In this document: positions 1-33,386 of the stretch, in pieces
How the letters are laid out: the number at the start of each line of letters is the position of its first letter
Position numbering within the stretch: the first letter of the stretch is position 1
From: a virus
Strand: one strand, 5' to 3'
IMG/VR virus record: IMGVR_UViG_3300046009_010241
Span: 1 to 33,386 of that record
DNA: 33,386 nucleotides
Position numbers and translations under genes: made by a program
The notes under the pieces: generated by a model
What the model was told of the DNA's origin: nothing
The model's input: the letters and a program-made list of their open reading frames with translations, nothing else
The model's database searches: none

Positions 1-1323
1 TAGCATCTTTGCTAGATCGTAATATTGGTCACCATATAGTGCACCACCAAAGTCAGTGCGCCAATCGATAGCAGTAAACTTTTCTGTATACTGGTCTTTA
101 TGTAAGTCTGTATCAGTCAATGGACCCAGGTATTGTCCGTGTTGGTAAATCGTATTATCAAAGTGTAGATCACCGTGGATGAACTTCCATGATGTTTCTG
201 TAGTTAACCAAGTGAAGTCAATCTTGCTTAGGTATGTGTCGATGGTATCTACTTCAACTCCATTGACCACACAGGGCTCACTCCAGTTAGCATACTTGGC
301 GCGGAACATTTCAACACGTTCCATGGTTTTATCATGATAGAATTTATTACAGATAGTTAGGTGACCGATATCAGCATCGTTCTCAGATGGAGCAGGTTTC
401 CACAATGTTGACTCACACCATTCAAGCATTTTTTCAAACACTTCTGGTGAGTATTGATTATATACGATATCACCTTTAGCAAAGTCATGAATTAGGAAGT
501 TACCTGATTGTTCTACATTGCTAGGCATAGCCTCCGGATTACAGTTTGCTCGTTTTACACGCATTTCTGCTTGCTTGGGATTAGTCCAGAACTTGATGAT
601 CTTTTTATTATCATTATAGAATAGTTCATCTGGCTTAGGAAAACTTACATCAGTAAACTCACTTGACAGTTCTTCCCATTTCTCATAGGTACCAAAGTCT
701 TTCCAACCTCTGACGGTGTGTGCTCGTAGTTTTAATCCCTCGAAACCTTCTGGAGTTTCTTTGGCTTTGCTGTGGATCAAGTTGTTCAGATATTGATCAT
801 CTTTAGCATACATCAATCCAATGAATGCATCAACTGCGGTCTTGCTAGGTTCTTTATTCTTTACACTGATGATAGTATCAGCTTCACGTTCGATCCAACA
901 ATAGTCTTGTGCGATGTTGCTGTCAACTGGATGTACCCCAATCCAATCGTGATCTAGTTTATCTCTATATTCAAAATCAAATAGTGTGTCGCAGGCCAAC
1001 CACATGAATCCACCGTGTATGTATTTGGCACAGGCCTGTATGCTGGTCGCTGGACCTGTATCACCTTCCGCATAGTTAGGAATGTCTACGAATACTACAT
1101 CTTTATCACTGTGGACTACACCTACGTAATCTTTGATATACTGTCCCATATGGCCACATGCAACAACAAAACGTGTGCCTACATCAAACTTTTCCATGAT
1201 ATGACTGATCAAAGGTTTATTGTCATATGGGATAAGTGCTTTAGGAACCATACGACTGAATGGGCCCATACGACGACCATAGCCGGCGGCTAGGATCAAT
1301 ACTGTTAATTTATTGTTTTTCAT
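1..1323 (-). CDS. Nucleotidyltransferase / aminoglycoside-phosphotransferase-type kinase fusion (3' end cut by window)
   Basis: The frame is open from the ATG at 1323 to the window edge (441 codons, no stop), so the C-terminus is missing. Residues 9-32 carry the sugar-nucleotidyltransferase signature (LILAAGYGRRMGPFSR, then PKALIP). The C-terminal half has the choline-kinase/APH catalytic loop HGDLHFDN at about 383-390 and a metal-binding IDWRTDFGG at about 419-427. The two domains resemble bacterial phosphosugar or phosphocholine activation enzymes (LicC-like plus LicA-like), which phosphorylate a small molecule and attach it to CMP or another nucleotide. The start overlaps the preceding cupin gene by 14 nt, so the two are probably co-translated. 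The domain calls are firm; the substrate is unknown. It likely supplies an activated precursor to the glycan cluster. Confidence 0.85.
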   Translation of the reverse strand, partial: MKNNKLTVLILAAGYGRRMGPFSRMVPKALIPYDNKPLISHIMEKFDVGTRFVVACGHMGQYIKDYVGVVHSDKDVVFVDIPNYAEGDTGPATSIQACAKYIHGGFMWLACDTLFDFEYRDKLDHDWIGVHPVDSNIAQDYCWIEREADTIISVKNKEPSKTAVDAFIGLMYAKDDQYLNNLIHSKAKETPEGFEGLKLRAHTVRGWKDFGTYEKWEELSSEFTDVSFPKPDELFYNDNKKIIKFWTNPKQAEMRVKRANCNPEAMPSNVEQSGNFLIHDFAKGDIVYNQYSPEVFEKMLEWCESTLWKPAPSENDADIGHLTICNKFYHDKTMERVEMFRAKYANWSEPCVVNGVEVDTIDTYLSKIDFTWLTTETSWKFIHGDLHFDNTIYQHGQYLGPLTDTDLHKDQYTEKFTAIDWRTDFGGALYGDQYYDLAKML

Positions 1324-1783
1324 GTTCTGCATCGATCCTTCCGTGTCCTCGATTTGCTGAATCCTCAAGGCGTATCACGTCATCTAATTGAGTAGTGCTG
1401 GCTTCTGTGTAATGTAAATCATCATACGCGACCATACGGTGGATGGTGCAGGGTGGTGTATGGAATACAGCACCTGGGGCTAGTTCTTGGGTAATCAATT
1501 CACTTTTGATCTGTGCTATTTCTTCAGCAGAATATCCGCCAGCCAGATAACGCTGACAATCAAACGGCTTAGGATGGTAAATCAATGCACCATTACCTAC
1601 ATGTAAATGGATACTTTCAGATTTGAATTGGTGAACTTGTAGGCTGGTTACAAAGCCCGCTTTTAAGATTAATTCTTTGAGTGCAAATGGGTAAACATCA
1701 TTGCCTGGCATTAACCAAGTTTCTGTTCCCCATGGTTTGTGAACTACGTGGCAGTTCTCAATTCTTTGAAAATCTACAGTCAT
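1310..1783 (-). CDS. Cupin protein, type II phosphomannose-isomerase-like
   Basis: A 157-aa single-domain cupin. Residues 17-24 read PWGTETWL, followed by a beta-strand-rich core with the metal-binding-type segment SIHLHVG and a late HTPPCTIHRM. The C-terminal DDVIRLEDSANRGHGR is typical of phage and bacterial cupins related to the mannose-6-phosphate isomerase domain. Expected role: sugar-phosphate isomerisation or epimerisation, or sugar binding. A second cupin of the same type is fused to a cytidylyltransferase at 13133-13885. The ATG has an AGGGG ribosome site about 8 nt upstream and a 25-nt leader below a strong promoter. The gene runs into the nucleotidyltransferase-kinase gene with a 14-nt overlap. 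Enzymatic specificity cannot be read from the sequence. Confidence 0.75.
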   Translation of the reverse strand: MTVDFQRIENCHVVHKPWGTETWLMPGNDVYPFALKELILKAGFVTSLQVHQFKSESIHLHVGNGALIYHPKPFDCQRYLAGGYSAEEIAQIKSELITQELAPGAVFHTPPCTIHRMVAYDDLHYTEASTTQLDDVIRLEDSANRGHGRIDAEHEKQ

Positions 1784-1808
1784 GTTTGACCCCTAGTCGA
1801 TATAATAC

Positions 1809-1837
1809 ATTTTATGATATTTATCGGCCAGTGTCAA
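1809..1837 (-). promoter_or_regulatory. Sigma70-like promoter with an embedded T4-like late box
   Basis: On the minus strand: TTGACA (1832-1837), 17-bp spacer, TAAAAT (1809-1814), with 11 of 12 consensus positions matched. The spacer contains GATAAATA (1818-1825), the T4 late-promoter form. It lies 25 nt upstream of the cupin gene. It could be read early by host sigma70 and late by a gp55-like factor. Confidence 0.7.
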
Positions 1838-1867
1838 CAGGTATTTTAAACTTGATTTTACCTTTGA

Positions 1868-2053
1868 TTAACAGCAATCACTAAAACTATCAATCCAGCG
1901 TTTTGTGCAGGCTTTGTCGTTGTCTGCGCAAACAGGTGTTTCTTTTTCTGCTGGTTTTGTAGTTTCTAGTGGCTTGCTAGGAATGCTTTTGATAGCCGCT
2001 TCGTGGGCTAAATCAGCCAAGGTTTCTAACCCTGATACATTATAGTTTGCCAT
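1868..2053 (-). CDS. Small hypothetical protein with C-terminal cysteines
   Basis: A 61-aa protein of unknown function. It has an AAGGAAG ribosome site a few bases before the ATG, which supports real translation. The first half is helix-prone, the middle (SIPSKPLETTKPAEKE) is Lys/Pro-rich and probably disordered, and cysteines occur at CADNDKAC and in a terminal DCC. There is no signal peptide or membrane segment. It lies between a terminator-like hairpin upstream (2085-2109) and the promoter of the cupin gene downstream. I do not recognise a family; the cysteines could bind metal or form disulfides, but this is speculation. Confidence 0.6.
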   Translation of the reverse strand: MANYNVSGLETLADLAHEAAIKSIPSKPLETTKPAEKETPVCADNDKACTKRWIDSFSDCC

Positions 2054-2084
2054 TTTACTTCCTTTCGCCTTTTGGGCAGTTGTT

Positions 2085-2109
2085 AAAATATAGCGATTGT
2101 GTCGCTATA
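2085..2109 (-). terminator. Rho-independent terminator after the one-span membrane protein gene
   Basis: A perfect 8-bp stem, TATAGCGA / TCGCTATA (2089-2096 and 2102-2109), with a 5-nt loop is followed on the minus strand by TTTT (2085-2088). It lies 15 nt after the stop of the gene ending at 2124. The short T-run makes it moderate in strength. Confidence 0.6.
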
Positions 2110-2123
2110 CCTGTATTTAGTTG

Positions 2124-2447
2124 TTATGGTAGTTTAGGTGCGCCTAATGCGTCTAACATACTGTCTACACCAGCATACCAATTTTCAGTTAGATTAATAC
2201 CGTAGAATATTACCCCACGGGCAGTTTCGCTAAAACCACTGAGTATGATGATAAATGCGATAACCCAAACGATTGTCCAAACGCTGATTTTGGTATCTGT
2301 ACCATCATGGAATAAGGGTCGATCTGTACGATTAACTGACCAAAAGTTTGAACGTAATTCGTCTAACCCACGCGAAGTCCGTGACCAATCAGTTCTATTT
2401 GGATTACCGTGCTTGCCCCAATTTGGATCTTGATATCTATCACTCAT
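2124..2447 (-). CDS. Single-span membrane protein, unknown function
   Basis: A 107-aa protein starting MSDRYQDPNWG. The N-terminal half is polar, with RTDWSRTSRGLDELRSNFW. One clear transmembrane segment follows (VWTIVWVIAFIIILSGF), then a short tail. I chose the ATG at 2447; an upstream in-frame TTG at 2474 would translate the -10 box. There is no ribosome binding site, and the start lies 6 nt after a perfect TATAAT, so the transcript is probably leaderless. The neighbouring SleB-like hydrolase gene invites a lysis role (holin- or spanin-like), but one span and a long polar N-terminus do not fit a classical holin. Function is unknown. Confidence 0.65.
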   Translation of the reverse strand: MSDRYQDPNWGKHGNPNRTDWSRTSRGLDELRSNFWSVNRTDRPLFHDGTDTKISVWTIVWVIAFIIILSGFSETARGVIFYGINLTENWYAGVDSMLDALGAPKLP

Positions 2448-2471
2448 GCATGTATTATACACGAGTGATAG
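2437..2471. repeat. Inverted repeat flanking a -10 box (possible operator)
   Basis: Perfect 9-nt arms CTATCACTC (2437-2445) and GAGTGATAG (2463-2471) are separated by 17 nt. The -10 box TATAAT of the promoter for the gene at 2124-2447 lies between them. One arm covers the start codon and first codons; the other lies in the -35/-10 spacer. The geometry suits a dimeric repressor site. Confidence 0.55.
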
Positions 2472-2482
2472 CAAAAGGTCAA
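2454..2482 (-). promoter_or_regulatory. Strong sigma70-like promoter for the membrane protein gene
   Basis: TTGACC (2477-2482), 17-bp spacer, TATAAT (2454-2459) on the minus strand. The -10 is perfect and the -35 matches 5 of 6. The -35 lies just past the stop codon of the SleB-like gene. The ATG at 2447 begins exactly 6 nt after the -10 box, placing +1 on the start codon. Confidence 0.75.
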
Positions 2483-2483
2483 G

Positions 2484-3035
2484 TTATTTTTGGCGTTTGT
2501 AAAACACGTGATTACCAATTTCTGCGGCAACCTTGTGTGGCCAACGTGGGTTGACTTTGATGTCTGCGGCATGGAACCACATAACATCTCGATCAATATT
2601 GGCTACTTTTTTGCCTTCTAAGAAAACACTCTTAGCGGCGATATAGCTGGGATTATTTTTGTCAATTACTTTGTTCTTGTTAGCACGGCTATCACAATAC
2701 CACGAGAATTGGCAAACACGATCACCTTCGACTACTGTGGTCTGTGCTACTACTGCACATAGATCATTTGGAAACAGTCCGCTCTTGGCGCGATTAACTG
2801 TGACTTGTGCTACTGCCATCTGCCCCGCCATAGGTTCACCATTGGCTTCATAGAATACATTTCGAGCCAAGCAGGTTAATTGTCTGGTAATCTTTGCTTC
2901 TTGTTGTTTGACTAATTTAAATCCAAAATCACTGGCTTCACTGCCTAGTGCTATTGGTGTTGCTGTTAGTGCTAAAACTGTTGTGGACATCATTGTCCAG
3001 GTTAGTATTTTTTTGAGACGTGAAAACTCGCTCAT
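2484..3035 (-). CDS. SleB-family cell wall hydrolase with N-terminal signal/anchor
   Basis: A 183-aa protein. Residues about 8-33 form a basic then hydrophobic segment (LKKILTWTMMSTTVLALTA) ending in AxG-type residues, suggesting export or membrane anchoring. Residues about 50-170 match the hydrolase_2/SleB family: LARNVFYEANGEP, MAVAQVTVNRAKSG, and CQFSWYCD, including the family's conserved Glu in YEANGEP. Such enzymes cleave peptidoglycan. It probably acts in host lysis or late wall remodelling; a signal-anchored lysin is the simplest idea. The ATG has a strong GGAGGG ribosome site. A CAAATAC box upstream is a weak late-promoter resemblance. The membrane protein gene directly downstream has its own promoter. 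Confidence 0.85.
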   Translation of the reverse strand: MSEFSRLKKILTWTMMSTTVLALTATPIALGSEASDFGFKLVKQQEAKITRQLTCLARNVFYEANGEPMAGQMAVAQVTVNRAKSGLFPNDLCAVVAQTTVVEGDRVCQFSWYCDSRANKNKVIDKNNPSYIAAKSVFLEGKKVANIDRDVMWFHAADIKVNPRWPHKVAAEIGNHVFYKRQK

Positions 3036-3075
3036 ATCTTTCCCTCCTGTTAGTATTTGTCTTTAGGCAGTTACC

Positions 3076-3276
3076 TTAAGAATTTACACCTGTCGCGGCG
3101 TCGCGATCGATGTAGTGTTGGCATAATTTAGTTGGCGTCTTTAATGCCAATAAATCATAGTCTTCAAATGGAGCATGGTTAACTCCAGTGCTTGATGTGT
3201 GTCTATGACACTGTTCTCTCATTGTGCAATATCTCCCTGCGCAATAGTATCTTGATTCGGTTTCGTTATTACTCAT
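3076..3276 (-). CDS. Small Cys/His-containing hypothetical protein
   Basis: A 66-aa protein with a GGAGGA ribosome site at good spacing before the ATG at 3276. The N-terminal third carries YYCAGRYCTMREQCHRHTSS, three cysteines and two histidines at spacings that could bind one zinc ion. A fourth Cys lies near LCQHYIDRD. There is no transmembrane or signal segment. I do not recognise a family; a small zinc-binding accessory protein is a guess. The gene lies between a perfect palindrome upstream and the SleB-like hydrolase downstream. Confidence 0.6.
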   Translation of the reverse strand: MSNNETESRYYCAGRYCTMREQCHRHTSSTGVNHAPFEDYDLLALKTPTKLCQHYIDRDAATGVNS

Positions 3277-3320
3277 TCTTAATCCTCCGAACGTAGTATT
3301 ATGTAGCCACGAGAATCCAG

Positions 3321-3340
3321 AGTTTTATACGTATAAAACT
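3321..3340. repeat. Perfect 20-bp palindrome
   Basis: AGTTTTATACGTATAAAACT reads identically on both strands. It lies in the 82-bp gap after the stop of the glycan-cluster gene at 3359. There is no T-run beyond it, so a terminator is less likely than a protein-binding site. Confidence 0.7.
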
Positions 3341-3358
3341 AACCAAATATTGAGATAA

Positions 3359-4192
3359 CTATTCTAATCCTAAAATGCCTTGATGTTGGCCTAGAAATTT
3401 GTGGCGATAAAAGTTCCAAATATCATACAATTCGTCTGAACTGTAGCGATTTATAGCTACTTTTAGGTCACTTAGTGCCATGATATCATCAGCATAGGGT
3501 TGATATTTCATAGCTAGTGTGTCGGGCGAATGTTTAAATCCTACAGCACTTAGTTGTTCTAATTCAATGAATGTAGGAATCAGTCTTTCAATTAGGAATG
3601 TAAAATTAGGTAGTGTCTTGTCGTGTGCATAGTTACTGCGGCCTGCGCCAAATACTTCTTCTTTGAACACAGGATCCTTATCTGCCTCAGTAAACAGTTT
3701 GCGACTGAATTCCATAAACTTAGTCCAGAACTTACGGCTACCAACTACATAGTTAGCAAACACTGTGGTATTACGATCCAATAACATGCTCTTGACATCA
3801 ATATCACCATAGCCAATCTTTTGTAAAAACTTATTACCAATCGCGCTGATGTTTGGATGATGATAGTCGCCTTGCTCCCAACTGTTGGCAAAGCAAGCTT
3901 CATTAAGGATACAGGGATTTAATAAGTAAACATCTTGTCCAGGGTAAGCATTGATAAAATCGTATACCTGTTGTCCTGTTAGATTCGTTTTCTCTTTAAA
4001 CTTCCAACTGACGAAACCCCAATATTCTAGATCACTAGCTATTAATTTATCATATTCGCGATTCCATACGTCCCATTCACGCAGTTCTGGATTAGGATTG
4101 TCCGTGTTATCCAAAGGAACAAAGTGTGGATCACAATGGACTATCAGTTCAGATTTAAAGTATATTTGAAAGATTTTTATGTTTGGTAACAT
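3359..4192 (-). CDS. Glycan-cluster protein, possible glycosyltransferase
   Basis: A 277-aa soluble protein, last gene of the glycan cluster. Notable segments are EYWGFVSWKFKEKTNL (about 56-71), YPGQDVYLLNP (about 83-93) and an aromatic-rich middle. There is no classical DxD-type donor-binding motif that I can assign. The 38-nt overlap with the upstream glycosyltransferase gene and an AGAGGA ribosome site inside that gene indicate translational coupling. By position it should act in the same pathway, as a transferase or partner protein. The function is inferred from neighbours, not from a recognised motif. Confidence 0.6.
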   Translation of the reverse strand: MLPNIKIFQIYFKSELIVHCDPHFVPLDNTDNPNPELREWDVWNREYDKLIASDLEYWGFVSWKFKEKTNLTGQQVYDFINAYPGQDVYLLNPCILNEACFANSWEQGDYHHPNISAIGNKFLQKIGYGDIDVKSMLLDRNTTVFANYVVGSRKFWTKFMEFSRKLFTEADKDPVFKEEVFGAGRSNYAHDKTLPNFTFLIERLIPTFIELEQLSAVGFKHSPDTLAMKYQPYADDIMALSDLKVAINRYSSDELYDIWNFYRHKFLGQHQGILGLE

Positions 4193-4937
4193 AGTAATTG
4201 ATGTCCTCTGTTAGGTCTCTAGATCTAGGAATAAATTCATTCTCTAGTCTATAGGTTAATGTTTCTTTATTTGTGATATGATGGAATCCCCAACCTCGCT
4301 GGCGATCAATCAATGGTATCTGTGTCTGTATCTGTAGTTTACGTGCGATGCCACCATCGTCAAATGGGCACCAACCATAATAGAACACCACTAGTTTGTC
4401 TGTATTATAGCTATGATAGTGGCGTCCAGGACCCATACACTCTGGAGTATTATGTGGAGGATAGTATACCGGAACATTATGTATGCTACGACTACGACGT
4501 TCTAGAAAATCACGTTGGCTGTCTTTGAAACTAAATCCCCAATGCTTTTGCTCATACAGTGGACGATCCTGCGTGACAGGGCGATCTCTATCTGTGTCTA
4601 CCATAAACACCGTAGGTATAAGCCATTGTCTGGGTGTGTCGTCTAAGATTGAATAATCACCGATCATCTGTTCAGTCACATTTAATGCTATCTTCCACCC
4701 ATCTATCTGCTTTTCAATTTCCATGACTTCTGTGTCGATATTGTCTGCTTGGAAATCTATATTACGGCTAGTGACGATATCCCATGTGGGGCAGATTTCT
4801 TTGATAATCTCAACACTACGATCATTTGAATGATAGTCGATCATTACTCCGTGATCAAATATCTGTTTATGATGATTAAGAAACCATGGTAATAAGTATT
4901 CCTCGTTATAGAAGTGACTGATTAAGGTTTTCTTCAT
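4155..4937 (-). CDS. Glycosyltransferase family 2-like protein
   Basis: A 260-aa protein whose N-terminus, ISHFYNEEYLLPWFLNHH followed by FDHGVMIDYHSNDRSVEII, is the signature of the Glyco_tranf_2_4 type: NE near the N-terminus, then the nucleotide-sugar-binding D.SNDRS turn. A later VDTDRD (about 152-157) may hold the metal-binding aspartates. It should transfer a sugar from a nucleotide donor to a glycan acceptor in the cytoplasm. Its ATG overlaps the stop of the methyltransferase gene by one base (TAATG), a coupling arrangement seen repeatedly in this window. The acceptor is unknown: host LPS, virion protein or phage DNA are all possible. Confidence 0.7.
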   Translation of the reverse strand: MKKTLISHFYNEEYLLPWFLNHHKQIFDHGVMIDYHSNDRSVEIIKEICPTWDIVTSRNIDFQADNIDTEVMEIEKQIDGWKIALNVTEQMIGDYSILDDTPRQWLIPTVFMVDTDRDRPVTQDRPLYEQKHWGFSFKDSQRDFLERRSRSIHNVPVYYPPHNTPECMGPGRHYHSYNTDKLVVFYYGWCPFDDGGIARKLQIQTQIPLIDRQRGWGFHHITNKETLTYRLENEFIPRSRDLTEDINYYVTKHKNLSNIL

Positions 4938-6145
4938 TATTCTATGCTAATAGTTGGAAAATATCGGATGAACACATCACCTTCACGGTCACGTTTATTC
5001 TTGATGTTCTTACGAATTTCTGTGAAGAAATTCCAAGCCAACGGCACAAACGCTACTTTAACATCTGCGTATTCATCTAACTTAGCGATAGGCACCACAG
5101 GTGTACTCATGCCTGGACTGTATAGACCTTGTTTAAGTGGATTATCATCGATGATGTAATCTAAGTGGATCTCACCAAAGTTTAATAATGTGTTACCTTT
5201 GGCCGCTGCACCATAACCCACGATCAGATAGTCCAGTGTACGATAGTGCATGATAGTCTGTTTCAGATCTTCAACGATAGTGCTAGCACGATCAGCGTAG
5301 TCGAGATACGTATTCATATCCTGCAAGCCCGATGCACGTTCTTCCGCTAACACTGCATCAACTCGACTGGTATCTTCGGCAATAGTTTTAAACACAAACA
5401 TATAGCTATTACCATGGATAGGTGTTTTACGGATATCAATCAAATACAATCCAGCACGACGAGCCAATGCGCTCATACTGCTGGCATTAAAGAAACTTAG
5501 GTGCTCATGATAGATAGTGTCAAACTCATTGTTACGGATCATGTCTGCTTGACTGGTTTGTATGAATAATACGCTAGTATCACTCATGATTTCTTTACAT
5601 TGTTTTAAGAATTCTAGCGGATAGCTGTTATGTGCAAACACGTTCTGCGCTGTGATAATATCCAACTGTTTCATTTTATAATGATATGTATATTTGTCTG
5701 TAAAGTAATCACATACCACTTCATGGTTAGCGTTGCTCAATGGATGTAGATTCTCTGCAGGATCAACTCCATAGGTCTTTAATCCTAGAGCTTTAAAACT
5801 ATTCAATTGACTGCCATCGTTACAGGCGATGTCTAATACCGTCTTAGCGTCTGGTGCGTATGTAAGCGTTTCTTTAGCGAACCAATCAAAGTAGTCACGG
5901 AGTGTTTGACTTGTGCCACTCACATATAGATAGTTCTTAAATAATAAATCTGGATTTACTGCGTGACTTAATTGTAAGTGTGTGCAGTCTTCACAGATAT
6001 TTAATCGTAATGGGAATGTTGGTTCGTCTTCCTCTGCTGTTTTCTTAAAGCTGTTAGCCAATGGCTGTTCGTTTAAGTCCAGGACTAATTTTAGTTTTTC
6101 ACTGCCACAGCAAAGGCATTCTTTTAATTCTTTAGCGTCTTGCAT
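4937..6145 (-). CDS. Zinc-binding NDP-sugar C-methyltransferase family
   Basis: A 402-aa protein with the three-part layout of sugar C-methyltransferases. It has an N-terminal zinc site (C10, C12/C13, C51, C54), a class I SAM-binding core with VLDIACNDGSQL at about 103-114, and a C-terminal domain containing VGYGAAAKGNTLLN and DYIIDDNPLKQG. The full length matches the family. It transfers a methyl group from SAM to a keto-sugar nucleotide, which fits the 4,6-dehydratase encoded upstream, as that enzyme makes a 4-keto-6-deoxy sugar. The start overlaps the epimerase gene by 14 nt. The product would be a branched-chain deoxy sugar. S-adenosylhomocysteine, the by-product, is the substrate of AHCY encoded at 9890-11176. 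Confidence 0.85.
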   Translation of the reverse strand: MQDAKELKECLCCGSEKLKLVLDLNEQPLANSFKKTAEEDEPTFPLRLNICEDCTHLQLSHAVNPDLLFKNYLYVSGTSQTLRDYFDWFAKETLTYAPDAKTVLDIACNDGSQLNSFKALGLKTYGVDPAENLHPLSNANHEVVCDYFTDKYTYHYKMKQLDIITAQNVFAHNSYPLEFLKQCKEIMSDTSVLFIQTSQADMIRNNEFDTIYHEHLSFFNASSMSALARRAGLYLIDIRKTPIHGNSYMFVFKTIAEDTSRVDAVLAEERASGLQDMNTYLDYADRASTIVEDLKQTIMHYRTLDYLIVGYGAAAKGNTLLNFGEIHLDYIIDDNPLKQGLYSPGMSTPVVPIAKLDEYADVKVAFVPLAWNFFTEIRKNIKNKRDREGDVFIRYFPTISIE

Positions 6146-7055
6146 GATCTTGTTCCCAATTATAAATTATATATTTGTCTCTCCACTGCGGCAAACTTTC
6201 TCCATAGTGCTCTATCAATCCATTTAATATCGTGTCTGGTGTTTCTTTAAATTCAAAATCGTATGTCTGTTCAAACAATCCTGTGTCTAATGCAAAGTCA
6301 TAGGCATTGGTAGTATTGCCCTTGTCTACTATCTCGGCACCAAGTTTCCTACTAACCGCTTCAGCTATCTCACCAACTGTGGCGTTAAAACTACTTAGGT
6401 TATAGATACCCGGCACTGGCTGTTCAATACAACGTTCTACAGCACGGCATAGGTCTTCTATACCTAACATGGCACGACTGATTTGTTTATTGCTGACCTG
6501 TATACCTCGACCATTCTGTACACTGTGAAACATGCTGTTGATCATCACATCAACACGTAGGTTAGCACTATATCCATTGACTGTACCAAATCTCAATCCT
6601 ATTACACGCTTGCCTGTTAAGTTAGCGATTACTGCCTGTTGATCTAGTGCATACTTAGTAACGTCATAGTTGTTTACAGGCACAAATATCTTGTTAGTTT
6701 CTTTGTGTCGTTCTCCTGGTGCACTATTACCGTATACGCTAGCACTGCTAGCATAGATAACCAATTGATCATCTAGCTTGTCTAATAGATTGGTAAAGTT
6801 AGTGACATTGTTTAACCATGGACCCGGAAGTGCTCCATTACAGCTTGGTACACTGCTGTGACCTGCAAGAACTATGACTACCTCAACTTCTGCTAATTCT
6901 TTCTTAGTTAGCTTGTGATAATCTCTGCGGTCACCGGTCTCATCATGATTAAACCAACAGATGTCGTTGGTTTTAACGAAATGCAGTTGTCTCAGGACTT
7001 CTTTGAGCCTTGTACCAATGTAACCATTGCCACCTAAAATTAATACTTTTTTCAT
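6132..7055 (-). CDS. NAD-dependent nucleotide-sugar epimerase/dehydratase (extended SDR)
   Basis: A 307-aa extended short-chain dehydrogenase. The NAD-binding GGNGYIG is at residues 8-14, the SSASVYG strand at 103-109, and the catalytic Y130-xxx-K134 lies in YDVTKYALDQ. VIVLAGHSS replaces the more usual NLAA segment. It probably reduces or epimerises the keto-sugar intermediate made by the 4,6-dehydratase. Its ATG shares one base with the previous stop (TAATG at 7055), and its 3' end overlaps the methyltransferase start by 14 nt, so it is embedded in the cluster. The exact sugar cannot be inferred. Confidence 0.85.
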   Translation of the reverse strand: MKKVLILGGNGYIGTRLKEVLRQLHFVKTNDICWFNHDETGDRRDYHKLTKKELAEVEVVIVLAGHSSVPSCNGALPGPWLNNVTNFTNLLDKLDDQLVIYASSASVYGNSAPGERHKETNKIFVPVNNYDVTKYALDQQAVIANLTGKRVIGLRFGTVNGYSANLRVDVMINSMFHSVQNGRGIQVSNKQISRAMLGIEDLCRAVERCIEQPVPGIYNLSSFNATVGEIAEAVSRKLGAEIVDKGNTTNAYDFALDTGLFEQTYDFEFKETPDTILNGLIEHYGESLPQWRDKYIIYNWEQDHARR

Positions 7056-7792
7056 TAGTCAATGATCATCATGCCATTGGGAGCGATATTACCTGTTAGT
7101 CCTACTGTTTCAAGTTCAACCAATTGGTCTCTTGGAATAAACTTACTCATCGCATGTTCATTGTCAATGTACTTGCCTTCGTTAAACAATTTAACCATAG
7201 TCTCAATGATGTCTTTATACAACTGCATGGCATTTAGTATCATAGCAGGAGTAAATGACCATAGGCGTGTTTGTAATAGAGTATTAACTCCTGTGTCGGC
7301 TGGATTGATCCAACTTGGTTGTGCTTTCTTAAACACATATTTGTCTTTGGTATTGTCGTTGCTGAACTTAGCAATATCGAACTTATCGGTTACTTGATAG
7401 CGACCGCTGAGTTTGAAAATGCGATCAGCATCTTTAATTTCATTTTTCATAGTATCATCACCAACAATAAATGTCAATGCCTTCAACATGCCCAGAGCTT
7501 CCATAGCGTTCTTACCAATGTCATAGTTAGTAACATTGTTGTGGAAGTATTTGATATCATTGTCGTCACTGTTGTCGATGTAATAGTCAACTGTGTCAAT
7601 TAGTTCTTCAAACTCTAGGCTAGTGTCATTCTGTACGTCAACTTTGCTGTTGTCTACCAAGATAACCACTGCGCCAGGAATGTATTTCTTAGCACTCTTG
7701 GCTGTTTCTAATGTTTGTTTGATACGATCCTGTGGATTATAGATACCATAGTTAGTATAAACTGCTGATGTTAGTAATACGATATTTTTCAT
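7055..7792 (-). CDS. Putative glycosyltransferase-like protein of the sugar cluster
   Basis: A 245-aa protein starting MKNIVLLTSAVYTNYG. The ATG at 7792 has an AAGGA site and lies just after the dehydratase stop; an upstream in-frame start at 7840 would overlap that gene and lacks such a site. The N-terminal beta-alpha pattern, VVILVDNSKVD (about 42-52) and ADRIFKLSGRYQV (about 122-134) look like a GT-A-type nucleotide-sugar transferase, a resemblance by pattern only. The C-terminal half has TRLWSFTPAMI and a conserved-looking IDNEHAMSKFI. It lies between two sugar-nucleotide enzymes. Glycosyltransferase is the best guess; function is otherwise unknown. Confidence 0.6.
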   Translation of the reverse strand: MKNIVLLTSAVYTNYGIYNPQDRIKQTLETAKSAKKYIPGAVVILVDNSKVDVQNDTSLEFEELIDTVDYYIDNSDDNDIKYFHNNVTNYDIGKNAMEALGMLKALTFIVGDDTMKNEIKDADRIFKLSGRYQVTDKFDIAKFSNDNTKDKYVFKKAQPSWINPADTGVNTLLQTRLWSFTPAMILNAMQLYKDIIETMVKLFNEGKYIDNEHAMSKFIPRDQLVELETVGLTGNIAPNGMMIID

Positions 7793-7800
7793 AGTTATCC

Positions 7801-8832
7801 TTATTCGCAACGTAGCCAACGGTCGTTCTTCAACGTCCATTCAACCACTTCACCGATACGTTCTGTTAAACTAACCTTAGGTTCCCAACCTAAACTGCGC
7901 ATGTAGTCACCACTCAGTGCATAACGTAGGTCATGTCCCGGGCGTGAGCTATGGAAGTCTACCATTTCATACTTCAATTCTTTTCCTTGCGCATCAGCGA
8001 TAATCTGTGCTAGTTGTAAGTTATTAATTTCTTGCTTGCCTACTAGATTAAACTTAGGACATTTAGCATCACCGTAGTCTGGTGCCAATGTAGTTGCATC
8101 TAATCCCAGCAAGAACATCATAGCATCTGCTACGTCTGCCGCATGGATATAAAAACGACTACCTGGAATAGTACGGGTTGCATCACTGTGGATAGTGATA
8201 GCATCACCGTCATTTACCTTACGAATACACATTGGAATAAATTTCTCTGGATGTTGGCGTTGACCAAACACGTTCATTGTATGTGTAATGTAGATAGGCA
8301 TCTTGTAGGTATTCTCAAATGCCACTGCTAGTTCTTCACCCCCAGCTTTAGTAGCTGAGTATGGATTGCTTGAATTATAACGATCACGTTCAGCGTAATT
8401 AACACCATTGGGTGCTGGACCAAATACTTCGTCTGTTGAGAAATAGATGAAACGTTCTAGATTTTTTAGTTTACGGCTAAACTCTAAGATATGGCCTGTA
8501 CCTACTACGTTATCCCAGACAAATTCCATTGGGAATTCGATACTGCGATCAACATGGCTACCAGCGGCCAAATGTAAGACATAATTCACATCACCAATGT
8601 CACGAGCTACCATTGGATTTAATTCAGCACGTAGATCATGGAATACGATCTTCACACGCTTTTTGGTTTCTGCATCAAAATCTGTCATCATATCTGACAG
8701 ACGATTTAAATTACCCGAGAAGTCTAGTCTGTCTAAGCTGACTACGTTCCAATCGGTATTTCTTAAAATATTTTCAATAACGTGGTGTGCGATAAAACCC
8801 GCACCGCCAGTCACTAAGACGGTTTTTGACAT
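7801..8832 (-). CDS. NDP-sugar 4,6-dehydratase (dTDP-glucose 4,6-dehydratase-like)
   Basis: A 343-aa extended SDR. GGAGFIAH (9-16) binds NAD and HVDRSI (93-98) is typical of RmlB. FSTDEVFG (131-138) supplies the Thr-Asp-Glu residues of 4,6-dehydratases, and Y158-xxx-K162 (YSATKAG) is the catalytic pair. It converts an NDP-hexose to the 4-keto-6-deoxy form, the first committed step for the downstream epimerase and C-methyltransferase. The ATG has a CTGGAG ribosome site and a late-type AATAAATA box 38 nt upstream, making it the probable first gene of the glycan operon. dTDP-glucose is the likely substrate by motif, but GDP or UDP sugars are not excluded. Confidence 0.85.
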   Translation of the reverse strand: MSKTVLVTGGAGFIAHHVIENILRNTDWNVVSLDRLDFSGNLNRLSDMMTDFDAETKKRVKIVFHDLRAELNPMVARDIGDVNYVLHLAAGSHVDRSIEFPMEFVWDNVVGTGHILEFSRKLKNLERFIYFSTDEVFGPAPNGVNYAERDRYNSSNPYSATKAGGEELAVAFENTYKMPIYITHTMNVFGQRQHPEKFIPMCIRKVNDGDAITIHSDATRTIPGSRFYIHAADVADAMMFLLGLDATTLAPDYGDAKCPKFNLVGKQEINNLQLAQIIADAQGKELKYEMVDFHSSRPGHDLRYALSGDYMRSLGWEPKVSLTERIGEVVEWTLKNDRWLRCE

Positions 8833-8870
8833 TGATTTCTCCAGTTTTCGTTGAATTTACTGCTTTAAAC

Positions 8871-8878
8871 TATTTATT
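8871..8878 (-). promoter_or_regulatory. T4-like late promoter box of the glycan operon
   Basis: AATAAATA on the minus strand, flanked by A/T, lies 38 nt before the ATG of the 4,6-dehydratase gene, leaving a normal leader with a CTGGAG ribosome site. It matches NATAAATA. Confidence 0.5.
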
Positions 8879-8900
8879 TTTACTAAAACAGGCGAAAAAA

Positions 8901-9074
8901 TTATGCTTCTTGTCTGTCTGCTACCGTGCGATTAACTTTGGTTTCTACGTATTCTTTGATAAACTTAATAGCTTTACGGCTAGTATCAAATACATACTCA
9001 CTGGTTTCATCTTCTTGTGTTAGGATCACTACGAATCCATTTGTTACTTTACGAATTTCAATTGAATCAAACAT
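8901..9074 (-). CDS. 57-aa hypothetical protein
   Basis: A short gene that length cut-offs tend to miss: ATG at 9074, TAA at 8901-8903, with a GAGGA ribosome site 7-11 nt upstream. The protein begins MFDSIEIRKVTNGFVVIL, predicted as paired beta strands, continues with acidic TQEDETSEYVF, and ends in a basic helix (SRKAIKFIKEYVETKV). The beta-beta-alpha outline and polar surface suggest a small soluble cytoplasmic protein. It has its own sigma70-like promoter (9108-9136), so it may be expressed early. I do not recognise a family. Confidence 0.7.
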   Translation of the reverse strand: MFDSIEIRKVTNGFVVILTQEDETSEYVFDTSRKAIKFIKEYVETKVNRTVADRQEA

Positions 9075-9107
9075 TTTTATTTCCTCTTATAAGATTATTA
9101 CCTTATA

Positions 9108-9136
9108 ATAGTAACAGGTTTAGATAAAAAAGTCAA
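9108..9136 (-). promoter_or_regulatory. Sigma70-like promoter for the 57-aa gene
   Basis: TTGACT (9131-9136), 17-bp spacer, TACTAT (9108-9113) on the minus strand, 33 nt upstream of the ATG and directly after a terminator. It may also read through into the glycan operon. Confidence 0.6.
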
Positions 9137-9137
9137 C

Positions 9138-9166
9138 AAAAAAGGCTACCGAAATAGCCTTTTTTT
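9138..9166 (-). terminator. Strong hairpin terminator, usable on both strands
   Basis: The stem AAAAAAGGCTA / TAGCCTTTTTT (9138-9148 and 9155-9165) has a 6-nt loop. On the minus strand the hairpin is followed by a T-run and lies 14 nt after the beta-barrel gene's stop. The symmetry gives a T-run on either strand. Confidence 0.85.
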
Positions 9167-9179
9167 GGTAGTTCTGCTA

Positions 9180-9770
9180 TTAGAACTTGATTGCGTAACC
9201 TGCATTATAACCAACGAAGTCACTGGCACCATAGCTACGATCAATACCTAATGTTAATGCTTGATCTTTAGCGATAGCATATTCAGCACCAAATCGCACT
9301 GTGTTTGTTTTTTCAATGTATGTGTCACTGAATGCATCACGGAAACGGTATCCTGCTTTAACTGATACTGCATCTGTTAAAGAGTATTTAATACCTGGTT
9401 CAACTGAATAGTATGTATAGTCTTGATTTGAAGTAAACTTCTGACCTAATCCGCCACGTGTGTATAGCGAGATGTCTTTAGTTAAACCGTATTGGTATGT
9501 AGCACCCGCTTCTAAACGTGTTGTGCTTACACCAGTATCATTGTTCAGACGTTCAGTACGGAACTGTTCACCTAAGTCAATTGTTAGATTATCTAACACC
9601 TTGCGGCCAATCGTAAAGTTAACACCTTGACGATTAGTATCAGCTTTGTTGTCAGCGATCGTGTCACGGAATGTGTATTGGATATGTGCAAAGTTTTTTG
9701 CATCTTCTGCCATTGCTACTGTGCTGAAAGCCAATCCAGCGATAAGTGTTGCGATTAATGATTTTTTCAT
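9180..9770 (-). CDS. Outer-membrane beta-barrel protein with signal peptide
   Basis: A 196-aa protein with a textbook Sec signal peptide, MKKSLIATLIAGLAFSTVAMA, cleaved before EDAKN. The mature part is alternating beta strands rich in aromatic and Gly residues (QGVNFTIGRK, TRLEAGATYQYG, VRFGAEYAIA), ending in a C-terminal Phe (YAIKF), the outer-membrane assembly signal recognised by the BAM machinery. About 175 mature residues fits an 8-strand barrel of the OmpX/OmpA-barrel class. An AGAGGAA ribosome site precedes the ATG. The gene is isolated between a hairpin upstream (9799-9829) and a terminator downstream. It would insert in the host outer membrane during infection; superinfection exclusion, receptor masking or permeability change are possible roles, none shown here. 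Confidence 0.85.
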   Translation of the reverse strand: MKKSLIATLIAGLAFSTVAMAEDAKNFAHIQYTFRDTIADNKADTNRQGVNFTIGRKVLDNLTIDLGEQFRTERLNNDTGVSTTRLEAGATYQYGLTKDISLYTRGGLGQKFTSNQDYTYYSVEPGIKYSLTDAVSVKAGYRFRDAFSDTYIEKTNTVRFGAEYAIAKDQALTLGIDRSYGASDFVGYNAGYAIKF

Positions 9771-9798
9771 TACTTATTCCTCTGTTTTTAAATTGTTG

Positions 9799-9829
9799 CA
9801 AAAATGCCACAAAATAAATTTTGTTGCAT
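9799..9829 (-). terminator. Hairpin with T-run between ahcY and the beta-barrel gene
   Basis: A near-perfect inverted repeat (11 of 12 pairs) spans 9804-9829, ATGCAACAAAAT / ATTTTGTGGCAT in minus-strand sense with a 2-nt loop, followed by TTTTT. It lies 61 nt after the ahcY stop and 34 nt before the beta-barrel ATG. It probably ends the ahcY operon, or acts as a 5' leader hairpin for the barrel mRNA. Confidence 0.6.
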
Positions 9830-9889
9830 CAAAGCCACGTTTTTATTTAGCCAGGTGGCCGAGAGGTAATAATATTACTTTATGATCTA

Positions 9890-11176
9890 TTAATAACGAT
9901 AACTATCAGGTTTATATGGGCCTTCCGCCGCAACGCCAATATACGTGGCTTGTTCAGCGGTCAAGGCCGTTAGTTCAGCGCCAATCTTGGCCAAATGTAA
10001 TTGGGCAACCTTCTCATCCAAATGTTTTGGTAGTAGATATAAGTGTCCGATATTGTAATTTTCAGTGTTATTGAACATTTCGATCTGTGCCAGTACCTGA
10101 TTGGTAAATGAATTGCTCATCACATAACTAGGGTGTCCAGTAGCACAACCTAGATTGACTAGTCTACCTTTGGCTAGAATGATAATCTTATTGCCGTTAG
10201 GTAATGTCACGTGATCCACCTGCGGTTTGATTTCGTCCCACTCTAGGTCCTGGATGCCAGCGATGTCGATCTCACTATCAAAGTGTCCAATGTTACATAC
10301 GATGCTGTTGTGCTTCATCTTCACCATGTGTTCACGAGTGATAACATCGATGTTACCTGTAGCTGTTACAAAGATGTCTGCCTTATCTGCGGCATAGTCC
10401 ATGGTAACTACACGATAGCCTTCCATGGCTGCCTGTAGTGCGCAGATTGGGTCGATCTCAGTTACCCATACCTGTGCTGATAGTGCGCGAAGTGCCGCGG
10501 CTGATCCTTTACCCACATCACCAAAGCCTGCTACCACTGCTACTTTGCCTGCGATCATCACATCAGTGGCACGTTTGATACCGTCCACTAGACTTTCACG
10601 GCAACCATATAAGTTATCAAACTTGGCTTTGGTCACTGAATCGTTTACGTTGATAGCACGTAGTTTGAATTTACCTGCGGCGATCGCTTCGTTAATCTTA
10701 TGGATACCTGTAGTTGTTTCTTCTGTTACTCCACGGATTCCTTCTATTAGATGCGGATGTTTTTCATGGATATACCAGGTTAAGTCGTGTCCATCATCAA
10801 GTAACATGTTTGGCTGCCAATCGTCGGGACCACTGACTGTCTGTTCGATACACCACCAGTATTCTTCTTCTGTTTCACCTTTCCAAGCAAATACAGGTAT
10901 GCCTTGATCAGCTAGTGCGGCAGCGGCGTGATCCTGGGTTGAAAATATGTTACATGAACTCCATCGGACTTCTGCGCCTAAGGCCACTAAGGTTTCTACT
11001 AGAACTGCTGTCTGGATAGTCATGTGTAGACTACCTGCAATACGAGCACCTTTGAGTGGCTGTTGATTCTTATATTCATCTCTGACAGAGATCAACCCCG
11101 GCATTTCTGTTTCAGCAATGGCAATTTCTTTATGGCCCCATGCGGCCAACCCAATGTCTTTTACTTTATAATCCAT
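9890..11176 (-). CDS. ahcY: S-adenosylhomocysteine hydrolase
   Basis: A 428-aa full-length enzyme. The start [14 protein letters not shown] at 11176 has an AAGGA site; an upstream in-frame start at 11215 overlaps the previous gene. Landmarks are [13 protein letters not shown] (51-63), [16 protein letters not shown] (73-88), [15 protein letters not shown] (178-192) with the conserved Lys, the NAD-binding GFGDVGKG (217-224) and the C-terminal KPDSYRY. It hydrolyses S-adenosylhomocysteine to adenosine and homocysteine, relieving product inhibition of methyltransferases. All key motifs look intact, so it should be active. It is the last gene of a unit starting with the omega-like gene; the gap to the QueF-like stop is one base. 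It is uncommon in phages, where it probably sustains SAM-dependent reactions during infection. Confidence 0.95.
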
Positions 11177-11177
11177 A

Positions 11178-11585
11178 TTAATCCTTGTGATGTTGCCATA
11201 ATGTGTCGGACCCACCTAAGTGTCCCCAGTCACTGTCTACTGCCATTCTACTACTTATACCTCCGCGAGGTCTATATTCAATTTCTATACGTATGCGATC
11301 TGGTTCATACGCTTTCATTAAATCTTTATACATAACATCTAATGCACGTTCATAACTTAATCGTGTATCTCTATATTGGAATATGTATTGCTTAAGACTT
11401 TTAAGTTCAATGGTCTTGTCTTTGCCGTAGAACCAAATAGTAACATCACCAAAGTCTGGTTGATTAGCACCGCCCAAGAATGTAAATTCTGGGATACTGA
11501 TACGCTGTTCATAACCACGTGCGGCATTAGGTAGACTTTTTAGTATGCTACTGTCTATACTGTCCCATAGTTTCTTTTCGCTCAT
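11178..11585 (-). CDS. QueF-like tunnelling-fold protein lacking the catalytic Cys
   Basis: A 135-aa protein matching type I QueF (preQ0 nitrile reductase): EFT (33-35), QPDF (42-45), the NADPH-binding QueF motif ELKSLKQY (60-67), a conserved Glu (E79) and RPRGGI (105-110). In QueF the catalytic Cys follows EFT-x-L; here that position is Gly ([13 protein letters not shown]), with the loop one residue shorter. The His that normally precedes the substrate Glu is Tyr (SYER). Asp44 of QPDF is retained. Nitrile reduction by the usual thioimide route therefore looks impossible. It may bind a 7-deazaguanine, do different chemistry or act in DNA modification. It overlaps the 64-aa gene by 4 nt (ATGA). 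Confidence 0.85.
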
Positions 11586-11776
11586 TCTGGTGCTGGTCCT
11601 CTGCTAGGTTTTTGACTTGTTGCTGGGTCTACGAACTTACGATTTTTAGCGGCTGCCTGTGCAGATTCTGCAGAAATCATTAGATCCAAAAACTTTCTGC
11701 GTTCATGTTTGTTTGCAATGCCGCATGCAAGTTTTTTAGTTGTTTTACTAAGATTAAAACTTGAGTTAGTTGCCAT
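11582..11776 (-). CDS. Small basic hypothetical protein
   Basis: A 64-aa, Lys/Arg- and Ala-rich protein, MATNSSFNLSKTTKKLACG, with a helix-prone centre (ERRKFLDLMISAESAQAAAKNRKF) and a Pro-rich tail (KPSRGPAPE). An AAGGA ribosome site precedes the ATG. It lies 10 nt after the omega-like gene and overlaps the QueF-like gene by 4 nt, so it belongs to the same unit. Its basic character suggests nucleic-acid or RNA polymerase contact, a guess only. No family recognised. Confidence 0.6.
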   Translation of the reverse strand: MATNSSFNLSKTTKKLACGIANKHERRKFLDLMISAESAQAAAKNRKFVDPATSQKPSRGPAPE

Positions 11777-11786
11777 TATATTTTCC

Positions 11787-12035
11787 TTATTTAAGTTTGT
11801 TTAAATATTCTGCGCCAAATAAACCTTGGTCAATTTCGCATAATGCTTCAACCACAGGTTTATTTGTATGCTTGGTGCGATCACCATTTTTTTCAGAGAA
11901 TACACGTTTATTAGCAATTTCTCTAGCGCGAGCTGCACCAGCTAAGATCATCTTATAACGACTACCATCAAATACTTTTACACAGTTGTCAATATTGTAG
12001 CGTTCAACGGTATTTTTTACAGATTTCTGTGACAT
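11787..12035 (-). CDS. RNA polymerase omega-subunit (RpoZ)-like protein
   Basis: An 82-aa protein aligning with bacterial omega over nearly its whole length. SRYKMILAGAARAREI (25-40) matches the omega core NRFDLVLVAARRARQM, and KPVVEALCEIDQGL (59-72) matches KTTVIALREIEEGL. It lacks the long C-terminal tail of the E. coli protein (91 aa). Omega binds the beta-prime subunit and helps RNA polymerase assembly and ppGpp sensing. A phage copy could replace or displace host omega, altering promoter choice or the stringent response. It is the first gene after a strong sigma70-like promoter (12068-12096), consistent with early expression. An ATGGAG ribosome site lies about 10 nt before the ATG. Homology is clear by pattern; the role is inferred. 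Confidence 0.85.
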   Translation of the reverse strand: MSQKSVKNTVERYNIDNCVKVFDGSRYKMILAGAARAREIANKRVFSEKNGDRTKHTNKPVVEALCEIDQGLFGAEYLNKLK

Positions 12036-12067
12036 TGATAAACTCCATAGTTATTGAAATATAATTA

Positions 12068-12096
12068 AGTATAACAGGAATTTATAACAAGGTCAA
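12068..12096 (-). promoter_or_regulatory. Strong sigma70-like promoter of the omega/QueF-like/AHCY unit
   Basis: TTGACC (12091-12096), 17-bp spacer, TATACT (12068-12073) on the minus strand, with 10 of 12 consensus positions matched. It lies 32 nt before the omega-like ATG in a 67-bp intergenic gap. No late NATAAATA box overlaps it, suggesting early transcription by host polymerase. Confidence 0.75.
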
Positions 12097-12102
12097 CTGA
12101 TT

Positions 12103-13122
12103 TTATGATTGTACTACTTTGCCTTTTGCGTTTACCAAAACTATGTTTTTGTCACCACCACCAATAGCTCGTTTATAAGCGGCAGCATATACACGCACAC
12201 CAGGTATGCCAATGGCAGCAATATTTCTACTGGAATCATTGCGAATTAACCACATCATCAGGTGACTTTCTGGTATATCTTCTTTGGTTTTTATAACTGC
12301 GTGAGCATGGATAGTCACCTTGGCTCCATCTTGAACGAAGTGTTCAGGCAAGAAAGTCTGGATGATTACTCCACCTTCCGGATTGATGTCCCCACCAAAT
12401 ATCACATGTTGTGCTTCTTGTTCTGTAGGTTCAACTACGATTTCTTTGTTGAGTTTAAGAATACCTGGCTTATCTGTTTTTAATAGTTTGATATAACCTT
12501 CTTGGCGCAATTTTTTAATTAATGCCCCTGCTTTAGCACCATAGTAAGTATCTGCACTTTCCCAATACTCAGCATTGATTTTTTTGATAGATACCGGTAG
12601 CTGTCCACGTGGACTACGTAATACTACATCAGCTTTTTTAACTTCACCACCGTGCTTGCGTGTTCCCGAACTTCTACCAGCGATATCTACTTGTGTAACA
12701 TTTTTAATTGTAAGTTTTCTTTTTTGATCATCAACAAATGTCACATTGGCAGATCCGTGAACTTCAATGACTTTTTCGATCATCTCTGCGATGGCTTTTT
12801 CGTTACCAATTCCGGCACTGTTGTCACCTTTTTTACCTATGTCTTTGACATAGATCTTTGTTGGATTGTCTGCAAATACTATACGGCCTATGCTACTACC
12901 TAAAGGATCATATGCAGCCTTGGCGGCTTTGAGATTTTTTAGTAGAGTTAGTAATACTTCTTTCCTAAAAATATCTTTATTCTTTGGCGGAGTATCTACT
13001 AATACTTCTATGTTGTTACCCTTGACAAGGGTTTTAAGTTTGACTTTTTTTAGGAACGCCAATATCGCAGGCTCTGGAGCCTCTTGGATTACTGTGCTTT
13101 CTACTATATCTCTAATTTTCAT
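12103..13122 (-). CDS. 339-aa hypothetical protein, possible nuclease fold
   Basis: The N-terminus MKIRDIVESTVIQE resembles short amphipathic leaders of several other proteins in this window. A central KKADVVLRSPRGQLPVSIKKINAEYWESAD (about 168-197; Asp170, then SIKK) has the spacing of a PD-(D/E)xK-type nuclease core, but the Glu of ExK is replaced by Ser, so this is only suggestive. The C-terminal half (HVIFGGDINPEGGVI, HAHAVIKTKEDI) is beta-rich and otherwise unknown. There is no ribosome site. A late GATAAATA box ends 7 nt before the ATG, so the transcript would be nearly leaderless. Late expression suggests a virion-associated or packaged protein. Confidence 0.65.
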   Translation of the reverse strand: MKIRDIVESTVIQEAPEPAILAFLKKVKLKTLVKGNNIEVLVDTPPKNKDIFRKEVLLTLLKNLKAAKAAYDPLGSSIGRIVFADNPTKIYVKDIGKKGDNSAGIGNEKAIAEMIEKVIEVHGSANVTFVDDQKRKLTIKNVTQVDIAGRSSGTRKHGGEVKKADVVLRSPRGQLPVSIKKINAEYWESADTYYGAKAGALIKKLRQEGYIKLLKTDKPGILKLNKEIVVEPTEQEAQHVIFGGDINPEGGVIIQTFLPEHFVQDGAKVTIHAHAVIKTKEDIPESHLMMWLIRNDSSRNIAAIGIPGVRVYAAAYKRAIGGGDKNIVLVNAKGKVVQS

Positions 13123-13129
13123 GATATAG

Positions 13130-13137
13130 TATTTATC
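13130..13137 (-). promoter_or_regulatory. T4-like late promoter box of the 339-aa gene
   Basis: GATAAATA on the minus strand, 7 nt before the ATG and overlapping the 3' end of the cytidylyltransferase-cupin gene. T4 late transcripts start about 5-7 nt after this box. Confidence 0.6.
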
Positions 13138-13885
13138 TGCGTTCTATATCTTCTTCTACGCAGGCAATACCATACTGGATTTCAACTATTTTACAGAGTG
13201 TATCGGTGGGATTGTGTAGTTTATGCCAACACTCAGCTTTGATCGTAAACTGATCGTGTCGTTTAAGTTTAATGTGACTTTTAGTAGTAGCATCTTCAAA
13301 GTCTACAGTACATGCGCCTTCTGCTACATGCCAGTGTTCGTCACGATCATAATGTCGTTGCATGGTTAGGCTTTGCCTTGGATTAATAGTGAGTTCTTTT
13401 ACTTTGGTGCCCGGAACTTCATGTAAGACACGATAATAACCCCAGGGACGAATTGTTTTGGGGGCTTTATATTCTTCAAGGATCCAACTACTTGAATTCT
13501 TTTTATTATAACCGCCTACACCAAATTCAAACTTAACATCTGGTTCTGACATTTCTGGGATATTATCTGCTGTACGATCACCACCGTTAGCAAAGATGAT
13601 TTCGCTGTTAGGATACATGGTTTTAACATTACGTATGGCTTCGATAGCGTGATCTTCTGCGTCGTTAAACAAGATACAGTGATCTACCATGCGGAGATTT
13701 TCAATGATCTGCACACGCTCATAGCTGGGCATGAACTCGCGGCCTTTTTTACGTTGTAGCCAGCTGTCGCTGTTTACTCCAACTACTAGGATGTCACCTA
13801 GACGACGAGCCTCACGGAAATATTCAATATGTCCAGAATGTATAGGGTCAAACCCCCCTGTAACTAAAACAACTCTATTTACCAT
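13133..13885 (-). CDS. Cytidylyltransferase-cupin fusion
   Basis: A 250-aa two-domain protein. Residues 1-~135 are a TagD/HldE-type nucleotidyltransferase, with HSGH at 16-19 in GGFDPIHSGHIEYF, VVGVNSD (34-40) and a PSYERVQI segment. Residues ~145-250 are a mannose-6-phosphate-isomerase-type cupin (PWGYYRVLHEVPG, HYDRDEHWHVAEG, then AECWHKLHN) with the His/Glu metal ligands of an active cupin. The N-domain should join a sugar or polyol phosphate to CMP (or AMP); the cupin may isomerise the same substrate. It overlaps the methyltransferase gene by 11 nt. Domain identity is firm, substrate unknown. It probably feeds the glycan pathway at 3359-8832 although encoded apart from it. Confidence 0.85.
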   Translation of the reverse strand: MVNRVVLVTGGFDPIHSGHIEYFREARRLGDILVVGVNSDSWLQRKKGREFMPSYERVQIIENLRMVDHCILFNDAEDHAIEAIRNVKTMYPNSEIIFANGGDRTADNIPEMSEPDVKFEFGVGGYNKKNSSSWILEEYKAPKTIRPWGYYRVLHEVPGTKVKELTINPRQSLTMQRHYDRDEHWHVAEGACTVDFEDATTKSHIKLKRHDQFTIKAECWHKLHNPTDTLCKIVEIQYGIACVEEDIERR

Positions 13886-14783
13886 GCTTATAGCTCTTCC
13901 TGGTAGGAGGTGTGCTTTTGATTGTTAATGGTTTAAGTATTCTAGTTTCTTTTGAAGCAGGATTAGCTTGGACTACTGTAGATTTGTCAGATTTGGTTGT
14001 TTCGTTAAATATCCCAGTAGTGTCTGTGGGTGCCGGAAATTCCATCTTCGTACTTTGATAGTCAATAAAATAAAGTTCTTTGTCTAGCCAAGGCATGCAA
14101 ATTTCTTCTTGCTTGAGATACCCGTTAGCATTGATGCTATCAACTATTGTAGGATGTAGCAAATTTTTGTCAGCTAGATCATACCAGGTGGTAGTCAGTG
14201 GGTCCATTGGCGCTATATCAGTTTTATATACAGCCATGTTAATCCATGGATCTTGGAATTTCTTTAATAGGTATGCGTCACGACAGTCAAATCCATTGAC
14301 TGCTAACATGTAGATTAAGTTAATTGGATTATAGTGGAAGTAGCACCCGCTATATCCTCTACTGTAATGCCGATTGTATTCTATACCAGTATGTTGTGGA
14401 ACGCTTAATAATAGCATACCATTAACAGTCATGTAACTGTTCCATAACCGGATAGTTTCTAGAGGATTTATGCTGTACTGCAAACTATCATGCGCCCAGA
14501 TTAGATCTATGCTGACTGGGAATAGGATCGGTCGATCATAGATGTCATGAATCTTGTGTATATTCTTGAGATTAGGAACCTGTGCTAGCCTGTCCTTGTT
14601 ATTATCAACAGCAAAGCAATTGAAGTTATAGGGCTCTGGTGGATTATCGTTATTTTCTAAGGTGGCCCACCAGGTGATGTCTTCACCTGTGCCGCACCCC
14701 AGATCTGCAACATGACGTATGCTTTCTAAAAACATGTCATACTGACGTACGGTTTCTAATATAGATAAACTGTGTCTAGCCAA
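13875..14783 (-). CDS. Class I SAM-dependent methyltransferase
   Basis: A 302-aa protein with the glycine-rich SAM motif VADLGCGTGEDITWWA (26-41), an acidic post-motif FAVDNNKDRL (about 57-66), DLIWAHDSLQYS (about 93-104), and a later LLLSVPQHTG. The layout matches small-molecule or glycan methyltransferases. The C-terminal ~70 residues are Thr/Lys-rich and probably disordered, ending KSYKHGK. It overlaps UvsY by 8 nt and the cytidylyltransferase-cupin gene by 11 nt, forming a coupled set. The target is unknown: sugar or another small substrate is more likely than DNA, since no DNA-methylase NPPY/DPPY motif is visible. Its by-product would be handled by the phage AHCY. Confidence 0.8.
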   Translation of the reverse strand: MARHSLSILETVRQYDMFLESIRHVADLGCGTGEDITWWATLENNDNPPEPYNFNCFAVDNNKDRLAQVPNLKNIHKIHDIYDRPILFPVSIDLIWAHDSLQYSINPLETIRLWNSYMTVNGMLLLSVPQHTGIEYNRHYSRGYSGCYFHYNPINLIYMLAVNGFDCRDAYLLKKFQDPWINMAVYKTDIAPMDPLTTTWYDLADKNLLHPTIVDSINANGYLKQEEICMPWLDKELYFIDYQSTKMEFPAPTDTTGIFNETTKSDKSTVVQANPASKETRILKPLTIKSTPPTRKSYKHGK

Positions 14784-15231
14784 TTGATGCGTCCTCCATA
14801 CCAGCTGTACGTAAACGGGTCACGTGACCCAGCATAAAATTCTTGCTTTCAAGTCCTTTCATGATGCCTAACCAACGATTACGCAGTAATGCGACTTCGT
14901 TGATGATAGTTTCAAAGTCAATGACTTCATCCTCGCCATCAACATATTTTTCTACGTCACGACTTGTTAAAGCACGTTGATAGTTTTCTAAGTATTTCTT
15001 AAAGTGTTTAGTACGTATCTTGCGTAGTTGAATATTTAGATAGTTGAGAACCGCTTCAATCTCTTGTAACTGATTAAAGCGTCGTTCAGTAATACCGGGC
15101 AGGCCAGCAAGATTCTTTTCTATGTTTCCATAGACCCCAACTTCTGTTTTAGCTTCATCCAGTTCTTTTTCATAATGATCAATGAAATCAGGAATACTGC
15201 CTAAACTTGCAACTACACGACTATACCACAT
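14776..15231 (-). CDS. uvsY: UvsY recombination mediator
   Basis: A 151-aa protein closely matching the UvsY family of T4-like aquatic phages: IPDFIDHYEKELDEA (13-27), LPGITERRFNQLQEIEAVL (44-62), LTSRDVEKYVDGEDEVIDF (88-106), EVALLRNRW (111-119) and the C-terminal TRLRTAGMEDASIG. UvsY loads the UvsX recombinase on gp32-coated single-stranded DNA. UvsX and gp32 are both encoded within 6 kb, so the core recombination set is complete here. It starts on the last base of the previous gene's stop (TAATG). Length and motifs look intact. In this genome it is separated from uvsX by two AT-rich non-core genes and an 81-aa gene. Confidence 0.92.
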   Translation of the reverse strand: MWYSRVVASLGSIPDFIDHYEKELDEAKTEVGVYGNIEKNLAGLPGITERRFNQLQEIEAVLNYLNIQLRKIRTKHFKKYLENYQRALTSRDVEKYVDGEDEVIDFETIINEVALLRNRWLGIMKGLESKNFMLGHVTRLRTAGMEDASIG

Positions 15232-15476
15232 TAATAATCATCACCGTCATCTTCTTCCTCGGCGATTGCTTCATCTTCTTCATCGCCGAGATACTCTTTA
15301 ACTGCTCGCTTAAGATAAGCATCAGTACCACCAAAGGCTTTGATATCGCGCTCTAAAATATTATGATCTGCCACAACGCTAATTACATGATCGGCAGCTG
15401 CTTGGCGATCCTTGGGATTGATATACTCTTTACAGGTTAACCAAACTTCACTTAATGCATCTAATTCAATGGTCAT
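15231..15476 (-). CDS. 81-aa protein preceding uvsY, unknown function
   Basis: Begins MTIELDALSEVWLTCKEYI, then KDRQAAADHVISVVADHNI, and ends in a strongly acidic tail (DEEDEAIAEEEDDGDDY). It is helix-rich and soluble. A GAGGA ribosome site precedes the ATG, and its stop shares a base with the uvsY start (TAATG), implying coupled translation and a possible role in recombination or replication. The acidic tail recalls DNA mimics or SSB-interacting tails, but that is inference. I recall similar small proteins beside uvsY in other T4-like aquatic phages without a defined function. Confidence 0.7.
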   Translation of the reverse strand: MTIELDALSEVWLTCKEYINPKDRQAAADHVISVVADHNILERDIKAFGGTDAYLKRAVKEYLGDEEDEAIAEEEDDGDDY

Positions 15477-15486
15477 GCTTCATTCC

Positions 15487-17037
15487 TCAGTGTGTTAAAA
15501 TAGGTATAACTTTATTTTTCTTTTTCTCTTTGGCCGCCTTCATATTTGCGGTAAACTCTTCAACATATAATTCTATATATACTAAATTATCGATACTCAT
15601 CGGATATCTCAATTCTGTTAACAATTTTGACATTTCAATATATCGTCGAAGTCTTTCTTTAACAGTTAATGTGGGGTTAACCCCAACAGTCCAATTACTA
15701 ATGTTAGAATATTGTGTATTGTGTATTTCTATTCCTAATTCGTCAAACTTCTCCCACAATGGTGTATTTGTATAAAGTACTGTAGTGCCGCCCATACTTG
15801 TACCAATGATGGTACTATCTATTAGATATTTTTGATTCTTTTTATAAAAAGTTACAGTATCTTCCCAATCTTCTATGGTTTCTGTAGGATAACCAGTAAA
15901 CGTCGTGATAAAGTTTTTAATTCCATATTTAGACGACATTTCAAAATGGTAGTCAATGTCGAGATTTGAAAATTTCTTACCCATATGATTACGCACACGT
16001 TCACTGCCTGACTCTATACCTACTTGAAGATGATCACACCCGGAATCTCTTAACAGCTCATATAGATATTCCGGATGTTGATCTTTTGGGCGGATAATAA
16101 ATTGTCCCGAATAAGTCATTGATTCAAAGCCCGAGATTGTTTTTTTTGCGTTTAATATTTCCTGCATGACTTCTTTAAATTGTTTCAATGATCCATTGAT
16201 TAAGCTATCGTTAAAAAAATAATTAGTACATTCGGTTTCATTGTAATTTCTAATTATTTCTGCTACGATATGTTTGGCACTTCTAAATCTGAATTTTTTC
16301 CATATGGATCCAATATCACAAAATGTACATCGACGCACACACCCTCGACTACCGGTTATATTTATAGTAGGTGGTATTTTATTTTTGCTTAAAGTATTTG
16401 CATGACCATACTGCATTATATCAATTTTTTTATATGTAGGTAAAATTAAATTATCTAAATTATCGATCTGTGCAACCCACGCATCAGTTAATGTAGATTT
16501 AGAGTTTACCCCGATATCAATTTGACCGTGAAGGAAATTACTAAATGCGAAGTCACCTTCTCCTAATACAAAATAGTCTAATATACCTTTGTCAACTAAA
16601 ATCCTTCCTGCTGTTTTTCCTATTTCCTGTTCGTAACTTATACCGGGACCACCTGCAATAGTTGTTACATTACTTTTCTTTTTTAAAGTAGCTAAAAATT
16701 TTTCTGTCCAGGCGATTTGCATGGCGCTTAGTGAAGTAATAGCAACCAGATCCGGATCATGAGCTAGAACTTTTTCTACGGCTTGCTCACTTGCTTCATT
16801 GACTATTTTCTCTATTTCTTCGTTGGGATAGACAAATTTCATATTATATGAACAGGCTTCTATCTTAGTCCAAACATCAATGTCATATGTTTGTTGTATA
16901 AACAGATTAAGATCAAACAATTCATAGTTAACTTGATTGTGATCACAGATTCCTGCTAAGAAGGCCAATCCTGCAGGCGCCCGATCGGTCGTCAACATCG
17001 CCGATGATACTAATACTGCTTTCTTATACTTAGTCAT
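15487..17037 (-). CDS. B12-binding-type radical SAM protein
   Basis: A 516-aa protein. Residues 1-~175 have a Rossmann-like B12-binding outline (AGLAFLAGICD, LVAITSLSAMQIAWTEKF, TIAGGPGISYEQ, YFVLGEGDFAF), without an obvious DxHxxG cobalamin motif. The radical SAM cluster is C233-xxx-C237-xx-C240 in GCVRRCTFCDIGS, followed by the HLQVGIESGSE-type barrel motif. Such enzymes catalyse methylation, ring or backbone changes using SAM. Base composition is far more AT-rich than its neighbours (13 G/C of 60 at 16201-16260, against 26 of 60 at 14881-14940), which suggests transfer. It overlaps the beta-rich gene by 8 nt, so the pair is probably one cassette. Confidence 0.85.
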   Translation of the reverse strand: MTKYKKAVLVSSAMLTTDRAPAGLAFLAGICDHNQVNYELFDLNLFIQQTYDIDVWTKIEACSYNMKFVYPNEEIEKIVNEASEQAVEKVLAHDPDLVAITSLSAMQIAWTEKFLATLKKKSNVTTIAGGPGISYEQEIGKTAGRILVDKGILDYFVLGEGDFAFSNFLHGQIDIGVNSKSTLTDAWVAQIDNLDNLILPTYKKIDIMQYGHANTLSKNKIPPTINITGSRGCVRRCTFCDIGSIWKKFRFRSAKHIVAEIIRNYNETECTNYFFNDSLINGSLKQFKEVMQEILNAKKTISGFESMTYSGQFIIRPKDQHPEYLYELLRDSGCDHLQVGIESGSERVRNHMGKKFSNLDIDYHFEMSSKYGIKNFITTFTGYPTETIEDWEDTVTFYKKNQKYLIDSTIIGTSMGGTTVLYTNTPLWEKFDELGIEIHNTQYSNISNWTVGVNPTLTVKERLRRYIEMSKLLTELRYPMSIDNLVYIELYVEEFTANMKAAKEKKKNKVIPILTH

Positions 17038-17551
17038 CTGTTTCTTTCAAAATTTTTCCAAATTCTTGATATTTTTTAATCATCTCTTGCCATTTTACAC
17101 GTGTAGATTTTGTAGGAGGATTATATTTTTCATCATTCTCTGTCTTTTTATCTAATACCCAAGTAATTATTGGAGTTGCAAATGGCCAATCCCATACCCC
17201 GTTGACTCCCCAAATTTTAGCTTGTGGGTAGGTTGTATTATTAAATACATACGTTCCTAAATATGTAAACCACTCAGGTAATTTTATACTATCAACATAT
17301 ATATCTAATAATTCAACTAGTTGATCTTTCAATATGTTACCTTGCTGATCAACCATAGTATTATTAACAATTTTACCATAACGTTCTATAGATATGATAT
17401 GATCGCCATCTAATACCTCAATTGGTACCGTTATTTCTTCTAATTCTGAAGTAAATTGACGGTCTTCATATAAGTCGTTATCTACTAATACCCGTATTTT
17501 TGGCCAACCGTTACATTCCGTTAGTTTAAATGTAAATTTTATATGATTCAT
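17030..17551 (-). CDS. Beta-rich unknown protein coupled to a radical SAM gene
   Basis: A 173-aa protein with alternating strands: IKFTFKLTECNGWPKIRVLVD, an IEVLDGDHIISIERYG turn, VELLDIYVDSIKLPEWF, then a Trp-rich WGVNGVWDWPFATPIITWVLD. The pattern resembles a beta-sandwich, perhaps a carbohydrate-binding domain, but no family is recognised. It is AT-rich like the radical SAM gene it overlaps by 8 nt, so the two probably moved together. The start at 17551 has no clear ribosome site. A role as substrate, carrier or partner of the radical SAM enzyme is possible. Confidence 0.6.
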   Translation of the reverse strand: MNHIKFTFKLTECNGWPKIRVLVDNDLYEDRQFTSELEEITVPIEVLDGDHIISIERYGKIVNNTMVDQQGNILKDQLVELLDIYVDSIKLPEWFTYLGTYVFNNTTYPQAKIWGVNGVWDWPFATPIITWVLDKKTENDEKYNPPTKSTRVKWQEMIKKYQEFGKILKETDD

Positions 17552-17562
17552 TTGTATTTAAC

Positions 17563-18645
17563 TTAATCTTCTGCTGTTTCCTCTTGTGTTTGTTCAACTA
17601 CTTTTGACTCAGTACTTAGCAGGTTGACATTAGATGATAATTCTTTCATTACTTTGTCCAAGCAATCGTCTTCATTGCGTTCCCATGCTTTGCGGAATTG
17701 TTTAATAGTCGTTTTATCAGCAAAAGTGTAAACCAAACTGTTACCTTCTTTCTTAAGCAAGTTCTTAGCTTCCAGCATGTCTGTCAAGCCACTGTATGGA
17801 CTCATACCAGTTTCATATGGAATTTCTACTTGTACTGACTCAAACGGTTTAGCATATCTGGTCTTCATAATCTTACATGCAGCACGGATACCGTTAACTG
17901 TTGTAGTCTTATTACCGTCAGCGTCTGTTTTAAGTTTAAGTTTTCGCATAGCTACAACGATACTTGATGCGTAAATAAAGCCTTGTCCGCCTGAAATCTT
18001 ATCGTCAGGATCGAACATGTCTTGTGAAGCGTATGTGTGATTAGTTGCTACTAGACCAATGTTTAATGAACCAAACATATTCACACAGTTACGAACAAGT
18101 GCTGTAAGTGCTTTAGGTTTACGACCCATATCACCCTTCATTTCACCTGCTTCAAACTGGTTAACGTCTGTTGGAGTTAACATCATACCTAAACTGTCTA
18201 GAACAAATAATACTTTTGGACGTTCTTCTGCAGGTAATGTTTTGTATTCTTTAACAAAGTCACTGATAACTTTAGCCACGTCATCAATCATAGCCATGTT
18301 AAGTTTAAGTAGTTTTTCTTCACTAGTGTCTACACCAAGTGCGTGTAACCATGCTTCATCAAGTGCATTTTCTGTATCAATTAATATTACATAAATGCCT
18401 TGCTCTTGTGCGTGTCGAACAATATTACCTGAACAGATAAATGATTTTCCTGCGCCCGACTCCCCAGCAAACACTGTAACTTTACCCATCGGAATACCTT
18501 TGTTAAAGTCTCCACTTAGTAAGTAGTTTAATGTATAGTTGCCTGTTGAAATCCAGTCTGTAGGATCGTTAAATCCAATACCTAAACCTTCAATGCTTTT
18601 GGTAATCGACTTTCTAAATTTTGATATATCGAATGGTTTTGCCAT
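17563..18645 (-). CDS. uvsX: UvsX RecA-like recombinase
   Basis: A 360-aa ATPase. Walker A is GESGAGKS (61-68) and the Walker B region VLFVLDSLGMM lies at about 146-156. MGRKPKALTALVRNC and VATNHTYASQDMF follow, with a DNA-binding-region-like ISGGQGFIYASS. The C-terminus is acidic (EETAED). It drives strand exchange and recombination-dependent replication with UvsY and gp32. Length and motifs match the T4-like family. The ATG has an AGAGAGG ribosome site. A weak sigma70-like promoter (18667-18695) lies in the 83-bp gap upstream. It is flanked by radical SAM genes on both sides. Confidence 0.95.
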   Translation of the reverse strand: MAKPFDISKFRKSITKSIEGLGIGFNDPTDWISTGNYTLNYLLSGDFNKGIPMGKVTVFAGESGAGKSFICSGNIVRHAQEQGIYVILIDTENALDEAWLHALGVDTSEEKLLKLNMAMIDDVAKVISDFVKEYKTLPAEERPKVLFVLDSLGMMLTPTDVNQFEAGEMKGDMGRKPKALTALVRNCVNMFGSLNIGLVATNHTYASQDMFDPDDKISGGQGFIYASSIVVAMRKLKLKTDADGNKTTTVNGIRAACKIMKTRYAKPFESVQVEIPYETGMSPYSGLTDMLEAKNLLKKEGNSLVYTFADKTTIKQFRKAWERNEDDCLDKVMKELSSNVNLLSTESKVVEQTQEETAED

Positions 18646-18666
18646 AAATATTTGCCTCTCTATTAA

Positions 18667-18695
18667 AATATATAATACTTCTTTACTAATTGTAA
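18667..18695 (-). promoter_or_regulatory. Weak sigma70-like promoter for uvsX
   Basis: TTACAA (18690-18695), 17-bp spacer, TATATT (18667-18672) on the minus strand. Only 3 of 6 positions match at the -35, and the AT-rich context makes chance likely, but the spacing equals that of the other promoters in the window. Confidence 0.35.
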
Positions 18696-18728
18696 CATGC
18701 TTTTTGGTAAATGTCTAATTTAAACTGT

Positions 18729-19616
18729 TCATATACCCCTCAACTTGCTTTGTTCTTGTATGTATGCCAATGACTCTGGCGTGCCTTTATTTTCAATTGC
18801 TAATTCACTTGGTGTTGTTAGATAAGCGTAGCTATGGTCAATACCGTGTTCTTGAGCAAATGCTACGATGTTTGGCAAATCATCTACGTTTAATACACTT
18901 ACAGTAGTCCACAGATTTAATTTTACAGGCATTGTTTTATATGTCATTAAGTTTTTGTAGAACTTGTCCCATTTAATTGGCCAACGTACAAAATCATGTA
19001 CGGCGCCAATTCCATCTAAACTAACGGTCACAGTAATATCAATGCCGCGAGCCTTCAATGGCAACAATTCTTCTAATACTTTACTACAGTTTGTATTAAG
19101 CCTGACTGATTTTACATTCTTAGGTAAATTTGCTAGTAAGTGCTTATAATTTTTACTATGACTTGGTTCACCGCCATTGATATCCAAATGAATAATACGT
19201 TCTTGTGGTAATTCCCAAAACTTGTTAGCATTGTTGATTTTAATGTATTTTTTATTAGTCAAACTACCAATTTTAGTACTAAGTTGTTCGTTACAGGTTA
19301 GACAGGCACTATTACAAACATTGTCTAATACCCCGCCAACTATCAAATAGTCTTTGCGTATCTTTTTAAAAATTTGGTCTCGTTTGATGCTATCTAGTCT
19401 GATGCTAGTATTAGATTCTTGTTCTGTTGTTTTACAGCGGTGACATTCCGCGGGCCAAGCATCACGGGACATTTTATCTTTTATATCTACGATCCAATCA
19501 CTGGATTCTAGTTCACTGTATGAGTTAAATCTAGGACCAGCAGTCATATGGCCGCAACAACCGACTGTGCCGTCAGGATTAAATCTAACAAAATGGTCTA
19601 GTCTAGGACAATACAT
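18729..19616 (-). CDS. Twitch/SPASM-type radical SAM protein
   Basis: A 295-aa protein with C101-xxx-C105-xx-C108 (NVCNSACLTCN) binding the 4Fe-4S cluster. HLDINGGEPSHSKNY is the glycine-rich GGEP SAM motif, and TVSLDGIGAVHDFVRWP is a barrel strand. Extra cysteines near the N-terminus (C20, C21, C58, C61: VGCCGHMT and ECHRCKT) could hold a second cluster, though SPASM domains usually lie C-terminally. Such enzymes modify peptides or small molecules. The start overlaps the sulfotransferase gene by 14 nt. The nearby uvsX gene follows in the same direction. Substrate unknown. Confidence 0.85.
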   Translation of the reverse strand: MYCPRLDHFVRFNPDGTVGCCGHMTAGPRFNSYSELESSDWIVDIKDKMSRDAWPAECHRCKTTEQESNTSIRLDSIKRDQIFKKIRKDYLIVGGVLDNVCNSACLTCNEQLSTKIGSLTNKKYIKINNANKFWELPQERIIHLDINGGEPSHSKNYKHLLANLPKNVKSVRLNTNCSKVLEELLPLKARGIDITVTVSLDGIGAVHDFVRWPIKWDKFYKNLMTYKTMPVKLNLWTTVSVLNVDDLPNIVAFAQEHGIDHSYAYLTTPSELAIENKGTPESLAYIQEQSKLRGI

Positions 19617-20223
19617 GAGCGCATGCCTTGGGATCTTTCTCTTTAAGATATTTTAATATCTCATCAAATGTCATACTTTCGCCGACTAAGTTTAATAATA
19701 GATTATCAATTCTTAAATACATTTCATTGTGTATGTTAGTGGTTAGTCTATCTACTACTTCAGCAGATAATAATGGGGTTTCATTGGGCTTTATATTCAA
19801 TGGTGTAAAATTTTTTAAACTATCCATGCCTAATAGATGTAGTTTGGTATGTTTGTCAGCATATCTAGTTAGATTGACTATCCAACTGAACTGTGGTGCG
19901 TAGTGTCTATTCAAAAATAAATATGTTTCAGCAAAATAAATTACGGTGTCTAAATCTAGTTGTGGATTTTCTTGTTTAGTATTATAGACGTAAGTGTTAA
20001 ATCCTGAAATAAATCGTTCTTGCGGATTTCTTATGATTATGTTAATATCAGATAATTTTCTTATCTGCTCATTGAATAGAATCTTTAGTTGTTGAGCTTG
20101 TGCGTATTCGGTAAGACTACTACTACCATTTTTAAAAATGGGGTAGATGTACCGTTGTGAAGCTTCTATTTCTATAACTTCACAACGGTTTGGATAGATT
20201 ATGTCATCTAATCTACTCAACAT
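19603..20223 (-). CDS. Sulfotransferase-family protein
   Basis: A 206-aa protein with the two PAPS-binding signatures: YPIFKNGSSSL (27-37, the 5'-phosphosulfate loop) and IIIRNPQERFISGF (62-75, the 3'-phosphate site with Arg and Ser). This is the Sulfotransfer_2 layout. It would move a sulfo group from PAPS to a hydroxyl or amino acceptor, a glycan or protein. It lies 14 nt after gp32 and overlaps the radical SAM gene by 14 nt, so it is expressed with replication genes. The C-terminal part is helical and ends AHVLS. Homology is clear in the motifs, the acceptor is not. Confidence 0.75.
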   Translation of the reverse strand: MLSRLDDIIYPNRCEVIEIEASQRYIYPIFKNGSSSLTEYAQAQQLKILFNEQIRKLSDINIIIRNPQERFISGFNTYVYNTKQENPQLDLDTVIYFAETYLFLNRHYAPQFSWIVNLTRYADKHTKLHLLGMDSLKNFTPLNIKPNETPLLSAEVVDRLTTNIHNEMYLRIDNLLLNLVGESMTFDEILKYLKEKDPKACAHVLS

Positions 20224-20237
20224 CTAGATTGTACTAC

Positions 20238-21251
20238 TTAGCTAGTCTTCTGACGGTTACGGATCATCGCTAGGATGTCTTCAGCTCTAGCCGCGCCACC
20301 TGCTGGAGGTGTTGCAACCGGTGCTGTAGGAGCTGCTGGTGCAGCCTCTGCGATCACGGGTGCCGGTGTGTCTTCAATTTCATGCACATCACCATGACCA
20401 TCAACTGTCAGTGTAGGAGCGACCACTGCTGGAGCAGATGATTCAGCTGTAACGATCGTTACGCCTCTTGGTTTGTAGTAGTTACCCCAACGATCTACGT
20501 CATATGCTTGACCATCTACTGATGCTTCAAACATTTCTTTCATAACTTTAAGTTCAACTTCGCTAGGTTTCTTAGGTAAGAAATCTTTCAAGTTGTATAA
20601 GCCATGAGTTTCGATCGCCGCAGCTTCTTCTGCTGTTAGTGCAGATTCTTTGCGTGACCATTTACTTGTTGAGTAGTCAGCATAACCACCTTTTGATGTT
20701 TTAGTAACTGTAAAGTCTAAACCACCTTGATAGTCTGTTGGAAGGTTTTCTAGTTCTGGATCTAACAATGCAGCTTTTACTAGATTGAAAATCTGTGGGC
20801 TGATGATAAATCTACGAATTGGGTTTTCTGGTGTCTTGTCGTCTGCAAGTGGATTCTCACGCACAAAACCTTGGAACAAGTATGATCTTTTCTTCCAATA
20901 CTTACGACCCATTTCTTCTAGACTTTGGTCTTTAAACCAAGTACGTACTTCTGCTAAGATTGGACATGCTTCACCCCACATCTCAACGCATGGTACTTGA
21001 ACTGTGACTGGTTTACTGTCTGCTTGGCCTTTGACGCCAGCAAATGGTAAATTGATCATTGCTCGTTCTACCCAAAAGAATGTGTTTTTTGTGTCTGCGT
21101 CTGGAAGGAATCTAATGCGAGCGTTTGTGCCTTCTTGGATGTTCCAGTGTGCGTAGATAGCGTTGTCGCCACCACTTTGTGAATTACCGCCTGTGCCACG
21201 GTTTTCTGATGCTTGTAACTTTGCACGGATTTCTGCTAATGATGTTGCCAT
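20238..21251 (-). CDS. 32: gp32 single-stranded DNA-binding protein
   Basis: A 337-aa protein. I start it at the ATG at 21251, which has an AAGGAG site; an upstream in-frame ATG at 21308 lies at the promoter. The OB-fold core includes FFWVERAMINLPFAG (58-72), CVEMWGEACPIL (88-99), RKYWKKRSYLFQGFVREN and DFTVTKTSKGGYADYS. The C88/C96 pair stands where T4 gp32 has its zinc ligands. An Ala/Pro-rich linker precedes the C-terminal EDILAMIRNRQKTS. It coats ssDNA in replication, recombination and repair with UvsX and UvsY. Its promoter combines sigma70-like and late boxes, consistent with the need for it throughout infection. Confidence 0.92.
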   Translation of the reverse strand: MATSLAEIRAKLQASENRGTGGNSQSGGDNAIYAHWNIQEGTNARIRFLPDADTKNTFFWVERAMINLPFAGVKGQADSKPVTVQVPCVEMWGEACPILAEVRTWFKDQSLEEMGRKYWKKRSYLFQGFVRENPLADDKTPENPIRRFIISPQIFNLVKAALLDPELENLPTDYQGGLDFTVTKTSKGGYADYSTSKWSRKESALTAEEAAAIETHGLYNLKDFLPKKPSEVELKVMKEMFEASVDGQAYDVDRWGNYYKPRGVTIVTAESSAPAVVAPTLTVDGHGDVHEIEDTPAPVIAEAAPAAPTAPVATPPAGGAARAEDILAMIRNRQKTS

Positions 21252-21306
21252 GTTGTTTCTCCTTAAGTTGGTCTTTAATATGCCTAAACGTGTTATGCAT
21301 CTTAAC

Positions 21307-21335
21307 ATAATACGCTAATATTATTTATGTCGCAA
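21307..21335 (-). promoter_or_regulatory. gp32 promoter: sigma70-like boxes with embedded late box
   Basis: TTGCGA (21330-21335), 17-bp spacer, TATTAT (21307-21312), with CATAAATA (21322-21329) lying inside the spacer. It stands 55 nt before the gp32 ATG. This is the same early/late overlap seen at 1809-1837. Confidence 0.6.
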
Positions 21336-21364
21336 GACTAATTTAGCCAAAATTTTAGTCAAAA

Positions 21365-21389
21365 CAAAAGGGCCTCGAAGACCCTTTTG
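21365..21389 (-). terminator. Terminator between the 813-aa gene and gp32
   Basis: The stem CAAAAGGG / CCCTTTTG (21365-21372 and 21382-21389) has a UUCG-containing loop. On the minus strand it is followed by TTTTG. It lies 13 nt after the stop of the 813-aa gene. Confidence 0.75.
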
Positions 21390-21402
21390 GTGATTTAGTA
21401 TT

Positions 21403-23844
21403 TTATTTTACGCCTGCTAGTTTCCTAAGTTGTTGTTGTTCTTGATCGTATTGTGCTTTTCTCTTGTAAGCAGGTTCAGCAGTATTAATACCTGCCCATG
21501 GTTGTTTTTCTCTTTGAGCTGCTGGGTTAACGCCTGGTAACGTGCCTGTGGGTTGTCCTGGAGTGATGCCTTTACGTTGGAATGTTGGTTTATCGTATGG
21601 TTTGTAATCAGGATTGTCTGGCATTTCTATCGCTTCTTTGGCTACCTTTTCTGCATCTAATTTTTTAATGTGATATATTTTATCATCAACTTGTATAGTA
21701 TAATTTTCTTCCATGTCACCTACTACTTTGCCTGAGATTTTTGGTTGAGTTTTATCTCTGATCATATCGCCTACATTGATTGATCCTTCGTTTACTAATT
21801 TTTCAAATGTTTCTTCTAATGTTTCGTCTTTAGCCATCTTTTCTGTTCGTCTGCGAGCAACATCACTCATGTGATGGATCTTACCAACAGGATCTTTCTT
21901 CTTAGTTTGTTTTTTCCAATCACCTTCGTGTTCCCAGCCTGTTAATTTGCCTGTTTTAGGATCATATTTAATAGTATCTTTTTCTTCATTGACTTCATTG
22001 TCTTTGTCAAATTCTTTCTTTGTGATAAAATGATTTTCATCACAGCAACCAAGTTTGTCATCACGTGGATCACCACAATAGACACATACCTGTTCACTGT
22101 CTTCAATATCTCGTTCTTCTGTTACTTCTTTACTTTCGATACCGGCGTCCTGTTCAATTTGGCGAACCCAGCCACTGACATCGCTAGTACCAATTTCTTC
22201 AACAGGTGCAGCATATTCTGCTATTTCACGTGCCGCTTCTAATACACTATCTGGACCTAGTTTCATCAATAGTTCATGATGGCTGTGTGCAATCCTGCGT
22301 ATGATAGCTGATTGGATCGCTTCGAAACCACCATCATCATCTTCTTCGTCTTCTTTTACTGTATCTTTGTATAAGTCGTCAATGTCACCTAGGTAACCAT
22401 CGCAGGCGTGTTCTTCATCATGTGGACAATCACCGCCGCAATATTTGCAATCTTCTTTGTCTTCTTCGTAGACCACACCATCTATACCACTGTTGCTTGA
22501 GCCATAAGTGTTACCTTCGTCTACTTCTTGATTGTCTTCTGCTGGTTCTGCTGGTGTATCTTGGTCACCGATTTCATTCATGATCTGTTGATAGATGTGT
22601 GGTAGGTTATCCTGTAGCCAATCAACTACTAGGTCACGTGCATCTGCTTCTGGATCTGATTTAGCCAGTTCTCCTAGACGATCAAACAGTCTGTCGTCAC
22701 CGATGATATTGTACAGTGCGTTAGTAGCGTTCTGCCCATCTACTCCTACTGGCAAGGGTTGATTTAGTACATCGATCAACTTAGCAACTTCATCATCACT
22801 GTCTGGCACTGCCCAGGTACCTTCGCTGACCGTGTCAGCCCAGCTTTCAAATTGTTCTGCAAATTTATTTTCTTTCTTCATGTTATATGCCTTATGTACC
22901 AAAGGTAATGCTTCCTCTAACCGTTCATCAAATGTGCGTTTAACGAAACGCTCTTTCATTTCATCTGTATCAACTTCTGGAATATAGCTGGTTGATGTTG
23001 CTACAAATTGTTCTGCGCATTTTTTGTAACCTTTCTTGCCTGTCATGCGAGTTAGTGTGTTATTTAATAGGCCATGATATTCAAATGCTGCTTCTACCAT
23101 CGCGTGTGTTTGCGTGTCTTCAAATGTTCTGTAGCGGACTTTGTTCAAAAATGGTTTAAGTTTAGCCGCTTCTATAGCCATTTCACAGATGTGTCGACCT
23201 AAATCATCGTGTAGATCGCCACCTTGTTTGAAATGCTGTGCTACTGCACGGGCTAGTTTCAAGCTCTTGACTGGCATCTTGAAACGCTCACCTTCTTGAT
23301 TTTCAACATAGATATTGTTAATATGATGTGCTCGGGAACGGCGATTTTCTTCATCTATGATAGGTTGGCTGTGGCGAACTATGATGCGTACAGGACCTTT
23401 CTTTTCATAGCTTGATCGTCGGGTACCATATAGGCTTTCGCTGACTACATCGTCTCTAGTATAGGTATCATCTGACTTGCTGATCTGCTGTATATCACGA
23501 TGTTTTAGTGTTGAGCGTGTGATATCTCTGGGCTCAAAGCTCAACAGATTACGCTTGGCAAATTCACGCAGTTCACGCAGGAATCTATACCATTCTTTTT
23601 TGTGTTCGTCATCTAGATCATCGCTGATATTCTTGCTAAAATAGACTTTTAGACTAGTTTCATCTATCAGGCTGATGGTGATATTACCGTGATCATGGTC
23701 ATCTATCACATAGTCAAAGTTGAAAAAACGTGCAGATTCTGGATCTGTAGTGGCCTTGGCTTTATCATCGCCCAAACTGACATCCTCGAATCTATCACGG
23801 ATTTTCTCAAATAGGCCTTCTGCTATCTTGTTAATTTCTCTCAT
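21403..23844 (-). CDS. Large conserved-type structural-region protein with two Cys clusters
   Basis: An 813-aa protein just downstream of gp17. The N-terminus MREINKIAEGLFEKI is an amphipathic leader; IAE resembles a T4 prohead-protease (gp21) site, (L/I)xE. Residues ~40-200 look folded (FDYVIDDHDHG, KKEWYRFLRELREFAKRNLL). Residues ~430-510 and 570-640 are highly acidic and contain two zinc-type clusters, C466/C469/C473/C481 and C587/C590/C600/C601. The C-terminus ends QQLRKLAGVK, a motif shared with other proteins here. No enzymatic function recognised; a late capsid or packaging role is inferred from position, the late box and the leader. The late box ends 5 nt before the ATG. Confidence 0.75.
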   Translation of the reverse strand: MREINKIAEGLFEKIRDRFEDVSLGDDKAKATTDPESARFFNFDYVIDDHDHGNITISLIDETSLKVYFSKNISDDLDDEHKKEWYRFLRELREFAKRNLLSFEPRDITRSTLKHRDIQQISKSDDTYTRDDVVSESLYGTRRSSYEKKGPVRIIVRHSQPIIDEENRRSRAHHINNIYVENQEGERFKMPVKSLKLARAVAQHFKQGGDLHDDLGRHICEMAIEAAKLKPFLNKVRYRTFEDTQTHAMVEAAFEYHGLLNNTLTRMTGKKGYKKCAEQFVATSTSYIPEVDTDEMKERFVKRTFDERLEEALPLVHKAYNMKKENKFAEQFESWADTVSEGTWAVPDSDDEVAKLIDVLNQPLPVGVDGQNATNALYNIIGDDRLFDRLGELAKSDPEADARDLVVDWLQDNLPHIYQQIMNEIGDQDTPAEPAEDNQEVDEGNTYGSSNSGIDGVVYEEDKEDCKYCGGDCPHDEEHACDGYLGDIDDLYKDTVKEDEEDDDGGFEAIQSAIIRRIAHSHHELLMKLGPDSVLEAAREIAEYAAPVEEIGTSDVSGWVRQIEQDAGIESKEVTEERDIEDSEQVCVYCGDPRDDKLGCCDENHFITKKEFDKDNEVNEEKDTIKYDPKTGKLTGWEHEGDWKKQTKKKDPVGKIHHMSDVARRRTEKMAKDETLEETFEKLVNEGSINVGDMIRDKTQPKISGKVVGDMEENYTIQVDDKIYHIKKLDAEKVAKEAIEMPDNPDYKPYDKPTFQRKGITPGQPTGTLPGVNPAAQREKQPWAGINTAEPAYKRKAQYDQEQQQLRKLAGVK

Positions 23845-23849
23845 GTAAG

Positions 23850-23857
23850 TATTTATC
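23850..23857 (-). promoter_or_regulatory. T4-like late promoter box of the 813-aa gene
   Basis: GATAAATA on the minus strand, 5 nt before the ATG at 23844 and overlapping the last base of gp17. At this spacing, T4-type initiation would start on the A of the ATG. Confidence 0.65.
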
Positions 23858-25425
23858 TATGTAATGAAGAATGGCATGGGCTCGATCACATCTTCCAAGC
23901 TGTCTTTCATGGTCAAATCCAGCTGGCTGTCAAAGCTCTGCAACATCTGCGCCATGCGTACTATTAGTATCAAGCTCATTACTAGATCGTCAGTTTCGCC
24001 TGGTTTTGCCGCATAACTACTGCCATGTGCTACAAAAGTCTTGAGTTCTGATATCAATGGACGGCTGACGATCGTCATGCGTTTGGATTCTATTAGATTT
24101 TTAAGTTTAGCGCAGGCTGATATCTTGCTGGAATTAGTGGTATTAAATCCCTTGCGATAACGCCGGCCAGATCCCATGCGTTTAGATTCGCTTAGGAATA
24201 TGCCCTTGATGTTCTCTTCACCAATTTCACTGATGCTGATCAGAGCCGCTTCGCCTACGGTGTTATTTTCTACACTGTAGTAAATATTGTTGGGATTGAC
24301 TGTTTCGGCGAGATATTTGGTTATTTCTGTTAGGATCCCTACCTGTTGCTGTATGGGTGTGCGATTATGCTGCCACTCACCTACTTGCCTAAATGTAGGC
24401 AATTCAAATATCTGTATACCTGCAGGATCTCCACCCGTGCCTAAGCTGGGATCTAAAGACACCACATAGGTATATTGCGCTTCTGGACGTTTATACCAGC
24501 GCACTTGCCCCTGGCGTTCTATGGGATCCAACCCTTGCATTTCGACTAAGAAACTAGGACTGATTAGGGTTTCTTCCCAGATGATGAATTCACAATCCAT
24601 TTCACGGCGGAAACGTTCATCACCTAGCTGTGCTCGTTGTTGTACGGCCCAAGCTTCATCACGATCTGGGTGTTCGTTCCAATAGCTACGGAATGCTTTG
24701 AATCCATTGATGCCAAGTTCAGTTGGATTACCAAACTCGTCAAACTGCTTGTTAGCACCTTTCCATAAGGTAGCAAACTGATCTTCATCGCTGTTAGGGG
24801 TACTAGTGATAATACATTTACCACCAGTGGCTAATGTAGGACTGATTGAAGTCCAGAATTCACGACCTATAGTAGGGCGAACGAAGGCAAACTCATCAGC
24901 ATACAGCAATGAAATACTCAGGCCTCGACCTGTATTTTCTGTTGTTGTAGCTGATATAATACGACTACCATTATCAAAATCTATACTACCTTTGTTGTAA
25001 CTCACCGCACCTGCACGTATGAAATCCGGCACGCTTTCGTAAGCGTAACGGATACGTTGCATGATTTCTTGTGAGCCTGTGTATTTGTGTGCGGCAATTA
25101 GGATAGTGCTGTCAGATTTAAACATAGCATACCAAAGTAGGTATCCCGCTGCTGACGTTGACTTACCTGTTTGCCGGGGCATTAGACTGATGCTAAAGCG
25201 ATAGTTATGATAGGTATGGATTAGGCGTTTCTGATAGTTAAATGGTGCATACAGCATACGTCCTCGAGTAGGATGCTGTATGTAAAAGTAGTTGCTCATA
25301 AAGTATTCAGGGCCCGTGCTAGGGTCTGCGCACTTTGCGAATTCTCTTAATTGTTCTTCAGTAAAGCTCTCACGGGTATGAGGCTTCTTTACTAGAACAC
25401 TATCTGTTCCTTTAGCCGTTGCCAT
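23857..25425 (-). CDS. 17: gp17 terminase large subunit
   Basis: 522 aa from the ATG at 25425 (MATAKGTDSV); an in-frame TTG at 25440 would overlap the radical SAM gene. Walker A is MPRQTGKST (about 82-90) and Walker B LLYADEFAF (about 173-181). The coupling motif STPNS follows. The nuclease domain has SLDPSLG (Asp about 325), VENNTVG (Glu about 386) and ETDDLVMSL (Asp about 479-480). It pumps DNA into the prohead and cuts concatemers with gp16. All catalytic residues appear present. The 4-nt gap after the radical SAM gene implies co-transcription, probably from the late box at 27283 as well as from upstream. Confidence 0.95.
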   Translation of the reverse strand: MATAKGTDSVLVKKPHTRESFTEEQLREFAKCADPSTGPEYFMSNYFYIQHPTRGRMLYAPFNYQKRLIHTYHNYRFSISLMPRQTGKSTSAAGYLLWYAMFKSDSTILIAAHKYTGSQEIMQRIRYAYESVPDFIRAGAVSYNKGSIDFDNGSRIISATTTENTGRGLSISLLYADEFAFVRPTIGREFWTSISPTLATGGKCIITSTPNSDEDQFATLWKGANKQFDEFGNPTELGINGFKAFRSYWNEHPDRDEAWAVQQRAQLGDERFRREMDCEFIIWEETLISPSFLVEMQGLDPIERQGQVRWYKRPEAQYTYVVSLDPSLGTGGDPAGIQIFELPTFRQVGEWQHNRTPIQQQVGILTEITKYLAETVNPNNIYYSVENNTVGEAALISISEIGEENIKGIFLSESKRMGSGRRYRKGFNTTNSSKISACAKLKNLIESKRMTIVSRPLISELKTFVAHGSSYAAKPGETDDLVMSLILIVRMAQMLQSFDSQLDLTMKDSLEDVIEPMPFFIT

Positions 25426-25429
25426 ACTA

Positions 25430-27277
25430 TTACTTATCAAGTTTAATTTTTACTTTACTAGAACCACTTCTTCTTCCTATATAAAATCTTCTGCAAAACT
25501 CATCAATATTAGTTTCGTTGATGATCGAATCCAGTATCAGAGTTGTTTTTCCAGATGCTTCCTTAGAAAAAAATGTTTGATTATAAATGTTGCTGTCTAT
25601 GTCGATGTGGTAAGGATATTTTTGCTTAAAATCAACATTAAAATGTTTTTGAAATAACACTAGTTCATCAATCTCTGATATTTTATAACTATTTCTTACA
25701 AAATTTTCTAATTCGGTCTGAACCTGTGTTAGTTCAACCGGAAACACTCTAGTAGAATTCCATATTATATTTGTTCCAGATTTAAATTTTGACGACGAAT
25801 CTAATCGCCCTGTATTAAGATAAGAATTTATAATATTTTTTACATTCTTATATTCTTTATTCAATATACCGTTTGACTTTATTATAAAATCATATAATCT
25901 ATTATAGAATGTTTCATAACTTATACTGTGTGCATTATTTAGATATCTACTATAAATCTGACTGTAACCAATATAATGAAAAGTAGTCATCATCCAACTA
26001 AACATAAACGATTCTATTAGTTCAGATATATCCATATATTTTGTAGCTCGAATTAATTTTTGTTTCTCAATTATTGAATCAGTCAAATCATCTTTGCCGC
26101 TTAAATAATTTTCTACCTCAATCAATTCAAGTTGGTGCTTTTCTATCTGTTCAACACTGTTAAGTTCTGAATTTTCCAAAATCATTGTCAAATAAACATC
26201 TACCGTTGAGTGCTGATTATGATTTAATAATGCAAAATGACCTAATCGCCACGATTCATTGGTCTCAAACGGCAAGCCTAATATCAATTCAGAATAAACA
26301 GGAACACCAGCTATTTCACATTTAGGCAAAAGTGCCGCCATATTACTTAAATCCATATTTTTTCTTTTAATTTCTGTTAGCACTTCATCAGACATGCTTT
26401 GCACAGAAACTGTTAATCCCCTAGGCCCTAATATTTTTGCTATTTCGAGCACTTTAAGGCTGGACGTTTTGTTCCAACTAACTGATAATGTGCGGGGATA
26501 ACCTGTTGTTCTTTTGAGTCTATCTATTTCTATTGCTATTTGTTTATCTCGTTCTACAAAAATACCAAAATTAGCATCTGGTATAGCGATATATTCTATT
26601 TTATGTTTTGATGCCCACTCTAACTCTTCAAATACTCTTTCAAGATTAAATTTTTTTATTTTACTATAGGTAACTCCGCCCCAATCACAAAACGTACAGG
26701 AAAACGGGCATCCCCTGTTTGTTTCTAAAATCATCTGCCATTTAATTGAATCATTTGATACTAATTGATCAAATACTCCTGTTAAATACGGACTTGGTAT
26801 GCTATCTAAATTATCTATTCTAGCCGATGAATAAACTTTTTTAATTATTCCGTTAGTAAGAATTGTATCTAAAACATCCTTAAAAGCATATTCTCCTTCT
26901 CCGTTAACAATACAATCTACATATGGGTGATTTTTAAAGAATAATTTTTGGAATGGTTTATTAGTTACTTGCGGACCACCAAATACTATTAAGGAGTCAG
27001 GGAATTCTTTTTTAATTTGTTTGGCTAACTCTTTGTTATATTCCCAATTCCAGACATAACAACTAAACGCTACAATTTTGGGAGTTTCTAATCGAGATAT
27101 TATTTGTTTAATATTTTCTCGTTTAAAAAATATTTCACCTAATTTAAAATTATTTTTTATGTTGTCAAATTGTGAAACATAACTCCATAATATTCCAACA
27201 GAATAAGGCAAAAAATATTCAGGTGTTGAAGTAGGGCCAAAATCAAAATTTGGCTGAACCAAATATACATTATACAT
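25430..27277 (-). CDS. B12-binding-type radical SAM protein inserted before gp17
   Basis: A 615-aa protein. Residues 1-~150 have the B12-binding Rossmann outline (PKIVAFSCYVWNW, LIVFGGPQVTN, VNGEGEYAF). The radical SAM cluster is C190-xxx-C194-xx-C197 (NRGCPFSCTFCDWGG), followed by barrel strands including LTVSVQSMSDEVL and a SELILGLPFET segment. The C-terminal ~250 residues are helical. Base composition is very AT-rich: 12 G/C of 60 at 25861-25920 against 29 of 60 in gp17 (24121-24180), so recent transfer is likely. A late CATAAATA box ends 5 nt before the ATG. It separates gp17 from the 75-aa gene. Function and substrate unknown. Confidence 0.85.
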   Translation of the reverse strand: MYNVYLVQPNFDFGPTSTPEYFLPYSVGILWSYVSQFDNIKNNFKLGEIFFKRENIKQIISRLETPKIVAFSCYVWNWEYNKELAKQIKKEFPDSLIVFGGPQVTNKPFQKLFFKNHPYVDCIVNGEGEYAFKDVLDTILTNGIIKKVYSSARIDNLDSIPSPYLTGVFDQLVSNDSIKWQMILETNRGCPFSCTFCDWGGVTYSKIKKFNLERVFEELEWASKHKIEYIAIPDANFGIFVERDKQIAIEIDRLKRTTGYPRTLSVSWNKTSSLKVLEIAKILGPRGLTVSVQSMSDEVLTEIKRKNMDLSNMAALLPKCEIAGVPVYSELILGLPFETNESWRLGHFALLNHNQHSTVDVYLTMILENSELNSVEQIEKHQLELIEVENYLSGKDDLTDSIIEKQKLIRATKYMDISELIESFMFSWMMTTFHYIGYSQIYSRYLNNAHSISYETFYNRLYDFIIKSNGILNKEYKNVKNIINSYLNTGRLDSSSKFKSGTNIIWNSTRVFPVELTQVQTELENFVRNSYKISEIDELVLFQKHFNVDFKQKYPYHIDIDSNIYNQTFFSKEASGKTTLILDSIINETNIDEFCRRFYIGRRSGSSKVKIKLDK

Positions 27278-27282
27278 AGAAT

Positions 27283-27290
27283 TATTTATG
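27283..27290 (-). promoter_or_regulatory. T4-like late promoter box of the inserted radical SAM gene
   Basis: CATAAATA on the minus strand, 5 nt before the ATG at 27277. No ribosome site lies between them, so a leaderless transcript is predicted. Confidence 0.6.
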
Positions 27291-27291
27291 A

Positions 27292-27319
27292 ACTACCGGT
27301 GCTACCGGTAATTAATTAC
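27292..27319. repeat. Nested palindromes at the radical SAM gene border
   Basis: GGTAATTAATTACC (a perfect 14-bp palindrome at 27306-27319 covering the stop of the 75-aa gene) abuts ACCGGT-AGC-ACCGGT, a 6-bp hairpin with a 3-nt loop. No T-run follows, so this is not a clean terminator; it marks the boundary of the AT-rich cassette. Confidence 0.55.
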
Positions 27320-27543
27320 CAGGGCTTTTCGCCGGTTAGATATGGTTTTGAGAACCATAATTGGAACCATTCTGGGGTTCCTGGTTGGACGTTGTGTTCT
27401 TTTTGATATTGTATTTTTTCGTTGGCAGTTATGCTCATATTACTGCCTTCTGTGCTAACTGTACCTTCGCCTTTGTATTCCTGTAGGCGACCAATGTTTT
27501 GTGTGATGCCGGCTAGTTGCTTGATTTGGTCTATATCGTCCAT
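27316..27543 (-). CDS. 75-aa conserved-type hypothetical protein
   Basis: Begins MDDIDQIKQLAGITQNIGRLQEY and ends GTPEWFQLWFSKPYLTGEKPW. The KQLAGI motif also occurs as AKLAGL in the 1097-aa protein and RKLAGV in the 813-aa protein. Central GSNMSITANEKIQYQKEHNVQPG is polar. The protein resembles small proteins upstream of the large terminase in T4-like aquatic phages. It lies one base downstream of the 121-aa gene. A structural or packaging accessory role is inferred from context only. Confidence 0.7.
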   Translation of the reverse strand: MDDIDQIKQLAGITQNIGRLQEYKGEGTVSTEGSNMSITANEKIQYQKEHNVQPGTPEWFQLWFSKPYLTGEKPW

Positions 27544-27544
27544 G

Positions 27545-27910
27545 TTAAACTCCGTATTTGTTACGTTTAGGTTTAGCGACAGGGCTGACTTTGTTAATTT
27601 TTTCTAATTCTTCACTGCCTTTTCCGCTGTGTTTTCTTATTTTTAATCCAAATTCTTTACGTGCATGATCGATGATTTCTTGATCAGCATCACTATATCC
27701 AACCGTTGTAAATTCACTACCTATTGGACCTAGGGGATCAACTACATCATCGGGACTTCTAGCCAACGCCATACCAAATCTATAGGCTACATAAGGATGT
27801 GAATTATTATCTAAATATGGATAACTATCTACGTTTGATAGAGATTGGCGAGTTGACTTACGAAACTTACCTCTTTCTAATACTTCTGTGATAATCTCAT
27901 TAATTTTCAT
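27545..27910 (-). CDS. 121-aa conserved-type hypothetical protein
   Basis: I start at the ATG at 27910 (MKINEIITEVLERG); an upstream in-frame start at 27946 lies deeper in the previous gene. The 11-nt overlap with the 109-aa gene indicates coupled translation. Notable segments are YPYLDNNSHPYVAYRFGMALA, EFTTVGYSDADQEIIDHA and a basic tail ending KPKRNKYGV. The leader contains ITE, which fits a prohead-protease-like (L/I)xE site. I recall similar proteins in T4-like aquatic phages near the terminase. The role is unknown, probably virion assembly. Confidence 0.7.
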   Translation of the reverse strand: MKINEIITEVLERGKFRKSTRQSLSNVDSYPYLDNNSHPYVAYRFGMALARSPDDVVDPLGPIGSEFTTVGYSDADQEIIDHARKEFGLKIRKHSGKGSEELEKINKVSPVAKPKRNKYGV

Positions 27911-28229
27911 AATCGTCTTGATCTTCGTCTTCATCACCGCTGTCAATTAACATACTGCGTAGGCTAGCTACGCTGCCTGGTTGGCGACGATCATCTATGA
28001 AGCTTTCTAAATGTGGTGTAAGATAGCTACGGATTTGTCCTGAGAATGGGCCTGGAAGATCGCGACCATAGCGTGCCAGATCACTAGCGATGCCCGAAGC
28101 TTGATTGAGATGTTCTTCAAGTTGATCTAGCATATCGCTGAGATGTGCTCGATCTACGGCATCTTCTTGGATAGGTTCGCCTGCAGCAATAGCGTCCATC
28201 ATCTCAACAAATTCTTTTAACTCTTTCAT
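27900..28229 (-). CDS. 109-aa acidic helical hypothetical protein
   Basis: Starts MKELKEFVEMMDAIAAGEP. Next come a helical segment LSDMLDQLEEHLNQASGIASDLARYG, then PFSGQIRSYLTPHLESFIDDRR, and a strongly acidic tail (DSGDEDEDQDDYEN). It is soluble, with no membrane segment. It lies 2 nt below the 1097-aa gene and overlaps the 121-aa gene by 11 nt. No family recognised. The context, between large assembly-region proteins and the terminase, suggests a head-assembly or core role. Confidence 0.7.
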   Translation of the reverse strand: MKELKEFVEMMDAIAAGEPIQEDAVDRAHLSDMLDQLEEHLNQASGIASDLARYGRDLPGPFSGQIRSYLTPHLESFIDDRRQPGSVASLRSMLIDSGDEDEDQDDYEN

Positions 28230-28231
28230 AA

Positions 28232-31200
28232 TTATGCCTTAACGTCGTTGATCATACTTTCGTATGCTTTCCAAAGACTTTCTTCTTTAGCTTCTGCTAC
28301 TGCCATTGGATTGTCACCACGGAATGGTTTATCACTGTATGCTTTCTTAGAACGATGTAGATCAGTACCACTCGGAATAGCTGCATCTGTGCCTGCAACT
28401 TCTTCGCGTGGTGTGTTTGTGTATTCTATGTCACGCTCTTTAGGACCTTCTTCAGCAACAACTTCTTCAGCCATCGCTGGTTGTGCTTGGATAGCAACAA
28501 CTGGCATACCACTTAGCTTGCGGATTAGATTAACTACATCTTCTTCACCGTTTGCTGATACATTAATGTTGATATCTTCTTTTACTGTATATTTTTTACC
28601 GTCCACTTCAAACTCCTTTTTCCCTTCAGCGCGAGCTTTGGCTAGTGCACCTGAGAATTCGTTACCTTCACCTACTTCTTCTTCACTTACTAATACTTCA
28701 TCTTCAGCGTCTTTGATGGGTGTAGTATCAACCCCTGCAGCTGCCAAGAACATTTCTTTTTTAAATCTTGGATTTTGTTGTTTGAATATGTCTGCATGAT
28801 ACATGGCCAATTCAGTACGTTTGGCTATATCTGGAATCGATTTAAGCAAGTCTGCTACCATGCGGAAATCTTTTCTTGTTGCAGCTTCATTTAATTCATC
28901 TTCGCTACAGCCCATACCTTCGTCCATGGCTTTTTCATCTTCACAGCAACAAGGGTCAGCATTGCATTTTGAACAACCTGCATAGGTCAATGGACTTGCT
29001 GAGTCACCTGGTACCATTGGATTGAAGTCCTCACGTGCTAGGCCTGCTAGTTTAGCGATTTCTGCTAGCTCGTGTTCTGCATCTAATAGAGGTTCCTCAC
29101 TGACGAAACTGTTCATCGGTGCACCACATTCCATAGCTTCTTTTTCTTTGCTATCACAGAAATGGCTGTATGATGTAGCACAGTCACTGATAAAGTCTTC
29201 ATCATAATGGACTAACCAACGAGCTGCCTTTGGTGTCATTTTCATTTCAATCAATTCGTCATAAACTGCTTTAACGAACGCTTCTGAATTGCAGTCTAAT
29301 CCTGGTTGTTCATCTGATAGAATACGACCAACTGTTTCATAAGTATATTCACTGCTTTCTGGGTTACGTCCTTCATGGACCATTTTATGTTTTTTCATTT
29401 CTGCTTTGGAATTTTTAATAGTGTCACCAAATTTTGTAGCTTCTTCTACTTGGCCTTTGTTGTGTGCTTTCCAAGCAGTAGCATAAGCGATGCCTTTTTC
29501 TTTCTTAGATAGTTTGCCATCTTTGGCATAACCTTTCTTGATGTGTTTAACCATGCGTTCTGCTTTAGCGCCTGGAGGTGCTACTTCGTCAACTTGTTTA
29601 GCATCCTTGGCTGCTTTCTTCATAGGTTCTGTTTTGTTGCCATCTTTATCGAGATCGATATAGTCTGGCTTAGCTGATTCATCAAACTTGTCATGTTTAG
29701 CACGGATACTAGCCATTTTCTCTTTGCTTGCGCCTTCACGACCTGCTTTTTGTAGGGCTGCCATCCCATCTTTACCATATTTCTTTTTACCTAGATATGC
29801 TTGTAGGCCACTTTCATCTACTTCATCTTTTTCTTCATCATCTTTTTGTGCGGCACCACCATAAGCACGACCTTTAACAACACGTGTTGATGATTTGCTA
29901 TCATAATCACCTTTCTCAGCACGTTCATCTTCTTGTTTGTCTTTAAGTGCTTGTAGGCGTTTGCGTTTAGCTACAGCATCACTATCTGGTTTTGCTGGCT
30001 CTTCGTCTTTAGCATCTTTAGCGGCCTTCTTCATTGGCTCTTCAGTGTCGCCATCTTTGTCAAGATCTAAGAAGTCTGGTTTAGCATCTTCTTTGAAGTT
30101 CATGAATCGCTCCATGAGGCTTTCTGCTATTTTTTCTAAGTTTTTCATACCTGGGTTTCCTAAAAATTTTTTATTTTCAAACTGTGGATCTAAATAAGGA
30201 TCACGTGCTCCGGCTGGCAATTTTTGTTGTGCTAGATCAGGTTGATCAAACATATCAGGAGTTTGCCCTTTTTTCAACTGCTGTTGAGTTGTTTGTGGAG
30301 CAGTGATCTTACGTGGAGAATTCATATTTTGTAAGAACCAATTTAATTGTTCTCTATCACTCAACACTGAGTTAATCATAGCTGTTCTTTGTGCAACTCT
30401 CATTTTTGTGAACACTGTGATCATTCTATCAATAGTAGCTTTTGATAGGTTAACCGCACCGTCTGGAAATTCTAATTTAACAGACTGTTGCGGTGGTGTA
30501 GGTGCAGGTTGTCCTGGTTGCGGTGGTTCTTGTAAATGTTCATAATATTCAGCCATTGCACCTGACCAGTCAGACAACGCTTGTGAATTTTTTGCTGCTA
30601 CGGGATTATATTGCTCATTTAATTCTATAGATTCGTTATTTGTACCGAAAGTCTTTTGTCCACCAGCATATTTTTTTGTTTGTGTCTTCATTGGTACAGG
30701 TTGATCCTTTGATGCTGGTGCAGATTTTTGTTGTGTCTTTGAAGTTGTTGATTTTGGTGCAGGAGTAATTGGCAAATCAGTACCAAATCTGGATTTTATG
30801 ACCTCTGGACTCCAACCAGTTGTACTAGTAGTCGCTGTTGTATCTAGTTCTTTTTTATCTGTAGTGCCTGCATCAGCAGAACCATCAGTTGGTTGGGCTT
30901 GGATTGATGGTTGCTCTTTTTCTTTCGCTTTGGCCTTTTGTTTGGCTTTGGCTACAATCTCTTTACCCTGCGCGGCTATTTTTTCTGGAGCAGCGCCAGA
31001 GTCTTTTGTTGCCTTAGCAAAATCCACAGCGGCCTGGGCCTGTTGTTGGACTGGTAAGTCAGCGGCAGCTACTTGTTGAGTGAAATCTTGGAATCGTTTT
31101 TCCTGTGCATCATAGCGTGCATTAGCAGCCACGATAGCCTGTTCTGTTCGTTTTATTTCTTTCTGTTGGGCATCTATAGTAGCCTTGGCGTTGTTTATCC

Positions 31201-31525
31201 ACTCGCCGGTTTCTCTATCGCGCTGATCGAGTTCTTCAGTCTTATCGCCCATCGCTGCGACTACTGCTTCTAGATCGCTAGCAGTTTCAGGATATTTGGC
31301 CTTGGCCAACTGGACTGTTCGCTTGGCTTTGGGATTTAACCAATTACCTTCACTCTCATCTCCAGGATTAAATTTACTGAATTTTTTTTCTAACAGACTA
31401 ACAGCACTAGATAGATCATCGGGGTCTATGCTTTCTACGATGGGATCAGCTTCAACGGTACCAGATGGCATCTTGCCCATAGCACCATTTAATTTAGATA
31501 AGATATCGTAGATATTTTCACTCAT
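28232..31525 (-). CDS. 1097-aa modular assembly-region protein with repeats
   Basis: The largest gene of the window. Residues ~95-200 form a coiled-coil-like, Ala/Gln/Lys-rich stretch. Residues 200-440 are low-complexity Pro/Thr/Gln linkers. Two near-identical modules lie at 481-506 and 618-643, each KPD(F/Y)xDLDKDG followed by EPMKKAAKDAK; the DxDxDG part looks like a calcium loop. Between them are KGRAYGG and the YGKDGMAALQKAGREGAS segment. A Cys cluster (C851, C854, C859-C861) follows ELAEIAKLAGL. No enzyme domain is visible. Size, linkers and position just before the terminase suggest a scaffold, core or packaged internal protein. Function unknown. Confidence 0.75.
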   Translation of the reverse strand: MSENIYDILSKLNGAMGKMPSGTVEADPIVESIDPDDLSSAVSLLEKKFSKFNPGDESEGNWLNPKAKRTVQLAKAKYPETASDLEAVVAAMGDKTEELDQRDRETGEWINNAKATIDAQQKEIKRTEQAIVAANARYDAQEKRFQDFTQQVAAADLPVQQQAQAAVDFAKATKDSGAAPEKIAAQGKEIVAKAKQKAKAKEKEQPSIQAQPTDGSADAGTTDKKELDTTATTSTTGWSPEVIKSRFGTDLPITPAPKSTTSKTQQKSAPASKDQPVPMKTQTKKYAGGQKTFGTNNESIELNEQYNPVAAKNSQALSDWSGAMAEYYEHLQEPPQPGQPAPTPPQQSVKLEFPDGAVNLSKATIDRMITVFTKMRVAQRTAMINSVLSDREQLNWFLQNMNSPRKITAPQTTQQQLKKGQTPDMFDQPDLAQQKLPAGARDPYLDPQFENKKFLGNPGMKNLEKIAESLMERFMNFKEDAKPDFLDLDKDGDTEEPMKKAAKDAKDEEPAKPDSDAVAKRKRLQALKDKQEDERAEKGDYDSKSSTRVVKGRAYGGAAQKDDEEKDEVDESGLQAYLGKKKYGKDGMAALQKAGREGASKEKMASIRAKHDKFDESAKPDYIDLDKDGNKTEPMKKAAKDAKQVDEVAPPGAKAERMVKHIKKGYAKDGKLSKKEKGIAYATAWKAHNKGQVEEATKFGDTIKNSKAEMKKHKMVHEGRNPESSEYTYETVGRILSDEQPGLDCNSEAFVKAVYDELIEMKMTPKAARWLVHYDEDFISDCATSYSHFCDSKEKEAMECGAPMNSFVSEEPLLDAEHELAEIAKLAGLAREDFNPMVPGDSASPLTYAGCSKCNADPCCCEDEKAMDEGMGCSEDELNEAATRKDFRMVADLLKSIPDIAKRTELAMYHADIFKQQNPRFKKEMFLAAAGVDTTPIKDAEDEVLVSEEEVGEGNEFSGALAKARAEGKKEFEVDGKKYTVKEDININVSANGEEDVVNLIRKLSGMPVVAIQAQPAMAEEVVAEEGPKERDIEYTNTPREEVAGTDAAIPSGTDLHRSKKAYSDKPFRGDNPMAVAEAKEESLWKAYESMINDVKA

Positions 31526-31526
31526 G

Positions 31527-32150
31527 CTATTTTGCGCTCGGTATCTTGTTTTGTTTGCTTAATGGAGCATCCTTACCGCTCGGAATATCATTAGTAGTCT
31601 TACCATGTGCAGGATTTGCAACACCACCAATGGTATTGTCGCTGCCTGCGATCTCAAACTCTGCTGGTTTGCTTAATTCTTTAAGTATGGTTCCTGCTTC
31701 GCTATAAGCCTTGCTGGCTGCTTTTTGATCTGCATCAGCTTCTGGAAGAGGTTTAGTTAGTTCTGCATCACCTTGTTTGTATTCTTTGATCTCGCTTTGT
31801 CCATCGACATCCCAGCGCCAAATTTCTTCTGGATGATTCTTAGGAACGACTACAACATTGGCGATAGGACAACCAAGACGTTCTGCTACGATCGTACGTA
31901 GTTGTTGATCATTCACTGGATATTTTAGCACAGCATCCATCAAGAATACTTCGCAGTTAGGAATACTAGGGAAATCAATGTCGTTGGCCTTGATCGGCAA
32001 GCGTTTAGCTGTGCTGACACTTTCCACTGCATATTTAGATAACCCAACCTTAAGACCATCTAACTGATCCTTGGGATCACAGTTAGCGATCTTGATGCGG
32101 AATTCGTAGGTTTTTTGTACTTCACTTAGATATTTTAAAAAGTTTTTCAT
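31527..32150 (-). CDS. 207-aa conserved-type hypothetical protein
   Basis: Begins MKNFLKYLSEVQKTYEFRIKIANC; LSE resembles a T4 prohead-protease (L/I)xE site, and the leader recalls T4 capsid-targeting sequences. A folded domain follows (EVFLMDAVLKYPVNDQQLRTIVAERLG, VVVVPKNHPEEIWRW). The C-terminal ~70 residues are polar, Lys/Ser/Pro-rich and probably disordered. An AGGAT ribosome site precedes the ATG, and a late GATAAATA box lies 21 nt upstream. It sits between gp16 and the 1097-aa gene, one base before the latter. A virion-internal or assembly role is inferred. Confidence 0.7.
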   Translation of the reverse strand: MKNFLKYLSEVQKTYEFRIKIANCDPKDQLDGLKVGLSKYAVESVSTAKRLPIKANDIDFPSIPNCEVFLMDAVLKYPVNDQQLRTIVAERLGCPIANVVVVPKNHPEEIWRWDVDGQSEIKEYKQGDAELTKPLPEADADQKAASKAYSEAGTILKELSKPAEFEIAGSDNTIGGVANPAHGKTTNDIPSGKDAPLSKQNKIPSAK

Positions 32151-32171
32151 ATGAATGTATCCTATTAGTGT

Positions 32172-32179
32172 TATTTATC
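32172..32179 (-). promoter_or_regulatory. T4-like late promoter box of the 207-aa gene
   Basis: GATAAATA on the minus strand, 21 nt before the ATG at 32150, leaving room for an AGGAT ribosome site. It lies in the 42-bp gap after gp16. Confidence 0.6.
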
Positions 32180-32192
32180 AAGAATCCGGAGA

Positions 32193-32672
32193 TTATTTAC
32201 CTAGGATCTGCTTGAGCAGTTCGTTGCGATCTAATACCACACCCTTGCCATCTGCGGCATCTACTAGTTTGTCACCGTCATTTTTGGCATTTGCTTGGTC
32301 TAAACGAGCCTTTTTCAGCTGTAGATCTACCATACGTAGCTTTTTATCTAGCTTGGCTTGCTTGGCTGTAATAGCATGTCCTAACAGGGTGCCTGCTGTG
32401 GCTAGGATGTGTCCGCTGAAGCGTGCTTCAACGTTCATGCCTAGATCAATTAGGTCCTGGAATTTTTCTTTAGCAAGATCGCTGAGCTCATCTAGCTCTC
32501 GATCGCTGACGTCTAAGTCTGCTACGAATGGTAGTGCGGCATCGATCTTATCAATGGCTAGATCAACTTCTTGTATGATAGCGCGATTTTCTTCAATAGT
32601 AGATTTGGCTTCTTCTGAAGTAGTAGTGTCAACAGGTGGCAGGTTAAATAGTTCTTCTAGTTTTTGTGTCAT
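32193..32672 (-). CDS. 16: gp16 terminase small subunit
   Basis: A 159-aa protein matching the gp16 family of T4-like aquatic phages: MTQKLEELFNLPP at the N-terminus, ELDELSDLAKEKFQDLIDLGMNVEARFSG (about 80-108), AGTLLGHAITAKQAKLDKKLRMVDLQLKKARLD (about 112-144), and a C-terminal LLKQILGK. It is mostly helical, with a coiled-coil character in the second half that suits the ring oligomer. It stimulates gp17 and recognises phage DNA. The ATG has no clear ribosome site; a GGTAAATA late-like box ends 5 nt upstream. gp4 precedes it by 8 nt. Confidence 0.85.
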   Translation of the reverse strand: MTQKLEELFNLPPVDTTTSEEAKSTIEENRAIIQEVDLAIDKIDAALPFVADLDVSDRELDELSDLAKEKFQDLIDLGMNVEARFSGHILATAGTLLGHAITAKQAKLDKKLRMVDLQLKKARLDQANAKNDGDKLVDAADGKGVVLDRNELLKQILGK

Positions 32673-32677
32673 GCATG

Positions 32678-32685
32678 TATTTACC
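32678..32685 (-). promoter_or_regulatory. Late-like box before gp16
   Basis: GGTAAATA on the minus strand, 5 nt before the ATG at 32672 and overlapping the end of gp4. It deviates from NATAAATA at the second position, but the context and spacing equal those of the other late boxes. Confidence 0.45.
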
Positions 32686-33112
32686 GCTTCTGATTCTTGA
32701 AGATATCGTATTCGGTTATGACGCGAAATCGCATGTTATTGGCGCGAGCCCACGAATCCGCGGCCGCCCACTTGGCCATGTTCATGGCTACACTTAATTT
32801 ATCGCGATAACTGCGTGCTGATTCCATGGTAGTCTCAGCTGAGGGCTTTACTTCTACTAGTTCAGTATGTTGCTTTTGATTAGCGTCTACATAAACTATG
32901 AGAAAGTCTGGCACGTAGATAGTATTCTTACCGCTGACGGGATTGAAATAGGGTATTTTCACGCTCTCTGACGTCCAATTTAACACCGCTGGATTGTTGT
33001 CAGCGAAGCTCATGAAAGCAAATTCCCAACTGCTGCGATAGGTAGGACTGCGCTTGCCCATATATTTTTCGGGATTCTTGACAGTGTATTTGCCGCTAGC
33101 GTACTTGGCCAT
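32681..33112 (-). CDS. 4: gp4 head-completion nuclease-fold protein
   Basis: A 143-aa protein. The N-terminal KYTVKNPEKYMGKRSPTYRSSWEF (8-31) is the gp4/gp50 signature. SWEFAF supplies the Glu, YVPDFLIVY (67-75) the PD, and ELVEVKP (84-90) the ExK of a PD-(D/E)xK fold related to T7 endonuclease I and TnsA. In T4 this protein completes packaged heads before tail joining, possibly by trimming DNA. The motif is intact, so activity is plausible. The gene starts on the last base of the previous stop (TAATG) and is the first complete gene of the assembly block. Confidence 0.9.
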   Translation of the reverse strand: MAKYASGKYTVKNPEKYMGKRSPTYRSSWEFAFMSFADNNPAVLNWTSESVKIPYFNPVSGKNTIYVPDFLIVYVDANQKQHTELVEVKPSAETTMESARSYRDKLSVAMNMAKWAAADSWARANNMRFRVITEYDIFKNQKR

Positions 33113-33386
33113 TATGCTAAGATAGTTCTCTGTATGTATTTGCCAGTCCTGGGACTGTTATTCAATCCAAGTAAACTGGTTCCTACGCGATTAAGATTCA
33201 ACAGCATGGTTAAATATGCATCAAGTTCGCTGAGATTATTATAAGGCACGCTAGGACCCGGTTTAGCATACTGTTTTGATCCTGCGTTCCAGTTTCCTGT
33301 ATTTGGATTATAGACATTTGTGTCTTGTGCATCGCTATTGGTTTCACTGGAATATGTAGGACTTGTTAGCCTATTTTTGTCACTGA
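33112..33386 (-). CDS. C-terminal part of an unknown protein (5' end outside window)
   Basis: An open frame runs from the window edge to a TAA at 33112-33114, giving the last 90 residues. It reads as Asn/Ser/Thr-rich (SETNSDAQDTNVYNPNTGNW), then PYNNLSELDAYLTMLLNLNRVGTSLLG, ending GKYIQRTILA. The TAATG junction couples it to gp4. It may be a structural or tail-related protein by location, but I cannot name it. The frame and stop are clear. Confidence 0.65.
   Translation of the reverse strand, partial: SDKNRLTSPTYSSETNSDAQDTNVYNPNTGNWNAGSKQYAKPGPSVPYNNLSELDAYLTMLLNLNRVGTSLLGLNNSPRTGKYIQRTILA

Follow-up and report, generated by a model that had tools for sequence, protein, structure and literature searches.

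A proposed exchange slot for outer-membrane barrel genes behind a late-type promoter motif in T4-like phages

Organization of the barrel gene locus

The window, by which we mean the whole stretch of DNA analysed, is a 33,386-base virus fragment from IMG/VR (IMGVR_UViG_3300046009_010241), and its source is a T4-like phage. It encodes UvsX, single-strand-binding and head-closure proteins, and its terminase is nearest (54%) to those of Pseudomonas phages of the PA5oct kind. The genes of the locus are all on the minus strand and are organized, in the direction of transcription, as an S-adenosylhomocysteine hydrolase gene (9890..11185; Pfam PF05221/PF00670), a gene for a predicted 196-residue outer-membrane beta-barrel protein (9180..9770, stop codon included), a 57-codon gene (8904..9074), and, beside it, a nucleotide-sugar epimerase gene (7801..8832; phrog_540). 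We refer to the stretch between the hydrolase gene and the 57-codon gene as the slot, with these two genes as its 5' and 3' flanks; close relatives keep the order hydrolase, barrel, 57-codon gene, epimerase. The hydrolase has 143 matches in IMG/VR as against three in annotated phage records, two of which are named 'Acinetobacter phage MD-2021a', and the one examined lies in a bacterial housekeeping gene neighbourhood.

The barrel reading frame is intact over its 196 codons, and dN/dS values of 0.13-0.20 against six relatives indicate a working gene under purifying selection. It is preceded by a ribosome-binding site, GAGG (9779..9782, minus strand), which appears as GAGGAA in 10 of 10 leaders. 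The product begins with a signal peptide, MKKSLIATLIAGLAFSTVAMA (9708..9770, minus strand), recognised by eye from the KK pair, the hydrophobic core and A19-M20-A21 ahead of E22, and it ends in a Phe that all 16 aligned members keep.

Downstream of the stop codon is a 12-bp stem with a T-run (9138..9165, minus strand) that we take as the intrinsic terminator of the barrel gene and as the 3' edge of an exchanged module, homology to relatives resuming at 9168 or 9164. The hairpin folds at -13.3 kcal/mol, and three of 200 shuffled sequences fold equally well; the terminator scan, which found one site where shuffles average 1.1, proves nothing by itself. The assignment is better supported by position, because in relatives the hairpin follows the stop codon and precedes the next promoter. 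In the window that putative promoter, a sigma-70-like TTGACT-17-TACTAT with an additional TG (9108..9136, minus strand), adjoins the terminator and would serve the 57-codon gene; such promoters are no more numerous than in shuffled sequence, and a TTGAC-type element occurs at the matching place in relatives. The preliminary description had put the 12-bp hairpin and T-run upstream of the gene, which the minus-strand orientation reverses.

Many relatives carry a near-invariant 37-nt element between the barrel stop codon and the terminator (for example L002, 8597-8633). It recurs next to the L010 barrel (7769-7805), whose surroundings are different, and, in the barrel-less L024, immediately behind the hydrolase gene (6607-6643); it is missing from the window. 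The element may mark a recombination seam or belong to a 3'-end RNA.

Promoter motif and leader

A T4-type late-promoter motif, GCTAAATA (9844..9851, minus strand), lies upstream of the gene, and the nine close leaders aligned with the window all have TATAAATA at the matching place. In the accessible parts of PMC2988020 and PMC1524935, TATAAATA is the T4-type late promoter form, and the late consensus of phage Aeh1 replaces TA by a/gC to give a/gCTAAATA. The window's form is thus not a private decay, since it is shared with L055, L062, L066 and L166, has a near form (ACTAAATA) in L076, and agrees with the Aeh1 consensus. Among 21 heptamers of the same composition, ATAAATA has the strongest bias towards positions upstream of genes, both in the window, where 7 of 8 occurrences lie ahead of a gene start, and in two groups of relatives. 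Contig G001, of 114 kb, has it within 110 nt upstream of 15 distinct open reading frames; eight of these were chosen for scanning, and six match virion proteins, including tail sheath and tail tube, and the barrel gene of the same contig has GATAAATA 64 nt upstream. Together the upstream bias, the virion genes and the barrel's own motif in G001 argue that this is the late promoter of the phage group, although the promoter of the window barrel differs from the ATAAATA form seen elsewhere in the window. From its position, the motif before the barrel gene would act as a late promoter.

Between the motif and the start codon is a candidate 5'-leader hairpin with 12-nt arms that are 92% complementary (9804..9829, minus strand). 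The region around it (9792-9846) folds at -12.6 kcal/mol, which two of 200 shuffles equal, and ten leaders share 14 consensus pairs, one of which has a two-sided compensatory change, so that covariation lends the hairpin weak support. It might attenuate transcription. A role as a terminator or insulator was rejected, as the hairpin was not called by the terminator scan and lies downstream of the promoter motif. The suggestion that the gene's expression is insulated on both sides accordingly stands for the 3' end, where there is a terminator, and falls for the 5' end, which has a promoter motif and leader in place of an insulator. We also rejected a tRNA remnant at plus-strand positions 9853-9866. 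We take the string there to resemble the opening of a serine tRNA, but ARAGORN detects no tRNA anywhere in the window, and these positions belong to the leader and differ from one relative to the next.

Contents of the slot in related phages

The slot was surveyed using the hydrolase (80 loci kept of the 143 matches) and the epimerase (80 of 595) as seeds, and among all collected loci there are 27 distinct sequences with both flanks on one strand. Barrels are found in 15 of them. Eight slots, the window included, hold the window barrel type, and one holds a distant small barrel relative together with AhpC. Four contain an unrelated porin of about 390 residues (Porin_4) alone, and two contain Porin_4 with a phosphate-binding protein, an OprP-type porin and a phosphoesterase. 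The remainder hold AhpC (four), a phosphoesterase with no recognised barrel (one), radical-SAM genes (one) or other content (three), or are empty, at 109-117 nt (three). These labels stand for the Pfam families Porin_4, PBP_like_2, Porin_O_P, metallophosphatase and AhpC, with 'phosphate-binding' our label for PBP_like_2 and 'OprP-type' that for Porin_O_P. Window-type slots hold no uptake gene, and no homology is detectable between the small barrels and Porin_4 beyond the signal peptide. On one phage contig (L337) a PQQ-dependent alcohol dehydrogenase gene (5453-7318) adjoins the porin.

The late-promoter motif goes together with the barrels. It is present in all 15 barrel slots, as against one of the 12 non-barrel slots (L121), with a Fisher p of 9e-7 that is a description and not a clean test, the slots being related and some near-identical. 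In 14 of the 15 it is within the first 260 nt of the slot; the exception is L341, where it is found ahead of the porin. Each of the 21 viral Porin_4 loci, several of them near-identical, carries the motif 64-111 nt upstream of the match start, whereas 187 of 6300 random 125-nt windows from the same loci contain it.

When 50 records were searched over their whole contigs, 15 had Porin_4, 16 had the small-barrel family, 19 had neither and not one had both. If carriage were independent, the lack of double carriage would have P = 0.0008, or 0.024 without the 10 contigs drawn by barrel queries; because the contigs are fragments, the lack of a second barrel carries little weight. Of the three empty-slot sequences, two belong to contigs with a porin at another site, and the third (L147, 88 kb) has neither kind of barrel.

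That a minority of slots are empty, or hold AhpC (four) or radical-SAM genes (one), is what would be expected if the barrel were a non-adaptive passenger, or 'moron', at a recombination-prone site and had no part in infection. We regard this as very improbable in view of the purifying selection on the gene (dN/dS 0.13-0.20), the retention of the motif by all 15 slot barrels, and the porins found elsewhere on the contigs of two of the three empty-slot sequences.

Probable exchange at the leader and signal-peptide seam

The 119-nt promoter-leader stretch of the window (9771..9889, minus strand) is common to porin-bearing relatives. It is 98.3% identical to the leader of L055 and 90.2% identical to that of L062, both of which bear porins, but only 71-80% identical to nine leaders that drive its own barrel type. 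In all of the relatives compared the identity of the hydrolase flank is 80-87%; for two of the comparisons the end points are off by a few bases. Between the window and L055, which encodes a 387-residue porin, 88% DNA homology runs unbroken from the hydrolase gene through the leader to position 9747 (codon 8), is lost over the mature parts of the two barrels, and is found again from 9168, next to the terminator. The first 24 nt of signal-peptide coding sequence (9747-9770, minus strand), which we take as the 5' edge of the exchanged module, are exactly those of L055, and the bases that follow match L003. This pattern is what recombination inside the leader and signal peptide would leave.

The L085 slot is empty: its homology to the window breaks off at 9875 and picks up again at 9164, so that L085 lacks the promoter, the leader and the gene as one block. 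The gene had previously been described as an inserted cargo unit, and both the absence of the whole unit from the matching site of L085 and its replacement by unrelated porins in other relatives bear this out. From these alignments, the site between the hydrolase gene and the 57-codon gene looks like an exchange slot for outer-membrane proteins. In L339-L341, L346 and L350 the OprP-type porin reading frame begins with a signal peptide resembling the one on the phosphate-binding protein in L344; here too a signal-peptide boundary may have been a site of exchange.

The predicted barrel fold

The window protein matches PF13505 (OMP_b-brl) with 34.2 bits against a curated cut-off of 28.7, and the profile is matched by 14 of 14 members of the barrel family (E up to 0.01). 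An AlphaFold model built from a 14-sequence alignment is a closed barrel of ten strands with a mean pLDDT of 81.8, in which the signal peptide is the low-scoring part. Its top structural matches are closed ten-stranded barrels: OpcA is best (PDB 1k24; Z 19.1, rmsd 2.3, 171 aligned residues, 11% identity), the designed barrel TMB10 has Z 18.5 with 17% identity, and there follow, among others, the omptins with Z 14-17 (Pla and OmpT 14.4-16.6). Matches in BFVD include entries named outer-membrane proteins, and the OpcA profile PF07239 is matched by one of 14 barrel members (E 0.0093). Profile and model agree in predicting an outer-membrane barrel, as the preliminary description had proposed from the signal peptide and C-terminal Phe, features that both hold up here.

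An omptin protease was rejected. Omptin proteases have catalytic Asp and His residues; the window barrel shares their fold, but its sole His, H29 in strand 1, is Gln in L020 and L021. A shortened general porin, considered on account of a match to Burkholderia Omp38 (residues 225-313, E 0.0015), is not supported: profile comparison with the phage porins aligned the signal peptide only, the mature protein has no detectable homology to Porin_4 (PF13609), and BLASTP beyond the signal peptide gave E > 1.

Relatives of the barrel and their contexts

Pattern-seeded scans of IMG/VR recovered 12 loci of the barrel family, then six and two more; the lowest identity to the respective query is 49%. In distant relatives the barrel is located elsewhere, either after a tmRNA gene or near endolysin-type genes. 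The former arrangement is seen in L019-L021, with the tmRNA called by ARAGORN (L019, 7501-7882; L020, 2453-2842; L021, 2330-2719), and in L010, where it was called by Rfam (6646-7085); the L010 tmRNA matches both the permuted and the betaproteobacterial families, which hints at betaproteobacterial hosts. In L017 the barrel is flanked by a FeoA-domain gene (7634-7852) and a fatty-acid desaturase gene (8628-9452).

The barrels of L018 and L045 have a GH19 endolysin and a cell-wall hydrolase no more than about 2 kb away, and each barrel is directly followed by a small exported Lys/Pro-rich protein (L018, 3647-3865; L045, 6585-6830) that has no Pfam or PHROG match. These two contexts and the late-promoter motif would suit a lysis-phase factor that weakens or remodels the outer membrane alongside the endolysins. 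They are two distant contexts only, however; the cell-wall hydrolase of the window (2484-3035) is 6 kb away, the porin slots likewise lack such neighbours, and we know of no outer-membrane lysis protein that is a barrel, all of which makes a lysis role improbable. The barrel gene of L045 and the gene downstream of it overlap, which shows that the barrel gene need not stand isolated; its characterization as an isolated unit is right for the window and close relatives and does not extend to L045.

Two seeded pattern scans of genome contigs, which need short exact peptide matches and which distant host relatives could therefore escape, returned no bacterial homologue of the barrel. There is one weak match on a plasmid (27.6%, E 0.01) and, among 50,697 phage records, one weak relative in an Ochrobactrum phage (25.6%); the L055 porin has no relative in the phage records at E 0.001. 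Within the reach of these scans recent capture from a host gene is not supported, and the earlier view that this is a host protein is left unproven.

Proposed function

The anatomy of the unit, as predicted from sequence, very probably consists of a late motif and leader, a signal peptide, an exchangeable barrel and a terminator. We propose that a phage sigma factor would start transcription at the slot promoter in the late phase, and that the host Sec and BAM machinery would export the barrel and insert it in the outer membrane, where it would maintain or alter solute passage while host porin synthesis is off. The infected cell would in this way gain a barrel of the phage's choosing once its own supply had stopped. 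Homologous recombination would swap barrels, with the shared leader and first codons as one region of homology and the terminator together with the 57-codon gene as the second.

Permeability is held to be the likeliest selected property because the other barrels of the slot are general porins, twice accompanied by phosphate-uptake proteins. For the ten-stranded member this is an argument by analogy, and we put it tentatively, at slightly less than even odds: a barrel of ten strands need not be a pore, since its structural neighbours include an adhesin (OpcA) and proteases (the omptins). In the model, 16 of the 61 strand positions of the extracellular half are charged residues, which may plug the lumen.

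The surface features bear also on superinfection exclusion or receptor masking, a kind of role raised in the preliminary description, in which the barrel would alter the surface, or occupy or displace a receptor, and so block adsorption of other phages or of the phage's own progeny on debris. The predicted surface location and the late motif would suit such a role, as would the swapping of unrelated surface proteins in one slot, which fits changing surfaces, and the fact that, of 15 invariant charged residues, 12 lie in the strands' extracellular half. However, if the barrel termini are periplasmic, as this sidedness assumes, the extracellular loops are only 3-9 residues long, and strand positions vary less in the extracellular half than in the periplasmic half (mean entropy 0.55 against 0.77; permutation p 0.02), the opposite of a diversifying surface. 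The Porin_4 and OprP-type occupants of the slot are transport proteins, and the exclusion genes of T4 are early-acting, not late. We consider exclusion, the main alternative to permeability, unlikely, though less so than a lysis role, and one protein could give both altered permeability and blocked adsorption.

Our preferred reading is that the barrel gene is one allele of a dedicated outer-membrane slot in this group of T4-like phages. The late promoter, the leader and the beginning of the signal peptide would be common to these phages, and unrelated barrels, one per phage, would be recombined into the slot at the signal-peptide seam, refitting the outer membrane with a pore suited to the host and the water, in some relatives along with phosphate-uptake genes. 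For this full explanation we estimate a probability of about 0.5. Previously, phage porins were known singly; a fixed late slot that swaps unrelated barrels would, if true, make refitting of the outer membrane a routine part of infection. It raises the questions of whether the late-phase cell gains a pore and whether swapping changes nutrient uptake, adsorption or lysis, and the shared leader offers a search handle for further phage surface proteins of unassigned role.

Comparison with known systems

OpcA (1k24) and the designed TMB10 resemble the window protein in being closed ten-stranded barrels (Z 19.1 and 18.5), but share 11% and 17% identity with it; OpcA has long loops, and those of the window model are very short. 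The Lom/Ail family comprises phage-borne outer-membrane barrels of eight strands, found in temperate phages, and is not among the Pfam matches of the window protein. Another small phage-encoded outer-membrane barrel is Phage_OMP (PF24653, 'Cyanophage outer membrane protein like beta barrel domain'), which is absent from the Pfam matches of the window protein at E up to 1 and which the L166 barrel matches below the cut-off.

Phage-borne porins and small barrels are thus already known (PMC8115048, PMC12197685, PF24653), while a search of the open-licence literature returned no description of an exchange slot for phage outer-membrane proteins with a shared late leader. The OmpL-type viral porin of ocean viruses lies beside glnK-amtB and is likewise a virus-borne outer-membrane barrel near nutrient-uptake genes; the barrel and its partners are different ones, and the accessible text of that report describes no exchange slot or shared late leader (PMC8115048). 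The porin of prophage DLP12 in E. coli, with the ipeX RNA, is also phage-borne, and its transcript affects a host porin; DLP12 differs in being a cryptic prophage and, in the accessible part of the source, is without a late-promoter slot (PMC12197685). The late promoters of T4-type phages have both forms seen here, TATAAATA and the a/gCTAAATA of Aeh1, and the difference from the accessible accounts of those promoters (PMC2988020, PMC1524935) is that here, judging by position, the motif would head an outer-membrane protein gene in an exchange slot.
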